Assembly: GCA_002840895.1 (NCBI GenBank)
Contig: PHCZ01000002.1
Location: forward strand, 62,001-126,000
Direction of reading: 5' to 3'
Source of the DNA: Bacteroidetes bacterium HGW-Bacteroidetes-8
Lineage (GTDB): Bacteria > Bacteroidota > Bacteroidia > Bacteroidales > UBA932
Length of the DNA stretch: 64,000 nucleotides
The notes below the pieces were generated by a model that saw nothing but the letters and a program-made list of their open reading frames with translations, had not been told where the DNA came from and ran no database searches. The translations under genes and the position numbers were made by a program. Of the stretch, positions 1 through 64,000 are shown piece by piece (positions within the stretch are counted from its first letter, which is position 1; every line of letters starts with the position of its first letter).

Positions 1-1
1 A

Positions 2-1408
2 GGGCTCTCCATTGAGCGGGACTCAGATAAAGAGCTGGTAGACCGTTTTTACGACAGAGTTATGTTTCCTGTCCACTCCATCTCCGGAAGGGCTATTGCC
101 TTTGGGGGCAGAACACTTCGGGCAGATAAAACAGTCGCAAAGTATATTAACTCCCCAGAGACAGAGATCTATATTAAGAGTAGAACTCTCTACGGAATTT
201 TCTTTGCAAAGAGCTCAATCACCAAGATGCAGAAATGCTATCTCGTAGAGGGATATACAGATGTACTTGCATTTCATAAATCGGGTGTAGATAATGTTGT
301 GGCATCAAGCGGCACATCTCTTACCACAGAGCAGATCCGGCTCATAAAGCGATTTGCCCCGGAAGTTGTAGTTCTTTACGACGGAGACGCCGCAGGGATA
401 AAAGCCTCATTAAGGGGAATAGATATGCTTCTGGAGGAGGGACTTCGAATTAAGGTGGTTCTCTTCCCTGATGGAGAGGACCCGGACTCTTTTGCAAGAA
501 AAAACAGCCCTGAGGTTCTCAAACAATTTCTGGAGGAGTCTCAGGAAGATTTTATTGCATTTAAAACCCGTCTGCTATCTGCCGAGACAAAAAAGGACCC
601 GATCAAGAGGGCTCAGCTTATTCAGGAGGTAGTTGCAAGTATTGCGGTAATCCCGGATGCTATCAGCAGGGCAGTCTATATTGAGGAGTGCTCTACAAGG
701 TTAAATATCTCGGAGGACATTCTCTCTACTGAGGTTAAGAAGTTGCGTAAAAAGAGGCAGTACGGAGCCTACTCATCTGAGTTTACCCCTGCCCCTGAAC
801 CAGGAGTTCCACTCTACTTCCCTACTTTGGAGACAGGAGAGAGGTTGCCTGAGTTCATCACCAACACCTATTGTGAACCTGCAGAGAAAGAGCTTCTCTA
901 CTATCTTATTAAATTTGGAGAGCACCCCCTCTATGGAGCAGACGAAGAGAATCCGGGGTCGGTTACAGTCTCTCAATTTATACTTACAGAGCTCTCTAAT
1001 GATGATCTTGAGCTTCAAAACCTTATTTACAAAAGCATCTTTGACGAGTACTATCTTGTTAAAGAGATTGGCCAGCAAGAGATTCAAAAACACTTTATTA
1101 ACCACAGAAATCAGGATTTTGTAAATGTGGTGCTGGACCTTCTGCATCAGGAGCATAACCTCACAATTAAACAATTTGTTGCAGAGATACCTCCCGAGGA
1201 GCATCTGCTCTCAACTATGGTTCCAAAATCTATCCTCATCTATAAAGCCAAGATTACTGCAATTGCCTATCAAAATCTATGTAAAGATCTCTCCCTGGCA
1301 GAAAAAGATAAAGACAGCATCCGGCAGAATGAGCTGATGGAGCAGCTTCAGATACTGATGCATATCCGTAACTCCTTCTCCAAGGAGCTTAAGAGATTGA
1401 CCATTTAA
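2..1408 (+). CDS. dnaG: DNA primase DnaG, 3' part (5' end outside window)
   Basis: Makes RNA primers for replication together with the DnaB helicase, which is also encoded in this window on the other strand. The reading frame is open from base 2, before the first ATG at 62, and the residues there continue a DnaG pattern (DRVMFPVHSISGRAIAFGGR), so the gene starts upstream of the window. Visible are the end of the catalytic core and the TOPRIM fold, with the EGYTDV acidic motif and the YDGDAAG motif, followed by a helical C-terminal region of about 250 residues that in this family binds DnaB. The zinc-binding N-terminus is not in the window. The frame ends with TAA just before metG. Confidence 0.95.
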   Translation, partial: GLSIERDSDKELVDRFYDRVMFPVHSISGRAIAFGGRTLRADKTVAKYINSPETEIYIKSRTLYGIFFAKSSITKMQKCYLVEGYTDVLAFHKSGVDNVVASSGTSLTTEQIRLIKRFAPEVVVLYDGDAAGIKASLRGIDMLLEEGLRIKVVLFPDGEDPDSFARKNSPEVLKQFLEESQEDFIAFKTRLLSAETKKDPIKRAQLIQEVVASIAVIPDAISRAVYIEECSTRLNISEDILSTEVKKLRKKRQYGAYSSEFTPAPEPGVPLYFPTLETGERLPEFITNTYCEPAEKELLYYLIKFGEHPLYGADEENPGSVTVSQFILTELSNDDLELQNLIYKSIFDEYYLVKEIGQQEIQKHFINHRNQDFVNVVLDLLHQEHNLTIKQFVAEIPPEEHLLSTMVPKSILIYKAKITAIAYQNLCKDLSLAEKDKDSIRQNELMEQLQILMHIRNSFSKELKRLTI

Positions 1409-1425
1409 GATTTTTCTTAACTTTG
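1397..1425 (+). promoter_or_regulatory. Bacteroidota-type promoter for metG
   Basis: TTG at 1397-1399 and TAACTTTG at 1418-1425 are separated by 18 bp. They resemble the Bacteroidota consensus TTTG / TAnnTTTG and lie just upstream of the metG start. The -33 element lies inside the end of dnaG. Confidence 0.5.
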
Positions 1426-1445
1426 TCGCCTAAATTTTCCAACCG

Positions 1446-3515
1446 ATGAACAGCAACTTTAAACGTCACCTAATCACCGCAGCCCTGCCCTATGCTAACG
1501 GAGCAGTACATATTGGACATCTTGCAGGGGTATATATTCCTGCCGACATCTATGCCAGATACCTGCGAATGCGAGGTGAGGATGTACGCTTTATATGCGG
1601 TTCGGACGAACACGGGGTTCCAATCACCATCAAGGCAAAGCAGAACAACTGCACTCCTCAGGAGATAGTTGATAAATATCACCTTATCATTAAGGACTCA
1701 TTTGAGAGACTTGGAATCAGTTTTGACATCTACTCCCGGACAAGCTCTGCAATACATCATAAAACAGCATCTGAGTTCTTTAAAAAGCTGTATACAGAGG
1801 GGAAGTTCATCGAGAAGGAGAGTGAGCAGTATTATGACGAGCAGGCAAAGCAGTTTCTTGCCGACAGATATATCTGCGGGACCTGTCCTAAATGTTTGGC
1901 AGAGGGTGCATACGGCGATCAGTGCGAGAAGTGTGGCAGTACCTTAAGCCCAACTGAACTTATCAATCCAAAATCTACCCTTAGCGGCAATATCCCGGTT
2001 ATGAAGAGCACCTCTCACTGGTATCTTCCTCTTGACCAGTACGAACCCTGGCTCAAGGAGTGGATCCTGGAGGGGCATAAAGAGTGGAAGGTGAACGTTT
2101 ACGGGCAGTGTAAATCGTGGCTGGACGGAGGTCTTCAGCCAAGGGCTGTAAGCCGTGACCTGGACTGGGGAGTTCCGGTTCCGGTGGATGGTGCAGCCGG
2201 TAAGGTTCTCTACGTTTGGTTTGATGCCCCTATAGGGTACATCTCCAATACTATAGAACTTATGCCAAATGATTGGGAGAGTTGGTGGAAAAGTGAAGAT
2301 ACCAAGCTTGTACATTTTATAGGTAAAGACAATATTGTTTTCCACTGTATTGTTTTCCCCGCTATGCTCAAAGCGTACGGCGACGGTTACATCCTTCCCG
2401 AAAATGTGCCTGCTAATGAGTTCCTCAACCTTGAGGGGAACAAAATATCCACCTCCCGTAACTGGGCAGTGTGGCTACACGAATATCTGGACGAGTTCCC
2501 GGGTAAGGAGGATGTCTTAAGATATGTACTATGTGCAAATGCTCCCGAAACAAAGGATAACGACTTCACCTGGAAAGATTTTCAGACCAGAAACAATAGC
2601 GAACTGGTGGGAATTTTCGGAAATTTCGTAAACAGGGCTGTCGTTCTTACCCACAAGTATTTTGAAGGGGAGACTCCTGCCGCACTTAATTGTTTAGCCA
2701 TAGATGACGAAGTTCTGGCTCAGATTCCTATCCTAAAAAAGAGCATTGAGGATAATCTGGAAAACTACAAATTTCGCGAAGCTCTTCGCGAAGCTATGAA
2801 TCTGGCTCGTCTTGGTAACAAATATCTTACAGATACGGAGCCCTGGAAGGTTGCCAAAACAGATCCTGAAAGGGTTGCGACCATTCTCAACATCTCTCTG
2901 CAGATATGTGCCAATCTTGCAATAGCATTTGAGCCGATACTTCCGCATACAACCAAGAAGCTGCGCTATATACTCAATATGAAAACCAGCCGTTGGGAAG
3001 AGTTCGGGAATATCTCTATCCTACATCCCGGTCATAAACTCAACGAGGCAACTCTGCTTTTTGAAAAAATTGAAGATAGCGAAATAGAGTTTCAGATTGC
3101 AAAACTACAGGCGACCAAAAGTGCAAACGAAGTTCAGCAGGCAGACACTTCGCCTTCTACTACACCACCACCTGCCGAACCGCTTAAAATTGAGTGCACA
3201 TACGACCAGTTTTCGCAGATGGACATACGTACCGCTACCGTACTTGAAGCAGAGAGGGTGCCAAAAACCGATAAGCTTCTTAAACTAACGATAGATACCG
3301 GGCTTGATATCCGCACCATAGTTTCCGGAATAGCAGAGTATTACTCTCCTGAGGTGATGGTTGGTAAACAGATCTGCATTCTTGCAAACCTGGCACCAAG
3401 AAAGATTAAAGGGATTGAATCCAAAGGTATGATTCTAATGGCCAAAGAGGAGAACGGCAAAATGAAAATTGTAAGCCCCGAAGAGAGGCTGGAGAACGGC
3501 TCTACTATCAGCTGA
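1446..3515 (+). CDS. metG: Methionyl-tRNA synthetase
   Basis: Charges tRNA-Met with methionine in the cytoplasm. The 689-residue protein has the class I signature HIGH at residues 22-25, a zinc-knuckle region with CxxC pairs at about 144-175, and the second signature as KISTS at 333-337 instead of KMSKS, a variant I associate with Bacteroidota MetG. An anticodon-binding helical domain follows. A C-terminal EMAP/Trbp111-type tRNA-binding domain occupies about the last 105 residues after a low-complexity linker. The ATG at 1446 gives the expected N-terminus. The gene has its own promoter-like element. Its last 8 bases overlap the end of the convergent HU-CCDC81 gene. Confidence 0.97.
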
Positions 3516-4503
3516 GTTTGAGTATCTCTCTCTCCTCTTTTGAGTAGAGTATCCACTCAAGTATCGGGCGGAGATCATCCTTGAATACTATCAAAAGTGC
3601 AATAACTGCAATAAGCAGGAATATCACTACCATAATAGTTATAAACCTCTTCACAAACTTGCTGCTCCCCTTTTTTACAGGCTCTACGGCCTTCTCTCCC
3701 TGCGGTGCCACTTTTTGGGTTGGTGCAGGGGTATTTGCGGGCTTTTGAACTGGCATCGGCTGTGGTGCAGGAGTTGTAACCGGGGCTGGTTGTGGTTTTG
3801 TAGCAGCAACAGGCTCAGGTGTTAGAGTTGCATCTTCATCTATTGAGATAAGGTCATCAAGACCTCTCTTCCTCTCATCCGAAGAGAGCTCAGATGTGGA
3901 GAGCTCCTCAATCTGTGATTCTGTTATCACCTCAGGGTCGAACTCCTGCGAGCCTGCCTCCTCAATAATGCTCTCAATATCTGTTCCTATTGCGGACAAA
4001 CCCAAAAGATCTTTTGGTATTCCTTTAAAGAACCTCTCAACAGGCTTACCTGTAAGCTTCTCTACCTCCCCTTTTTTGGAAAGAACTTTAATGTTAATAG
4101 GGGCAAGACCGTAACCCTCCACATAATTGAAAAGATCTTTATCTGCAACAAAGAAGTAGTCATTCTGCTCGGTGGCTCTCATAGTTCCGAACCCGGGGAT
4201 CTTATATGTTTTGTTCGTGCTTAGATCTACCTTAAGCCTTTTAACAAACTCAGAGATCTCGTGCTTTGCAATCTCCTCAGCTACTCCCCGCTCTTTTGCG
4301 TATCTGCTTTCTAAAAGACCATCATTCCAACTCTCACTGGAACGAAACAGTATTCTCCTGAATGGGGGGTGAATAACCAATGCTCTGTCAGAAAAGACAG
4401 ATGGTGCCATCTCTGCAATAAAACTTCCCATACCCGGAAGCGATACTCTGTCATTTTCGAGTAGAAGCTCCTTGAGAATATTTGAGAAAAGGGTAATATC
4501 CAT
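3508..4503 (-). CDS. HU-CCDC81-type domain membrane protein without SPOR domain
   Basis: A 331-residue protein whose first ~75 residues (LPGMGSF motif, then HPPFRRILF) match what I remember of the Bacteroidota HU-CCDC81 first domain. A second similar domain follows at about 80-160 (KIPGFGTM motif). An acidic stretch and a Pro/Ala/Thr-rich linker (about 220-275) lead to one transmembrane helix near residues 283-306 and a short charged tail. Relatives usually carry an extracytoplasmic SPOR domain that binds denuded peptidoglycan; I see none here, because the protein ends about 24 residues after the membrane helix. Inferred role: a membrane-tethered, possibly DNA- or envelope-associated structural protein. 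It overlaps the metG 3' end by 8 bases. Confidence 0.75.
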
Positions 4504-4520
4504 ATTTGGTTGCTATTGTG

Positions 4521-4528
4521 CAAAGTTA
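4521..4528 (-). promoter_or_regulatory. TAnnTTTG -7 box for the HU-CCDC81 gene
   Basis: The minus strand reads TAACTTTG, 17 bases before the start codon. No convincing -33 TTTG was seen at the usual distance. Confidence 0.4.
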
Positions 4529-4585
4529 AAAAAAATGTAACTAAAATGATGATATTTTAAAAATCTCAAAAATTGTGATAAAAGA

Positions 4586-4617
4586 TTTGCAGTTTTATAA
4601 AATTCCATTTACATTTG
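4586..4617 (+). promoter_or_regulatory. Consensus Bacteroidota promoter for tRNA-Asn
   Basis: TTTG at 4586-4589 and TACATTTG at 4610-4617 are separated by exactly 20 bp. This is a full match to the TTTG-N19-21-TAnnTTTG pattern and lies about 25 bp upstream of the tRNA. Confidence 0.7.
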
Positions 4618-4642
4618 CAGTCCCAAAAAGGGAAAGACAAAT

Positions 4643-4716
4643 TCCTCGTTAGCTCAGTTGGTTAGAGCACCTGACTGTTAATCAGGGGGTCCTAGGTTCA
4701 AGTCCTAGACGAGGAG
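4643..4716 (+). tRNA. tRNA-Asn (GTT)
   Basis: A 74-base cloverleaf. The 7-bp acceptor stem is TCCTCGT with ACGAGGA, the discriminator is G at 4716, and the D arm contains AGCTCAGTTGGTTAGAGC. The anticodon stem CCTGA/TCAGG closes the loop CTGTTAA with anticodon GTT, and the T arm CTAGG/CCTAG closes the loop TTCAAGT. The CCA end is not encoded. It has its own promoter and no neighbouring tRNA. Confidence 0.97.
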
Positions 4717-4827
4717 CAAATTACTTCTATTAATAATTGGAAAGTATATTTTATAATTATAACTTTAGAGTGAGTTGACTGTTTTATAGATATACCAAAT
4801 ATCTTTTAGATTCAGGAGTTCATTTGA

Positions 4828-5244
4828 ATGAGAGTAATAGGAGTTGAAATTGAAAAAAAGAGAGCCATCTGTTTTGCTTTAGAACAAGATAGTCAGGGGG
4901 GTTATGTCAATTTAACAGGAAATTTCAGCTTTCTTCAAATCAAAGAAGATCAGGATAACGGGGAGATTAAAAAATTTCAATCAGCTATAAACGCTTTTTT
5001 CGACAGCATAGATCCGGATGTCATTGCTATTATCTCAAGACAACCTAAGGGAAGATACTCATCTTCTACATTTTCGTTTAAACTTGAAGGTTTAATACAA
5101 TGCTATGACAAAGTAGATGTTGAATTTGTCTCTCCGAGAACTCTCTCTGCCTACTATAAAAAAAATCCTTTATTGGTGCCATTTGAAAACAACTATCAAG
5201 AGAATGCTGTCAAACTTGCAAGCTATTTATTGAATAGATTGTAG
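4828..5244 (+). CDS. DUF3010-like protein, possible RNase H fold
   Basis: A 138-residue protein of unknown function. It begins MRVIGVEIEKKRAICFAL, and a strand ending in a conserved acidic residue at the start is typical of RNase H/RuvC-like folds. The length and the central FKLEG and C-terminal SPRTL motifs resemble the DUF3010 family as I remember it; this assignment comes from memory only. There are no signal peptide or membrane segments. It is AT-rich compared with metG, lies between tRNA-Asn and the hybrid kinase, and ends only 38 bases before that kinase, so the two could be co-transcribed. No function is claimed. Confidence 0.6.
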   Translation: MRVIGVEIEKKRAICFALEQDSQGGYVNLTGNFSFLQIKEDQDNGEIKKFQSAINAFFDSIDPDVIAIISRQPKGRYSSSTFSFKLEGLIQCYDKVDVEFVSPRTLSAYYKKNPLLVPFENNYQENAVKLASYLLNRL

Positions 5245-5282
5245 ATAACAAAATGATTAGATTGTATTAACAATAAAACATA

Positions 5283-8200
5283 ATGAAAAAGGTCAAAGGA
5301 AAGGAAGTAATAATTGAGGAATTATATGCTTCTGAGCTCACATATCGCAGCTTATTTGAATCATCACAAGACGGGATTCTGATCCTTGATGCAGAAACCG
5401 GAAAGATTGTTGATGTGAATCCTTTTTTAATTAATCTGCTAGGCTATTCAAAAAATGAGTTTATTGAGAAATCAATATGGGAGATAGGCTCTTTTAAAGA
5501 CATTTATAAGAATAAAGCGAAATTTTTGAAATTGCAACGAGAAAGGTATGTCAGATACGAAAATTTACCACTTGTAACTTCATCCGGAGATATAATTAAC
5601 GTTGAGTTCGTTAGTAATGTCTATTTAGCTAACAACCGAAAGGTAATTCAATGCAACATACGTGATATTACGGAAAGAAAAGAGGATGAAAACTCATTAT
5701 CCGAAATTAATCGTGTAACAAGTGATACTTTAGATATCATATTGAACCATATGCACGCTCCAATGATTATTTGGGACACCTCTTTGATAATAAAACGTTT
5801 CAATCGCCAATTTGAACTGCTGAGTGGTTATGATTCATCTGAAGTTATAGATAAAAAAATTGATTTTCTTTTCCCAAAAGAGAAAATTGCTTCAACAATT
5901 GAGTTGCTCAAAAATCATATGGAGCACGATCAAAATATTACTGAAATAGATATCTTAACAAAAGAGAACAAAATCAAGACAGTTTTGTGGAACTCATCAA
6001 GAATTCTTGACGAGAAGGGTACAAAAATTATTGCAACAATTTCACAGGACATAACAAGTCGCAAACTTACTGAGGATGCCTTGAACATTTCGGAGACCCG
6101 TTATCGCCGGCTTTTTGAGTCTGCTAAGGACGGGATACTTATCCTCAATGCCGAGACAGGAAAGATTGTTGACGTTAATCCTTTTTTAATTGATTTGCTG
6201 GGCTATTCAAAAAAAGAGTTTGCAGAAAAAACAATATGGGAAATTGTTACTTTTAAGGATATTTTTAAAAATAGAGAGAAGTTTTTGGAATTGCAACAAG
6301 AGGAGTATATTAGATATGACGATTTACCGCTTGTAACCTCAGATGGAAGAATAATCAGCGTTGAGTTAATCGGCACTAACTATTTTGAAGGCAATACAAA
6401 ATTAGTCCAATGCAACATACGGGATACAACCATACGAAGAGAAGCAGATCTGGCGCTTAGAAAAAGTGAATCTCATCTACGCGCACTTGTGAAAACTATC
6501 CCCGACCTAATTTGGTTAAAAGACACAAGCGGGGTGTACCTCTCGTGCAACCCTATGTTTGAGCGTTTTTTTGGATCAGGAGAAGCTGACATCATCGGTA
6601 AAACCGATTATGATTTTGTTGACCGGGAATTGGCCGATTTTTTCTGCGAAAATGACCAAAAAGCGATGGAGGCGGGTAAACCTACAAGCAACGAAGAGTG
6701 GGTTACCTTTGCTGACGATGGACATCGTGCCTTCCTGGAAACCATAAAATCTCCCATATACGATTCAGACGGAACAGTGATTGGTGTTCTTGGTATTGGG
6801 CGGGACATTACAGAAAGGATGCTTGCAGGGCAAGCTCTTCTGGAGAGTGAAAAACGTTTTAGGGCTATCTTTGATCAGGCTCCAATTGCCATCTCTCTTA
6901 TTGACTTGCAAGGATATCCAATCATCTCAAATTTACGTTTGTCAAAAATACTTGGTTACACTAAGGATGAGTTATCTAAAATGAAGTTTACTGACTTTAC
7001 CCATCCAGAAGATATAGACAAGGATTTGAATCAGTTTAATGAATTGATAGCCGGGAAAATATCCTGGTATAACTTAGAGAAAAGATACATCCATAAAAAT
7101 AAAAATATAATATGGGCTAACCTTTTTGTTACAACACTGAATGATTTCAATGGTTTGCCCCAGGAAATTATAGGAATGGTTGAGGATATTACCGAGCAGA
7201 AAAAGATTAATGACGAAATAAAATTGCAGGCAGACCTGTTAAGCAATGTAGGCCAGTCTATTATTGCTACCGACTTGCTGGGTAAAGTGATTTACTGGAA
7301 TAATGCAGCAGAAAAGATATATGGATGGTCTTCGACAGAGGCTATGGGACAAAATATTATTGATTTAACACCCTCCTTTCAATCCGGTGAACAGGCTATT
7401 GAGATAATGAAAAATTTAAGCGCAGGAAAAACCTGGGCAGGAGAGTTTAATGTAAAAAGAAAAGGTGGAACAAGTTTTCCTGCATTTGTAACCGACACAC
7501 CAATTCTTGACTCAAATGGTAAATTAACAGGTATTATAGGAATTTCAAGCGATATTACCGAACGCAAACTTGCAGAGATGGAGTTGATAGGAGCCAAAGA
7601 GAGAGCCCAGGAGAGCGACCGTCTAAAAACAGCCTTCCTGCACAATATTTCGCACGAAATAAGAACGCCTATGAATGCGATTGTGGGCTTTTCGGGTTTT
7701 CTTAACGACCCCGATTTGACACCCGAAAAACGGAACGATTTTATCAAAATAATAATTCAAAGCAGCGACCAGTTGCTTGCTATTATTGATGATATAATCA
7801 GAATTGCCTCTATTGAGTCCGGTCAGGAAAAGATTCAGGAAGATGAAATCAACATTAATTTAATTTGTACGCTTATAAATGAGCAATTTTCTCCTAAAGC
7901 CAATGAGAAGAGTATAACGCTTAGTCTAAAAACACCATTGGCCGACGATGAAGCGATTATTTTTACCGATACAACCAAACTAACGCAAATAATCACTAAC
8001 CTAATAGGCAATGCCTTTAAATTTACCCGACAGGGTTATGTCAATTTCGGATACAAGGTTAAGGGTAAACAATTGGAATTTTATGTTGGAGATTCCGGTA
8101 TAGGGATTGCTAAGGATATGCAGGAAAAAATATTTAATCGTTTTCGTCAGGTTGAAACCACCGATACCCGATATTTTGGAGGTTCAGGATTGGGTCTCTC

Positions 8201-8726
8201 TATATCAAAAGCTTATGTAGAGATGCTAGGTGGAAAAATGTGGTTATCTTCTGAATTAGGTAAAGGTTCTGTGTTTTATTTTACCATACCTTACAAAAGA
8301 TCAAATCCAAAAAAACTGCCAGAGACACCTTCCGTTAATGGATTAAACTTTGAATTAGATTCCACTAAAACAATATTGATTGCAGAAGATAAGGACTCTA
8401 ATTTTTTACTGTTGGAAGAGATGTTGTCGAATTCCAAAATAAATATTATCCGGGCTTTAAACGGGATAGAAGCAATCAAAATGTGCAAATCGAATCCAAA
8501 TATTGATTTAGTGCTAATGGATATTATAATGCCTGAGATGGATGGTTACGAAGCAACAAAACGGATTAAAGAGTTTAAGCCAAATTTACCAATTATTGCC
8601 CAATCTGCTTATATTAACGAATCTGATAGGTTAAAAGCCTTATCAAATGGTTGTTGCGACTTTATAAGTAAACCTATTAGCAAAAATATGTTGCTCTCTA
8701 AAATTAGTGAGAAACTTCATATATAG
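5283..8726 (+). CDS. Hybrid histidine kinase with six PAS domains and a C-terminal receiver
   Basis: A soluble sensor kinase of 1147 residues with no signal peptide or transmembrane helix. Domain order: PAS at about 15-135, 145-262, 270-390, 395-515, 525-645 and 655-765; HisKA with the phospho-accepting H-box HNISHEIRTP (His791); an HATPase domain with DSGIGIA and GGSGLGLS boxes; and a receiver domain at about 1030-1147 with Asp1080 in LMDIIMPEMDG. PAS1 and PAS3 are close copies of each other. It has no HPt domain of its own, whereas the next gene downstream carries one, so a His-Asp-His relay between the two is plausible (inference). The gene is noticeably AT-rich. The input signal is unknown. 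Confidence 0.93.
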   Translation: MKKVKGKEVIIEELYASELTYRSLFESSQDGILILDAETGKIVDVNPFLINLLGYSKNEFIEKSIWEIGSFKDIYKNKAKFLKLQRERYVRYENLPLVTSSGDIINVEFVSNVYLANNRKVIQCNIRDITERKEDENSLSEINRVTSDTLDIILNHMHAPMIIWDTSLIIKRFNRQFELLSGYDSSEVIDKKIDFLFPKEKIASTIELLKNHMEHDQNITEIDILTKENKIKTVLWNSSRILDEKGTKIIATISQDITSRKLTEDALNISETRYRRLFESAKDGILILNAETGKIVDVNPFLIDLLGYSKKEFAEKTIWEIVTFKDIFKNREKFLELQQEEYIRYDDLPLVTSDGRIISVELIGTNYFEGNTKLVQCNIRDTTIRREADLALRKSESHLRALVKTIPDLIWLKDTSGVYLSCNPMFERFFGSGEADIIGKTDYDFVDRELADFFCENDQKAMEAGKPTSNEEWVTFADDGHRAFLETIKSPIYDSDGTVIGVLGIGRDITERMLAGQALLESEKRFRAIFDQAPIAISLIDLQGYPIISNLRLSKILGYTKDELSKMKFTDFTHPEDIDKDLNQFNELIAGKISWYNLEKRYIHKNKNIIWANLFVTTLNDFNGLPQEIIGMVEDITEQKKINDEIKLQADLLSNVGQSIIATDLLGKVIYWNNAAEKIYGWSSTEAMGQNIIDLTPSFQSGEQAIEIMKNLSAGKTWAGEFNVKRKGGTSFPAFVTDTPILDSNGKLTGIIGISSDITERKLAEMELIGAKERAQESDRLKTAFLHNISHEIRTPMNAIVGFSGFLNDPDLTPEKRNDFIKIIIQSSDQLLAIIDDIIRIASIESGQEKIQEDEININLICTLINEQFSPKANEKSITLSLKTPLADDEAIIFTDTTKLTQIITNLIGNAFKFTRQGYVNFGYKVKGKQLEFYVGDSGIGIAKDMQEKIFNRFRQVETTDTRYFGGSGLGLSISKAYVEMLGGKMWLSSELGKGSVFYFTIPYKRSNPKKLPETPSVNGLNFELDSTKTILIAEDKDSNFLLLEEMLSNSKINIIRALNGIEAIKMCKSNPNIDLVLMDIIMPEMDGYEATKRIKEFKPNLPIIAQSAYINESDRLKALSNGCCDFISKPISKNMLLSKISEKLHI

Positions 8727-8781
8727 TTATTAACCTTTTCAGGAAATTATCTCTTTTTTTAATATAAATTAACTGTAAAAC

Positions 8782-10380
8782 GTGAAACAAGGAGTAGTTC
8801 TAAAATCAACAATATCGGGGAGAGAGTATCCCATAGAGATGTTAGAGGAGTTTTCTCCCGATGGTGAATCTCTCGAGGTAGTTCAAAAAAACTCTACACT
8901 ACCAGTGCTTAGGAGAGGGAGAACACTTTATGAGCGGTTTGCCGAATTTTTACCATTTGAAACAGATCTGCACACTTATTCTCTAGGCGAGGGTAACACT
9001 CCTCTTATTGAGGCAGATGATAAACTTAAAGTGTATACCGGCATCTCCAATCTGCTCTTGAAGAACGAGACCCAAAACCCCACCTGGAGTTTTAAAGACA
9101 GGGGTTCGCTAACCTGTATTGCAATGGCAGCAGAGATGGGAGAGAGGGTTACTGCAACAATTTCTACAGGGAATATGGGTAACTCAATTGCCGCATATGG
9201 TGCAAAATCTGGCATAAAAGTGGTTGTTTTTGTTCCACACTATACTCCGCAGGAGAAGGTGAAGGCGATTGGGATACACGGTGCTAAAGTGATTAAGGTT
9301 ACCGCGCCGGACTACTCTCAGATGAAGAAAAAAGTTCTCTCCCTGGCAGGAAAACTGAACCTAAGAATCGTATCGGGTAACGGTCCAATAAGAGTGGAGG
9401 GGTATAAACTAACTGCTTTTGAGCTTTTTGAGCAGATGGGAGGAGAGTTCAGCTCTGTTCCCGACTATATTGCGGTTCCAACATCTGCCTGTGGTCATAT
9501 AAGGGGCATATTCAAAGGTTACCGGGAGATGATGGATGCGGGTATTATAGGTAAGTTGCCTAAGATGATTATTGTTCAGGCTGCAAATAACAGCCCTATT
9601 GTATCTGCAATTGCGCAGGGGCTTAAGGAGATTGTCCCTTTTTTCGGATTTCATACTATTGCCGAAGCTATAACATCCGGGAACCCGCAGGGTGGAGATG
9701 AGATTGTAGATAAATCATACAGGTACGGCTGGCTGGCAGAGAGTGTGACCGAGGAGGAGATAATTGAATCGCAGAGGAGAGTTGCAGAGAGTGGCTATTT
9801 TGTGGAACCGGCATCTGCTACTTCACTTTGCGCAGTAAAAAAACTTAGAGATAGGGGCTTAATAGAAAAAGATGCAAATGTCATTATTGTTCTTACAGGG
9901 TCTGGGCTAAAGGATACAGATGCGTTCCGTTACCACATAACTGACGAAACAGATATTGGAATTGAGGATTTGAATAATCTTGCCCATTTAGGTGAATTGA
10001 TTGGGTATGATTTCCCTGACGAAACAACTACTAAAGAAAGAATCTGTAATCTGTATAAGCTTGGAAGAGTTACCGGTAATAACAGAGAGCTAATAAAAGA
10101 GATGGTTAAATCGTTTATTGAAATTTTTCCGGGTTATTTTAATGAGGCCTGTGAGGCATATAATAGAGAAGATCTAATATCACTGAGAGCAAGTGCACAC
10201 AAATTGAAATCCGGCATCTCACTTGTAGTTCATTCAAAATACTCGTCAGAGATAATTGAAATAGAGGAGCTCTCTAAAGGAGGTATTGTAACTTCTGAAT
10301 TAATCGTAAAGATAGAATCGCTTAATGATTGGTTTCCAAAATTGGTAGAGGAGCTAAAAATTGAATTAGAGAGGATATAA
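8782..10380 (+). CDS. Threonine synthase-like PLP enzyme fused to a C-terminal HPt phosphotransfer domain
   Basis: The first ~395 residues are a fold-type II PLP enzyme of the threonine synthase family. Threonine synthase converts O-phosphohomoserine to threonine. The PLP lysine lies in SFKDRG (Lys105), the phosphate/cofactor loop is STGNMGNS, and the C-terminal loop is VLTGSGLKD. The protein continues for about 135 residues beyond the usual end. This extension is helical and contains the HPt signature AHKLKSG with the candidate phospho-histidine His473, plus the preceding F-x-E-x-F-P and D-x-x-x-L helix pattern. The start is GTG at 8782, with no better ATG nearby. The HPt-coding part looks more AT-rich than the enzyme part, similar to the kinase upstream. 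The gene starts 55 bp after the kinase, suggesting co-expression and phosphorelay coupling (inference). Confidence 0.9.
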   Translation: MKQGVVLKSTISGREYPIEMLEEFSPDGESLEVVQKNSTLPVLRRGRTLYERFAEFLPFETDLHTYSLGEGNTPLIEADDKLKVYTGISNLLLKNETQNPTWSFKDRGSLTCIAMAAEMGERVTATISTGNMGNSIAAYGAKSGIKVVVFVPHYTPQEKVKAIGIHGAKVIKVTAPDYSQMKKKVLSLAGKLNLRIVSGNGPIRVEGYKLTAFELFEQMGGEFSSVPDYIAVPTSACGHIRGIFKGYREMMDAGIIGKLPKMIIVQAANNSPIVSAIAQGLKEIVPFFGFHTIAEAITSGNPQGGDEIVDKSYRYGWLAESVTEEEIIESQRRVAESGYFVEPASATSLCAVKKLRDRGLIEKDANVIIVLTGSGLKDTDAFRYHITDETDIGIEDLNNLAHLGELIGYDFPDETTTKERICNLYKLGRVTGNNRELIKEMVKSFIEIFPGYFNEACEAYNREDLISLRASAHKLKSGISLVVHSKYSSEIIEIEELSKGGIVTSELIVKIESLNDWFPKLVEELKIELERI

Positions 10381-10476
10381 GTTGCTCAGAAGCTGTATCA
10401 TTTTAATACGCTTACTGTCTTATTTTGAGACACAATTAAAGGGGCTGCCTTTTCAAACATCTTATTTATTGCGTTT

Positions 10477-10484
10477 TACATTTG
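10477..10484 (+). promoter_or_regulatory. TACATTTG -7-like element upstream of the lipoprotein gene
   Basis: Matches TAnnTTTG and lies 65 bases before the start codon. There is no clear TTTG at the -33 distance. A TGGCAC sequence overlaps just downstream, but without a proper -12 GC it is not a credible sigma-54 promoter. Confidence 0.3.
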
Positions 10485-10549
10485 TGGCACGCAATTGGGT
10501 TTATAATAGTTAAACAGACTTAATTTTAATTATTATAAATAGACAAAAA

Positions 10550-11611
10550 ATGAAAACGAATAAAACACTATCAGCAATATTAATTGGCTTTCTCTCTATA
10601 ACAGCAATATCTTGTAATAAAGATTCTGCTCTGACAGATCTCTCTCTCTCGACACAAAACGAAGTTTTTGTAACTGGTTCTCAAGCAGTAAGCATTACAG
10701 GATTACAGGAAAATTCTGTAATATTATATGCAGGTCAGAGCATCAATGTTGGTGCTATCTCTTTTACAGAGATTGATACAGACAATAATAATGTTAAAGA
10801 TGCTTTAAAAGCAACCTACACTCTTACTAATGGATGGGAACTTTCGGATGTTGCTTTGTGGATAGGTAGTTCACTATCTACATTACCGGCAAACAAGGCA
10901 GGAAATCCTGTTGTTGGACATTTCCCATTCAAAGCAGGTAGCCTAAGTGGATCAACCGAATACTCAATTACAATTCCTTTCTCTTATCTCAACTATGTTC
11001 CAGGAGATGTTCCTGTAAACTATTATGTTGCAGCTCACGCAACCGTACGAAAACTCAATGGTGCAACATACCAGAGCGAAACAGCTTGGGGAAGCGGACT
11101 TAGGATAGTTCAAAAGGGTAACTGGGCAACCTACTTTAGCATAACTCTTACAAAAGATGTAGTTAAAGAGCCGGAAGTAAGTATAACTGAGACAGCATTC
11201 GCATATTCACCTTCTCTCTCTTCTACATTTGAATCTATAACAGGAGACAATGAAAGATGGGGCTGGAGCAACGGACCACTATCAAATGGTATATATAACT
11301 TTACACTCTATGCAGGTGCAGGTAATAATGACATAACAAAAGGTAAAGCAGTTGGTGTTGTGACTGTAAATTATAACGGTAGCATCGCAGTTGTATCATT
11401 CAATCTAAATTACCCATACAAATTAAAAGAGGCACACCTCTATGCAGGTAACGAGACCCTTCCTGTTAACAAGCAGGGTAAGTATGTTACAGCTCCCGGA
11501 CAATATCCATACACAACCTCTGAGCTTAACTCCTCTTCACAAACATTTAATGTAACCGGATTGAGCGGACAGATTTATATTGTTGCTCACGCTACAGTCT
11601 CCGGCTTCTAA
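10550..11611 (+). CDS. Putative lipoprotein with two repeated beta-rich domains, function unknown
   Basis: A 353-residue exported protein. Its N-terminus is a lipoprotein signal with lipobox ITAISC (Cys at about residue 22), so it is probably anchored in the outer or cytoplasmic membrane. Two related halves follow. The pattern ALWIGSSLSTLPANKAG near residue 103 recurs as HLYAGNETLPVNKQG near residue 295, and each half ends with a similar YYVAAHATV / IYIVAHATV strand. I do not recognise the family. It sits between the kinase/HPt genes and the sigma-54 activator, and a hairpin terminator follows it. It could be a secreted target or signal-binding partner of that signalling block, but nothing shows this directly. 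Confidence 0.8.
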   Translation: MKTNKTLSAILIGFLSITAISCNKDSALTDLSLSTQNEVFVTGSQAVSITGLQENSVILYAGQSINVGAISFTEIDTDNNNVKDALKATYTLTNGWELSDVALWIGSSLSTLPANKAGNPVVGHFPFKAGSLSGSTEYSITIPFSYLNYVPGDVPVNYYVAAHATVRKLNGATYQSETAWGSGLRIVQKGNWATYFSITLTKDVVKEPEVSITETAFAYSPSLSSTFESITGDNERWGWSNGPLSNGIYNFTLYAGAGNNDITKGKAVGVVTVNYNGSIAVVSFNLNYPYKLKEAHLYAGNETLPVNKQGKYVTAPGQYPYTTSELNSSSQTFNVTGLSGQIYIVAHATVSGF

Positions 11612-11636
11612 TTCAAAAAATATACAACTAAAAGAG

Positions 11637-11670
11637 TAGGGTGATCCAGCGGTCACCCTATTTTTGTTTG
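11637..11670 (+). terminator. Intrinsic terminator after the lipoprotein gene
   Basis: An 8-bp perfect stem TAGGGTGA / TCACCCTA (11637-11644 with 11653-11660) with an 8-base loop, followed by TTTTTGTTTG. It lies between two convergent genes and may work in both directions. Confidence 0.8.
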
Positions 11671-11727
11671 TAGAACCTCAATCTTCCTGCAGTATATAAG
11701 AAAAGGTCGATTTAGATTAAACACCGG

Positions 11728-13080
11728 TCACCCTCTCTGTTCTATCACTTTAATATATCTGTAAACCGTTGCCCGGCTTATTCCCAGCTTTTTTGAAACA
11801 ATAGTAGGGTTTTGATTGTTCTGAGCAAGCGTTTTTTTCACCAATTCTAAAATGTACTCTTCCAGAGTTTTGTTCTCCTCAAAATCAATTAAAGATGAGC
11901 CTCCTGCCGGATTGAATCTGATATCATTTTTTTCTATAACATCATTGCTAGACAGTATGATAGCTAATTCTATAATTGCCTTAAGTTCTCTGATATTTCC
12001 CGGGAATGAGTATTTTAAAAGTTTCTCCGATGCTTCTGCCGAAAGAAGAGGAGTTCCTCTTTTATTTTCTTTGGAATACTGATTTATAAAGTATTTTGAG
12101 AGAATTAGAATATCGTCTCCTCTCTCCCTTAAAGGTGGAAGATGAATTGGGAGTCCCATTAGACGATAATAGAGATCTGCCCGGAAATTTCCATCATTGA
12201 CCTCATCTGCAAGATTTTTATGAGTTGCAGTTATTAACCTTACATTTATCTTAATTATTTGGTTACCACCAATGCGTCTTACCTCTTTTTCCTGAATTAC
12301 CCGAAGAAACTTACTCTGAATATTCAGATCCATCTCGGCTATTTCGTCTAAAAAAAGGGTACCATTGTGAGCCTCTTCAAAAATACCCGATTTTCTTGTA
12401 TATGCTCCGGTAAATGCCCCCTTTTCGTACCCGAACAGTTCACTCTCTACAAGATCTCTAGGAATAGCTCCCAGATTTACAGCAATAAATGGGTATCCGC
12501 TCCTTGCCGAGTTGTAATGAATAGCTTGTGCCACCATCTCCTTACCTGTTCCGGTCTCTCCTGTGACAGATACAGTAATGGATGATTCTGAGGCTTTTTC
12601 CATCAAGGAGAAGGTCTCTTTTAAAGATTTACTCTCCCCTATTATAACCTTTTGAAAATCATATTTAGCACCAACTGCCTTTTTTAAATTTTCATTTTGC
12701 CTTCTCAGACTCAGATTTTCTCTTAAAAGCCTGATAGAGTTCCATAACCTATCTGCAGTCTCTTCGTTCTTTACAATATAATCGAAAACACCCTCTTTGA
12801 GTAGATCAACAACTGTGTTTATGTCCTCTTGGCCTGAGATAATAATTGCAGAAATATCCCTATTTGTCTCTCGGATTTTCTTGTAGAGCTCCTTTCCGTT
12901 CATATCCGGTAATGAGAAGTCAATTGTGACAAGATCGGGTTTTTTGTAGAGGTTGTTCAAACACTCTTTGGCAGAGTTGAACTTTTCAAGCTGAAAATCC
13001 GGATTGAGAGATAGATGTTTAAACAACAGGGTAGAATACCAAAGGTCATCTTCAACTATAAATATCTTAAACATCTCCAT
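11728..13080 (-). CDS. Sigma-54-dependent response regulator (NtrC/AtoC type)
   Basis: A 450-residue transcription activator of sigma-54 RNA polymerase. The N-terminal receiver has its phospho-acceptor at Asp54 (TIDFSLPDMNG). The central AAA+ domain has Walker A GETGTGKE near residue 178, the sigma-54-contacting loop GAFTGA near 221, and Walker B LFLDEIAEM. A C-terminal Fis-type helix-turn-helix ends with SRATVYRYI. No cognate kinase is immediately adjacent in the same operon. The nearest candidates are the hybrid kinase with the downstream HPt protein (5-10 kb) and the PAS kinase at 15 kb. It has its own -7 box and is therefore probably transcribed alone. Confidence 0.95.
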   Translation of the reverse strand: MEMFKIFIVEDDLWYSTLLFKHLSLNPDFQLEKFNSAKECLNNLYKKPDLVTIDFSLPDMNGKELYKKIRETNRDISAIIISGQEDINTVVDLLKEGVFDYIVKNEETADRLWNSIRLLRENLSLRRQNENLKKAVGAKYDFQKVIIGESKSLKETFSLMEKASESSITVSVTGETGTGKEMVAQAIHYNSARSGYPFIAVNLGAIPRDLVESELFGYEKGAFTGAYTRKSGIFEEAHNGTLFLDEIAEMDLNIQSKFLRVIQEKEVRRIGGNQIIKINVRLITATHKNLADEVNDGNFRADLYYRLMGLPIHLPPLRERGDDILILSKYFINQYSKENKRGTPLLSAEASEKLLKYSFPGNIRELKAIIELAIILSSNDVIEKNDIRFNPAGGSSLIDFEENKTLEEYILELVKKTLAQNNQNPTIVSKKLGISRATVYRYIKVIEQRG

Positions 13081-13098
13081 CTATCATTCTGTTTTAAA

Positions 13099-13106
13099 CA
13101 AAGTTA
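13099..13106 (-). promoter_or_regulatory. TAnnTTTG -7 box for the sigma-54 activator
   Basis: The minus strand reads TAACTTTG, 19 bases before the start codon. It sits in the 55-bp gap after the transporter gene. Confidence 0.4.
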
Positions 13107-13135
13107 GTAAATTGTTCCTCTTATTATAAAAGGTA

Positions 13136-14416
13136 TCATTTTGTTTTGTAAAAAATGGAGTTATTGTTAAGAAAAAGCGTTAACACAAAACCTGTTGCCA
13201 GCAATAAGGAGCCAACTGAAAATGCATAATTAGCTGCGTTTTGTGGAAAGTTGTCTTTCATAAACCCAACTATTTGCGGGCCGACCACTCCACCGGCCGA
13301 CCAGGCTGTGAGAATGGTTCCATAGACAACCGGCATTAGCCTCTCTGAGAAAACCTCTCTTATGTAGGCCGGAATGGTTCCAAACCCGCCTCCGTAACAG
13401 AGCAAAACATAGCACACAAGTAGTGCAAAGATGTAAGGGTTTGTTATAAAAAGCAGAGTTACAAATACAATAAGCTGGCTTGCTAAAATCAACCTGAAAG
13501 TCTGAATCCGGCCAATTTTGTCGGAGACTCCTCCCCAGAAAAATCGGCCTATTCCATTAAAGATAGAGCTTATAGCAATGAGTGTTCCCCCAATTGCCGC
13601 AAGCGAGACAGGGTCACTACCCGGACTGTATCGGCTCCACAGATCCTGCATCATAGGTGACTGGAAGCTGATAAACATTATCCCCGCAGTAATATTGACA
13701 AAGAAAACCACCCAAATCATTGCGAACTTGGAAGTAAAGATTGCCTGCTTTGCGGTGATTTCAACAGAATTGTTATTATCTCCTGCAGATATTTTAACAG
13801 CAGGAGTATAGCCTTTTGGCAAGTACCCGGCCGGAGGTTGCTTAATAAAGAGGGCAGCAAAAAACCCAAAGAGCAGAATTAACGCGCCAATCATAAAGAA
13901 AGAGAAGACAAGGTTACCATCTGCAATCTTCAAAACCACAGGGGCAATAATCTTTGACATTAACAGAGCTCCAAATCCAAACCCCATAACCACCATTCCG
14001 GTAACAAAACCCTGTTTATCGGGAAACCACTTTGATGCAGAGATAACCGGAGTTACATAGCTCATACCAATACCCCATCCTCCAACAACTCCAAACCCAA
14101 GAATCAAGAGTGGCAAACTCTCTACACTAAGGGCAAAACTGGCCAACATAAAGCCTGTCCCGTACATAACAGCACCTATCACAGCCAATCTTGCCGGACC
14201 ATATTTGGGAAGATTTATACCGCTCCAGGCAGCAGAGAGTCCTAAAAAAAGAATATTTGTGCTAAAGACCCAGGCCACACCCGAATTTGTCCATCCGTAA
14301 GTTTCAACTATCGGTTTTTGAAAGAAGCTCCAGGAGTATACAGTTCCTAGAACAATCATCAAAATTGTTCCCATTACAGCCACCAACCACCGGCTATGTT
14401 CTCTAGTTTCACCCAT
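13136..14416 (-). CDS. MFS transporter, OFA (oxalate/formate antiporter) family
   Basis: A 426-residue polytopic inner-membrane protein with 12 hydrophobic helices predicted by eye and no signal peptide. The N-terminal pattern (RWLVAVMGTILMIVLGTVYSWS), the SKWFPDKQGFVTGM loop between TM4 and TM5, and the later GGVSDKIGR loop are typical of the OFA subfamily of MFS carriers, which exchange small carboxylates such as oxalate/formate. The real substrate cannot be read from sequence. It diverges from adk across an 87-bp AT-rich intergenic region that contains -7 boxes for both genes. Confidence 0.88.
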   Translation of the reverse strand: MGETREHSRWLVAVMGTILMIVLGTVYSWSFFQKPIVETYGWTNSGVAWVFSTNILFLGLSAAWSGINLPKYGPARLAVIGAVMYGTGFMLASFALSVESLPLLILGFGVVGGWGIGMSYVTPVISASKWFPDKQGFVTGMVVMGFGFGALLMSKIIAPVVLKIADGNLVFSFFMIGALILLFGFFAALFIKQPPAGYLPKGYTPAVKISAGDNNNSVEITAKQAIFTSKFAMIWVVFFVNITAGIMFISFQSPMMQDLWSRYSPGSDPVSLAAIGGTLIAISSIFNGIGRFFWGGVSDKIGRIQTFRLILASQLIVFVTLLFITNPYIFALLVCYVLLCYGGGFGTIPAYIREVFSERLMPVVYGTILTAWSAGGVVGPQIVGFMKDNFPQNAANYAFSVGSLLLATGFVLTLFLNNNSIFYKTK

Positions 14417-14448
14417 TATTTTAAATTTTCATCTTTATTTAACTTCTT

Positions 14449-14456
14449 CAAATGTA
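14449..14456 (-). promoter_or_regulatory. TAnnTTTG -7 box for the OFA transporter
   Basis: The minus strand reads TACATTTG, 32 bases before the transporter start. Confidence 0.4.
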
Positions 14457-14481
14457 AATTTAATTTAAATATTAAAATTAT

Positions 14482-14489
14482 TATATTTG
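14482..14489 (+). promoter_or_regulatory. TAnnTTTG -7 box for adk
   Basis: TATATTTG lies 14 bases before the chosen adk ATG at 14504. It supports that start over the upstream in-frame ATG at 14396, which lies within the divergent gene. Confidence 0.45.
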
Positions 14490-14503
14490 ATAAAACTAAC
14501 CTA

Positions 14504-15079
14504 ATGAAAAACTTTATCATTTTCGGCCCTCCGGGAGCGGGTAAGGGTAGCCAGGCAGTAATCCTGTCAAAAAAATATAACCTTAAACACATCTCAACAG
14601 GTGACATTCTAAGGGAGGAGATTAAAAATAGAACAAAACTCGGCCTAAAGGTTAAGTCATTAATGGACCAGGGAGCCCTTGTTAGTGACGAGATAATCCT
14701 TGAAATTATTGAGAGTGTTATCCTGAGTACAAAAGGGTTTTCGGGATTTCTATATGATGGGTTTCCCAGGACAGTATATCAGTTTAAGGTTCTGAATGAG
14801 TTTCTTCAAAAAATAGGTTATAAGATAGATGCAGTTATCTCTTTGGTAGTAAAGGAGGAAATACTTATAAAAAGGATGCTTCGCAGGGCAGAGATTGAGG
14901 GAAGGGCAGATGATGCAGATATTGAAGTAGTTAAAAATAGAATCGCGACATACCGCGAACAGACAGAGCCCCTTGTAGAGATTTTTGAAAAACGGGGCAA
15001 CTTTTACCCTCTGGAGGGCGATACAACTATCGAGCATAGTTTCAACGAAATCTGTACAATAATTGATGGTCTGGACTAA
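14504..15079 (+). CDS. adk: Adenylate kinase (short form)
   Basis: Interconverts ATP + AMP and 2 ADP. From the ATG at 14504 the protein is 191 residues, beginning MKNFIIFGPPGAGKGSQ with the P-loop, followed by STGDILREEI (AMP binding), YDGFPRT and a short lid around GRADDADIEVVKNRI. The lid lacks the zinc-binding cysteines of long-form enzymes, which fits the ~190-residue Bacteroidota form. A longer reading from 14396 would add a hydrophobic, AT-rich N-terminus with no family support and would ignore the -7 box, so it is rejected. Confidence 0.95.
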   Translation: MKNFIIFGPPGAGKGSQAVILSKKYNLKHISTGDILREEIKNRTKLGLKVKSLMDQGALVSDEIILEIIESVILSTKGFSGFLYDGFPRTVYQFKVLNEFLQKIGYKIDAVISLVVKEEILIKRMLRRAEIEGRADDADIEVVKNRIATYREQTEPLVEIFEKRGNFYPLEGDTTIEHSFNEICTIIDGLD

Positions 15080-15143
15080 TTACACAATCTTACTTTAGGT
15101 TTTACTTTCTCATATTAATTACTTAAATTTATATCAATATTTA

Positions 15144-17600
15144 ATGGGGATATTAAATTGTAAGTGTATGAGTCCGATTAATCTAAGTCCGGAGAATACC
15201 CGAGACAGTCTGGCATTTTTATCAGGTACCGCTATAAAGTTTGCCTCTTCCGGAGTCAGCAGTTCAATTTATCAAATTATTGCTGAGTCACTCCAAGAGT
15301 TGAATCCAAATGCAATAATTGTTGTAAACTCCGTTGATACAGAGCAGGAGATTAGCCGTACCGAAGCGTTTCTATCACCTCCAAGTCTGCTAGAGAGTAT
15401 TGTCTCCATCCTTGGGTTCAAGCCAGTAGGTAAAGTATACAAAATTGACTCATCTATTCTGGAGCTGAATTCGGGTTACATAAAAAAATTTGAACAGGGT
15501 TTGCACGAACTCTCATTTAGAACCATCCCCAAGGTAATCTCCAGGTCTCTTGAACGGCTTGTAAATCTCTCAGAGATATACGGTATTGCATTTATGGTTG
15601 AAGAGAATATGTTTGCAAACGCCGCATTGATTTTTAGAAAAGGGGATACTCTTGCCCACCGGGAGACCATTGAGACATTTGTCAAACAGGCATCTGTGAC
15701 CCTTAAAAGAATAGAGGCAGAGAGAAGCGAGCAGAAGTTCCGTTCACTCTTTGAGCATATGACACAGGGTGCTTTTTATTTGCGTTCAGATGGGAAAATT
15801 ACAGATATCAACAGGGTTGCACTGGATTTGCTAGGTCTGCAAAAGATTGATTTTCTTGGCAAAAAAAACATTAGGGATGATTGGGAATTGATTGATGAAA
15901 ACCACAAACCAATTCCTGCACAAGAGTTTCCGGCTACTGTTGCGTTAATAAAAGGAGAACCGATTTACGAGAAAATAGTTGGAATATTTAACCCTGTTAA
16001 AAAGGACTATATATGGATTCTTGTAAATGCAATCCCAATATTTACTAACGAAAGTAAAGCACCATCTTCTGTTTTTGTCACTTTTCAGGATATCACTACA
16101 ATAAGGAGGTCTGTTCACAGGGTAATGGAATCTGAGGCCAATGCCAGAGCTATAATGGAGTCTACAGACGACATAATTATCCTGCTTGACGCAGATGGTG
16201 TGGTAATCGACTGTAACGAGGCTCACGCAAATAGACTGAACTTTGAGAGGGAGAATTTAATTGGGAAGAATGTTTTTGATTTGCTGCCCCAGGATGTAGG
16301 AAAAACAAGAAAAGAGGCGATTAAGGAGGTAATTAAAACCGGCAAACCTGTTTTTGGAGAAGACTTCAGAGCTGGATTCTGGAACGAGTACTCTATTCAC
16401 CCTATAGTTTCACATAGAGGAAAAGTAGAAAGAGTAACTGTTTTCTCTAAAGATATCACAGCGAGAAAAGAAATTGAGGAGAAGCTCCTTGAGAGCGAAC
16501 AGGGGAAGGCGTCGTTAATCGATAATCTGCCGGGTTTTGTCTATAAATGTGCTCTTGATCATCAGTGGACAATGTTTTACATAAGTGAAGAGTGCTATAA
16601 GATAACCGGATACCGTCCGGAGGATTTTATCTTTAATAATAAAATATCCTACAACGAAATCATACACACCAATTTCAGGGAGTCGATATGGAATAAGTGG
16701 CAGAGTGTAGTCTCTTCCGGAACACCCTTTAGAGAGGAGTATCAAATAATAACTGCAGATGACCATATAAGATGGGTGTGGGAACAGGGTCGCGGTGTCT
16801 ACTCTAAAGAGGGGATACTTACTCATCTTGAAGGATTTATAACAGATATAACTGAGAGAAAAGAGATGGAGGAGGCCCTCAAAGAGAGCGAGGCGAGGCT
16901 TGTTGAACTAAATGCAACAAAAGATAAGTTTTTCTCAATTATTGCACACGACCTCAAGAGCCCCTTTAATAGTATTATTGGCATTGGAGAGCTTCTTATA
17001 GAGCAGATTAAGAGAAAAGAATTTGAAGATATCGAAGAGTATGCCGCCATTATGAGGGACTCATCTCATAAAGCTATGAACCTGCTAACGAATCTGCTTG
17101 AGTGGTCCCGTTCGCAAACAGGCAGGATGGATTTCAACCCTGAATTTTTACGACTCTCACAGTTGGCAGATGAGGTGGTTGATCTTTTGCGTTTTACAGC
17201 AAACCAAAAATCAATCATAATATCTTCCCAAATTCCAAAGAGCGCTGTCTGTTATGCAGATAAAGCGATGATTGGTTCTGTTTTGCGCAATCTTGTCTCC
17301 AACGCAATTAAATTTACCGGCAAAGGTGGAGAGATTGTTGTTTCGGCAAAGATGACGGAAGATAGATATATTGTTACTGTATCTGATAACGGAACCGGAA
17401 TGTCTAAGGCAGAAATAGACAACCTATTTAGAATCGATAAATTTTACTCTACCCGAGGGACAGATAACGAGGGGGGAACCGGCTTAGGTCTAATTCTTTG
17501 TAAAGAGTTTATCTCGCGTCACGGCTGTGAAATATGGGCAGATAGCAAAAAGGGCGAGGGGAGCAGTTTCTCTTTTACCCTGCCAAGGGATTCCCGGTAA
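15144..17600 (+). CDS. PAS-domain sensor histidine kinase
   Basis: An 818-residue kinase without transmembrane segments. Residues ~1-190 form a GAF-like or otherwise uncharacterised sensor region. Three or four PAS units follow (about 195-315, 320-440, 445-570), each closing with a D-I-T-x-R-x-E-type linker. HisKA carries the H-box IIAHDLKSPF with phospho-acceptor His602, and the HATPase domain has DNGTGMS and GGTGLGLILC boxes. It has no receiver or output domain, so it must phosphorylate a separate regulator. No response regulator is adjacent; the NtrC-type protein at 11.7-13.1 kb is the closest. The start is uncertain: ATG at 15168 (MSPINLSPEN) is an alternative. The signal is unknown. Confidence 0.9.
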   Translation: MGILNCKCMSPINLSPENTRDSLAFLSGTAIKFASSGVSSSIYQIIAESLQELNPNAIIVVNSVDTEQEISRTEAFLSPPSLLESIVSILGFKPVGKVYKIDSSILELNSGYIKKFEQGLHELSFRTIPKVISRSLERLVNLSEIYGIAFMVEENMFANAALIFRKGDTLAHRETIETFVKQASVTLKRIEAERSEQKFRSLFEHMTQGAFYLRSDGKITDINRVALDLLGLQKIDFLGKKNIRDDWELIDENHKPIPAQEFPATVALIKGEPIYEKIVGIFNPVKKDYIWILVNAIPIFTNESKAPSSVFVTFQDITTIRRSVHRVMESEANARAIMESTDDIIILLDADGVVIDCNEAHANRLNFERENLIGKNVFDLLPQDVGKTRKEAIKEVIKTGKPVFGEDFRAGFWNEYSIHPIVSHRGKVERVTVFSKDITARKEIEEKLLESEQGKASLIDNLPGFVYKCALDHQWTMFYISEECYKITGYRPEDFIFNNKISYNEIIHTNFRESIWNKWQSVVSSGTPFREEYQIITADDHIRWVWEQGRGVYSKEGILTHLEGFITDITERKEMEEALKESEARLVELNATKDKFFSIIAHDLKSPFNSIIGIGELLIEQIKRKEFEDIEEYAAIMRDSSHKAMNLLTNLLEWSRSQTGRMDFNPEFLRLSQLADEVVDLLRFTANQKSIIISSQIPKSAVCYADKAMIGSVLRNLVSNAIKFTGKGGEIVVSAKMTEDRYIVTVSDNGTGMSKAEIDNLFRIDKFYSTRGTDNEGGTGLGLILCKEFISRHGCEIWADSKKGEGSSFSFTLPRDSR

Positions 17601-17829
17601 ATAATAAAGCTGTAGGTCGGGTATCTGTTTTTTTCTTATATTTACACTCGTAAATTTTGAACTGCACATTTTGTGTTAGAAATAGTCTGCTCTCAAAAGG
17701 AGAGTTATGTTTGAATTGATTTAAACTTTGAAGACCTTCATCTGCAAACTTCTCAAAATGGAGTTTGTTGTAATCTAAAGACCCTTAAGTGGGTTTCTCA
17801 AAATTACTATCCACCAAATTTTTTTTTGG
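17601..17829 (+). promoter_or_regulatory. Upstream leader region of the first hydrogenase operon, with three small hairpins
   Basis: This 229-bp AT-rich gap has no ORF of note. It contains three potential hairpins in a row: CTCTC/GAGAG (17690-17704), CAAACTTC/GGAGTTTG with one wobble (17745-17767), and a GACCC/GGGTT-type stem (17779-17796). None is followed by a T run. No full TAnnTTTG box was found, so the promoter position is unresolved. A regulatory role is speculative. Confidence 0.25.
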
Positions 17830-18321
17830 ATGAAACCAATCATTGAGCTCATTAAAGAGCTTGCCGACAAGCACGGTCGCAACAGGCACAGCCTGCTTCC
17901 GATTCTACAAGGTGTCGTTGAACAGGAGAGATATCTCTCCGAATATTCAATGATAGAGATAGCCAGGGAGCTGGATATACCTGCGACTGAAGTTTATGGA
18001 ACCGCAACCTTCTATACCTTTCTGGACTACAAAAAGATGGGGAAAAACATCATTCGTGTATGTAAAACCATCACCTGTTCTATGAAAGGAGAAAAGCAGA
18101 TTCTGCTTGCCATAGAAGATATGTTAAAGATTAAAATCGGGGAGACAACCCAGGACGGGCTATTCTCCTTACTTCAGACCAACTGTCTGGGGCTTTGCCA
18201 CAAAGCACCTGCAATGCTCATCAACAACGAGGTCTACACCGATCTTACTCCTGAGAAGATTCGTGAAATTCTTACTATGTATATGAACCGAAAAGATGAG
18301 GGAGAGAACAATGTCAACTAA
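17830..18321 (+). CDS. hydC: [FeFe] hydrogenase subunit HydC (NuoE-like, 2Fe-2S), operon 1
   Basis: A 163-residue thioredoxin-like ferredoxin of the NuoE/24-kDa family. In HydABC complexes this subunit carries a [2Fe-2S] cluster next to the flavin subunit. The four cluster cysteines are visible as CKTITC and CLGLC. The N-terminal helical part (LLPILQGVVEQE, EIARELDIPATEVYGTATFYT) is typical. It is the first gene of a tight hydC-hydB-hydA operon; its last 11 bases overlap the hydB start. Confidence 0.9.
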   Translation: MKPIIELIKELADKHGRNRHSLLPILQGVVEQERYLSEYSMIEIARELDIPATEVYGTATFYTFLDYKKMGKNIIRVCKTITCSMKGEKQILLAIEDMLKIKIGETTQDGLFSLLQTNCLGLCHKAPAMLINNEVYTDLTPEKIREILTMYMNRKDEGENNVN

Positions 18322-19495
18322 TTATCAACTAAAACGGGCCGACTTCATTTTCAAAAATGAAAATGATTGGGAAGAGGTGCTGAGCAAAAGTATCAGCCGT
18401 CCACCACAAGAGCTGATAAATGAGTTGATCAGCTCCGAACTTAAAGGTAGAGGGGGGGCAGGATTTCCAACGGGATTAAAATGGAAAGTCTCGTCGGAGG
18501 TGAAGAGTGATGTTAAATATGTGATCTGCAATGCTGACGAAGGAGAACCTGGCACCTTCAAAGATAGGGAAATTTTGTCAATGGTACCTTTTAAAGTTTT
18601 GACAGCAATTGCGATATGCGGGTATGTTATCGGTGCTAAAGAGGGTTTCATATACCTTCGAGGGGAGTATAACTTCCTTAAGCCCGAGCTTTTAAAAGCA
18701 ATTAATGAATTTGAGTATTACTGTAAAGAGATTAAGTTAGATTTCTCAATAAAAATATTTATGGGAAGCGGCGCTTATATCTGCGGAGAGGAGACTGCAC
18801 TTTTCGAATCTATGGAGGGTAAGAGAGGTGAACCGAGGAACAAGCCACCCTACCCTACTCTTTCCGGATATATGGGTAAACCAACAGTCATCAATAATGT
18901 GGAGACTCTTGCACACACCTATACAATATTCAAATACGGCTCCAAAAGATTTTACGACCTCGGGGTTCAGTACTCGAGAGGTTCTAAACTCTTTTCAGTT
19001 TCGGGAGACACCCCAAAACCCGGCATCTACGAACTGGAACTTGGAATGAGTCTTTCCGATTTCGTAGAGGAGTTCGGTGACGATGATACAAAGGCTGTTC
19101 AGGTTGGCGGAGCATCGGGATTTCTTGTGCCAAGAAAGAGGTTTTCTGAGACTAATATCGGCTTCCAGGGTAAACTGGTTGGCATTTCTCTTCCTACCGG
19201 AGGCTCAATGATGCTTTTCAACAGTTCAAGATCAATGTACAATGTACTGGACAACTATCTTAACTTCTTTGCCGAAGAGTCTTGCGGGCAGTGCACACCT
19301 TGTCGTGTTGGTTGCCAGCAGCTCCTTAAGGGTATAAAAGCCGTCAAAAGGGGTGAGAAGAATGCTCAGTATCTGGATAAAATGTTAAAACTTGCCGAGA
19401 CAATGCAGGTTACTGCTAAATGTGGACTAGGTCAATCGGTAGGTAATTCGTTTTCATCTATTGTTGAGAACTTCAGAGAGGAGATGATTTACTAA
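18311..19495 (+). CDS. hydB: [FeFe] hydrogenase subunit HydB (NuoF-like), minimal form, operon 1
   Basis: NADH- and FMN-binding subunit, expected to be where electrons bifurcate or merge in HydABC hydrogenases. From ATG 18311, preceded by a GGGAGAG sequence, it is 394 residues. It shows GRGGAGFPTGLKW (NADH/FMN), NADEGEPGTFKDR, and the [4Fe-4S] motif SCGQCTPCRVGC near residue 326. Compared with usual HydB it lacks both the N-terminal thioredoxin-like 2Fe-2S domain and the C-terminal ferredoxin domain, so it is essentially a bare NuoF core. An upstream in-frame ATG at 18296 is less likely. It overlaps hydC by 11 bases and precedes hydA by 19. Confidence 0.92.
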   Translation: MSTNYQLKRADFIFKNENDWEEVLSKSISRPPQELINELISSELKGRGGAGFPTGLKWKVSSEVKSDVKYVICNADEGEPGTFKDREILSMVPFKVLTAIAICGYVIGAKEGFIYLRGEYNFLKPELLKAINEFEYYCKEIKLDFSIKIFMGSGAYICGEETALFESMEGKRGEPRNKPPYPTLSGYMGKPTVINNVETLAHTYTIFKYGSKRFYDLGVQYSRGSKLFSVSGDTPKPGIYELELGMSLSDFVEEFGDDDTKAVQVGGASGFLVPRKRFSETNIGFQGKLVGISLPTGGSMMLFNSSRSMYNVLDNYLNFFAEESCGQCTPCRVGCQQLLKGIKAVKRGEKNAQYLDKMLKLAETMQVTAKCGLGQSVGNSFSSIVENFREEMIY

Positions 19496-19514
19496 TGCCA
19501 AAAAAATTATTTTT

Positions 19515-21305
19515 ATGGGAAAAAATCTGAAAATAACTATAAACGGAGCAACCGTAGAGGTTGAGAAAGGTGCCTCCATTCTTGAGGCAGCCCGCCAGGC
19601 AGGAGTAATCATACCCACTCTTTGTTACCACAAAGATCTTTGTGTTTCGGGAAACTGCAGGGTTTGTGTTGTGGAGTTGGCTGGTCAAAAAAGGCTCTCT
19701 CCTGCTTGCGCAACCCCTTGCGAAGAGGGTATGGAGGTGCTTACCAACTCTCTAAAAGTGAGAAACTCCAGAAAACACATTATTGAGTTGCTTCTTTCTG
19801 AGCATAATGCAGACTGTACCAGCTGTTACAAGAACGGCAAATGTGAACTACAGAGTCTGGCATCGGAGTATAAGATTATGAACCAAGATTTCATCAATCT
19901 TATACCTTACCACAACTACACAATTGATATGTTCTCTCCGTCCATCATCAAGGATGACAGCAAATGTATCCGTTGCCAGAGATGCGTCCGTACCTGCGCT
20001 GAGCTTCAGGGGGTAAATGCTCTCACAATGTCTTACAAAGGTGAGCACGCCAAAATAACCACCTTCTTTGAGAAAGCAATGAACGATGTTGTTTGTACTA
20101 ACTGCGGTCAGTGTATTAACCACTGCCCTACCGGGGCTCTGGTTGAGAAAAACTACATTGAGGAGGTTTGGAATGCAATTGCAGATAAAACAAAACACGT
20201 AGTTGTTCAGACTGCTCCTGCAGTTCGTGTAGGTTTAGGTGAAGAGCTTGGTTTTGACCCGGGTGAAAGGGTTACAGGTAAGATGGTAACTGCACTCAAG
20301 AGACTGGGTTTCGACGCAGTAATGGATACCGACTTCACTGCTGACCTAACTATTATGGAGGAGGGAACAGAGCTTCTCACCAGACTTAAAAAGGCAATAG
20401 TAGATAAAGACCCTAATATTAAGCTACCTATGGCTACCTCTTGTTCTCCCGGTTGGATTAAATTCATCGAGCATATGTATCCGGAGTATCTTGGTAATCT
20501 CTCCACTTGCAAATCTCCACAGCAGATGTTTGGAGCTCTGGTTAAAACATACTATGCAAAAGCTCGCAACCTGGATCCTGCAAACATAATCTCGGTATCT
20601 ATAATGCCTTGTACCGCAAAGAAATTTGAGGCCAACCGTCCTGAGATGCACGACAGCGGTTACAGGGATGTGGACTTTGTTCTTACCACCCGTGAGCTCG
20701 CTATTATGATTAAACAGGCCGGTATAGATTTCCTTAAGCTCGAAGATTCGCACTACGACAGGCTGATGGGAGAGTCAACCGGTGCAGGTGTTATCTTCGG
20801 AGCTACAGGAGGAGTAATGGAGGCAGCATTGAGAACTGCTTACGAACTTGTTACAGGGCGTGAAGTTCCTTTTGAAAACCTCAACATCAACCCTGTCCGC
20901 GGTATAGAGGGCATTAGAGAGGCAACCATTAAGATAGAGAATACTCTCAAAGAGTGGAGTTTCCTTGAAGGGGTCGAACTCAAATGCGCCATCGCTCACG
21001 GTCTTGCAAATGCCAAAATAGTTATGGATGAGGTAAAAAGCGGTAAAGCAAATTATCACTTCATTGAGTTTATGGCTTGCCCTGGCGGATGCCTCGGTGG
21101 TGGAGGACAACCACTTCCAACCAGTCCTGAGATTCGCGCAAGACGAGCAAAAGCTATCTACGCCGAAGATGCCGGAATGCCTTTGAGAAAATCTCACCTG
21201 AACCCGGAAGTTGTGAAGATTTATAAAGACTTCCTTGTAGCACCTTGCGGAGAGATGTCTCACAAACTGCTTCACACCAAATACACGCCACGCAAACGTC
21301 GGTAA
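19515..21305 (+). CDS. hydA: [FeFe] hydrogenase catalytic subunit HydA, operon 1
   Basis: Catalyses H2 evolution or oxidation in the cytoplasm. Of 596 residues, the N-terminus holds a [2Fe-2S] domain (CYHKDLCVSGNCRVC), then the His-ligated cluster HNADCTSCYKNGKC, then two [4Fe-4S] motifs (CIRCQRCVRTC and CTNCGQCINHCP). The H-cluster domain follows with L1 TSCSPGW near 308, L2 MPCTAKKFE near 364 and L3 ACPGGCLGGGGQP near 521, and the small-subunit-like C-terminal tail ends at SHKLLHTKYT. L1 has Ser where many hydrogenases have a second Cys. With hydC and hydB it forms a trimeric NAD-linked hydrogenase, and ferredoxin-dependent bifurcation is inferred. A strong hairpin terminator follows. Confidence 0.96.
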   Translation: MGKNLKITINGATVEVEKGASILEAARQAGVIIPTLCYHKDLCVSGNCRVCVVELAGQKRLSPACATPCEEGMEVLTNSLKVRNSRKHIIELLLSEHNADCTSCYKNGKCELQSLASEYKIMNQDFINLIPYHNYTIDMFSPSIIKDDSKCIRCQRCVRTCAELQGVNALTMSYKGEHAKITTFFEKAMNDVVCTNCGQCINHCPTGALVEKNYIEEVWNAIADKTKHVVVQTAPAVRVGLGEELGFDPGERVTGKMVTALKRLGFDAVMDTDFTADLTIMEEGTELLTRLKKAIVDKDPNIKLPMATSCSPGWIKFIEHMYPEYLGNLSTCKSPQQMFGALVKTYYAKARNLDPANIISVSIMPCTAKKFEANRPEMHDSGYRDVDFVLTTRELAIMIKQAGIDFLKLEDSHYDRLMGESTGAGVIFGATGGVMEAALRTAYELVTGREVPFENLNINPVRGIEGIREATIKIENTLKEWSFLEGVELKCAIAHGLANAKIVMDEVKSGKANYHFIEFMACPGGCLGGGGQPLPTSPEIRARRAKAIYAEDAGMPLRKSHLNPEVVKIYKDFLVAPCGEMSHKLLHTKYTPRKRR

Positions 21306-21333
21306 CCTTGCCAAGTATTGCGCTATGTAAATG

Positions 21334-21371
21334 AAAATCGCAGTTTCCTAAGTTTTGGAAACTGCGATTTT
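21334..21371. terminator. Bidirectional hairpin terminator between hydA (+) and the DUF2007 gene (-)
   Basis: A perfect 15-bp inverted repeat (21334-21348 with 21357-21371) around an 8-base loop, flanked by A and T runs on both sides. It is suitable for both convergent transcripts. Confidence 0.88.
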
Positions 21372-21379
21372 TAGTTTTG

Positions 21380-21748
21380 CTAAAACAGGGTTTTGCAATC
21401 TTTGCACTTATATCTTGATTTGATATTCCCGACAGGGCTAAACGAGAGCACAGCTATCAATATAAGAAACAGCTTTTTAATCTTGTTGTTACCAAGACCT
21501 AATTGAACATTTTTTGATGCGCAGTTTGGGCAGACAATCTCGGTGGATGTTTCATCCGAGATTATCTCTTTAGCCCTATCCATATCCTTCTCATTGATCA
21601 TTACATCTATACCCCCAGTCATAAAAGGGTAGAGTGTGCTAAAATTCTCGTTTGTGATAAAACACTCAATATCTTCACTTTCAAGTTTGCTTTTGATGAT
21701 ATTGGCATCGAAAGCTGTATTACAGGATATAAGTCTTACTATTTCCAT
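21380..21748 (-). CDS. DUF2007-type putative signal-transducing protein with zinc ribbon
   Basis: From the ATG at 21748 the protein is 122 residues; an upstream in-frame start at 21772 adds eight residues. The first ~70 residues (MEIVRLISCNTAFDANIIKSK... ending AKEII) match the PII-like DUF2007 pattern. Two CxxC pairs (CPNC, CKDC), with a hydrophobic stretch (FLILIAVLSF) between them, suggest a zinc ribbon interrupted by a membrane-associated segment. Biochemical function is unknown. It lies between two convergent hydrogenase operons and reads in the direction of the second, but the terminator at 21847-21886 separates it from that operon. Confidence 0.75.
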   Translation of the reverse strand: MEIVRLISCNTAFDANIIKSKLESEDIECFITNENFSTLYPFMTGGIDVMINEKDMDRAKEIISDETSTEIVCPNCASKNVQLGLGNNKIKKLFLILIAVLSFSPVGNIKSRYKCKDCKTLF

Positions 21749-21846
21749 TGCCTTGGATTTTTTAGTTTGCAATTAAAACCGGGATTGATATGAATTCAGC
21801 TCAAAATTAATAAGATAATAGCATATTTCCAATTAAATTAAAAGAG

Positions 21847-21886
21847 AAAAGAGGGTGACCCAAGCTTTTTGGATCACCCTCTTAAA
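21847..21886 (-). terminator. Terminator after the second hydrogenase operon
   Basis: A 10-bp stem AAGAGGGTGA / TCACCCTCTT (21849-21858 with 21874-21883) with an inner CCAA/TTGG extension, followed on the minus strand by a T-rich tract. It lies just beyond the hydA2 stop codon. The arms resemble those of the terminator at 11637. Confidence 0.82.
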
Positions 21887-21907
21887 ATCTAAACAGTGGC
21901 TATGCTG

Positions 21908-23680
21908 CTAAAAGATTCCTCTCTCTATATAGCTGGTATGAAGCAGCTCGTGAGAGTGGTGGCCAAGAGGCTCTTTGAGAAACTCGCTGTAAATTGTTTT
22001 AATAGCGGGATTCTCGTGAGATTTCCGAATAGCGTGCATTGAGTCCTCTTTGTAGATTGAGTCTGCCCTCTTTTGCCTGATTGCCCAGGTTGTAGGGATA
22101 GCCTGTCCTCCGCCTCCAAGGCATCCGCCCGGGCAGGTCATAACCTCTATAAATGCGTAAGGAGATTTACCCTCTTCAATCTGCTCAAGGAGTGTACGGG
22201 CATTTTTGAGTGAGTGAGCTACAGCAACCTTAATCTTGGTTCCGTCAAGATCCAGTTCAGCCTCTTTTATCCCTTCAAACCCTCGAACGACATTCAGATC
22301 AATCTTAGGAAGCGGTTTCCCTGTGATAACCTCGTATGCTGTTCTAACGGCTGCCTCCATAACTCCGCCCGTTGCTCCGAAAATCACTCCGGCACCGGTT
22401 GAGATTCCAAGTGGATGGTCGAACTCCTCCTCAGGAAGGGAGCTAAAGTCTATCCCTGTCTTTTTGAACATCTTGGCAAGCTCCCGTGTAGTTAGAACAT
22501 AATCTACATCGTAGAAATTCTCTTTATCTGTAAGATTGAGTTTATCTTTCCAGAAGTGGAAAGCAGAGTTCATCTCCGGCCTTTTGCACTCAAACTTCTT
22601 GGCTGTACAAGGCATTATTGAGACAACCACCAATTTACGCGGGTCAATGTTGAGCTTCTGGGCATAGTATGTCTTTGCAACTGCCCCAAACATCTGTTGA
22701 GGAGATTTACAGGTAGAGAGATGTTTCAACGATTTAGGGAAGAAGTGCTCAATGAATTTAATCCAACCGGGTGAGCAAGATGTAACCATCGGAAGCGTGC
22801 CTCCATTTTTAATCCTGCTTATTAGCTCAAATCCCTCCTCCATAATGGTGAGGTCGGCAGTAAATTGAGTGTCAAAAACCTTATCGAAGCCCAGCTTCCT
22901 CAGGGATGAAACCATCTTGCCGGTAACCAAAGCACCTTCGCTCATACCCATTGCCTCCCCGATACCTACTCGAATTGCAGGAGCTGTTTGTACAACCACA
23001 ATTTTGTCGTTATTGTAGATATCTGCAAAGACAGCTTCGGTATCGTCCTTCTCTACAATAGCTGCAGTAGGGCATACCAAAGCACACTGCCCGCAATTGG
23101 TACAGGCGACATTTCCAAGACCTCTGTTCTGATAGGTAGCAACCTTGCTCCTGAGCCCCCTCCCTGCAAAATCAATTGCATATACTGTCTGAACATCTGC
23201 ACAAACAGCAATACATCGGCCGCAAAGAATGCATTTATCCGGGTTTCTTACCAATGCAAGGGATGTATCGTCAGGCTTTTCTGATGGTTTAGTCTTTGGA
23301 AAAGATGTCTCACTTATTCCAAGATTTGCAGATAGCTCCTGCAGTTCGCAATTGCCGTTTCTCTCGCAAATAAGACACTCTTTCGGGTGGTTGGCAAGAA
23401 TCAGCTCCAGATTTGTTTTCCTCGCCTGGTTGATTGCCGGAGAGTGAGTTGTAATCTCCATACCCTCATTTATGGTTGTCACACAAGATCTGACCAAAGA
23501 TTTTGCCCCCTTGACATCTACAACGCAAATGGCACAAGAGGCGTTATGAGATACATCTTTAAGATAACATAGAGAGGGAATTTTTATACCTGTCTCAAGG
23601 CAGGCCTCAAGTATGGTCTTTCCCTCGGTAACGTGATGGTCTATGCCATCAATTTTAATATTTACAAATTTATTTTCCAT
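21908..23680 (-). CDS. hydA: [FeFe] hydrogenase catalytic subunit HydA, operon 2
   Basis: A second H2-forming subunit of 590 residues, clearly paralogous to the one at 19.5 kb and with the same domain order: [2Fe-2S] (CYLKDVSHNASCAIC), His-cluster HPKECLICERNGNC, two [4Fe-4S] motifs (CILCGRCIAVC, CTNCGQCALVCP), then L1 TSCSPGW near 298, L2 MPCTAKKFE near 356 and L3 TCPGGCLGGGGQA near 513. It carries a short insertion before the TTREL motif that the other copy lacks. It is the third gene of the minus-strand operon and starts 2 bases after the hydB2 stop. The partner is the NuoF-GltD fusion, so it may draw on NADPH as well as NADH and ferredoxin (inference). Confidence 0.96.
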   Translation of the reverse strand: MENKFVNIKIDGIDHHVTEGKTILEACLETGIKIPSLCYLKDVSHNASCAICVVDVKGAKSLVRSCVTTINEGMEITTHSPAINQARKTNLELILANHPKECLICERNGNCELQELSANLGISETSFPKTKPSEKPDDTSLALVRNPDKCILCGRCIAVCADVQTVYAIDFAGRGLRSKVATYQNRGLGNVACTNCGQCALVCPTAAIVEKDDTEAVFADIYNNDKIVVVQTAPAIRVGIGEAMGMSEGALVTGKMVSSLRKLGFDKVFDTQFTADLTIMEEGFELISRIKNGGTLPMVTSCSPGWIKFIEHFFPKSLKHLSTCKSPQQMFGAVAKTYYAQKLNIDPRKLVVVSIMPCTAKKFECKRPEMNSAFHFWKDKLNLTDKENFYDVDYVLTTRELAKMFKKTGIDFSSLPEEEFDHPLGISTGAGVIFGATGGVMEAAVRTAYEVITGKPLPKIDLNVVRGFEGIKEAELDLDGTKIKVAVAHSLKNARTLLEQIEEGKSPYAFIEVMTCPGGCLGGGGQAIPTTWAIRQKRADSIYKEDSMHAIRKSHENPAIKTIYSEFLKEPLGHHSHELLHTSYIERGIF

Positions 23681-23682
23681 AA

Positions 23683-26600
23683 TTATTCCTCCTCATTATT
23701 AACAGATACCCTCACATCGCAGCGCAGACACCTTGAAGCCTCTGCATAGGCCTGCTCTCTTGAATACCCAAGATTGATCTCTTTGAAATTCCCTATCCTC
23801 TCTTCAAGTGGTCTCTTGATTGAGTAGTGTCTGTTACCACCTTCCGGTTTTAAAGGAACATCGTCGCTATAATCAAATCCTCTGAATAGTTTATGGAAAC
23901 GTCTCTTGTTCATTAACTTGTAATCTATAATCTCTGCCGCTTTTTTCGCAATTCCCATAGCCTCGGCAGCTGTTGCCGGCCCTGTAATTGCATCTCCAAT
24001 AGCGTAGATCTTAGGGTGGTTTGTCTCAAAAGTGAAGTGGTCTGCATATACATTACCGTCGGAGAGTGTTTTTAGTCCGAACTCTTTGAGGAATGGTGCT
24101 TCAACCTCCTCTCCGATTGCCATAATTACGGTATCACACCCAATAATGAACGACTCTCCGGTGGAGACAGGTTTACGTCTGTTAGATAGGTCAATATCTC
24201 CGCAATTCATTTTGCTGAGCTCAATGCCTCTCACTCTGTCGTTAACATCTGCAAGAATCTCCTTAGGGTTGCTCAGGAAGAGGTAGTTTACACCCTCTAT
24301 CTCGGCCTCTTTAATCTCGTCCTTATTTGCTGGCATATCAGATTTGAGCCTCCTGTAAACAACAGTAACCTCTGCCCCAAACCTGTGAGCGGTTCTTGCT
24401 GCATCTATGGCAACATTGCCAGCTCCAATTACAACCACATTTTTGCCAATGTTTGGAATCTCCCCTTTGGATACATCCTTAAGGAAATCCATCCCTGAGA
24501 TTACCCCCTCGAGATGGTTGCCCTCAATGTTGAGCATAATATCCTTATGAGCACCTATCGCAATAATCACTTTGTTGAAGTCTCTCTCGAGCTCCTCCAT
24601 TGAGATATCTTTGCCAACAGTTGTATTAAAGACAAAATGTACTCCCAGGTCCTTAATAAACTGGATTTCATGGTCCAGAGTCTCTAATGGTAACCTGTAT
24701 TTAGGTATTCCCCAGCGTAAAATTCCACCTGCTGCACTTTCGCTCTCAAACACAGTAACATCGTGTCCAAGACGTACCAGATAGAATGCTGCTGTTAACC
24801 CGGCAGGGCCTCCCCCTATGATTGCGATTTTTTTGTATGTCGGAGGTAGTTTCTCCTTGATAAGTCTGTTATAGATTCTCTGAGATTTACCCTCTTTGTA
24901 AACAGTATCCGAAATATACCTGTGTATATCTCCCTGTGAAACAGGAGCATCAATAGTTTCACGAAGACATTTCATCTGACAGTGGAAGTGGCAAATTCGC
25001 CCAATTGTAGATGGAAGAGGATTATCTCTGAGTGTAGATTCAAATGCATCCTCAATCTTATCCTCTTTAAGCAAGGTGAGGTATCGTGGAATATTCATAT
25101 GCAGAGGACAGCTGTTTACACAAAGTGCTGTAAAGAGTGAGTGGCATATACCCGGCTCACACTTCTTCTCAATCATATGGTGATCATACTCATCCCGAAA
25201 ATACCTTAAAGTTGTAAGAACAGGGTTAGGTGCTGTCTGACCCAGCCCGCAAAGAGCTGTGCTTTTTATAACCTGACCCAGTTTTACAAGTGTATCAAGA
25301 TCTTCCGATGTTGCATTACCCTCAGTTACCCTGTTTAAAATATGGAGTGTCTGTGCAAGTCCTTCACGACAAGGGGTACATTTTCCGCACGACTCTCCAT
25401 TGGAGAACTCTGTAAAATATCTGGCAACGTCAACCATACAGTTATCTTCATCCATCACCACCATACCTCCGGATCCCATAATGGTTCCTAAAGCGTTGAG
25501 AGACTCATAATCTACAGGAGTACTAAGGTATTCAACAGGAATACATCCACCCGAAGGGCCTCCGGACTGAACAGCCTTTACCCTTTTGTGGGTTCCTGTA
25601 CCCTCGCCTATTTTAAAGACAATGGTCTCAAGAGTAGAACCCAATGGGAGCTCTACAAGACCTGTATTCTTTACCTTCCCAACCAGAGAGAAGACCTTTG
25701 TTCCGGAACTCTTTTCTGTTCCGGTGCCTGTTAGCCACTCTCCCCCTTTGGAGATAATTACCGGAATATTGCACCAGGTCTCAACATTATTGATGTTGGT
25801 CGGCTTTCCGTAAAGACCCTTTTGTGCAGGGTAAGGAGGCCTTGGTGTCGGACGTCCGGACCTGCCCTCAATACTGTGGATAAGAGCTGTCTCCTCACCG
25901 CAAACAAATGCTCCGGCTCCCTCAACTATGTCAATATCAAAGTTAAACCCTGAGTTCAATATATCATCTCCGAGCAAGCCCCTCTCTTTGGCCTGGTTTA
26001 TCGCACCTTTTAGCCTCTGTACAGCTAATGGATACTCAGCTCTTATATAGACAACCCCTTTTGATGCCCCCATTGCATAGGCACCTATGGTCATCCCCTC
26101 TATTAGCATAAACGGATCACTCTCAATCTCGTTTCTGTTCATAAACGCACCCGGGTCACCCTCATCTGCATTACAAATGATGTACTTCTGGTCTGCCTCA
26201 ACCTTTGCCATAAGCTCCCATTTAACACCTGTCGGGAACCCGGCACCACCTCGTCCTCTAAGCTTTGAACTCTTCACTTCGTCAATAATTCCTACAGGGG
26301 TAAGATCGTGAAGAGCCTTGTAAAGAGGGAAGAAGCCTCCTACTGCGATATACTCCTCAATATCGTCAGGCACAATAAGTCCACAGTTACGCAGGACAAT
26401 CTTCTTTTGCCATTTAAAGAAAGGAACCTCGTTCCAAAGAGGGTACTCGGTAAGACCCTCCCCGAATTTGAATTTTCCGGTGATAAAGTCCCACTCCTCA
26501 ATCCTGCACATAATGTTTCTGTATGGCATTATTCCTTTCTCAATACCGATAACGATAGGGACAACATCGTTTTCTGAAACCCGGTGCATTATTATTAGTG

Positions 26601-26847
26601 GTTTCCCGGGAATGTAGATGTTAATAAGCGGCTCTTCGGCACAAAATCCGAAACAACCGGTTCTCTTTAAAATAATGTCCAGTTTGCGCTCTTTGATTGT
26701 TCTCTCAAAGCTGTCAAACAGCACCTCTGCTCCGCGGCCGATACCGCAGGTTCCCATTCCTATAGCAACGTAAGGTTTGTCAGGAAGGATCTTCTTTGCA
26801 GCAATCTCTTTTAGCTCTGTAAGCTTAGCAAAGTCTGATATTCTCAT
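23683..26847 (-). CDS. hydB: Fused HydB (NuoF-like) - GltD/NfnB-like NADPH flavoprotein
   Basis: A 1054-residue multidomain electron-transfer subunit. Residues ~1-120 form a thioredoxin-like [2Fe-2S] domain (GTCGIGRGAE, TGCFGFCAEEP). About 130-560 is a NuoF/HydB core with GRGGAGFPTGVKW, NADEGDPGAF and the [4Fe-4S] motif SCGKCTPCREG near 489. From about 570 it continues as a glutamate-synthase-small-subunit-like module: a Cys-rich segment (CEPGIC ... CVNSCPLHMNIPRYL, RICHFHCQMKC), the FAD motif IGGGPAGLTAAFYL near 672, the NADPH motif VIGAGNVAIDAA near 807 with VVYRR after it, and a C-terminal ASRCLRC. This module replaces the usual HydB C-terminal ferredoxin domain. It could give the hydrogenase an NADPH site; this is inferred, not shown. 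Confidence 0.93.
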   Translation of the reverse strand: MRISDFAKLTELKEIAAKKILPDKPYVAIGMGTCGIGRGAEVLFDSFERTIKERKLDIILKRTGCFGFCAEEPLINIYIPGKPLIIMHRVSENDVVPIVIGIEKGIMPYRNIMCRIEEWDFITGKFKFGEGLTEYPLWNEVPFFKWQKKIVLRNCGLIVPDDIEEYIAVGGFFPLYKALHDLTPVGIIDEVKSSKLRGRGGAGFPTGVKWELMAKVEADQKYIICNADEGDPGAFMNRNEIESDPFMLIEGMTIGAYAMGASKGVVYIRAEYPLAVQRLKGAINQAKERGLLGDDILNSGFNFDIDIVEGAGAFVCGEETALIHSIEGRSGRPTPRPPYPAQKGLYGKPTNINNVETWCNIPVIISKGGEWLTGTGTEKSSGTKVFSLVGKVKNTGLVELPLGSTLETIVFKIGEGTGTHKRVKAVQSGGPSGGCIPVEYLSTPVDYESLNALGTIMGSGGMVVMDEDNCMVDVARYFTEFSNGESCGKCTPCREGLAQTLHILNRVTEGNATSEDLDTLVKLGQVIKSTALCGLGQTAPNPVLTTLRYFRDEYDHHMIEKKCEPGICHSLFTALCVNSCPLHMNIPRYLTLLKEDKIEDAFESTLRDNPLPSTIGRICHFHCQMKCLRETIDAPVSQGDIHRYISDTVYKEGKSQRIYNRLIKEKLPPTYKKIAIIGGGPAGLTAAFYLVRLGHDVTVFESESAAGGILRWGIPKYRLPLETLDHEIQFIKDLGVHFVFNTTVGKDISMEELERDFNKVIIAIGAHKDIMLNIEGNHLEGVISGMDFLKDVSKGEIPNIGKNVVVIGAGNVAIDAARTAHRFGAEVTVVYRRLKSDMPANKDEIKEAEIEGVNYLFLSNPKEILADVNDRVRGIELSKMNCGDIDLSNRRKPVSTGESFIIGCDTVIMAIGEEVEAPFLKEFGLKTLSDGNVYADHFTFETNHPKIYAIGDAITGPATAAEAMGIAKKAAEIIDYKLMNKRRFHKLFRGFDYSDDVPLKPEGGNRHYSIKRPLEERIGNFKEINLGYSREQAYAEASRCLRCDVRVSVNNEEE

Positions 26848-27346
26848 CTTTATTATCCTCCTGTAAGTTTTGTAATATTTTTTTGATTTGTTCCGAAGTT
26901 ACATTGCTGTAGATGACACCATCAACTGCAACGACAGGCGCCAGGGCACATTGGCCAAAGCACGCAACTGTCTTGACAGTTATAAGTCTGTCCTCGGTAG
27001 TAAAGCTGGTTTCACCCGCCTCAAGTGCCTCTTTGCATCCCGGCATAGTTGAAAGATCGTCCAGAAGCACCTTTGACCCTTTAGTGTGGCAGGCAGTTCC
27101 CCGGCATACTATAATGGTGTGTTTACCTTGTGGTTTTAGGTTGAAAAATGAGTAAAAGGTCGCAACGCTGTAAATCTGGGAAAGCGGAACCTTTGTCTGA
27201 GATGAGAGATAGTCCATACTCTGCATATCCAGGTACTTGTACTCACTCGCCTCCTGGATCTCCTCCATTGTGGTGAGCACCTTGTGCTTGGAGATAATCT
27301 CGTCGATCGCAGATTTGCCGACATAGTTCTCTTCGTGTGTGTTCAT
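26825..27346 (-). CDS. hydC: [FeFe] hydrogenase subunit HydC (NuoE-like), operon 2
   Basis: A 173-residue [2Fe-2S] thioredoxin-like subunit and the first gene of the minus-strand operon. The ligand cysteines lie in CRGTACHTKG and CFGQCALAP. The N-terminal helical half contains SSQTKVPLSQIYSVATFYSFF, the NuoE-type pattern. Its end overlaps the start of the fused hydB by 23 bases, indicating translational coupling. It is paralogous to the subunit at 17.8 kb but carries the more canonical C-terminal sequence. Confidence 0.93.
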   Translation of the reverse strand: MNTHEENYVGKSAIDEIISKHKVLTTMEEIQEASEYKYLDMQSMDYLSSQTKVPLSQIYSVATFYSFFNLKPQGKHTIIVCRGTACHTKGSKVLLDDLSTMPGCKEALEAGETSFTTEDRLITVKTVACFGQCALAPVVAVDGVIYSNVTSEQIKKILQNLQEDNKDENIRLC

Positions 27347-27417
27347 AGGCTCTTTAAAAGTTTTGGTTTGTATTTATTTTTGATCGAAATTCCGGATAAT
27401 CAGGGCACTTCATAGAT

Positions 27418-27450
27418 CAAACTTAACCTTTCCACACATTAAAATTACAA
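27418..27450 (-). promoter_or_regulatory. Candidate promoter for the second hydrogenase operon
   Basis: On the minus strand TTG (27448-27450), 22 bp, then TAAGTTTG (27418-27425) resembles the Bacteroidota consensus. It lies about 70 bases before the hydC2 start. Confidence 0.4.
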
Positions 27451-27642
27451 TCTTCCCGGTTTAAGTTACGATTTTATCAAATCGGTATCAAATATAGCGA
27501 ATATATGTAACATATCTAAACATTTTTGAGTATAATTTGAATATGCAGACTATCTATTTGTTAGGTAATCTATTTATTATATGGTGAAAATTAAGTAACC
27601 TTCAGATGCTAAATTGAGAGTGGGTTTTAAGAATGGTTTTGC

Positions 27643-27650
27643 TAACTTTG
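27643..27650 (+). promoter_or_regulatory. TAnnTTTG -7 box for the AraC-family operon
   Basis: TAACTTTG lies 19 bases before the ATG at 27670. The nearest TTG (27614-27616) is 26 bp upstream, longer than usual. Confidence 0.45.
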
Positions 27651-27669
27651 CATTGCTAACAGAGAACTT

Positions 27670-28839
27670 ATGATAGAATTTATAGTCTTTACCCTTCCTA
27701 TGTTTGTCTCCCTATTCTGGGCAGTTGCCCTTTTTGCAGATGCAAAACGGGATGACAAACCAAGAGTTCTGCTAGCGGTTTTTATGTTGTTTGCCACTAT
27801 CCTATATGCATCTCACGCTCTCTATTTTTCCGGAAATTACAACATCTACGTAATAATGGATCCCTTATACACTCTGGCATCTCTCTCAGTCTTCCCTCTC
27901 TTCTACCTGTACATAAAGACGATTGCAAAAGAGAGCAAACCAGATCCAATAGATTTATGGATACTTTTACCTGGTCTGTTTTTCGGTATTACTTCTGCTA
28001 TTTTTTTTATTATCCTCACACCCGATGAACTCTTCGCTTACATCCGGAGTATGGTTTACAAAGAGAAGACAGATTTCATATTCTCTACTGCAGCAAAAAT
28101 TCAGGTTATACTATATAAGGCAGGAAGGGTTGTATTTGCGATCCAACTTGTCCCGTCTGTCTACTTCAGCTGGAAGCTTATCAGAGCATACGACAAAAAG
28201 ATAAAAGAGTTTTACTCATCTACAGAGGAGAGGACGCTCACCTGGGCCGGAAATATGATGATTGCAATGGTCAGCGCTGCAATCTTTTCACTAATTTTAA
28301 ACACTCTTGGAAAAGCCTTCTTTATTCACGACTCTATGTTACTGCTTTTCCCTTCACTGGCATTCAGCATAATACTGTATGCAATAGGTTTTATGGGTTT
28401 TAAACAACGTTACTCCATTCAAACATATCAGGGTGACATCCTCAAAGATAACAACATTAACCACAAGCACTCAACAGAGGTTACAAGGCAAAAACTACAC
28501 GACCAGCTGCTTGTGCTTCTCAATGAAAAAGAGATTTTCCGCAATACAAATCTGAGAATAACAGATATCTCACAACAACTCGGAACAAACAGATCTTATG
28601 TATCCAATATAGTAAACAATGAGTTCAAATCTACCTTCTCCGATCTTATTAACCACTATAGGGTTGAGTATGCAAAAAAGCTGCTTCTCGACGAGAAATT
28701 ATTTATACTGGAGTACATCTCCGAAGAGTCCGGCTTCGCCTCTGTGAATTCATTCCTGAGGGCGTTTAAAAAAGAGACAGGAACAACTCCGGGTAACTAC
28801 AGAAAGGAGATTAACCGAAAAAAAATAAAAAATCAATAA
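27670..28839 (+). CDS. Membrane-anchored AraC-family transcription regulator
   Basis: 389 residues. The N-terminal ~255 residues contain about seven hydrophobic helices, starting at residue 1 without a cleavable signal. A cytoplasmic linker and a C-terminal AraC/XylS DNA-binding domain follow (about 285-385), with two helix-turn-helix units: LRITDISQQLGTNRSYVS and YISEESGFASVNSFLRAF. The design suggests a membrane sensor that binds DNA directly. It leads a three-gene unit (8- and 29-base gaps) with the SIMPL protein and the serine hydrolase, which may be its regulon (inference). The ligand is unknown. Confidence 0.9.
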   Translation: MIEFIVFTLPMFVSLFWAVALFADAKRDDKPRVLLAVFMLFATILYASHALYFSGNYNIYVIMDPLYTLASLSVFPLFYLYIKTIAKESKPDPIDLWILLPGLFFGITSAIFFIILTPDELFAYIRSMVYKEKTDFIFSTAAKIQVILYKAGRVVFAIQLVPSVYFSWKLIRAYDKKIKEFYSSTEERTLTWAGNMMIAMVSAAIFSLILNTLGKAFFIHDSMLLLFPSLAFSIILYAIGFMGFKQRYSIQTYQGDILKDNNINHKHSTEVTRQKLHDQLLVLLNEKEIFRNTNLRITDISQQLGTNRSYVSNIVNNEFKSTFSDLINHYRVEYAKKLLLDEKLFILEYISEESGFASVNSFLRAFKKETGTTPGNYRKEINRKKIKNQ

Positions 28840-28847
28840 TTTATATA

Positions 28848-29549
28848 ATGAAAAGGGTCGTTTTAATTTTCGCACTTCTACTGACAGCTTATAATATGAG
28901 CTCTCAAGAGAAAAACTTCATTGACCAAAACTACATCGAAGTTGCAGGCAGAGCCGAGAGAGAGTTCGCTCCCGACGAGATCTATCTTGAGGTGACAATT
29001 ACCGAGAAAGATAACAAGGGAAAGACATCCATAGAAAAGCAGGAGAAGGATCTTTTTAAAAAATTTGTTGCTATTGGCATAGATATCTCAAAACACGTGC
29101 AAATCAAGGATATCACCACATCTTTGGAGAAGTATTTTCTAAGAAAGAGCTCCGTTTTAATGACAAAAACATATGTAATAATGGTAACCGGAACTCCTCA
29201 GCTTGTTGCTCTTTTTGAACAGCTGGAACTGGCAGGGGTAACAGATGTAAACATTACCAGGGCAGAGCTCTCAAATATTGAGGAGGCCGGACGTGAGGTG
29301 ATGGCACAGGCGGCTCTAAATGCCAAAAAGAGTGCAGATGTGGTTGCACTTGCTCTGGGAAGAGTTGTTGGTAAGGCAATCTATATCCAAAGCTACGCAA
29401 GCTTCCCGAGAACACTATATGTCAACACTGCATTTAAAAGGGCGTCTCAGGAATCTGCCCTTATGTTATCTGCAGATATGAACTCTCAGCCGGATTTTCA
29501 AAAGATAAAGCTGGAGCATCAGGTGACTGTAAGATTTTCTCTGGAGTAA
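28848..29549 (+). CDS. SIMPL (DUF541) domain periplasmic protein
   Basis: A 233-residue exported protein with a signal peptide of about 20 residues (MKRVVLIFALLLTAYNMSSQ). The rest matches the SIMPL/DUF541 pattern: an early VAGRAEREFAPDEIYLEVTI strand pair and the later AALNAKKSADVVALALG helix. Members of this family form oligomeric periplasmic or outer-membrane-associated structures of unclear function. The gene begins 8 bases after the AraC regulator, so it is probably co-transcribed. Confidence 0.88.
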   Translation: MKRVVLIFALLLTAYNMSSQEKNFIDQNYIEVAGRAEREFAPDEIYLEVTITEKDNKGKTSIEKQEKDLFKKFVAIGIDISKHVQIKDITTSLEKYFLRKSSVLMTKTYVIMVTGTPQLVALFEQLELAGVTDVNITRAELSNIEEAGREVMAQAALNAKKSADVVALALGRVVGKAIYIQSYASFPRTLYVNTAFKRASQESALMLSADMNSQPDFQKIKLEHQVTVRFSLE

Positions 29550-29578
29550 AATCAATAAATTAATTAGCTGCTTAAAAG

Positions 29579-30898
29579 ATGAAGAAGAGGTCAGTAAAAA
29601 AAGGTCGTGGAAGGTATCTTATACCTGCGGCCATTCTTCTTTTGCTCATCTTCTTCTTATTCGGGTTCAACAGAAATGTCTCTCTGTCGAATCTTGGCAT
29701 CTCTTTGGACGAAGAGCTGCCGGTCGCCCTCAACCACCTCCTTAGTAATGAGATGTCAAATCTTGAAGAGACAAAAAAAATGGACGATCAGATTGAGAAC
29801 TTTATGCGCAGATGGGAGATAAGGGGGGCCTCTCTGGCCATAATGAAAAACGAGCGCCTGATATATGCCAAGGGTTACGGATGGGCAGACAGAGAGGCAG
29901 GAGACAGTACAGAGGTAAGACATATCTTTCGAATAGCCTCTGTTTCCAAATTAATTACGGCTGCTGCAATAATGAAACTTTGGGAGGAGGGAGAGCTATC
30001 TCTCTCCGATAAAATATTTTCCGATAAAGGCGTTTTGAATATTCCTCAGTTTTCTGAAATAAGAGATAAACGAGTAAAGGATATAACTATAGAGCAACTG
30101 CTCCGACACAAAGGTGGGTTCTCCAACAGAGCCGGAGACCCTATGTTCAATCTTTCCGCGATCTCAAAAAAACTAAATTTGGGACGAGCGGCAACAACAG
30201 ATGAGATAATCTCCTATGCACTGTCCCAGAGATTGGGCAACCAACCCGGCTCCGGAACAAGATACTCCAATGTGGGGTATCTTATTCTTTCAAAGGTAAT
30301 AGAGGTCGTTTCTGGAGAGAGTTATCAGGAGTATGTACAAAAGAGTGTTCTCTACCCGGCTGGAGTTTATGATATGCATATCGCCGGTAATCTTTATAGT
30401 GATAAATACCCCAATGAAGTAAAATATTACGGGGCTCACGATGAAGATGTGGTGGAGTCATATGACGGTAGTGGCCGATTGATGCCCAGATGGTATGGAG
30501 GAAACAACATAGAGGCCCTTCTTGGCGCAGGTGGATGGGTAGCATCTCCTTCGGAACTTCTTAAGCTTGTGGCAGCTTTGGATGGAAGGGATAACATTAA
30601 GGATATCATCTCAAAGGAGAGCATAGAGATAATGACCTCATCCAGTTCTTCAACTCTTCCGATAGGGTGGGCAAAATGCACCCAAAGCGGAGATTGGTCC
30701 CGAACAGGTACACTATCCGGAACCAGCGCTATGGTTAAATACAACCGGGATGGTTACTCCTGGGTATTTGTTACAAATACAAGCTCCTGGAAAGGCGCCC
30801 GCTTTCCGGGCTATATTGACGCCTTCTTCCGGGGTGCAATACAAAAAGTTGTAGAGTGGCCACAAAGAGACCTTTTTGAGTTTAAAATTGAACAGTGA
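29579..30898 (+). CDS. Serine hydrolase, class C beta-lactamase / penicillin-binding-protein-like
   Basis: 439 residues with one N-terminal membrane helix (about 14-30), so probably a membrane-anchored periplasmic enzyme. Catalytic motifs of the beta-lactamase/DD-peptidase fold are visible: SVSK (S-x-x-K) near residue 121, YSN near 229, and RTG as the third motif near 379. Substrates in this family include peptidoglycan peptides, D-amino acid peptides and esters, and the sequence alone does not choose between them. It is the third gene of the AraC-SIMPL unit. Its last 17 bases overlap the end of the convergent TonB-dependent receptor gene. Confidence 0.88.
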   Translation: MKKRSVKKGRGRYLIPAAILLLLIFFLFGFNRNVSLSNLGISLDEELPVALNHLLSNEMSNLEETKKMDDQIENFMRRWEIRGASLAIMKNERLIYAKGYGWADREAGDSTEVRHIFRIASVSKLITAAAIMKLWEEGELSLSDKIFSDKGVLNIPQFSEIRDKRVKDITIEQLLRHKGGFSNRAGDPMFNLSAISKKLNLGRAATTDEIISYALSQRLGNQPGSGTRYSNVGYLILSKVIEVVSGESYQEYVQKSVLYPAGVYDMHIAGNLYSDKYPNEVKYYGAHDEDVVESYDGSGRLMPRWYGGNNIEALLGAGGWVASPSELLKLVAALDGRDNIKDIISKESIEIMTSSSSSTLPIGWAKCTQSGDWSRTGTLSGTSAMVKYNRDGYSWVFVTNTSSWKGARFPGYIDAFFRGAIQKVVEWPQRDLFEFKIEQ

Positions 30899-33302
30899 TC
30901 CCTATTGATGGTAATAACGTTCCGTTTTCAATTTGGATTCTCTTCATAATATACCTCTGCTCAGAGTAAGGGTCCTGAGGATTCTCAATAACCCCTGTGC
31001 TTAATAGTATATCCTCGTTCTTATACTTCTTATTGAGTACATTCTGTATATCCAGATATAGTTTGAGAGAGAATTTTTCAAAATAAAACTCTTTGTCTAC
31101 TCTTATATCTAATTGGTTGAACTGCTTTAGATATTCTGAATTATATTTGGAGTTATCCGGATATGACCTTCCGGATGCATCCCAGGCTGCAACATAGGAG
31201 GATCTCAACTCATCCAGAGGGGTATATGGGTTTCCTCCGGAGTATCTGAACTTAGCTCCTATAACATAGTTTTTAGGCAATTTGTAACCTCCTGAGAGAG
31301 TCATAAGTCGCCTGTTATCCCAACTGTTTGGTAACCAATTGTTTTCTGCATTTTTAAACTGACTCCTGAAAATTGTAATTGAGCTAATTAGATTGAGTTT
31401 ATCCGAGACAAACCATCTGAATGAGAACTCTGCACCAAACGCCTTACTATCCAGTTGTGAAGATATCTCTTCATTCCCGACAAATCCGTAATTTGTACCT
31501 TTCCCCTCTACCGGGATAGAGTCTGCAACAGAGTACATCCCATTAAAGTGTAGTTTGTGAAAGAACTCAACTCCAAACTGAAATCCCTCCCCGCTGCGAT
31601 AATCCAGACCGATAGCAGCCTGATACGATCCAAGATATTTCATACCCTTATTGACATAGTCTCCGTTTGCATCTTTAAATCCCAGAGCTGTAAGCGGAGG
31701 GAGTTGATAATACTTACCTATAGCTCCGTTTATATATAAATTTTTTGCAAACTCATATGAGAGAGATGCCCTTGGAGAGAATTGATTCAATGGGTTGGAC
31801 ATATGGTTCGAATAGCTGTTGGCATCTGCTCTTGCCCCAATATTTACCGAGAACTTTTTATTGGGAGATGTGTAGTTTGCATTTGCAAAAATCGCATACT
31901 TAACAAAAGAGAGATCCGTCTTATAATCTACTGTAACAGGTTGTGCAAGAAAGATTTTCTGATATGTATCATTTTCATATTGAGGAAGATCAGCTCCAAA
32001 ACCTGCAGTTATTCTAAAATCTGATAACCTTGTGACATTCTCCAACCGAAACTTTGTCTCCTGCTCTACAGAACGGTATTTAAGGGTAAGATTATCAGGT
32101 GAAGATTCATCATTCCCTCTATATTTTGTATTCCTATTGTTGAGATAGCTATGGCTTAAGTAGAGATTCAGGGTGTTTCTCCCGTAGAAATAACGGTATG
32201 CAGCACCCAGAGTGAATACCTCTTGTTGAATAACAGGAAGATATGCAAGAATATACTCCCGTGACTCCTCACCGTTAGTGTTGTCGTTGAGAGTCATATC
32301 ATCAAAACCAGCCAGTCCTATAAATGTCAACTCGTGACGGTTATCAAACCTGGTTTCGATTTTAAACTGAACATCTGAGAATGACGGAAGAAAAGGGAGG
32401 CCTATCGCCTTAAAAAGGAACTGAAGGTAGGAGGTTCGTGCAGACACAAGATAGTTGGTTCTCTTACTCAGGTGACCGTTTGAGCTTAGCCCTGCCTCAG
32501 AAGCACCCACTGTAAATTTATAACTGTTCCTAATGGGGTCTCCGTCCTTAAGCTTGATATCCAGTACAGAGCTTAATGCTCCACCCTTATTGACAGGGAA
32601 GGTTCCTGCATAGAAATCTACCTCTCTTATAAAGTCTGCGTCAATTATTCCGGCAGGACCTCCCGATGAACCTTGTGTGCTAAAGTGGTTTATTGTCGGT
32701 ATTTCAATCCCGTCCAGATAAAATCTATTCTCCGACGGACCTCCACCTCTAACAAGAAGGTCATTTCTGTACCCTCCGGCATTTACTGCCCCCACTCCGG
32801 GAAGAGAAGCTATAACTCTTGATATATCTCTGTTCGCTCCGGGATTTCTCTCTATCTCCTGAACTCCGATGCTTCTTTGTGAGAGTGGACTTTCGGGGAA
32901 ACGCCTGAATGGGTCTGCTTTGGGTTTAACAGTAATCTGATTGAGCAACCTGCTCTCCTGCTCAATCTCTGCTCTAATAAAATAGCCGGAGGAGGAGACC
33001 ATAAACTCCTCTGAAATATATTGATTATATCCAAGCAGATCTACCTGAATCCTGTATGCTCCGGCTGGAAGATTATCTATCTTAAACCGACCTAAAGAGT
33101 CCGAAATTGCGAATTTTGTCCCTTTCCAGATTGATACCGTTGCAAAAGCAACCGGTTCCCGATTCTCTTTATCGAGAATAACTCCGTTAAGGGTATAATT
33201 TTTTGGAGCCTCCTCATCTGAGGCATATAATAATGTTGTGCCGGAAACAATTAGCACCGAAACTAAGAGTCTGAAAATATATAATTTGAAATCTGTCCTC
33301 AT
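30882..33302 (-). CDS. TonB-dependent outer-membrane receptor with N-terminal carboxypeptidase-like domain
   Basis: An 806-residue outer-membrane active transporter. A signal peptide (about 1-28) is followed by a carboxypeptidase-regulatory-like beta-sandwich (LNGVILDKENREPVAFATVSI). The plug domain contains VIASLPGVGAVNAGGYRNDLLVRGG, and a beta-barrel ends in GTLLPSIGITVQF with a C-terminal aromatic residue. No SusD partner lies next to it, so it is not a typical Sus glycan locus. The substrate may be a metal chelate, vitamin or peptide. Conserved family features include FYLDGIEIPTINHFSTQG. It is on the same strand as, but separate from, the upstream efflux operon. Confidence 0.93.
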   Translation of the reverse strand: MRTDFKLYIFRLLVSVLIVSGTTLLYASDEEAPKNYTLNGVILDKENREPVAFATVSIWKGTKFAISDSLGRFKIDNLPAGAYRIQVDLLGYNQYISEEFMVSSSGYFIRAEIEQESRLLNQITVKPKADPFRRFPESPLSQRSIGVQEIERNPGANRDISRVIASLPGVGAVNAGGYRNDLLVRGGGPSENRFYLDGIEIPTINHFSTQGSSGGPAGIIDADFIREVDFYAGTFPVNKGGALSSVLDIKLKDGDPIRNSYKFTVGASEAGLSSNGHLSKRTNYLVSARTSYLQFLFKAIGLPFLPSFSDVQFKIETRFDNRHELTFIGLAGFDDMTLNDNTNGEESREYILAYLPVIQQEVFTLGAAYRYFYGRNTLNLYLSHSYLNNRNTKYRGNDESSPDNLTLKYRSVEQETKFRLENVTRLSDFRITAGFGADLPQYENDTYQKIFLAQPVTVDYKTDLSFVKYAIFANANYTSPNKKFSVNIGARADANSYSNHMSNPLNQFSPRASLSYEFAKNLYINGAIGKYYQLPPLTALGFKDANGDYVNKGMKYLGSYQAAIGLDYRSGEGFQFGVEFFHKLHFNGMYSVADSIPVEGKGTNYGFVGNEEISSQLDSKAFGAEFSFRWFVSDKLNLISSITIFRSQFKNAENNWLPNSWDNRRLMTLSGGYKLPKNYVIGAKFRYSGGNPYTPLDELRSSYVAAWDASGRSYPDNSKYNSEYLKQFNQLDIRVDKEFYFEKFSLKLYLDIQNVLNKKYKNEDILLSTGVIENPQDPYSEQRYIMKRIQIENGTLLPSIGITVQF

Positions 33303-33349
33303 AACTTAAAAATTGATTGTTATAAGAACAGATTTTTTACCAAATTGTT

Positions 33350-33357
33350 CAAAAATA
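33350..33357 (-). promoter_or_regulatory. TAnnTTTG -7-like box for the TonB-dependent receptor
   Basis: The minus strand reads TATTTTTG, 48 bases before the receptor start and right after the tolC-like stop codon. No -33 element was seen at the right distance. Confidence 0.3.
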
Positions 33358-34677
33358 TTATCTCTCTTTGAACAACTCTCCTGCCATAAGATGAAGGGTA
33401 ATCTCAGAGACTTTAGTTTGATATAGAGCCCTTAACTTTCTATCCGATGCATCAAGGTATGAGAGCTGGTAATCTCTGAATTCTATTCCGGATAGAGAGC
33501 CGAGCCGGTACATCTCCATCGCAGCTTCCAGATTCAGAAATGCGCTCTCCCTGCTCTCCTGCTCAAACTCGATCAATCTTAAACTGTTGTTATACAGGTT
33601 ATAGAGCTGTCTCAATTCGCTCTCCAGATTCTGCTCTTCCATCAATATATTAATCCTGGCACTCTCTTCATTTATTCGTGCATTTTTAATTCTCCTGTTT
33701 ATCTCGTTTCCGTCAAATATGGGGATGGAGAGAGAGAGTCCCCAGTTGAGTCCGTTAGACTCATTAAATTTGGATGGGAATAGTTGGCTTCGGTTTACGT
33801 TATAGTTATAACCTGCAGATAGATCTAAAGTTGGATACCTGGAAGAAATAGCAATCTTTGTATCAAGCCGAGCAACTCTCTCTCCGGCTCTTAATGAGTT
33901 AAGAGATGTATTGGAGTATAGAGCCATCTCCAGAAGCTCATTAAGATTAAGCTGTCTCTCCGGAATTATTGTGTCACTTATTACATAATTTGACTCAAAG
34001 GGTATATTCATCATTCTGTAGAGCTCAAGATAGCCGTTTTTTAGATTCTCCTTTTGTAGCATCAGTCTGGAAGAGTCACTATTGAGGTATATCTTGGCCT
34101 GTTTATACTCAAGGCCGGAGTCGCTCCCAATGTTATATCTGGTAAGTGCCTGATTATACCTTACCTGTGATATCGCTACTAACTCGGTCAAGAGATTTAC
34201 CTGATTCTGAAGGCTAATAATCTGATAGTATTGACTAGATATATTCATAATGAGATTCTCTACCACAGATCGGAAATTATACTCCCCCTGAGCAAGCAGC
34301 TCAACCTGCTTTTCTCTTGAAGCAAACATAGAGAGTCCGTCAAAGAGCCTCCAGTTTAATGATGCACTGTTAATAACAGAAGTGCTCTTTGTAACTGAGC
34401 TCTCTTGGCTCTCCTGAGAGAGATAATTTAATTGATTTAGTTTACTTTCGCTAACTCTTGACCCTAATGTAACGGTTGGTAAGAATGGGGCAAGAGTAAC
34501 ATTGTTCTTTGTAATCTCAAGATTGTTCCCGGTAATAATTACAGAATAGTTTGACTCCAATGCCTTAGATATACACTCTTCAAGAGTAAGTTTTTTATCC
34601 TCCCCTTGTGGTATAGCAGCTATTAAATTTGAAGACAGCAAAATTAAAAAAGCTGTCATTAGTGCATTTATTCTCAT
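33358..34677 (-). CDS. TolC-family outer membrane efflux protein
   Basis: 439 residues with a signal peptide of about 20 residues. Two long alpha-helical hairpin repeats (OEP domains) carry motifs such as LTLEECISKALESN at the start and LRAGERVARLDTKIAISSRYP in the middle. It forms the outer-membrane channel of the tripartite pump encoded immediately upstream: its ATG overlaps the RND gene stop by 4 bases, so it is translationally coupled. It is the last gene of the efflux operon. Confidence 0.93.
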   Translation of the reverse strand: MRINALMTAFLILLSSNLIAAIPQGEDKKLTLEECISKALESNYSVIITGNNLEITKNNVTLAPFLPTVTLGSRVSESKLNQLNYLSQESQESSVTKSTSVINSASLNWRLFDGLSMFASREKQVELLAQGEYNFRSVVENLIMNISSQYYQIISLQNQVNLLTELVAISQVRYNQALTRYNIGSDSGLEYKQAKIYLNSDSSRLMLQKENLKNGYLELYRMMNIPFESNYVISDTIIPERQLNLNELLEMALYSNTSLNSLRAGERVARLDTKIAISSRYPTLDLSAGYNYNVNRSQLFPSKFNESNGLNWGLSLSIPIFDGNEINRRIKNARINEESARINILMEEQNLESELRQLYNLYNNSLRLIEFEQESRESAFLNLEAAMEMYRLGSLSGIEFRDYQLSYLDASDRKLRALYQTKVSEITLHLMAGELFKER

Positions 34678-37600
34678 CTCTTTCCCTCGAAATTTGCTTT
34701 TGTTGAAGATATAATTGAGTACATAGCAGGAATAATATATAGAGTAAAGAAGGTAGAAAAAATAAGCCCTCCGGCAACAGTTACACCCATAGATATCCTG
34801 CTCTCTGCCCCGGCTCCTGTAGCGAATACCATTGGGGCGATACCAAGAATTGTTGATAGACTTGTCATAAGGATTGGTCTAAATCTGGATGCCGCTGAGT
34901 CCATTATAGCCTCCAGCTTATTCAACCCGGCAAGCTTCCTCTGATTTGCAAACTCAACCATCAATATACCGTTTTTGGATACCAGCCCTATAAGCATTAT
35001 AAGACCTATCTGACTGAATATATTTAAGGTCTGTCCAAAAGCCATCATAGATAGAAGGGCTCCTATAAGTGCAAGAGGAACCGTTAACATAATTATAAGA
35101 GGGTCACGGAAACTTTCAAACTGTGCAGACAGAACAAGATATATTAGTATAAGAGCAAGTATAAAAGCAAACAGAAGGCTGGATGTACTCTCCACGAAAT
35201 CTTTGGATTGTCCCGACAGAGTGGTTGAGAAGTTGTTTGGATCCAGGACCCTCTTTGCAATTCTATCCATCTCCTCTATACCCTGCCCCAAAGTATACCC
35301 TTTAGAGAGTGACGCAGAAACAGTTGCCGATACAAAACGGTTATATCGGAAAAGTTGAGGAGGTGTACTGCTCTCCTCCATCTTTATAAGGTTATCCAGC
35401 TGAACAAGTTCGCCTGCGTCGTTTCTTACATAGATATTTGCAAGGTCTACCGGCTTGTTTCTCATACTCTGGTCTATCTGACTCATTATCTGGTACTGTT
35501 TACCGTTCCTTATAAAGTAGCCTATTCTCTGCTCGCTCATCGAGAGCTGGAGTGTCTGTGCAATATTCTGTATCGACACACCCATCAACGAGGCCTTATC
35601 CCTGTCTATATTGATGCTCAACTCCGGTTTTGTAAAACGAAGGTTGATATCGGAATTTGCAAAGACCGGGCTTTGTGCAACTTCATTTAAAAAAAGAGGG
35701 ATAACAACCTTGAGAGAATCCAGATTTTTTGCCTGAATAACATACTGAACGGGCATACCTCCCCTGCGTCCTCCAAAGGTCTGCTGCTGGTTAACAAAGC
35801 TTCTCGCCCCTGTCATTTTTGACATTATAGGAGAAAGATCATCTGCAATCTCCTGCTGAGTTCTCTCCCTGTTTAGAGGGTCTACAAGTATAACCGAGAA
35901 GTTGGCTCTGTTCCTTCCTCCCATTCCAACCATCTGCATAACTCCCTCACTCTCGGGAACCTCTTTTTCAATTACTCCAAGCACATCGTCTGTATATTTG
36001 CGCATATAGTCAAATGTTGCACCCTCCTGCGCTGTGCTTGAAACACTTATCATAGATCTGTCCTCAAGTGGTGCCATCTCAGATGGAATTGTCATCCATA
36101 AATAGGCTATGAGCCCTAAAGATAGAAGCAGGAAGGCAACAGCCATCCACTTTCTCTTCATAAAAGAGGCCAGAGAACTTGCATAAATATTGTTTAACCA
36201 GTTGAAAAATGGTTCCGTAAAGAGGTAGAAACGCCCCTCACTGGCACCTTTTTTTAGTAGCTTGCTGGATATCATAGGTGTAAATGTAAGGGCAACAAAG
36301 CTGGATATAATTACAGCCCCGGCAATTACAATTGAGAACTCACGGAACAAACGCCCGGTAACCCCCTGAAGAAATACAATAGGGAAGAAAACTGCTACCA
36401 GAGTAATCGTTGTGGCAATAACCGCAAAGAAGATCTCCTTGGAGCCCTCAATTGCAGCCTCCTTTGGAGCCACTCCTCTCTCAATTTTTGTATAGATGTT
36501 CTCCATCACCACAATGGCATCGTCTACCACCAGGCCGATTGACAACACAAGTGCCAGCAGAGTCAGGATATTTATAGAGAATCCTGCAAGATACATCACA
36601 AAAAATGCTCCTACCAAAGATATCGGTATTGCAATGATAGGGATTAAAGTTGTGCGCCAGTTCCTTAAAAATAGGAAAATAATAAGGACAACAAGGATGA
36701 AAGCCTGAAGAATAGTTGATTTAACTTCGTTTATGGAGTCTCGTATAAATATCGTGTTATCAAATCCTACCCCTACCTCAATATCCTCCGGAAGACTCTT
36801 TTTAAGCTCTTCAACGGCAATAACCGCATCGTCAACAATATTTATATAGTTGGCTCCAGGTTGAGGTACAAGTGCAATGGCAACCATTGGGACACCATTC
36901 TTCTTTAGAATCGATCTTGTATTCTCGGCATCAACCTCTGCTGTACCGATATCAGAGAACCTGACCACCCGCTCTCCGTTACGTGCAATTATTAGGTTGT
37001 TAAAATCTTCAAGAGATCTAAGACGGCCGAGAGTTCTCACAGTGAGCTCCATTGTAGAGCCCTCTATCATTCCTGAAGGGAGCTCAACATTCTCTCTTGA
37101 GACAGCTTGTCTCACATCCAGTGGGGTTATTCTGTATGCCGCCAGAAGCAGCGGGTCCATCCTCATTCTTATGGAGTATCTTTTTGACCCCCATACATTT
37201 ACATTACTAACACCACTAATTGTCTGGAGCCTCTCTTTGAAGTTGACCTCAGCAAACTCACTCAGGTCAATTATATCTCTGGTTCTGCTGCCAAGGGTTA
37301 TTGTGTAAATCGGCTGGTCGTCTGCATCGGACTTCTCAACCACAGGAGGATCTACATCCTGAGGAAGACGCCTCATTGCTCCCGAAACTTTGTCCCTGAC
37401 ATCATTAGCCGCAGTCTCAAGGTCCACCTCAAGGTTAAACTCTATATTGATTGAGCTTGACCCATCTCGGCTGGTACTGGATATAGCACGAATTCCGGGT
37501 ATTCCGTTAACAGCCGCCTCAAGTGGTTCTGTAATCTGGGTCTCTATAACATCTGCATTAGCTCCGGTAAAAGAGCACCTGACAGAGATTACAGGATTGT

Positions 37601-37721
37601 CTACACTTGGATAGTCTCTAACCCCAAGCGATGTGTACCCGATTGCACCGAAAATAAGTATCAACAGACTCATTACGGTTGCCAGAACAGGTCTGTTTAT
37701 TGTTGTAGTAGAAATACTCAT
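34674..37721 (-). CDS. RND efflux pump, HAE1/AcrB type
   Basis: A 1015-residue inner-membrane proton/drug antiporter. It has the N-terminal TM1 (RPVLATVMSLLILIFGAIGY), two large periplasmic loops each followed by six-helix bundles, and the conserved GLVVDDAIVVMEN with proton-relay Asp pair in TM4. The porter-domain start ITEPLEAAVNGIPGI is typical of the HAE1 group (broad hydrophobic substrates) rather than heavy-metal pumps. It lies between the adaptor (11-base gap) and the TolC-like channel (4-base overlap). Confidence 0.95.
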   Translation of the reverse strand: MSISTTTINRPVLATVMSLLILIFGAIGYTSLGVRDYPSVDNPVISVRCSFTGANADVIETQITEPLEAAVNGIPGIRAISSTSRDGSSSINIEFNLEVDLETAANDVRDKVSGAMRRLPQDVDPPVVEKSDADDQPIYTITLGSRTRDIIDLSEFAEVNFKERLQTISGVSNVNVWGSKRYSIRMRMDPLLLAAYRITPLDVRQAVSRENVELPSGMIEGSTMELTVRTLGRLRSLEDFNNLIIARNGERVVRFSDIGTAEVDAENTRSILKKNGVPMVAIALVPQPGANYINIVDDAVIAVEELKKSLPEDIEVGVGFDNTIFIRDSINEVKSTILQAFILVVLIIFLFLRNWRTTLIPIIAIPISLVGAFFVMYLAGFSINILTLLALVLSIGLVVDDAIVVMENIYTKIERGVAPKEAAIEGSKEIFFAVIATTITLVAVFFPIVFLQGVTGRLFREFSIVIAGAVIISSFVALTFTPMISSKLLKKGASEGRFYLFTEPFFNWLNNIYASSLASFMKRKWMAVAFLLLSLGLIAYLWMTIPSEMAPLEDRSMISVSSTAQEGATFDYMRKYTDDVLGVIEKEVPESEGVMQMVGMGGRNRANFSVILVDPLNRERTQQEIADDLSPIMSKMTGARSFVNQQQTFGGRRGGMPVQYVIQAKNLDSLKVVIPLFLNEVAQSPVFANSDINLRFTKPELSINIDRDKASLMGVSIQNIAQTLQLSMSEQRIGYFIRNGKQYQIMSQIDQSMRNKPVDLANIYVRNDAGELVQLDNLIKMEESSTPPQLFRYNRFVSATVSASLSKGYTLGQGIEEMDRIAKRVLDPNNFSTTLSGQSKDFVESTSSLLFAFILALILIYLVLSAQFESFRDPLIIMLTVPLALIGALLSMMAFGQTLNIFSQIGLIMLIGLVSKNGILMVEFANQRKLAGLNKLEAIMDSAASRFRPILMTSLSTILGIAPMVFATGAGAESRISMGVTVAGGLIFSTFFTLYIIPAMYSIISSTKANFEGKR

Positions 37722-37732
37722 CTGAAATTTAG

Positions 37733-38857
37733 TTAAAGGTTTACAGGGGTTACGACAATGCCCTCTCTCAACTGCATAAGCCCGGTTGTAATAACTGTGT
37801 CACCCTTCTGAATTCCTGAAAGAACCTCAAGCATATCTGCAGTTCTGCTTCCTGTTTGTACCGGAGTAAGCATTGCTTTGCCACCCCTTAAAACCCAAAC
37901 AGAGCGTCCCTTGACATCCGGTACAACTGCCTGATTCGGTACATAAACATTCTTTGCGCCGCCACCTGTGTTTAAGGTAACACGTGCAGACATCCCCGGT
38001 CTTAGCCTGTTACCACTGTTTTTGTAACGTGCCCGAATAATAATCGTTCTGGTTTTAATGTCTATCTGAGGATCTACTGCGTAAATTCTGGCAAAATAGT
38101 TATTGCTGGTTCCCTCTACCGTAAACTGCAGTTCACTTCCAAGAAGGTTGTCATTCACATATTTTTCCGGAATTGCAACCTCAACTATAAGGTTGGCAAT
38201 GTCTACCAGATTTGTGACCTTTGAGTTAGGCTGGAGGAATGCCCCCAGACTTATATCTCTAAACCCGACGACACCGTCAAACGGAGCGCGAATTTTCATC
38301 TTCTCTATCCTGATTTTTAACTGCTCAATATCTTGTTTTAGAACGTTGTATTCTGTTAGTACCTTGTCATAATCTTCCCGACTCACAGCATCTTTCTCCA
38401 GCAATATTTTTTGCCTCTCCAGACGCTGCTCCAGAAGCAGATACTGATACTCTGCTTTTGTCAGCTGTACCAACAGCTCATCATCGTTTAGCTTTATGAG
38501 AATCTGGCCGCTTTTAACACTCTCCCCTTCACGGAAATTTATGTCAATAACTCTTCCCGATAGTTCACTTACAATATCTACCCTTTCGTTGGCAACCAGG
38601 TTTCCGATTCTCATTGAGCCATCCTCTCTTGCCATCTCACTGGCAATATATACAGAGACCGGAAGCGACCGCCCTGCCCCCCCCGGACGTGCTCCTGAGG
38701 ATGGTTGGCCGGTGGAGCTTTGCATAGACTTAACCGATCCAATTTCGGGTTGTGGTGCTGTTACCGGCTTTCGAAAAATTGAATTATAAACAAATATAGA
38801 TAGCACTAAAAGTGCAGGAATGCTAATGTAAAGCAGAATTTTTGATGTTTTTTTCAT
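37733..38857 (-). CDS. RND periplasmic adaptor (membrane fusion protein)
   Basis: 374 residues with an N-terminal membrane or signal segment (about 5-25), then a Gly/Pro/Ser-rich linker. A lipoyl/biotinyl half-motif (GRVIDINFREGESVKSGQILIKL) flanks a coiled-coil hairpin, followed by the second lipoyl half (IRAPFDGVVGFRDISLGAFL), a beta-barrel and a membrane-proximal domain. It bridges the RND pump and TolC. It is the first gene of the adaptor-pump-channel operon; no adjacent regulator was seen. Confidence 0.94.
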   Translation of the reverse strand: MKKTSKILLYISIPALLVLSIFVYNSIFRKPVTAPQPEIGSVKSMQSSTGQPSSGARPGGAGRSLPVSVYIASEMAREDGSMRIGNLVANERVDIVSELSGRVIDINFREGESVKSGQILIKLNDDELLVQLTKAEYQYLLLEQRLERQKILLEKDAVSREDYDKVLTEYNVLKQDIEQLKIRIEKMKIRAPFDGVVGFRDISLGAFLQPNSKVTNLVDIANLIVEVAIPEKYVNDNLLGSELQFTVEGTSNNYFARIYAVDPQIDIKTRTIIIRARYKNSGNRLRPGMSARVTLNTGGGAKNVYVPNQAVVPDVKGRSVWVLRGGKAMLTPVQTGSRTADMLEVLSGIQKGDTVITTGLMQLREGIVVTPVNL

Positions 38858-38930
38858 TTACGGTCATATTTATCTCTAGTTTGACAACAATAAATGAAAA
38901 AAGTTTAATACTGCTGGCTTTTTTTGAGTT

Positions 38931-39107
38931 TTATTTAGCGTGAGATCCGTCGCACCAAGGTTTATTCTGTGAGCGTGTACATCTGCAGATATAGCAGCTG
39001 CTCTTTTGCTCCTCTTTGCCGTCGGGATGTATTACTGTGACCATACCCTCTACTTTTGCAGGTCCATTCTGGATCAGCTTAATTGTAACTTTACCATTTG
39101 CATCCAT
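38931..39107 (-). CDS. Small CDGSH-type iron-sulfur protein (58 aa)
   Basis: A short gene of 58 codons found by reading the minus strand between the efflux adaptor and the methyltransferase. The C-terminal half contains the CDGSH [2Fe-2S] ligand set C-x-C-x8-C-x3-H: Cys41, Cys43, Cys52 and His56 (CRCTRSQNKPWCDGSH). The N-terminal half is a short beta-rich segment ending HPDGKEEQ. CDGSH proteins are redox or cluster-transfer proteins; the bacterial role is usually unknown. It has its own -7 box, overlapping that of the divergent methyltransferase gene. Confidence 0.9.
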   Translation of the reverse strand: MDANGKVTIKLIQNGPAKVEGMVTVIHPDGKEEQKSSCYICRCTRSQNKPWCDGSHAK

Positions 39108-39140
39108 AATTTTTCAGTTTTAGATGAGTTGTTTATTCCC

Positions 39141-39156
39141 TATCTTTGCAAATATA
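39141..39156. promoter_or_regulatory. Back-to-back -7 boxes of divergent promoters
   Basis: TATCTTTG on the plus strand (39141-39148) directly abuts CAAATATA (39149-39156), which reads TATATTTG on the minus strand. The plus box serves the methyltransferase (start 39175) and the minus box the CDGSH gene (start 39107). Polymerase could occupy only one at a time. Confidence 0.5.
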
Positions 39157-39174
39157 ATAAAATAATATAAGAAT

Positions 39175-39717
39175 TTGTACAGGAAACTGGATAATAGTGA
39201 GCTTAAAAGAGCGACTTTGCAGGAGTTTCGGGAGGGTAAAAAATTACCCTTCATAGTTGTTTTAGACAACGTGAGGAGCCAGCACAACATTGGATCTGCT
39301 TTCAGAAGTGCAGATGCCTTTGCCGCAGAGATGTTGATTCTTTGCGGAATATGCGCTACCCCCCCATCTGCAGAGATTCGCAAAGCTGCACTTGGTGCCG
39401 AAGAGAGTGTGATTTGGAGATATCACACAAACACCTTGGATGCCGTAAAAGAGTTAAGGGGGCAAGGGTATCGAATTGTATCGGTTGAACAGACCGAGAA
39501 CTCTACTTCGCTCGAGCAGTTCTCACCGCAAGCAGGTGAAAAATACGCTTTTATATTTGGGAATGAGATCAAAGGCGTTGCTCAGGAGGTGGTAGATATC
39601 AGTGATCTGACCATAGAGATTCCCCAGTTCGGCTCTAAGCACTCTCTTAATGTTTCTGTATCTGTTGGGGTGGTGCTATGGGAGGTGGCTATGGCGATTC
39701 AAAAACAGACTAAGTGA
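39175..39717 (+). CDS. SpoU/TrmH-family RNA 2'-O-methyltransferase
   Basis: 180 residues of the SPOUT knot methyltransferase family, which methylates ribose 2'-OH in tRNA or rRNA using SAM. Motif 1 is VLDNVRSQHNIGSAFRSADAF, motif 2 is FIFGNEIKGV and motif 3 is IPQFGSKHSLNVSVSVGV. The start is a TTG at 39175 because the family begins with an M-R-K-L-like sequence and the protein reads YRKLDNSE; no ATG exists nearby. The target nucleotide is not determined. Its stop codon overlaps the moaA ATG by one base (TGATG), which couples it to the Moco operon. Confidence 0.9.
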   Translation: MYRKLDNSELKRATLQEFREGKKLPFIVVLDNVRSQHNIGSAFRSADAFAAEMLILCGICATPPSAEIRKAALGAEESVIWRYHTNTLDAVKELRGQGYRIVSVEQTENSTSLEQFSPQAGEKYAFIFGNEIKGVAQEVVDISDLTIEIPQFGSKHSLNVSVSVGVVLWEVAMAIQKQTK

Positions 39718-40517
39718 TGATAGATTGCAGTGGAAGAGTCATAAATTATCTGAGAATATCTGTAACCGACAGATGTAACCTCCGTTGTGTCTACTGTATG
39801 CCGCAAGAGGGTGTTCAGTTGCTGGATCACTCAAAGATTCTCACCTTTGATGAGATTGAAGATTTCACCCGGGTAGCAGTCTCTATGGGTATAGAGAAGA
39901 TTAGGATTACCGGAGGAGAGCCGCTTGTAAGAAGGGATATAACAACCCTTATCAAAAAACTAGCTGCAATATCAGGGATAAAGGATCTGTCAATGACCTC
40001 AAACGGAATACTGCTTTCGCAATTTGCTTATCAACTTAAAGAGGCAGGGCTGATGAGAATAAATATCAGTATGGATAGTGCAGACCCTCTCAAATATTCT
40101 CAGATAACCAGAGGTGGAGATCTTGATATGGTATTCAAAGGGGTGGACGCATCTATACAGGCCGGACTTTACCCTATTAAGATTAACTGTGTTGTTGAGA
40201 GAGATTCCTGTGAACCGGATGCACAAACTGTTTCTCAATATGCAAAGTCCAAAGGTTGTGAAGTGCGATTTATTCCTAAGATGGATCTGGAGAAGGGAAG
40301 CTTTGGCGTAGTTGAAGGTGGAATCGGAGGAGAGTGCACAAAGTGCAATAGGTTGAGATTAACCCCAACCGGGATGTTAAGACCTTGTCTTTTCAGTGAC
40401 ATTGAGTTAGATATTCGTAATCTTGGTGCACAAAAGGCAATTGAGACAGCCCTTGCAATAAAACCCATAAAGGGTGGCCACAACTACTCGGGGAGTTTTT
40501 ATAACATCGGAGGTTGA
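39717..40517 (+). CDS. moaA: GTP 3',8-cyclase MoaA, compact form
   Basis: A radical SAM enzyme catalysing the first step of molybdopterin synthesis (GTP to 3',8-cyclo-GTP, with MoaC). From the ATG at 39717 it is 266 residues. The N-terminal radical SAM cluster is CNLRCVYC, the SAM-binding motif is ITGGEPL, the C-terminal [4Fe-4S] motif is CTKCNRLRL...RPC, and the functionally important C-terminal GG (NIGG) is present. The usual length is about 320-340 residues. The shortening lies between RFIPKMDL and GGIGGECTKC, where roughly 45-60 residues of the usual C-terminal linker region are missing. The cluster ligands survive, so it is probably functional. A GTG at 39714 is an alternative start. Confidence 0.9.
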   Translation: MIDCSGRVINYLRISVTDRCNLRCVYCMPQEGVQLLDHSKILTFDEIEDFTRVAVSMGIEKIRITGGEPLVRRDITTLIKKLAAISGIKDLSMTSNGILLSQFAYQLKEAGLMRINISMDSADPLKYSQITRGGDLDMVFKGVDASIQAGLYPIKINCVVERDSCEPDAQTVSQYAKSKGCEVRFIPKMDLEKGSFGVVEGGIGGECTKCNRLRLTPTGMLRPCLFSDIELDIRNLGAQKAIETALAIKPIKGGHNYSGSFYNIGG

Positions 40518-40530
40518 AAAAAATAAAATT

Positions 40531-41013
40531 ATGGAGATATCAGACAAAAGCAATTTTACACATCTTGACAATCAAGGAGAGGTTAAGATGGTAGATGTGG
40601 GAGAGAAACCTCTCTCGCATAGAAAGGCGATCGCAAAAGGGAGAATATCTCTTATGCCATCTACAATAGAGCAAATTAAAGAGGACAAAATAAAGAAGGG
40701 TTCAGTTCTAACAGTTGCCAAAATTGCCGGAATTATGGCTGCAAAACGCACATCTGAGACTATCCCTCTCTGCCATCCCCTAAATCTAAATGTTGCAGAT
40801 GTAGAGCTTATTTTTCTACAGGATGGAGTTGAGGCAACCGGCTATGTCTCCTGCGACGGAAATACCGGAGTAGAGATGGAGGCACTCTGTGCAGTAAGTG
40901 CATCTCTGTTAACAATATATGATATGTGTAAAGCTGTTGATAAATCAATGGTTATAAGCGACATAAAGCTGGTGTCTAAAGAGAAGCAGATTATCAACAA
41001 AATTAAGGGTTAA
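40531..41013 (+). CDS. moaC: Cyclic pyranopterin monophosphate synthase MoaC
   Basis: Converts 3',8-cyclo-GTP to cPMP. From the ATG at 40531 it is 160 residues, beginning MEISDKSNFTHLD. Conserved stretches include KMVDVGEKPLSHRKAIAKG, IMAAKRTSETIPLCHPL and the active-site region GNTGVEMEALCAVSASLLTIYDMCKA. An earlier in-frame start at 40474 lies inside moaA and adds 19 unsupported residues. It follows moaA by 13 bases, and its TAA overlaps the next ATG by one base. Confidence 0.95.
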   Translation: MEISDKSNFTHLDNQGEVKMVDVGEKPLSHRKAIAKGRISLMPSTIEQIKEDKIKKGSVLTVAKIAGIMAAKRTSETIPLCHPLNLNVADVELIFLQDGVEATGYVSCDGNTGVEMEALCAVSASLLTIYDMCKAVDKSMVISDIKLVSKEKQIINKIKG

Positions 41014-41948
41014 TGGAGAGGTCATTAAACATAGTTTCGGTAAACATCTCAAAAGAGAAGGGTACAATAAAAACCCCCTGTGAAATAATTAATTTGACCT
41101 TAAACGGGATAGAGTCAGATGCTCACTCGGGAGATTGGCACAGGCAGGTGAGCCTTCTCTCAACCGAGAGTATAGAGAGCTTTAGTCTAATAAGTGGCAG
41201 AGAGTACCTTCCCGGTGAGTTTGCAGAGAATATTACCCTTAGTGGGATGAAGCTGAATGAGTGTCGCCCCGGAGATATCATTGAAGGGGGCACAGTTACC
41301 TTGCTGGTAACACAAATCGGCAAAAAATGTCACGGTGGCGGTTGCGCTGTTTTTAGAGAGTCCGGAGCCTGCGTTATGCCAAAGGATGGAATTTTTGCCA
41401 AGGTTCTATCTACCGGGGAGCTAAAAAAAGGTGATACTCTTACTTATAAACCAAAACTTTTCCGTATTGGAGTAATTACTCTGAGCACAAGAGCCTCACA
41501 GGGGGTCTATCCGGACAGAAGTGGTCCTAAGATTATATCCCTGCTGGAGGAGTACTCGAAAGAGAGCAAAAGGGAGATTGAGACAGATTACCGGCTAATT
41601 CCGGATAACAGAGAGCTGCTCACAAAATTAATAGAGGAGTTTATCCTAAACTCCTATGATTTTATATTTACAACAGGAGGTACAGGGGTAGCTCCATCAG
41701 ATTTTACACCGGATGTTATCAAGCCTATGCTGGATTTTGAGATTCCCGGAGTAATGGAGCACATTAGAGTTAAATATGGAGCTACTATGCCTGCTGCCCT
41801 GCTAAGCAGAGGTATAGCAGGAGTTAAAGATTCTACCTCTATCTTCACTCTTCCAGGTAGTATAAATGCCGTAAATGAGTATATGATGGAGATAACCCCA
41901 CTTATGGAGCACCTCTTCTTTATGAGAATGGGGCTGGATACACACTAA
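41013..41948 (+). CDS. Fused MOSC domain and molybdopterin adenylyltransferase (MogA/MoaB-like)
   Basis: 311 residues. The N-terminal ~150 form a MOSC domain (SLNIVSVNISKEKGT, then the Cys-bearing GKKCHGGGCAVFRESGACVMP), a fold associated with sulfur or Moco handling. Residues ~150-311 form a MoaB/Mog domain: RIGVITLSTRASQG, TTGGTGVAPSDFTPDVIKPML and a GSINAVNEYM motif. Mog adenylates molybdopterin before metal insertion. It is the last gene of the trmH-moaA-moaC operon. moaD, moaE and moeA are not in this window. Confidence 0.9.
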   Translation: MERSLNIVSVNISKEKGTIKTPCEIINLTLNGIESDAHSGDWHRQVSLLSTESIESFSLISGREYLPGEFAENITLSGMKLNECRPGDIIEGGTVTLLVTQIGKKCHGGGCAVFRESGACVMPKDGIFAKVLSTGELKKGDTLTYKPKLFRIGVITLSTRASQGVYPDRSGPKIISLLEEYSKESKREIETDYRLIPDNRELLTKLIEEFILNSYDFIFTTGGTGVAPSDFTPDVIKPMLDFEIPGVMEHIRVKYGATMPAALLSRGIAGVKDSTSIFTLPGSINAVNEYMMEITPLMEHLFFMRMGLDTH

Positions 41949-41963
41949 TGTAGCACCAGCCCC
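41930..41963. terminator. GC-rich hairpin across the MOSC-Mog stop codon, possible terminator
   Basis: GGGGCTGG (41930-41937) pairs perfectly with CCAGCCCC (41956-41963), with an inner TACA/TGTA pairing. It includes the stop codon and lies between two convergent genes. Neither side has a T run, so termination is plausible but not typical. Confidence 0.45.
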
Positions 41964-41984
41964 AAACAATAATCTAAAAGAGTA

Positions 41985-44495
41985 CTACTCTGCAGAGATA
42001 AAAGTCTTCTCAATAAATCTTGTCAGGTATGTTGTATGAGCAGCAGTGGCAAAGTCTCTGCTCTTGGTCTTTTTAAGCTTTTTATAGAGGTCGTTAAGCT
42101 GTGTGTATGCTATTGCCGTACTCTCTGTCATATCCTTAGGGTTTGAAGATGGTTTTACAACGGCACCCATTCTAGCTACTGTAGCCGCTCCGGTAAAAAG
42201 ATCACAAAGAGTTGTTACATAGACCTTTTGAAGAACCCTTTTATAGATATCCACTTCACGTGAAGTGCCGAGATTAAACATAATAGTCTCGTTTAGTGAA
42301 TTAAACAACTCCTCAACACTATAGGCAGATTTACCCAGTGCACTCTCGGCAGCAACCAGATTCATAATAACTCTTTTGCTTAAAAGTGAGCTTAATGCAG
42401 CTGTATAAGCTCTCTCGAGAAATAGTTCATTACGACTCGGGAACTTATTCATATATTCAGTTGGGATAAGCCATACAGGGGTGTTTACAAAGAGGTTTCT
42501 GTTAAGAAAATCCATTGCCTCAAGTTGTTTCTCTCTCTCAACATAAATATAGACATCTCCCTCCATCTCTACAGTCTTGGATTCCTGATATATACCTCCT
42601 ACCCATTTGGCGACGTGTCCTATATACCTGCGAAATTGGTTGTTAACCTCTGTATGCATTGTCCTTAGATTATCGTACTCTTCGTTTGGCATCTTACTCC
42701 ACTCTCCAAGATTTGCCATTACGACTTTAAGATTTTTAATCCCCAGCTCGTTAGCTTTCATCTGGTTATCGCCAAGGTCTTCTGACTGAAGTCTTGGGTC
42801 ATTTACACTACTCTCTGTACCAAACCAATACCTTCTATCCTTTGTCTTCTCAATTGTCCAAAGATTTATCTTTGTCAACTCCTTAACCGGGTCATTTATC
42901 TCCGGAAACCTGCGATATCCCCACTCAATTGCCCAATCATCGTAATGGCTCAATCTTGGGAATAGAAGCTCTCTTGGAATATTATCTTCGGGTTGAGCTA
43001 CATAGTTAAACCTTGAGTAGTCCATTATAGAGGTTGTGTGACCGTTCTCCTTAAGAAAATCTTTGTCCCGTAGCTGTTCAACACTGTAGAACGCTGTCCC
43101 ACCAAAGTTGTGTCTCAAACCCAGAGTATGACCTACCTCGTGAGAAGAGACAAAACGGATAAGTTGACCCATCAGCTCTGTATCGAAAAGCATCTTTCTT
43201 GCCGCCGGATCAACAGGGGAGCACTGCACCATATACCAGTTTCTCAGCAGTGACATTACGTTATGGTACCAGTTAATATGGCTCTCAATAATCTCTCCCG
43301 ATCTTGGGTCGTTAACATTGGGGCCGCTTGCATTAGGAATATCGGATGGTTTATAAACTATAGCAGAGAAACGAGCATCCTCCAGAGACCACTCCGGATT
43401 CTTCTGGGCTGTTGGTGCCTCCAGAGCATAGATTGCATTTTTAAAACCTGCCTTTTCAAAAACCTTCTGCCAGTCATTTACACCCTGAATAAGGTAAGGA
43501 ACCCAATCCTTTGGCGTTGCCGGGTCAATATAGAATACAATTGGTTTTGCCGGTTCAACCAGCTCTCCCCTCTTATATTTTTCAATATCTTCCGGTTTTG
43601 GCTCAAGTCTCCAGCGGGTAATCATTCTGATATCTTTTACACCCTGAGGATTCTGGTCATAATCTGTGTAACCTGTTGTGAAGTATCCAACTCTTGAGTC
43701 TGCATAACGAGGAACCATCGGAACCTGTGGTAGTAGTACAAACGAGTTGTTAAGTTCATAGGTTGCTGTTGCACTACCGTCTGCAAGCATATATGTCTTA
43801 ACAGTTTTTACCTCTGTGTTTATTGGATAGGTTGTGACGGCACTTATATAACTGCTCTCTTTAATTGGAGCACCAAGTTTAAATGCCCCTTTTGTAGATT
43901 TGCGAAAGAAAAGCGTCTCGGAATCTGTGTTAAAAAAATCTGTAACATCAATAATGTTATCTCTCTTGTCTGCAGATTGAGCCTTGATTTCGAAAGTTGC
44001 AGATATTCCGGCCAGATTTGATCTCTGAAGTGCTGTAAACATTGCCTGTGTACTATCTTTTGAGCGCTCTCTGTTAAGTATCTTCCTGAGGAATATCTTG
44101 TTATTAGGCCCCAACTCAAACCGGAACATTGCGGTGTTAAGGTGATCTCCGGCATATCCATCAAAATCTGACCTGATTCCTGCTGCTGCCTTAGAGATTC
44201 TGGTAACCATAATTATATCCCTCTCAAGAAGGGTGTCATTGATGTTTATAAAAAACCTACCATCCTGATTGTAAACAGTTGTAAGTCCAACCATAGGTTT
44301 TGTACCCGGCTTGATAAATTTGTCAATTGCAAGAGGCCCTTTTTCGGGTGCCTTCTTTACACTGTCAGATGCAGTTGTCTGCTCCTGTTTCTGTGCAGGA
44401 GGAGCAACCCTTGATCCTCTCTGTTGTGCGTCAGTGATGTTAACAATCATCATAAAAGCTACCGAAAGAGCTATCAGTTGTTTTGATTTTAGCAT
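41985..44495 (-). CDS. Secreted zinc-dependent metalloprotease (DUF5117/DUF4953-type)
   Basis: From the ATG at 44495 it is 836 residues; an in-frame start at 44549 is less likely because the signal peptide (MLKSKQLIALSVAFMMIVNITDAQ) begins at 44495. A Pro/Lys-rich linker and a large N-terminal region of the DUF5118/DUF5117 kind precede the metzincin-like zinc motif HEVGHTLGLRH near residue 452, which supplies three histidine ligands. The DUF4953-type C-terminal region follows. It is probably periplasmic or outer-membrane-associated; the substrate is unknown. It separates the Moco genes from the molybdate transporter genes on the opposite strand. Confidence 0.88.
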   Translation of the reverse strand: MLKSKQLIALSVAFMMIVNITDAQQRGSRVAPPAQKQEQTTASDSVKKAPEKGPLAIDKFIKPGTKPMVGLTTVYNQDGRFFININDTLLERDIIMVTRISKAAAGIRSDFDGYAGDHLNTAMFRFELGPNNKIFLRKILNRERSKDSTQAMFTALQRSNLAGISATFEIKAQSADKRDNIIDVTDFFNTDSETLFFRKSTKGAFKLGAPIKESSYISAVTTYPINTEVKTVKTYMLADGSATATYELNNSFVLLPQVPMVPRYADSRVGYFTTGYTDYDQNPQGVKDIRMITRWRLEPKPEDIEKYKRGELVEPAKPIVFYIDPATPKDWVPYLIQGVNDWQKVFEKAGFKNAIYALEAPTAQKNPEWSLEDARFSAIVYKPSDIPNASGPNVNDPRSGEIIESHINWYHNVMSLLRNWYMVQCSPVDPAARKMLFDTELMGQLIRFVSSHEVGHTLGLRHNFGGTAFYSVEQLRDKDFLKENGHTTSIMDYSRFNYVAQPEDNIPRELLFPRLSHYDDWAIEWGYRRFPEINDPVKELTKINLWTIEKTKDRRYWFGTESSVNDPRLQSEDLGDNQMKANELGIKNLKVVMANLGEWSKMPNEEYDNLRTMHTEVNNQFRRYIGHVAKWVGGIYQESKTVEMEGDVYIYVEREKQLEAMDFLNRNLFVNTPVWLIPTEYMNKFPSRNELFLERAYTAALSSLLSKRVIMNLVAAESALGKSAYSVEELFNSLNETIMFNLGTSREVDIYKRVLQKVYVTTLCDLFTGAATVARMGAVVKPSSNPKDMTESTAIAYTQLNDLYKKLKKTKSRDFATAAHTTYLTRFIEKTFISAE

Positions 44496-44577
44496 AAATC
44501 TATTATTTTTAGTTAGCGGAGACGAAGGTAGGAAATTTATTGAAACCATAGATGTGAAAATGTTTATCTTTGTTTTG

Positions 44578-45357
44578 ATGAGAAGTTATAGTATATATAG
44601 TAATACCCGCATAGTTTTTATGTTTCTGGGCGGGGTAATACTGCTCTTTTTGGTTGCACCTCTTGTAGGGATGTTTATCTCCGTTAAATCTCCGGAACTC
44701 TTCTCCACTCTTACAGACAATGTTGTTCGCTCAAGTATCCTCCGGACGTTGCTCATTTCGGCACTGGCAACTGTTGCTGCCTCTATCTTTGCCGTTCCTC
44801 TGGCATATCTGCTGGCAAGAAGAACATTCCCCTTAAAGGGGGTTGTAGAGGCGATTATAGATCTGCCAATTGTTATACCACACTCTGCTGCAGGAATTGC
44901 CCTTTTGGGATTTATCTCCCGAGACTCTCTTCTCGGGTCTGTTGCAGATTCATTCGGGATAACTCTTGTTGGATCTCCATTGGCTATTGGCCTTGCAATG
45001 GCTTTTGTCAGTGTACCTTTTCTCATCACCTCTGCCAGAGATGGTTTTGCTGCAGTCCCTATAAGACTTGAGAGGGCGGCAGAGACTCTGGGAGCGAGTC
45101 CGTTTACCGTATTTCGTGAGATTAGCCTGCCTCTGGCAAAGAGGTCTGTAGTCTCGGGGCTGGTTCTTATGTTTGCAAGAGGGATGAGTGAGTTTGGCGC
45201 TGTAGTTATTGTTGCATACCACCCAATGACAACTCCGGTACTCATTTTTGACCGCTTTAACTCCTTCGGTCTGGATTATGCAAGGCCGGTAGCAGCAATA
45301 TTTATTGTAATCACGCTGCTTATATTCATTATACTAAGAATTTATCAGAAGAGATGA
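44578..45357 (+). CDS. Molybdate/tungstate-type ABC transporter permease
   Basis: 259 residues from ATG 44578, with about six transmembrane helices. The permease EAA loop is visible as ERAAETLGASPFTVFREISLPLAKRS. The IDLPIVIPHSAAGIALLGF and GMSEFGAVVIVAYHP segments are typical of ModB/WtpB permeases for molybdate or tungstate. An in-frame start at 44560 or 44620 is also possible; a TATCTTTG at 44565 would favour the latter. The longer reading from 44311 is antisense to the metalloprotease and rejected. The ATPase follows after 25 bases. No substrate-binding protein gene is present here. Confidence 0.85.
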   Translation: MRSYSIYSNTRIVFMFLGGVILLFLVAPLVGMFISVKSPELFSTLTDNVVRSSILRTLLISALATVAASIFAVPLAYLLARRTFPLKGVVEAIIDLPIVIPHSAAGIALLGFISRDSLLGSVADSFGITLVGSPLAIGLAMAFVSVPFLITSARDGFAAVPIRLERAAETLGASPFTVFREISLPLAKRSVVSGLVLMFARGMSEFGAVVIVAYHPMTTPVLIFDRFNSFGLDYARPVAAIFIVITLLIFIILRIYQKR

Positions 45358-45382
45358 CCCTGAATCTGCAATAATATGTAAT

Positions 45383-46000
45383 ATGCTTGAAATCAAAAAT
45401 CTCATATACTCAATAGGTGACTTTACTCTAGGTCCGCTAACTCTTACACTTTCAAAGGGAGAGTATCTCGCTCTTTTCGGCCCCTCAGGGTCGGGAAAAT
45501 CTCTTTTTCTTGAACTGATCTCGGGTATAAGAACTCCTCAGATGGGTGCTATTTTTTTTGATGGTGCAGATATAACCTCTACTCCACCCCAAAAACGTCC
45601 GGTTGCAATGCTTTTTCAGGACTTTGCTCTCTTCCCGCATATGTCTGTAATAGATAACATAACCTTTCCACTCAAGATGAGAGGCTATAAGTCAGATCAA
45701 AAGAGAAGACGGGCAGATGAGCTGGGTGGGTATCTATCAATAGAACATCTGATGCAAAGATCTGTTGAAGGTCTATCAGGAGGTGAAAAACAGAGAGTAG
45801 CCCTGGCCAGGGCGATTGCCTGCGACCCAGCAATACTACTTCTTGACGAACCCCTCTCTGCTCTGGACCAGGATCTGCGTGAGGATGCCATCGAGTTGCT
45901 AAGGCTGGTAAAGAGCAGCTCTCGTGCAATAATTCACGTAACCCACAATAGAGATGAGATCCAAGAGCTTGCTACCCGAACACAACATTTCAAAACTTAA
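45383..46000 (+). CDS. ABC transporter ATP-binding protein (ModC/WtpC-like)
   Basis: 205 residues. Walker A is GPSGSGKS, the Q-loop FQDFALFPHMSV, the signature LSGGEKQRVALARA, Walker B ILLLDEP and the switch histidine VTHNR. It ends soon after the ATPase core, so it lacks the C-terminal TOBE regulatory domain of full ModC proteins. Together with the preceding permease it forms the engine of an oxyanion importer. The serine hydrolase gene follows after 12 bases. Confidence 0.88.
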   Translation: MLEIKNLIYSIGDFTLGPLTLTLSKGEYLALFGPSGSGKSLFLELISGIRTPQMGAIFFDGADITSTPPQKRPVAMLFQDFALFPHMSVIDNITFPLKMRGYKSDQKRRRADELGGYLSIEHLMQRSVEGLSGGEKQRVALARAIACDPAILLLDEPLSALDQDLREDAIELLRLVKSSSRAIIHVTHNRDEIQELATRTQHFKT

Positions 46001-46012
46001 ACACATCTACAA

Positions 46013-47515
46013 ATGGAAACGAACAAGATTATCTTTAGAGTTTTAATGATGCTCTCTTTTGCAGTAACCTCTTTGTCTGCTGTCGGGCAGAGCTCATCAG
46101 AGATAGATGAACTTTGCCGAACTGTTTTCAAAGAGTGGAACCTGCCTGGTATGTCCATTGTAGTTGTTAAAGATGGGAAAATGGTGTTTCTGGAGGGTTA
46201 TGGTAAGAGCACATACAAACCAGGCGGAGAGGATATAACTCCGGATACCCAATTTGTAATTGCCTCAACCTCTAAAGCTTTTACATCTGCCCTACTTGCA
46301 ACCGTTATGGATAAGTACCCTGTAAAATGGAGTGATACAGTAGTAAACCACCTCCCCGATTTTCGTCTTTATGATCCGTGGGTAACAGCCAATTTTCTGG
46401 TAAGGGATATTATGGTTCATAAAACCGGATTCAACGCCTATGCAGCAGATGATTTACCCCATTTTGGTTATAATAGGGACGAGATATACACCCTATTACG
46501 TCACATTGAGCCAACTCACAGTTTCCGCACAACCTATGCATACAATAATGTCCTCTATACCGTAAGTGCAAAGATTATTGAGAAGTATACCGGGATGAGT
46601 TGGGATGATGCAATTGTTAAGAACATCTTTACCCCTTTACAGATGAACTCAAGCACAACCGGGAACAGATCCTACTTTACTTCAACAAAACTCGCAAAAG
46701 GACACAGACACTACAAGGATGGAGACTCAATCAAATTTGCCCTAAGAGAGGATACCCAAAACGGATATAGATGGTTATCTGCTATAGCCCCCGCAGGATT
46801 TGTTATCTCAACAGCCAGAGATATGGGAAACTGGCTAAAGATGCATCTTGAAGGTGGAGTTTTTAATGGAACAAGAGTTATCTCAAAGGAGAACCACTCC
46901 TACCTCTTCACACCTCAGACTATCAGCGGATGGGACTCAACAACGGTAAACAACTATGCTCAGGGGTGGACTATAGAGCAGAGTAGTTCCGGCAGATTGA
47001 TTCGTCACACAGGTCTGGCATATGGCTATACAGCTCTGGTTGGTATGGTTCCCGAACTTAAAATGGGCTTTGCGATATTGACAAATGCAGGGAATACAAC
47101 AAATCCACATCTGGCAATAGCGAGAGAGCTAATTGAGATGTATCGTGGAAAAGATGAAAAGAATTGGCGTGAACACTATCTCTCCCAATTTATGAAGTCA
47201 ACTGCAAGAGGTGCTACAAGAGAGGCTAAAGACTCTGTTGCACCTAAAAGGGTTGAACTATATACCGGCAGTTATTTTAAAGAGAATTTTGGAGATGTAA
47301 GAATATCCCTAAAAGAGGGGAGACTCTTTTTTGCCCTAAAGGATGCATCAGGCGAATTGACACATAAAAATGGTGATACTTTCAATGTAAATATTGCCGG
47401 AGCAGGTAATATTGAGGTTCAATTCTTCCCGGGAATAAATATCCCCATAGAATCACTAACCTTTAAGATAGGAGACCCTATAGGGAAATTCTATAAGAGA
47501 GAGAGCCTAAGATAG
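46013..47515 (+). CDS. Secreted serine hydrolase, beta-lactamase-like, with DUF3471-type C-terminal domain
   Basis: 500 residues with an N-terminal signal peptide (about 1-25, ending SAVGQ). The catalytic fold has STSK near 87, a Y-x-N motif in YAYNN near 175 and HTG near 331. The last ~100 residues, from ELYTGSYFKENFGDVRI, look like the DUF3471 beta-barrel domain found after such enzymes. It is unrelated in detail to the membrane-anchored hydrolase at 29.6 kb but uses the same chemistry. It directly follows the transporter ATPase. Substrate not determined. It ends 13 bases from the convergent TPR gene. Confidence 0.87.
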   Translation: METNKIIFRVLMMLSFAVTSLSAVGQSSSEIDELCRTVFKEWNLPGMSIVVVKDGKMVFLEGYGKSTYKPGGEDITPDTQFVIASTSKAFTSALLATVMDKYPVKWSDTVVNHLPDFRLYDPWVTANFLVRDIMVHKTGFNAYAADDLPHFGYNRDEIYTLLRHIEPTHSFRTTYAYNNVLYTVSAKIIEKYTGMSWDDAIVKNIFTPLQMNSSTTGNRSYFTSTKLAKGHRHYKDGDSIKFALREDTQNGYRWLSAIAPAGFVISTARDMGNWLKMHLEGGVFNGTRVISKENHSYLFTPQTISGWDSTTVNNYAQGWTIEQSSSGRLIRHTGLAYGYTALVGMVPELKMGFAILTNAGNTTNPHLAIARELIEMYRGKDEKNWREHYLSQFMKSTARGATREAKDSVAPKRVELYTGSYFKENFGDVRISLKEGRLFFALKDASGELTHKNGDTFNVNIAGAGNIEVQFFPGINIPIESLTFKIGDPIGKFYKRESLR

Positions 47516-47528
47516 CAGAAATCTATCC

Positions 47529-47804
47529 TTAAGGGTTCATCAGATCTGTATTCCGGTAACTTAAAATCTCATATATGTGCTCTATGGCGTGAGCTGCAGG
47601 GCCGGATGGATCCAGAAACTTAGCCCTGTTAAGGGCATTAATAGCCTCTCCCCACTGTTGCTCTCTGCGGTATATCCCACCCAGAAGATACCAACCTTCG
47701 GCACTATCCGGATTTTTCTCAAGAAACTCTCGTAGCTCTTTATGTGCACTCTCGCTACCCTCCAGGCGAAGGATCTGCTCTATCTCCATCAGATTTTTTC
47801 CCAT
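47529..47804 (-). CDS. Small TPR-repeat protein
   Basis: 91 residues, largely two tetratricopeptide repeats (AEGWYLLGGIYRREQQWGEAINALNRAKFLDPSG is a textbook TPR). There are no signal or membrane segments. It lies 5 bases downstream of rnfA at the end of the long minus-strand gene run, so it is probably part of the Rnf transcript. It may help assemble or regulate the complex, but that is a guess. Confidence 0.8.
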   Translation of the reverse strand: MGKNLMEIEQILRLEGSESAHKELREFLEKNPDSAEGWYLLGGIYRREQQWGEAINALNRAKFLDPSGPAAHAIEHIYEILSYRNTDLMNP

Positions 47805-47809
47805 ACTAT

Positions 47810-48409
47810 CTATACTAAACCAGCAAAACCCATAAAAGCCAGGGCAAGTATGCCGGCAGTTATCAGGGCTATCGGTGTACCTTTAAAAGATTTTGGAACA
47901 TTTGCCAGTTCAAGTTGCTCCCGTAGACCTGCAAAAAGTATCATTGCAAGACCAAATCCCAATGCGCTGGCAACTGCAAATACCACAGATTGAGCCATAT
48001 TTAACATATGCGGATCACCTCCGAAAGTGAACTCTTTAGAAACTACCAGAATAGCAACACCCAGAACGGCACAGTTTGTTGTTATCAGAGGGAGGAAAAT
48101 TCCCAATGCCTGATAAAGAGATGGACTAATCTTCTTCATTATGATCTCTACCATCTGCACAAGAGATGCAATAACCACAATAAAGGTGACTGTCTGCATA
48201 AACTCTATCTCAAGCGGAATCAGAACATAGTACTGTAATATATAGGTAACAAGAGTTGCCACGGCCATTACAAATGTAACGGCTCCGGACATTCCTGCAG
48301 CTGTACTTACCTTATTAGAGACCCCAAGAAAAGGGCAAACACCCAGAAATTGCGACAACAAAATATTGTTGACAAAGACGGCCGAAATAATTATTATAAT
48401 GTACTCCAT
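47810..48409 (-). CDS. rnfA: Rnf complex subunit RnfA
   Basis: A 199-residue six-helix membrane subunit. The chosen ATG at 48409 gives the family start [23 protein letters not shown]; the longer frame to 48484 is not supported. Cysteine-bearing segments ([18 protein letters not shown]) are conserved, because RnfA and RnfE share a membrane-embedded iron-sulfur cluster. It forms part of the ion-translocating ferredoxin:NAD+ oxidoreductase. It is last of the six rnf genes. Confidence 0.95.
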
Positions 48410-48419
48410 AATATTCTGT

Positions 48420-49007
48420 TTAAGAGATTCTGGATTTGAACTTATTAAAAATAACCAGTAAATAGCCCAGTGCAATGAATGCACCTGGTGCTAGAATAAA
48501 AACCAGCATACCATCTGAATTAATTAACTTAATTCCGAAGATGGAGGCACTTCCCAGAAGCTCCCTTACTGCCCCCAAAACTGTGAGGCTAAGTGTGAAA
48601 CCAATCCCTATTCCTACACCGTCAGCTGCAGAGTCCAGAACGCCGCTTTTTGATGCAAAAGCCTCTGCCCGTCCAAGGACAATACAGTTTACAACAATGA
48701 GTGGTATAAACAGACCCAATGTCTCGTACAATCCAGGAGTAAATGCCTGCATCAGAAGCTGAAGAATGGTCACGAATGCAGCAATGACAACAATATACGA
48801 AGGAATTCTGACCTTATTCGGGATCAATCCGGAAATTGAAGAGATTGCCATATTTGACATTATAAGCACAAATGTTGTTGCAATCCCCATTCCCATTCCG
48901 TTGATTGCAGATGTTGTAGTACCCAGGGTCGGGCACATTCCCAGAAGAAGGACAAATACGGGATTCTCCTTGATTACTCCCCTTGATATAAGTGCAAGTC
49001 TACTCAT
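48420..49007 (-). CDS. rnfE: Rnf complex subunit RnfE
   Basis: 195 residues, polytopic, homologous to RnfA. It has the [22 protein letters not shown] and [15 protein letters not shown] segments, with cysteines in equivalent positions for the shared membrane cluster. It pairs with RnfA in inverted topology. Its start codon overlaps the rnfG stop by one base. Confidence 0.95.
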
Positions 49008-49600
49008 TATTCACCTCCCTGTTTTTCAGTTTGTTCAACACACAATTTGAATACCTCCCAGGCTGTTGTAACAGCTTCGCAATATGCCCTTGAGGTTATT
49101 GTAGAGGCTGTTATTGCATCTACTTCTCCACCATCCTTTTTAACTACCATCCTGAACTCTTGGGGGTTTTTACCCTGAAACTGTGTACTGAAGTCGCTCT
49201 TTGATGTCTCTATTTTATCCCCCAGGCCGGGAGTCTCAGTATGAGACAGGACAGAGATGCTACTGATTACTCCATCAATGGTAAAACCCACCATTATGGA
49301 GATTCTTCCGCCAAATCCGGAGGCATAACTCTCAATAGCGTAGCCAACAATTTTGTCTCCCATCTTTGCAGGATAGGCCTTATAGCTCTTTCCCAAATAC
49401 TCTACCAAGATAATCTGGGAGGAGGGGTCGTTATCAAATTTGGGAGAGACGCTGGCAATGGCACTGTTGGTCTTAGCTGTCATTGCAACTTCTATAGGGC
49501 CCTTTGTCAGTGCATATACTCCTCCCAGCAATGCAGAGGATACAAGAGTGATTACCGAAAGTGTGGCAACCATATTTTTAAGTGAAGAGACCTTAGCCAT
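49007..49600 (-). CDS. rnfG: Rnf complex subunit RnfG
   Basis: 197 residues with one N-terminal membrane helix and a periplasmic FMN-binding domain. The covalent-FMN threonine region is DAITASTITSRA (the usual form is S/T-G-A-T-x-T-S; here the Gly-Ala is replaced by Ala-Ser). SHTETPGLGDKIET is also typical. It carries electrons on the outer face of the complex. It overlaps rnfD by 8 bases and rnfE by 1. Confidence 0.93.
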   Translation of the reverse strand: MAKVSSLKNMVATLSVITLVSSALLGGVYALTKGPIEVAMTAKTNSAIASVSPKFDNDPSSQIILVEYLGKSYKAYPAKMGDKIVGYAIESYASGFGGRISIMVGFTIDGVISSISVLSHTETPGLGDKIETSKSDFSTQFQGKNPQEFRMVVKKDGGEVDAITASTITSRAYCEAVTTAWEVFKLCVEQTEKQGGE

Positions 49601-50594
49601 TCTTAACCTCCTTCCCGAATCTTTCGGGTTTAAAATAGTTGTTCAGCAGGGGCACTGTAGCGTTCATTATAAGTATTGCAAACGATATACCCTCCGGATA
49701 TGCCCCGAAAAACCTGATTAGAACTGTAATTATCCCTATACCTACTCCATAAATTACCATACCTTTAGAACTCATTGGAGAGGTGACGTAATCTGTAGCC
49801 ATAAAGATAGCACCCATCAATATACCCCCAGTTAGAATTGTGAATACAGGATCCGGAAATTGTTCCGGTTTGATGAGCCAGAAAATTCCCGAAAAAATTA
49901 CCACACTACCCAATATTGAGAGTGGTATGTGTGGTCTTATAACTCTTCTTACGAGAAGGTATACCAGACCCAGCAGCAGAGCAAAAGCAGAGACCTCTCC
50001 CACAGAGCCGCCAATCTTACTAAAGAGCATCTGGGCATAGGAGAAGTCGTTCTGGGCAAATATCTCATCCATAGTCATTCCCTTTGAGAGACCCTCCTTT
50101 ACAATCGAGAGGGCTGTTGCACCGGTTGAGGAGTCTATCCCTTCACGGAACCACGATGCAGGAGTTGTCCAGTCTGTCATAATAACCGGAAAGGAGACTA
50201 ACAGGAATACCCTTCCAACAAGGGCAGGATTAAAGAGATTCTGTCCCAATCCGCCAAAACTCATCTTAGCTATACCAATCGCTACAAGTGACCCAATAAA
50301 TACAATCCACCAGGGAGAGTTGGGTGGCAGATTCAGGGCCAGAAGTAGCCCAGTAAGGGCTGCCGAGTAGTCCTTCACAGATGGTTTCGCCTTAATTATA
50401 TATTTTTGAATTGCATACTCAACAATCACACAGGTAATTGCACCAACAAATGCCAATTTTATGGCTGAGAACCCGAAGAAGTAGATAGAGACCAGCAGCG
50501 AAGGGGCAAGTGCTATGATTACATCTCTCATCAGGCCCCGTGTGCTCTCCTTTCCGTGAATATGGGGTGCAGGTGATACTAATAGTTTTTTCAT
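49593..50594 (-). CDS. rnfD: Rnf complex subunit RnfD
   Basis: 333 residues, polytopic. It has the covalent FMN site STGATALS and conserved TM segments such as GLLLALNLPPNSPWW and FGGLGQNLFNPALVGRVFLL. In Rnf it is one of the ion-translocating membrane subunits. It lies between rnfC (11-base gap) and rnfG (8-base overlap). Confidence 0.96.
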   Translation of the reverse strand: MKKLLVSPAPHIHGKESTRGLMRDVIIALAPSLLVSIYFFGFSAIKLAFVGAITCVIVEYAIQKYIIKAKPSVKDYSAALTGLLLALNLPPNSPWWIVFIGSLVAIGIAKMSFGGLGQNLFNPALVGRVFLLVSFPVIMTDWTTPASWFREGIDSSTGATALSIVKEGLSKGMTMDEIFAQNDFSYAQMLFSKIGGSVGEVSAFALLLGLVYLLVRRVIRPHIPLSILGSVVIFSGIFWLIKPEQFPDPVFTILTGGILMGAIFMATDYVTSPMSSKGMVIYGVGIGIITVLIRFFGAYPEGISFAILIMNATVPLLNNYFKPERFGKEVKNG

Positions 50595-50605
50595 AGTGAT
50601 ATCTG

Positions 50606-51943
50606 TTACTTTTTAGGTCTGCTTCTGATAATTCTTAAAACCTGAGCCTTGGTAAGTCTTATGGTATCCAGCAGAGGAATGTTTGCCGGGCAGGAGTACA
50701 TACAGCATCCGCACTCAATACAGTCGTGGACCATATTTATCTCGAGATCTTCAAGCCTGTCAGCTCTTGATAATCTGTTAAGTAGATATGGCTCCAGACC
50801 CATCGGGCATACATCAACACACTTTCCGCAGCGAATGCAGTTTCCCTCTACCCCTCTTCTGGTCTCCCTATCTGTAAGAAGAAGAAGTGCAGATGTACTC
50901 TTTACAGATGCTGCCTCCATCTTTGATATCGCCTTACCCATCATCGGACCACCATTTACAAGCTTAACGGCATCTTTCGGAAAACCTCCGATTGCATACA
51001 TTATTGAGTCAAAACTGGTACCCACCCTTAGTCGGAAATTTCGCTGCTCGGTCATACACTTTCCGGTAACTGTTACTACACCGTCAATCAACGGTTTGTT
51101 CTTTTGAATTGCCTCGTAAACTGCAAGAGCGGTTCCTACGTTATGAACAACAACACCGGTATCTATAGGAAGCCCCATTGAAGGTACCCTCCTTTTGAGA
51201 ATCGCATCAATGAGCTGTTTTTCTCCACCTTGAGGGTACATTTTTTTTAGGGTTACTATTTTAATCTCCTTATAACCTTTTGATGCAACAGCTTTCAATT
51301 TTTTTATTGCAGCCGGTTTGTTCTCCTCAACTCCAAAGTATGCCTTTTTTACACCAAGGGCCTTCATCATAATTTTGGTGCCTATAAGAATCTGCTCGGT
51401 TGACTCCAGCATTACCCTATAATCAGATGTTAGGTAAGGTTCGCATTCTGCTCCGTTAATCATCAGGAACTCAGCCTTTTTATTTGGTGGTGGAGAGAGT
51501 TTGATATGGGTAGGAAAAGCTGCCCCGCCAAGTCCGACAACTCCTGCATCGGCAATTTTGCCAATGATCTCTTTGCTCTCCATAGAGATCTCTCTAACAA
51601 TATCCTCAGATCTGTCAATCCCCTCTACCCACTCATCTCCCTCTACCTTAATGATGATATGTGGCACCAGATTTCCTGAGAGGTCCGGATAAGGCTCAAT
51701 AGAGGTCACTGTTCCCGAAACCGACGAATGGATATTGGCAGATATAAAACCGCTGGCCTTTGCTATAAGCTGACCTGTCTTAACCGTATCACCTTTGGCA
51801 ACAACCGGCTCTGCCGGTGCACCAAGATGCTGCGATAAGGAGATATATGCCGTATCCATAAGCGGGAAATTCTCGATTGCAGCATTTGCGGATATCTTAT
51901 TATCGCCCGGATGAATACCGCCAATTGAAAATGTTCTGCTCAT
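50606..51943 (-). CDS. rnfC: Rnf complex subunit RnfC
   Basis: A 445-residue cytoplasmic subunit that binds NADH and FMN. It has the N-terminal GGIHPGDNK and lipoyl-like AKASGFISANIHSSVSG segment, the flavin/NADH loop GLGGAAFPTHIKLSPP, and two [4Fe-4S] motifs near the C-terminus (CIRCGKCVDVCP and CIECGCCMYSCP). It is where NAD+ is reduced by electrons arriving from the membrane clusters. Confidence 0.96.
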   Translation of the reverse strand: MSRTFSIGGIHPGDNKISANAAIENFPLMDTAYISLSQHLGAPAEPVVAKGDTVKTGQLIAKASGFISANIHSSVSGTVTSIEPYPDLSGNLVPHIIIKVEGDEWVEGIDRSEDIVREISMESKEIIGKIADAGVVGLGGAAFPTHIKLSPPPNKKAEFLMINGAECEPYLTSDYRVMLESTEQILIGTKIMMKALGVKKAYFGVEENKPAAIKKLKAVASKGYKEIKIVTLKKMYPQGGEKQLIDAILKRRVPSMGLPIDTGVVVHNVGTALAVYEAIQKNKPLIDGVVTVTGKCMTEQRNFRLRVGTSFDSIMYAIGGFPKDAVKLVNGGPMMGKAISKMEAASVKSTSALLLLTDRETRRGVEGNCIRCGKCVDVCPMGLEPYLLNRLSRADRLEDLEINMVHDCIECGCCMYSCPANIPLLDTIRLTKAQVLRIIRSRPKK

Positions 51944-51955
51944 ATATTATATTTA

Positions 51956-52816
51956 TTACTGTTCTACATTTATGCTCTCTACAGGCTTAGGCAACCTTAC
52001 TGGGAAGTTAACTTCCCAAATCGCGTGAGTTGGACACTCAGTAACACATTTCCTGCAAAGTTTACACTTGTTGTAATCTATGTAGGCAAGGTTATTAGAA
52101 ATTGTGATAGCATCAAAAGCACAAACTTTCTGACACTTAAGGCAACCGATACACGCAACGGCGCAAGCTTTTCTCGCTACCCCTCCCTTATCTTTATTGA
52201 TACAAGAGACAAATATCCGTCTGTTTTTTGGCCCCTTGTTTCTTAGCTCAATTATAAATTTAGGGCAAGCCTTTACACAAGCGTTGCAAGCTGTGCACTT
52301 ATCCTGATCTACCTCAGGCAGGCCGGTGCGAGGATCCATTCTTATTGCATCAAAACTACAAGCTACAACACAATCACCGTGACCAAGACAGCCGTAACTG
52401 CAACCGGTATCTCCACTGTAAAGAGTTGACATTACTGCACAAGAGGAATATCCGTCGTAGTGGTTTGTCTTCTCTCTAGTATCACAGTTACCATTACACC
52501 TCACAACGGCTACCTGAGGTGCCTTCTCTGCGACTGTCATCCCCAAATAGGAGGCAACGCTCTTCATAACCTCATTCCCCCCCACAGGGCAGGATAGTGC
52601 ATCCAGGGAGTCTGCCTTTACACACCCTTCGGCAAATGCACGGCACCCCGCAAAACCACAACCTCCGCAGTTGGCTCCGGGCAAAATTGCCTCTACATCG
52701 TCAATTCTGGGATCCTCTTCCACTTTAAATTTCTGTGCGACAAAATAGAGTACCAGGGCCAGTACCAGGCCAAGGAGAGTGAGGCTGACAATTGTAAAAA
52801 TAATTGTAGTTGTCAT
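51956..52816 (-). CDS. rnfB: Rnf complex subunit RnfB
   Basis: 286 residues with an N-terminal membrane anchor. A [4Fe-4S] domain (CGGCGFAGCRAFAEGC) is followed by several ferredoxin-like motifs (CSYGCLGHGDC, CTACNACVKACP, CIGCLKCQKVC, CKLCRKCVTECP). It is the ferredoxin entry point of the complex. It is first of the six rnf genes and overlaps the RseC-like gene by one base. Confidence 0.95.
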   Translation of the reverse strand: MTTTIIFTIVSLTLLGLVLALVLYFVAQKFKVEEDPRIDDVEAILPGANCGGCGFAGCRAFAEGCVKADSLDALSCPVGGNEVMKSVASYLGMTVAEKAPQVAVVRCNGNCDTREKTNHYDGYSSCAVMSTLYSGDTGCSYGCLGHGDCVVACSFDAIRMDPRTGLPEVDQDKCTACNACVKACPKFIIELRNKGPKNRRIFVSCINKDKGGVARKACAVACIGCLKCQKVCAFDAITISNNLAYIDYNKCKLCRKCVTECPTHAIWEVNFPVRLPKPVESINVEQ

Positions 52817-53244
52817 TATTCGCTAAATTTTTCAATAGTAAAAACAAATTCTCTCTTTAGTTTATCTCTGAATAACCAGATGATAATATAATAGAGAGAT
52901 ATGGCACCGATTATGGAGAGTCCGACAGCAAGCTCAGAAAATCCAACAGTAGACAAAGATATTAATAAAACTAGAAGAATGAGCAGGGGAATAAGATAAG
53001 AGAGCCACAGAGCTCTGTATCCCAAGGTCTTTTTTAGTAAAAGATTTACCTTCTCACCCACTTCGTAAGTATCAAATCCGGTATTCTCAACATCTACCTC
53101 TTTAACCTTTACATCACCAAGGGTGCATACACCCTTTGCGTGACAAGAGGAGCAGGCAGATTTATTAAGAATCTCTACCGTAATATAATTAATATCTATT
53201 GAGGTTATAATACCTTCGTGGTTAACATAGTCCTGTTTACTCAT
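52816..53244 (-). CDS. RseC/SoxR-reducing-system-like protein
   Basis: 142 residues with an N-terminal Cys-rich part (CSSCHAKGVC) and two transmembrane helices (about 77-117), matching the RseC/MucC-like family. In enterobacteria RseC works with Rnf-type (Rsx) proteins to keep SoxR reduced. Here it lies immediately before rnfB with a one-base overlap, a common Bacteroidota arrangement, and likely supports assembly or cluster handling of Rnf (inference). Confidence 0.88.
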   Translation of the reverse strand: MSKQDYVNHEGIITSIDINYITVEILNKSACSSCHAKGVCTLGDVKVKEVDVENTGFDTYEVGEKVNLLLKKTLGYRALWLSYLIPLLILLVLLISLSTVGFSELAVGLSIIGAISLYYIIIWLFRDKLKREFVFTIEKFSE

Positions 53245-53246
53245 TG

Positions 53247-54077
53247 TTATCTTATTTTGCTCGAAAGCGGATGTTTCAGATTTTTATAAGAGGAGATTCT
53301 CCCTGTAACCTTTCCTACAATAATAGGCGTTTCAAACATAAGAGGAATTCTATTTTTATCGTCACTTACCCAAATAACCAGCTCCTCCTTGCCGGAGAAT
53401 ACTTCACCAACAACCACCCTTGCAGCAAACTTAAGTGTCCGGAACTGACCCATCCCCGGAACTCTTTTAATCTCAGGTCCAATATATCTGTAGTATAGAT
53501 CAAAAATCTCATCGTCAATTGCAAATGATATTGGCTGCTCAACACCCGGAAGGATCTTGGAGAAGTCCATATTCCTTGAGAAATAGAAGAGGGAGACAAG
53601 GTCAAAAGTACACTCCCTTCCCTTTAGCAGTGTGTCTTTAGACGGCTGATCCAACCTCTGAACATTTGCATTTATTGAGTAGTCCGGATTAAATTTGTAC
53701 CAGTTTTTCATTCTGTATCTCCCCTCTGAGATATCCCTGTGAAAATAGAAGGGTCGTCCGTTAGTGGTATTGAATTTAGATTCAAAGAGATCCTTAACCT
53801 TAAAAAACATCTCGTAGAATTTATAGCTGTAACCGGTAATAATTGAATGGAAATAATCTCCGTAAACATTATCACTCAACCTCTTAAGAGAGACAACAGC
53901 CTCACCCACATCGGTCTTAATGACTCCCCAGGTGTAGTTTATAACATACACAACCCTCTCTCCGTCATCAAATGCTCTATCGTTTTCGGGAATATTATTT
54001 ACAGGGGCACACGGCTTAACCTGCCCTTTTACAGGTATAATCATTAAGAAGAGTATGATTACTAAAATAGCTCTCAT
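53247..54077 (-). CDS. DUF3108-type exported protein
   Basis: 276 residues with a signal peptide (about 1-19, MRAILVIILFLMIIPVKG). The family pattern includes GERVVYVINYTWGVIKTDVGEA near the start and FRTLKFAARVVVGEVFSGKEELVIWVSDDKNRIPLM near the end, where a D-D-x-x-R-I-P-L turn is typical. It is probably periplasmic; function is unknown. It lies 3 bases after dnaB and 2 before the RseC-like gene. Confidence 0.85.
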   Translation of the reverse strand: MRAILVIILFLMIIPVKGQVKPCAPVNNIPENDRAFDDGERVVYVINYTWGVIKTDVGEAVVSLKRLSDNVYGDYFHSIITGYSYKFYEMFFKVKDLFESKFNTTNGRPFYFHRDISEGRYRMKNWYKFNPDYSINANVQRLDQPSKDTLLKGRECTFDLVSLFYFSRNMDFSKILPGVEQPISFAIDDEIFDLYYRYIGPEIKRVPGMGQFRTLKFAARVVVGEVFSGKEELVIWVSDDKNRIPLMFETPIIVGKVTGRISSYKNLKHPLSSKIR

Positions 54078-54079
54078 TC

Positions 54080-55585
54080 CTAAAATTCTCTGTCAAAATC
54101 CGAATTAGAACGAAACTCCTCCTGGTTCATCTTAGATGGGTATGTCTCTACAGAGCCTGTTGCAAAAGGGTCTCTTGAAAGTGCAGAGTCTGTCATATCT
54201 ACAAACTTAACCTCGGCGCTACGGAATCTCAACTGAACATCGCAAACTGCCCCGTTCCTGTGTTTAGCGATAATAATATCTGAAACCCCTTTCAGTGCAG
54301 GGTTGTCATCACCTATGCTATAATAATCCTGCCTGTGAATGAATAAAACCAGGTCTGCGTCCTGCTCAATTGCACCCGACTCCCTCAGGTCGCTTAGTTG
54401 TGGTCTTTTTGTTCCACCCCTTGTCTCCACTGCACGACTTAGCTGTGATAGAGCTATTACAGGTACATTAAGCTCTTTTGCTATTGCTTTTAGCGATCTT
54501 GATATTGCAGATACCTCCTGCTCCCTCATCCCCCTAAGCTCCGAGGGTCCGGTCATAAGCTGCAGATAGTCAATAACAATCATCTTAACCCCGTGTATTG
54601 ACACAAGCTTGCGAGCTTTGGAGCGAAGTTCGTTTATGGATAGAGATGGGGTATCATCTATATAGAGAGGGGCCTTTACCAACTGTTTAAGTCTGGTGTG
54701 AAGTTGCTCCCATTCATAATCTTTGAGTTTTTTTCCCCCCTTTATTTTATCCGAGTCCAGTCCGGTCTCACTTATCATCAGACGTTTTACAAGTTGCAAT
54801 GAGGACATCTCCAGAGAGAAAAAAGCTACCGGAACTTTATGCTCAACAGCCATATTGCGGGCCATAGTCAGCACAAAGGCTGTCTTACCCATTGATGGCC
54901 TGGCAGCAATAATTATAAGGTCGGAGGGTTGCCAGCCTAAAGTTACCCGATCAATTGATGTGTAGCCGGAGGGAATTCCACTAAGCCCGTCGGTCCTTAG
55001 CTGGTTCTTCTCAAGGTCATCTATTGCGTGATTTATTACATACTGTACAACCTGAGCCTCCTTGCGCATATTCCTGTCGGCAAGAGTGAAAATCTTTTGC
55101 TGAGTACCATCCAGAAGCTCATCTACCGAAATTGTATCGTCAAATGCGTCCTTCTGAACACCATAGGATATAGATATAAGCTCCCTCTGAATATATTTTT
55201 GGAGTAGAATCTTTGCGTGATAATCTATATGGGCTGCAGCTCCTATCTTCATACTAAGCTGGCTCAGATACGAAACCCCCCCTATACTCTCCAGCTCTCC
55301 CTGTCCCTTAAGCTCTTCGGAGACGGTGAAGATATCGACAGGTGCGTGCCTTAGCGCCAGTGCAGATATTGCAGTAAATATTTTCTTGTTTGTCTCTTTA
55401 TAGAAGCAATCCGGGCTAATGATATCCAGGACATCGGTTACAGCAGTAGGCTCCAGCATCAGGGCTCCAAGTACAGCCTCCTCAATATCCACGGCCTGAG
55501 GTGGCCTCTTGCCCATCTCCAACCCCAAAACATCAATATTGGTTTCGTTACTCCTGGGCTTGCCCCTGCCTGTTATCTTCGCCAT
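54080..55585 (-). CDS. dnaB: Replicative DNA helicase DnaB
   Basis: A 501-residue hexameric RecA-type helicase that unwinds DNA at the fork and recruits primase. It has the N-terminal helical collar domain (PPQAVDIEEAVLGALMLEP), Walker A ARPSMGKT, a Walker B region VIDYLQLM, and the C-terminal DLRESGAIEQDADLV and VAKHRNGAVCDV-type motifs. No intein is present. It is embedded in a long gene run with cofactor and Rnf genes rather than next to dnaA or rplI. Confidence 0.96.
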   Translation of the reverse strand: MAKITGRGKPRSNETNIDVLGLEMGKRPPQAVDIEEAVLGALMLEPTAVTDVLDIISPDCFYKETNKKIFTAISALALRHAPVDIFTVSEELKGQGELESIGGVSYLSQLSMKIGAAAHIDYHAKILLQKYIQRELISISYGVQKDAFDDTISVDELLDGTQQKIFTLADRNMRKEAQVVQYVINHAIDDLEKNQLRTDGLSGIPSGYTSIDRVTLGWQPSDLIIIAARPSMGKTAFVLTMARNMAVEHKVPVAFFSLEMSSLQLVKRLMISETGLDSDKIKGGKKLKDYEWEQLHTRLKQLVKAPLYIDDTPSLSINELRSKARKLVSIHGVKMIVIDYLQLMTGPSELRGMREQEVSAISRSLKAIAKELNVPVIALSQLSRAVETRGGTKRPQLSDLRESGAIEQDADLVLFIHRQDYYSIGDDNPALKGVSDIIIAKHRNGAVCDVQLRFRSAEVKFVDMTDSALSRDPFATGSVETYPSKMNQEEFRSNSDFDREF

Positions 55586-55596
55586 CTGTAATGCAG

Positions 55597-56802
55597 TTAC
55601 TTGGTTAATCTGTTTAAAGCCTTTAATATCCTCTCAATAGCATATTCTATCTCTCCAAAGGAAATCGTCAGAGGAGGAGCTATTCTGAACGCCGACGGAC
55701 AGAAAAGGAACCAGTCGCTCAGCACCCCCTCTTCAATAAGCAGCGGAAGAGCCCTCTTTGCATAATCTTCATCGATAAGGTCTACTGCAATAAGAAGTCC
55801 CTCTGCCCTAATCTCTTTCACCAACGGATGATCTTTAAGCCTATCTACAAATATAGCACTCTTTTCATTAACCATTGCAACCCAATTCTCCTTTAAAAGC
55901 AATTTTAGTGAGGCAAGAGCTGCTGCACAACAGACCGGGTGCCCACCAAACGTTGTAATGTGTCCAAGTACCGGATTGGAGATAAAATCGCTCATCAGAG
56001 AGGATGAGGCAACTACTGCACCAAGAGGCATACCTCCTCCCAAAGCTTTTGCCAAGGTTACAATATCCGGAACTACCCCGTACTTCTGATGAGAGAAGAG
56101 CTCTCCTGTTCTGCCAAACCCGGTTTGAATCTCATCAAATATAAGAAGTGTCCCGGTTTGGTTACATCTCTCCCTTAAGGCTTTAAGATAACCATTTTGC
56201 GGTGAGATGACTCCGGCCTCCGCCATTACAGGCTCTGCAATAACACAAGCACATCTGTCGGTGATTTGAGAGAGATCTTCTAAAGAGTTAAACCTTATAT
56301 GGCGTACCTGAGGCAGGAGCGGACGGAATGAGCTTTTATACTCCTCACTACCCATTACGCTTAGTGCTCCGTGAGTACTTCCGTGATAACTGCCGTAAAA
56401 AGAGATCATCTCCCCTCTGTTGGTGTGCCTTTTTGCTAACTTAAGCGCAACTTCATTTGCCTCGCTGCCGGAGTTGACATAGTAAACTGAGTTGAGGCGA
56501 CTATCCAGCTGTGCTGTGAGCAGTGCAGCGTGTTCAACCTGAGGGCTCTGAATTACCTCTCCGTATACCATCAGATGCATATGTCTGTTTATCTGATTAA
56601 CAACACTGTCAATAATCTCTCTGTTTCCGTGCCCTATATTGGAGACGCAAACACCGGAGACCAGATCAATAATTTTCTTGTTGTCGGAGGTAAAGAGAAA
56701 GACCCCCTCTGCCCTTTGGATCTCAATACCTAAAGGAGAGGGGGATGTTTGTGCTATATGTTTAAAAAACAGCTCCCTTGTTGTATAGGGCACTGTACTC
56801 AT
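55597..56802 (-). CDS. Class III PLP aminotransferase
   Basis: 401 residues, fold type I, class III (acetylornithine/ornithine/4-aminobutyrate group). The PLP lysine lies in LAKALGGGMPLGA, preceded by the cofactor Asp region LIFDEIQTGFGRTG and the phosphate loop NSGSEANEVALK. Which omega-amino donor it uses cannot be read here. It sits 11 bases from dnaB and 0 from the zinc-ribbon gene, with no biosynthetic partners adjacent. Confidence 0.92.
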   Translation of the reverse strand: MSTVPYTTRELFFKHIAQTSPSPLGIEIQRAEGVFLFTSDNKKIIDLVSGVCVSNIGHGNREIIDSVVNQINRHMHLMVYGEVIQSPQVEHAALLTAQLDSRLNSVYYVNSGSEANEVALKLAKRHTNRGEMISFYGSYHGSTHGALSVMGSEEYKSSFRPLLPQVRHIRFNSLEDLSQITDRCACVIAEPVMAEAGVISPQNGYLKALRERCNQTGTLLIFDEIQTGFGRTGELFSHQKYGVVPDIVTLAKALGGGMPLGAVVASSSLMSDFISNPVLGHITTFGGHPVCCAAALASLKLLLKENWVAMVNEKSAIFVDRLKDHPLVKEIRAEGLLIAVDLIDEDYAKRALPLLIEEGVLSDWFLFCPSAFRIAPPLTISFGEIEYAIERILKALNRLTK

Positions 56803-57618
56803 CTACTCAGCCTCAAAATCGCCGTTAACAAGAATTCTTCCGCAGTATTCGCAAACAATTATTTTTTTGCTGGACGCTATATCCATCTGCCTTTGTGGAG
56901 GAATCTTATTAAAACAGCCGGAGCAGGAGTCCCTCCTTACAGTTACTACTGCAAGTCCGTTCCTGGCGTTTGATCTTACTTTTTTATATGCAGCTAATAG
57001 CCTTGCATCTATCTGAGATTGAATCTCTGAAGAGTATTTAAGAAGCTCCTCCTCCTCTTTGGATGTCTCAAGAACAATGGAGTCAAGCTCTCTCTTCTTG
57101 TTTTCCAGATCCAAAGCTCTCTCATCCAGTGCCTTAATAGTTTCTGCAAGAGTTACTTTTTTATCTGCTATAATGAGAGTGTTCTCTTTGATTCTCTTCT
57201 CCGAAAGCTGAACTTCAAGACCCTGAAACTCTATCTCTTTTGATAGAGAGTCATACTCTCTGTTATTCTTGACATTATTCTGCTGCGAAGTGTACTTCTC
57301 GATAAGAGACTTTGAGTTCTCCATATCAATCTTCTTTTGAGCAAGGCTTTTCTCAATCTCTTTCAACTCCACCTGAAGATTTTCAACTCTGGTTTTAAGC
57401 CCGAGAATATCATCTTCAAGATCCTGAACTTCAAGTGGTAGTTCTCCTCTTAAAAGGTGGATCTGGTCTATCTGGGAGTCTGTCTGCTGTAGCTTATAAA
57501 GCAGAAAAAGTTTAGATTCCATGCTGAGGTCACCCTCTACCGAGCTCTTTTGTAGTGAGATAAATGTTCCTCCGTCCAACGGGGTCTCTATCGTTGCTTT
57601 TGTTTTAGCTGCTGACAT
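56803..57618 (-). CDS. Coiled-coil protein with C-terminal C4 zinc ribbon (DUF164/CT398-like)
   Basis: 271 residues. A long coiled coil occupies about 40-200 (ELPLEVQDLEDDILGLKTRV). A C-terminal zinc ribbon has CSGCFNKIPPQ and CEYCGRIL as cysteine pairs. Family members bind nucleic acids or RNA-polymerase-associated factors in some bacteria; the role here is unknown. The protein may start at the internal Met33 (MESKLFLLY). It is adjacent to the NIF3 gene, an association seen widely. Confidence 0.85.
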   Translation of the reverse strand: MSAAKTKATIETPLDGGTFISLQKSSVEGDLSMESKLFLLYKLQQTDSQIDQIHLLRGELPLEVQDLEDDILGLKTRVENLQVELKEIEKSLAQKKIDMENSKSLIEKYTSQQNNVKNNREYDSLSKEIEFQGLEVQLSEKRIKENTLIIADKKVTLAETIKALDERALDLENKKRELDSIVLETSKEEEELLKYSSEIQSQIDARLLAAYKKVRSNARNGLAVVTVRRDSCSGCFNKIPPQRQMDIASSKKIIVCEYCGRILVNGDFEAE

Positions 57619-57624
57619 AATCTA

Positions 57625-58401
57625 TTAATGGTAGTATATGGGATTATTATTTCTTTCACTGATGTGAACTGCAAAGTTAGGTATTTTTTTCAAAATAACA
57701 GACATCAGTAGTTCAAGGACATCTATCTCACTCTCATAGTGACCAATATCCATAATCATAAACTCATCTTCACAGAAATAGTTATGATATGAGACATCTC
57801 CGGTTATAAATATTTGGGCTCCGGAAGCTCTCGCAGCCGGAATCAGAGAGACACCGCTGCCTCCGCAGAGAGCGACCCTCGATATTTTATTCTCTGTTGG
57901 TTTTGATGTCCTTACAACCTTTAGTGAGAATCTCTCTTTTACCATTTTAATAAATGGATTAAAATCCATAGGGTCAACCAGATCACCAACAATACCTAGT
58001 CCGGTTTCACTATCCTGTTGGGGCATTAAAATTTTTGTAGCTCTTAGTTCGATTCTCTCTGCCATAAGAGCACTTACTCCAAGGGGAACCTTATCTATAT
58101 TTGTGTGAACGGAGTATACCACGATATCTTTTTTAATTATAGAAGATATCATCCTCTCCTGTACTGTCTCTGTGCCTATTTTTTTAATGCCCTTGAATAT
58201 TAGCGGGTGATGAGTGATTATCATATCTGCACCAATCTCAATAGCCTCCAGAATAAGTTCCGGTGTGCAATCCAGCCCAAGAAGAACAGACTTCACCTCC
58301 CTCTGGGTGTCGCCGGCCATCAGCCCTGAGTTATCCCACTCCTCCTGTATGTTTCGTGGAGCAAACTCCTCTATTACAGATATTATATCTATTGCTTTCA
58401 T
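57625..58401 (-). CDS. NIF3-like dinuclear metal protein
   Basis: 258 residues from ATG 58401; a TTG in frame at 58407 is possible. It shows WDNSGLMAGD, the metal-ligand motif ITHHPLIF, and near the end ITGDVSYHNYF and DIGHYESE. The protein is the short NIF3/YbgI type without the middle insertion common in longer relatives. Function is not firmly known; some family members act as GTP cyclohydrolase-like or metal-binding enzymes. It starts 2 bases from the MerR-type gene. Confidence 0.88.
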   Translation of the reverse strand: MKAIDIISVIEEFAPRNIQEEWDNSGLMAGDTQREVKSVLLGLDCTPELILEAIEIGADMIITHHPLIFKGIKKIGTETVQERMISSIIKKDIVVYSVHTNIDKVPLGVSALMAERIELRATKILMPQQDSETGLGIVGDLVDPMDFNPFIKMVKERFSLKVVRTSKPTENKISRVALCGGSGVSLIPAARASGAQIFITGDVSYHNYFCEDEFMIMDIGHYESEIDVLELLMSVILKKIPNFAVHISERNNNPIYYH

Positions 58402-58403
58402 TA

Positions 58404-58742
58404 TCAAAGGGAGTCGGAAACCTCTTTAAGCCTCTCTTTTATCCCGGAGAGAATCTCAACCACATCTACCCTCCTGTCAACTCCGCTCTTATTGTCCTTA
58501 AGTCTTTTTGATGCTCCCTCAAGAGTCATCCCTCTCTCTTTTACAAGATAGTGGATAAGTCTGAAATTAGTTACATCATCTGCAGTGAATAGTCTGTTAC
58601 CCTTTTTATTTCTTGCAGGTTTTATATACTCAGGAAATTTCTGAGCCCAGAATCTCACAAGGGATGTGTTCTCCCCTAGAATTTCAGCCACTTCACCAAT
58701 CGTGTAGTAAAGCTTCTCAATTTTAAACTCTTTGTAAGGCAT
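58404..58742 (-). CDS. MerR-family transcription regulator
   Basis: 112 residues. The winged helix-turn-helix is YTIGEVAEILGENTSLVRFWAQKFP and the recognition wing NKKGNRLFTADDV. The effector domain is minimal: a short dimerisation helix with no obvious metal or drug ligands. It lies between the M23 peptidases (40-base gap) and NIF3 in the long minus-strand run. The target is unknown; it may control this gene run. Confidence 0.92.
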   Translation of the reverse strand: MPYKEFKIEKLYYTIGEVAEILGENTSLVRFWAQKFPEYIKPARNKKGNRLFTADDVTNFRLIHYLVKERGMTLEGASKRLKDNKSGVDRRVDVVEILSGIKERLKEVSDSL

Positions 58743-58781
58743 AATATAAAGAATTAAAGGGTTACTAATTTAAATGGAGCT

Positions 58782-59732
58782 TTAGTCCATTGACTGTCCG
58801 CTATTCAGAGCTATTACCAACATCTCTCTGTAGCTTCCGGGGTTAAGATCAGCAAAAAAATAGTTTACGGGATCCATTATCTTTCCATTGTACCTCACCT
58901 CATAGTGGAGATGTGGTGCAAATGAGAGCCCGCTGTTTCCCACTCTGGCTATAACCATTCCCCTGCTTACTCTCTGCCCGTCTCTTACCAAAATATCTCC
59001 AAGGTGAGCATAGTAAGTTATAAAACCGTTGTTATGGTCAATTTTTATCTGATTTCCCCTGTCTCTGTCAGATTTAACCAAAGATGTTACGGTTCCGTTT
59101 GCTGTGGCAATAACCTCTGCTCCTACCCCGGATAGAAGATCTATTCCGGTATGCTCGCTCATTGTCTTATAAAATGGGTGTATCTTTTTGCCAATACTCG
59201 CACCTGTCTGAGTCACTGTCATCCCTTTTATGGGTAGCACAGAGGGTATTGAAAGAAGATCCCTATTGCTCTGCAACATAGTGTAAATTCTTTGAATCTT
59301 ATCTGTCTGCTCCTTGGCAAGAAAACTTGTAAACTTTATCCTGTCAGAGGTGAAGTTGACCAAATTTATATCCGAAGAGGTATCCAGCTGCAGATAAAGA
59401 TTCGGGTTGTATTCACTTAGAAGGTCAGGAGGAGAAGATTTGAAGATACTCATATAGATCTCTCTGTCTCTTTTCTGAAGATCTCCAATAACATTGTCCA
59501 GCACATCTATCTTCTGGGAGGCATCTCTGTGCTGAGATTTGAGCATCTGATTCTCTTTGAGAAGAACCTCCTCCTGTGGGGTATTGAAAATTGCAGCAAA
59601 GATTATGTAGTACAAAACCGCGAGTAACAAGGAACCAACAATATATTTCACTACTGTAGCTATCCTTCCCTTTAGTCCCAGCTTCTCCTCTACAAATTTT
59701 AGCTGTTCTCTGTTAAACTTATATCTGCTCAT
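58782..59732 (-). CDS. M23-family (LytM-type) peptidase, copy 1
   Basis: 316 residues with a membrane anchor near residues 29-51 (VKYIVGSLLLAVLYYIIFAAIF), a coiled-coil stretch, and a C-terminal LytM domain with HTGIDLL and HLHYEV zinc-ligand motifs. It probably cleaves peptidoglycan cross-bridges or acts as an amidase activator. It is a tandem paralogue of the next gene upstream, 5 bases away, and shares the YKFN start. Confidence 0.9.
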   Translation of the reverse strand: MSRYKFNREQLKFVEEKLGLKGRIATVVKYIVGSLLLAVLYYIIFAAIFNTPQEEVLLKENQMLKSQHRDASQKIDVLDNVIGDLQKRDREIYMSIFKSSPPDLLSEYNPNLYLQLDTSSDINLVNFTSDRIKFTSFLAKEQTDKIQRIYTMLQSNRDLLSIPSVLPIKGMTVTQTGASIGKKIHPFYKTMSEHTGIDLLSGVGAEVIATANGTVTSLVKSDRDRGNQIKIDHNNGFITYYAHLGDILVRDGQRVSRGMVIARVGNSGLSFAPHLHYEVRYNGKIMDPVNYFFADLNPGSYREMLVIALNSGQSMD

Positions 59733-59737
59733 CGCCC

Positions 59738-60700
59738 CTAACTCTTAGGAGATATTAACTCTCTAAACTGTTGATCATTAATATCTCTATTATAGTAGTT
59801 CAGAGGATTTACAGTTTTGTTTCTGTAAATTACCTCATAGTGGAGGTGTGGCCCTTTAGAGCGTCCAGTATTACCCATTATACCAATCTGTTCACCTCTT
59901 TTAACAGCTCTGCCGATAGTTACATTGGCACTCTTGAGGTGAGCATAACGGGTCTTATATCCAAAACCGTGGTCAATTAAGATAAAATTGCCATATCCGA
60001 AGAAGTCGAATCCAATATCTACAACCCTCCCGTTACCGGTGGCATAAATAGTCTCTCCCACAGGTCCGGAGAGATCTACGCCGGAGTGCATCCGGTAGTC
60101 TCCGTGAAACGGATCTCTTCTATAACCAAAGCTGCTGGAGAATCTTATTTTTGATGATGAGATATTTACAGGTGGAATTGCAGGAACACATAGAGTCATC
60201 TCATCTGCATTTTTAGCAAGAAGTGCCAGGTCGTCGAAAGATTTTGTCTGTACGTATGTTTTCTTGTATAGAACATCCAGATTATATGCTGTCTTACTAA
60301 GAATACCCGATCGTTCAAAATTTTGAAGGTGAGAGTATCTGTCAACGCCACCAAAACCTGCATTTCTAACATCCTGAGGTATCTCCTCCATACCGAAAAT
60401 GGGCCTGTATACATAGTTATCCCTCATCTGCAGAGTTACCAGAGACCTGTTTACGCTTTCGAACCTCCGGTTAATAAGCTCAAGCCGGTTTGCAAGCTCG
60501 TCATTCTCTCTTTTAAGCGAAAGTGTCTTGGGAGTCTCAAGATTAAGATATCTTGTATAAATATAATAGTACCCCACCGAGATAGCCAAACTTAGCATAA
60601 AAAGAACAAATCCTTTTGAAAATCTACGTTTTATAGGGATTTTATGAATTTCGTAAGCTAAAGTTTCGTGGTTGAATTTATATCTTTTCTGTTTTGCCAT
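59738..60700 (-). CDS. M23-family (LytM-type) peptidase, copy 2
   Basis: 320 residues from ATG 60700; a TTG at 60706 is an alternative. It begins AKQKRYKFNHETLAYEIHK, has a membrane segment near 29-47, a coiled coil, and the LytM domain with HSGVDLSGP and HLHYEVIYRN. It is the tandem paralogue of the downstream gene (5-base gap) and diverges from alaS. Both peptidases lead the long minus-strand gene run. Confidence 0.9.
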   Translation of the reverse strand: MAKQKRYKFNHETLAYEIHKIPIKRRFSKGFVLFMLSLAISVGYYYIYTRYLNLETPKTLSLKRENDELANRLELINRRFESVNRSLVTLQMRDNYVYRPIFGMEEIPQDVRNAGFGGVDRYSHLQNFERSGILSKTAYNLDVLYKKTYVQTKSFDDLALLAKNADEMTLCVPAIPPVNISSSKIRFSSSFGYRRDPFHGDYRMHSGVDLSGPVGETIYATGNGRVVDIGFDFFGYGNFILIDHGFGYKTRYAHLKSANVTIGRAVKRGEQIGIMGNTGRSKGPHLHYEVIYRNKTVNPLNYYNRDINDQQFRELISPKS

Positions 60701-60754
60701 TTGCAAAAATAACTCTTTATTTCGTACAAATTTATATAATTTTAATAAAAAACC

Positions 60755-60762
60755 TATTTTTG
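60755..60762 (+). promoter_or_regulatory. TAnnTTTG -7 box for alaS
   Basis: TATTTTTG lies 38 bases before the alaS start in the divergent gap. No -33 TTTG was found at the right distance. Confidence 0.4.
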
Positions 60763-60800
60763 TGATTCATTTTGAATTGAGATAAATACCATTTACACAT

Positions 60801-63419
60801 ATGACATCAAAAGAGATCAGAGATAATTTTTTAAAATTCTTTGAAAACAAGGGTCACGAGATTGTTCCATCGGCTCCAATGGTTGTTAAGGACGACCCGA
60901 CTCTTATGTTTACCAATGCAGGGATGAACCAGTTTAAGGATTGGTTTCTCGGGAACACCAAGCCCCTGCACAAAAGAGTTGCAGATACCCAAAAGTGCCT
61001 CAGAGTAAGTGGAAAGCACAATGACCTTGAGGAGGTAGGGCACGATACATACCACCATACAATGTTTGAGATGCTTGGAAACTGGAGCTTCGGAGACTAC
61101 TTCAAAACAGAGGCAATTGACTGGGCTTGGGAGCTTTTAACGCAGGTCTATAAACTTGATAGCAGTCGACTCTACGCCACTGTGTTTGAGGGTTGTCAAC
61201 AGGACGGAATATCTCCGGACAGCCAGGCGAGAGAAGAGTGGCAAAAATATCTCCCTTCGGAGAGGATTCTCTTTGGCAACAAGAAGGATAATTTTTGGGA
61301 GATGGGTGATACGGGACCCTGCGGACCCTGCAGCGAGATTCATATAGATATAAGAGACGACAAACAGAGAGCAGAGGTAGATGGTGCTACTCTTGTGAAT
61401 TGCGGAGATCCTCTTGTAATTGAGATCTGGAATCTGGTTTTTATTCAATACAACCGTAAGGCCAACGGAGAGCTTACACCACTTCCCCAAAAACACGTAG
61501 ATACCGGTATGGGGTTAGAGAGGCTCTGTATGGCAATTCAGGGGAAAAAGAGCAACTACGACACAGATGTTTTCTCCGGAATGATTGAGACAATATCTGC
61601 CCTTACCGGTAAACCATATATGGAGAGCCCGGGCACAGAGGTTGCAATGAGAGTTATTGCAGACCATATCCGCGCAATAAGTTTCTCAATTGCAGATGGT
61701 CAGCTGCCGTCAAATGTTAAGGCAGGGTATGTTATAAGAAGAATCTTACGCAGAGCTGTAAGGTATGCATACACATTCCTTGGCTCTGCAGAACCTTTAC
61801 TCTGCAGATTGGTTCCCACGCTGGTAAAGGAGATGGGAGATGCTTTCCCTGAGCTGGTGCATCAGCAAAACCTCATAGAGAGAGTTATCCGCGAAGAGGA
61901 GGAGTCGTTTCTCAGAACACTTGAGAAGGGAATACGTCTTATGGATACTCTAATGGAGAAGAACTCTGCCACAAAGCAGATCTCCGGAGAGGATGCATTT
62001 ATCCTCTATGACACATTCGGTTTCCCGATTGACCTGAGTGAACTTATTGCAAAAGAGAACGGATACTCAATAGATCACCCCGGATTTGAGAGAGAACTTG
62101 AGAAACAGAAAGAGAGAAGTCGTAATGCAACTTCTACTCAGGAGGGAGATTGGATTGAGGTAAATCCCGGATCTTCGGTGGAGTTTGTAGGTTACGACAA
62201 AGGTGAAGAGATGGTTGAAATCCTTCGCTATCGTAACGTTAAGACCAAAACCCGCAGCTATTACCAGATAGTTTTGAACAAGAGCCCATTCTATGCAGAG
62301 AGTGGGGGTCAGGTGGGCGATACCGGGAGATTGATTGCAGCCGACTCACAGGAGGTAATCGTAACCAACACCATCAAGGAGAACAACCTAAACATTCACT
62401 TGACAGACAAGCTTCCGACAAATCTGCAAGGGGTGTTTACAGCTATTATTGACAAAGAGAGAAGAGAGAGAATTGCAAACAATCACACTGCCACCCACTT
62501 GCTGCACAAAGCACTCAGGGAGCTTCTTGGTACCCATATAGAGCAAAAGGGGTCATCGGTGAACTCAGAGTATTTCCGGTTCGACTTCTCGCACTATGAA
62601 AAAATATCTGAAGAGGATTTGCGAAGAGTTGAAAATCTTGTAAACAGATATATTCGCAAAAATCTTACTCGCGATGAGTTTCGTGATCTTCCTGTGGAGC
62701 AGGCAAAGGGGATGGGAGCTATGGCTCTTTTCGGAGAGAAGTACAGTGAAAAGGTTAGGGTAATTAAATTCGGGGACTCTATTGAACTTTGCGGAGGAAC
62801 CCATACCAGTGCAACCGGAAACATTGGAGTTTTTAAAATCATATCCGAATCTGCAATAGCTGCAGGAATAAGGAGGATTGAGGCGACCACCGGAGAGAGT
62901 GCCCAAAGGATAATTCAGGAGAACGAAGATATGGTTAAGGGGATCAAAAATCTACTAGGCAGTACCCCTAACCTGATAAATTCTATCCAGAAGATTGTGT
63001 CGGAGAATGAAGAGTACCGGAAAAAATTTGAAGAGCTTATCAAGAAGCAGGCACTATCGCTCAAAGATAGGGTAGTTGAGCAGAAGGAGAGTATAAACGG
63101 TGTAAATGTATACATTCTAAGCGGTGAATATAGTGCTGATGTTGTAAAAAACACAGCATTTATCCTTAGAAACGAAATAGTGAACGGTGCATTTATTGCC
63201 GGCTTTACAGACGGAGGTAAACCCGCTCTTGCACTATTATACTCAGATGACCTTGTTTCCCACGGCTTCAATGCATCGAAAGATATAAGAGAGGCTGCCA
63301 AATTGATAGATGGAGGAGGGGGCGGTCAGAATTTTTTCGCAACAGCAGGGGGAAAAGATAATAGAGGCATAAAATTGGCAGTAGACAAACTAATCGAACT
63401 TGCAACCAAGAGGATATAG
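60801..63419 (+). CDS. alaS: Alanyl-tRNA synthetase
   Basis: An 872-residue class II synthetase. It begins MTSKEIRDNFLKFFENKGH, with motif 1 around APMVVKDDPTLMFTNAGMNQFK. The C-terminal editing domain has HTATHLLH and CGGTHTSATGNIG zinc-ligand motifs. The DHHA1-type C-terminal domain ends with GGGGGQNFFATAGGK. Length and order are normal. It diverges from the M23 peptidase genes. Confidence 0.97.
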   Translation: MTSKEIRDNFLKFFENKGHEIVPSAPMVVKDDPTLMFTNAGMNQFKDWFLGNTKPLHKRVADTQKCLRVSGKHNDLEEVGHDTYHHTMFEMLGNWSFGDYFKTEAIDWAWELLTQVYKLDSSRLYATVFEGCQQDGISPDSQAREEWQKYLPSERILFGNKKDNFWEMGDTGPCGPCSEIHIDIRDDKQRAEVDGATLVNCGDPLVIEIWNLVFIQYNRKANGELTPLPQKHVDTGMGLERLCMAIQGKKSNYDTDVFSGMIETISALTGKPYMESPGTEVAMRVIADHIRAISFSIADGQLPSNVKAGYVIRRILRRAVRYAYTFLGSAEPLLCRLVPTLVKEMGDAFPELVHQQNLIERVIREEEESFLRTLEKGIRLMDTLMEKNSATKQISGEDAFILYDTFGFPIDLSELIAKENGYSIDHPGFERELEKQKERSRNATSTQEGDWIEVNPGSSVEFVGYDKGEEMVEILRYRNVKTKTRSYYQIVLNKSPFYAESGGQVGDTGRLIAADSQEVIVTNTIKENNLNIHLTDKLPTNLQGVFTAIIDKERRERIANNHTATHLLHKALRELLGTHIEQKGSSVNSEYFRFDFSHYEKISEEDLRRVENLVNRYIRKNLTRDEFRDLPVEQAKGMGAMALFGEKYSEKVRVIKFGDSIELCGGTHTSATGNIGVFKIISESAIAAGIRRIEATTGESAQRIIQENEDMVKGIKNLLGSTPNLINSIQKIVSENEEYRKKFEELIKKQALSLKDRVVEQKESINGVNVYILSGEYSADVVKNTAFILRNEIVNGAFIAGFTDGGKPALALLYSDDLVSHGFNASKDIREAAKLIDGGGGGQNFFATAGGKDNRGIKLAVDKLIELATKRI

Positions 63420-63436
63420 CGACTAAACAGGAGAAA

Positions 63437-64000
63437 TTGAAAAAATTAGACCAATTTATCGTCAAATCGTTTCTCGGACCATTTGTTCTTACCTTTCTCA
63501 TCGTGATATTTGCCCTGATGCTCCAGTTTTTATGGCTCTATATCGATGAACTTGTAGGGAAGGGGCTCAGTGTGCTTGTTATCCTGGAGTTTCTGGGCTG
63601 GGGCTCTGCAACACTCATACCACTGGCTCTGCCTATCGCTACACTGCTGGCATCAATAATGACCTTGGGTGGAATGGGAGAAGATAACGAGCTCCTTGCG
63701 ATGAAGTCAGCGGGTATTCCTCTCCAAAGGGTACTTTTACCACTGATTTTCCTCTCATTTGCTGTCAGTATTGGGGCCTTTTTTGCCTCAAATAATCTGA
63801 TTCCTGTCTCCTACAACAAGATCTACTCACTGCGTGACGACATAAGTAAAACAAAGGATGAGATACGGATTCCCACCGGGATATTCTATGAGGGCATCGA
63901 GGGTTATAATATTAGAATTGGAAGCCGGGACGAAAATAGCGGTTCAATATACAATGTGATGGTATACTCCCACAAGGAGAGCAAAGGGAATACCAGCCTT
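63437..64000 (+). CDS. LptF/LptG (YjgP/YjgQ) family permease, 5' part
   Basis: The open frame runs to the window end, giving 188 residues. It starts at TTG 63437, preceded by AGGAG at 63429, one of the few Shine-Dalgarno-like sites here. The N-terminus KKLDQFIVKSFLGPFVLTF, the transmembrane helices and the conserved GEDNELLAMKSAGIPL segment identify the LPS-export permease family. It would act with LptB to move LPS to the cell surface. It cannot be assigned to LptF or LptG from this part. Confidence 0.93.
   Translation, partial: MKKLDQFIVKSFLGPFVLTFLIVIFALMLQFLWLYIDELVGKGLSVLVILEFLGWGSATLIPLALPIATLLASIMTLGGMGEDNELLAMKSAGIPLQRVLLPLIFLSFAVSIGAFFASNNLIPVSYNKIYSLRDDISKTKDEIRIPTGIFYEGIEGYNIRIGSRDENSGSIYNVMVYSHKESKGNTSL

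Follow-up and report, generated by a model that had tools for sequence, protein, structure and literature searches.

A threonine-synthase-like PLP enzyme joined to an HPt domain close to a conserved sigma-54 response regulator in Bacteroidota

Phosphorelays are usually pictured as running from a kinase through a receiver, an HPt domain and a second receiver, with a regulator or a second-messenger enzyme at the end. HPt domains ordinarily pass the phosphate on within such chains, and an amino-acid enzyme with an HPt of its own would place metabolism inside the relay. NtrC-type sigma-54 response regulators generally use paired upstream sites, and PLP folds serve as sensors in regulators of the MocR/PdxR type. 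On the enzyme side, the solved structures 1uim (Thermus), 2zsj (Aquifex-type) and 2d1f (Mycobacterium-type) are, as we take them to be, short ThrC threonine synthases. A cyanobacterial ThrC-like protein has been shown to deaminate threonine (PMC12172450).

The present study concerns a 64,000-nucleotide stretch of a Bacteroidota genome (hereafter the window), in which a fusion gene, shared by a small group of related uncultured bacteria and close to a conserved regulator, suggests a direct connection of metabolism with signalling that has not been described. The original prediction, made from the letters of this DNA, knew of no described example, and our literature search, most subscription journals lying outside it, likewise turned up no account in which a PLP or biosynthetic enzyme carries a fused HPt.

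The fusion gene and its HPt domain

The fusion gene (8782–10380, forward strand) encodes a threonine-synthase-like PLP enzyme with a C-terminal HPt domain. It is a single open frame of 532 amino acids that starts with GTG at 8782, contains no internal stop and ends with its stop codon at 10380, and Pfam matches it to PALP and weakly to Hpt. The enzyme part (residues 1–385, 8782–9936) carries the PLP lysine Lys105 (codon 9094–9096) and the HPt domain (residues 426–532, 10057–10377) carries His473 (codon 10198–10200); between them lies a linker (residues 386–425, 9937–10056) that is variable in the alignment with the relatives L033 and L036, all three parts being on the forward strand. Lys105 had been predicted to lie in SFKDRG and His473 in AHKLKSG, and both are found at these residues. 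A frameshift or misassembly behind the fusion is ruled out by the single frame and by two other MAG records that agree with it. The window frame is unbroken, so that the two separate genes which the original prediction had named as a possible outcome are not indicated; and because the fusion is found again in two separately named MAG records, it is no assembly accident. A full-length AlphaFold model of the fusion protein (pLDDT 53) is too poor for placing the HPt relative to the enzyme.

At E ≤ 1e-60 the enzyme is present in six of the 25 genomes of the genus, three times fused and three times unfused. The fused genomes are that of the window (G000), L033/G505 (HGW-Bacteroidetes-5) and L036/G554, the L and G labels being taken to denote the same genomes; the search for this architecture in other Bacteroidota thus yields a PALP–HPt fusion in two more members of the genus. 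L033 and L036 are 97–98% identical, and the three fused genomes therefore represent two lineages. Between the window and L033, the enzyme is 82% identical, the HPt is 62% identical and the linker is poorly conserved, with 12 of the 27 aligned residues identical; the window linker is 13 residues longer than those of L033 and L036. Judged from the aligned codons (enzyme dN 0.121, dS 1.17; HPt dN 0.262, dS saturated), the enzyme and the HPt are both under purifying selection. The fusion is real and old. In samples of 393 genomes of the order and 395 of the phylum, with at most three candidates per genome scored and the other enzyme-bearing genomes of the genus evidently not among them, no relative other than that of the window itself was found at E ≤ 1e-100, and plasmid records contained no relative at E ≤ 1e-50.

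The Pfam Hpt family (PF01627, cut-off 24.6 bits) matches residues 440–487 of the whole fusion protein with E = 0.014 (16 bits) and two C-terminal pieces with E = 0.0012 and 0.00082 (19.5 and 20 bits). Since all of these scores (16–20 bits) fail the curated cut-off, the assignment rests on evidence from outside Pfam; of the two domains for which a search had been suggested, PALP is clear and Hpt is matched below the family threshold. A tblastn-type search of 395 Bacteroidota genomes with the C-terminal 133 residues gave matches in 61 of them (the window genome counted), with non-self identities of 20–33%. Twenty-nine non-self HPt loci were kept, comprising 13 with a receiver-like motif just upstream, nine short frames of 117–140 residues, six long frames without a crude receiver-like motif and one that was unreadable. 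The three fused proteins align almost without gaps through the core with 24 of these non-fused loci, and in all 27 rows one Leu, the His and the Lys of HxxK are invariant, His473 and Lys476 of the fusion falling in such columns; all 27 members match Pfam Hpt at E ≤ 0.01. Against a profile of the 29 non-fused HPts the window domain scores 91.5 bits (best of 10,000 shuffles, 10.8), a value that is inflated because 28 of the 29 profile members were found by similarity to this very domain, and the domains of L033 and L036 score 92.1 and 90.4 bits. Run against the PDB, the 27-row profile retrieves HPt proteins of solved structure (best 3myf, E = 7e-10); neither phmmer with the C-terminal piece nor a profile of three rows yielded an HPt among the PDB sequences.

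Five AlphaFold models of the HPt domain, built from three sequences, have mean pLDDT values of 92.5, 92.3, 77.5, 45.0 and 44.0. The best is a helical bundle whose nearest PDB structures are 3myf (TM 0.84) and 7c1i (HptB; TM 0.82), and the first 16 Foldseek matches consist of 15 HPt chains and one designed four-helix bundle, with a best E of 2.4e-3 and no match at or below 0.001. The bundle fold anticipated for this domain is thus obtained, three of the five models being less confident. A chance motif is ruled out by the alignment, the profile score relative to shuffles, the AlphaFold model and the Foldseek neighbours, and the C-terminal domain is confirmed, by sequence comparison and predicted fold, as a real HPt. 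The central claim of the original prediction, that a threonine-synthase-like PLP enzyme carries a fused HPt, therefore stands, in a single 532-residue frame that recurs in relatives. It is very improbable that this HPt is degenerate and accepts no phosphate: its Pfam score is under the cut-off and the usual Gly after the active-site helix is replaced by Val or Ala, but the His and the Lys are kept in all three fused proteins, the domain is under purifying selection and an HPt fold is predicted.

Beyond the fusion, HPts that might compete with it are few in the window genome (95.7% complete), where two were found, one in a kinase frame of 1035 residues and one in a frame of 725 residues. Elsewhere in the genus, short HPt-like proteins adjoin sigma-54-type response regulators in four of the ten loci inspected (L088, L090, L092 and L096; regulator domains Pfam-checked in one). 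Each is 117 residues long and keeps the His, the Lys of HxxK is absent from all four, and two of the three that were scanned did not match Pfam Hpt at E ≤ 0.001. On the other side of the short gene, L088, L090 and L096 have frames with receiver or kinase similarity.

The PLP enzyme half

Pfam PALP covers residues 67–373 of the fusion protein (E = 6.4e-63), and the enzyme half is an intact fold-type-II PLP enzyme in which SFKDRG and STGNMG are invariant in all five aligned sequences. It scores 190.4 bits with the NCBIfam model TIGR00260 (thrC), above the threshold of 167.1, and is thus thrC by NCBI's own cut-off; PRK08197 scores it better than TIGR00260 and yet remains below its own cut-off (224 versus 303). 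The closest solved structures by sequence are 1uim, 2zsj, 2d1f and 1e5x (E = 4.6e-47 to 2e-37). The residues Asn154, Ser155, Arg160 and Asn188 of Thermus ThrC, which we take to be the contacts to the phosphate of O-phosphohomoserine, align with Ser198, Gly199, Arg204 and Ala236, so that by hand count on the alignment one of the four (Arg) is kept. The changed residues Ser, Gly and Ala are identical in all eight aligned members of the clade, which comprise the six enzymes of the genus and two further unfused relatives from MAG records named Gillisia and Desulfobacteraceae.

A separate frame elsewhere in the genome has a Thr_synth_N domain, scores as thrC over the cut-off and lies beside homoserine kinase (thrB) and an aspartokinase-like frame. 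As this thrC adjoins thrB, the fusion gene need not fill the threonine-synthase role; and because a canonical thrB–thrC pair is present elsewhere and the pocket positions differ across the clade, the enzyme half is, judged from sequence, probably not the threonine synthase of the cell. The biosynthetic threonine synthase that had been predicted is thus upheld as a ThrC-like enzyme, and its biosynthetic role is made doubtful by the separate thrC beside thrB and by the different pocket residues.

At L034 the gene for an unfused enzyme (5989–7614) is followed 6 bp downstream by a PF01042 gene, and an aminotransferase class IV gene lies nearby. PF01042 is presumably the RidA family, and its place directly after the unfused enzyme hints at an enamine-releasing reaction. 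For the enzyme half we favour an activity of elimination or deamination over threonine synthesis, given the separate thrC, the changed pocket, the PF01042 neighbour at L034 and the analogy with the ThrC-like protein that deaminates.

Neighbouring genes and the intergenic region

A PAS-repeat hybrid histidine kinase of 1147 amino acids (5283–8726, forward strand) ends 55 bp before the fusion gene on the same strand and is a possible phosphate donor. According to Pfam it comprises PAS repeats, HisKA, HATPase_c and a C-terminal receiver, with no Hpt at E ≤ 1, in agreement with the original description of a receiver-ended kinase lacking an HPt; its phospho-sites by motif are His791 and Asp1080. 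The stretches examined that flank the fusion in G505 and G554 do not contain this kinase. Its best-scoring match in each of these genomes is 35–36% identical (residues 417–1146), and for the kinase core alone the matches are 46–49% identical, as expected of paralogues. In the absence of conserved linkage with the fusion, the upstream kinase was set aside as a conserved partner. Four other kinase frames of the window genome match it as far as its residue 1130 or further, through most of the receiver. A DUF3010 gene (4828–5244, forward strand) lies directly upstream of the hybrid kinase, and a PAS-type histidine kinase with HisKA and HATPase_c and without a receiver (15144–17600, forward strand) could also serve the sigma-54 regulator described next.

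What is kept in all three fused genomes, with differing flanks, is a block of three genes that encode the enzyme–HPt fusion, a secreted-looking protein and a sigma-54 response regulator. In the 12–19 kb examined around the fusion in the two other genomes (ORFs of at least 90 residues, E ≤ 1e-8), only the latter two match the window besides the fusion itself, and none of the other ORFs does. The secreted-looking gene (10550–11611, forward strand) encodes 353 amino acids, appears by eye to be secreted or lipoprotein-like and is the proposed target of the regulator. Its product is 84–85% identical in L033 and L036, with no family over the cut-off and no convincing solved relative, and by eye one half of it resembles the other, which suggests that a domain is repeated. 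The regulator (11728–13080, reverse strand) is the proposed phosphate acceptor and is of the NtrC type according to Pfam, NCBIfam and its motifs, with receiver Asp54, an AAA+ domain carrying GAFTGA at residue 221 and weak Pfam matches to HTH. It is the next gene but one to the fusion in all three fused genomes and lies on the opposite strand. The search for it covered nine of the 25 genomes of the genus; in the other two genomes with the fusion its match is 82–83% identical, and in the six without the fusion no match exceeds 43%. The co-occurrence of fusion and regulator is statistically weak because effectively two lineages are involved.

The region between the fusion and the secreted-protein gene holds two proposed regulator sites on the forward strand, an imperfect dyad at 10394–10410 (10 of 17 positions symmetric, 13 of 17 columns conserved in the three genomes) and a second site at 10416–10432 (12 and 15 of 17, respectively). 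They are spaced by 22 bp from start to start, and the 22-bp direct repeat also occurs in L033 and L036; in L033, 12 and 8 of the 17 positions are symmetric. Downstream lies a sigma-54-like element, TGGCAC-N5-TGGG (10485–10499, forward strand), recognized in the three-genome alignment and imperfect in its −12 half. In all three fused genomes the paired sites and the −24-like element precede the secreted-protein gene. Conservation is 25 of 29 columns around the element (10482–10510), compared with 17 of 45 between the sites and the element, 24 of 39 at 10511–10549 and 3 of 13 at 10381–10393. Allowing one mismatch, the site pattern has 10, 9 and 7 matches in G000, G505 and G554 (reversed control, five each), and in each genome the only paired ones are the two that precede the secreted-protein gene. 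Since the pattern was drawn from these sites, lone matches at other places lie close to background, and it is the pairing that carries weight.

A sigma-54 promoter upstream of the secreted-protein gene is put forward as a proposal from sequence, and as no more, because its −12 half deviates from what we take to be the sigma-54 consensus, a strict scan for the sigma-54 core with two mismatches found none in this intergenic region and shuffled sequences often match the pattern. The 19-base pattern, which was taken from the site itself, occurs with at most three mismatches in 41 of 100 shuffles, and the −24-like element is seen only by comparison of the three genomes. A sigma-70 promoter scan gave 25 sites against a shuffle mean of 25.1. 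Just upstream of the secreted-protein start, 10500–10539 contains a 15-nt inverted repeat (93% complementary), and a shorter perfect one (9 nt) occupies a like place in L033 and L036.

Possible wiring of the relay and comparison with known systems

The reading that we prefer, at a probability of roughly one half, is that the fusion protein is an enzyme-tethered intermediate of a phosphorelay that would run from a kinase through the enzyme-borne HPt to the sigma-54 regulator and the secreted protein. A receiver-ended hybrid kinase, here in the simplest case the one whose gene ends 55 bp before the fusion, would pass phosphate to His473, and His473 would hand it to the receiver Asp of the regulator, which would then activate the secreted-protein gene from the two paired sites and the −24-like element. 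The enzyme half would keep turning over an amino-acid substrate, with elimination or deamination as the probable reaction, and either this substrate or the conformation of the enzyme half may be coupled to the HPt such that metabolism and relay influence each other. The coupling could take either direction, the relay controlling the enzyme or the state of the enzyme gating the relay. In favour of this reading are the HPt identity, the conserved three-gene block, the co-occurrence of regulator and fusion, the paired sites, the small number of other HPts in the window genome and the short HPt-like genes beside sigma-54-type regulators; against it weigh the missing Lys in those short proteins, the low Pfam Hpt score, the variable linker, the partial symmetry of the sites and the imperfect promoter-like element. 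From the gene neighbourhood, a DNA-binding regulator probably takes its phosphate from the enzyme-borne HPt. The original prediction had the relay act on the enzyme in place of a DNA-binding regulator, and on this point it found no support, the kinase not being conserved with the fusion and the sigma-54 regulator being so. We retain from it a metabolic enzyme inside a phosphorelay and drop the bypassing of a DNA-binding regulator.

A direct switch, in which the upstream kinase phosphorylates His473 and so turns the enzyme on or off as the end point of the relay, would suit a receiver-ended kinase without an HPt whose gene precedes the fusion by 55 bp in the same orientation, as well as the intact enzyme motifs. 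It is nevertheless unlikely: conservation with the fusion extends to the DNA-binding response regulator and not to the kinase, HPt domains are normally points of transit, and the joint between enzyme and HPt is modelled too poorly to be of use. The wiring may also run in reverse, with the PLP half mainly an amino-acid sensor whose ligand state gates phosphotransfer from the HPt to the sigma-54 regulator, and we hold this as a tentative possibility, well short of even odds. The separate canonical thrB–thrC pair, the changed pocket residues of the clade, the conserved regulator and putative target close by and the precedent of PLP folds as sensors in MocR/PdxR-type regulators speak for it; against it, the catalytic motifs are kept and the enzyme is under strong purifying selection (dN 0.121, dS 1.17), and the changed pocket also occurs in the unfused relatives and is therefore no sign of lost catalysis.

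It is likewise doubtful that the two halves are independent and simply tethered, the HPt serving several receiver-ended kinases with the enzyme as a passenger. The four other kinase frames with a receiver match, the finding of only two further HPts and a linker that varies in length and sequence would fit such an arrangement, but the fusion is kept across two lineages with the enzyme 82% and the HPt 62% identical, and a search of nine genomes gave no free copy of the fusion HPt. Other short HPt-like proteins are present in these genomes, one of them in G554, for which the fusion is thus not the only free HPt.

As a speculative suggestion with the odds against it, the PLP enzyme might act as a gatekeeper whose ligand occupancy sets the rate of phosphotransfer from the HPt to a dedicated sigma-54 regulator. 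If so, an enzyme in turnover would give the cell a direct reading of how much of an amino acid, or of its enamine product, is present, and this readout would turn on the conserved secreted protein. The architecture is small, two lineages have kept it, and it lends itself to testing in a laboratory strain; its partner and its target promoter are both predicted.

Compared with known HPts (PF01627), the fusion HPt is alike in fold, in the His-x-x-Lys motif, in size and in its C-terminal position; the known domains are part of kinase–receiver proteins (hybrid kinases) or free-standing, whereas this one is joined to a metabolic PLP enzyme and scores below the Pfam cut-off. The enzyme resembles the short ThrC proteins (1uim, 2zsj and 2d1f) in the PLP lysine motif, in sequence closeness and in exceeding the TIGR00260 cut-off, and differs from them in three of the four presumed phosphate-contact positions, in the extra HPt and in the separate thrC of its genome. 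In the part of its description covered here, the deaminating cyanobacterial protein is a ThrC-like paralogue beside a second ThrC, with an N-terminal extension and no mention of an HPt, and it shows that proteins of this kind can deaminate threonine (PMC12172450). With NtrC-type sigma-54 regulators the locus shares the receiver, the AAA+ domain with GAFTGA and two partly symmetric sites 22 bp apart before a −24-like element; the difference is that the predicted partner of the regulator is here an HPt carried by an enzyme.
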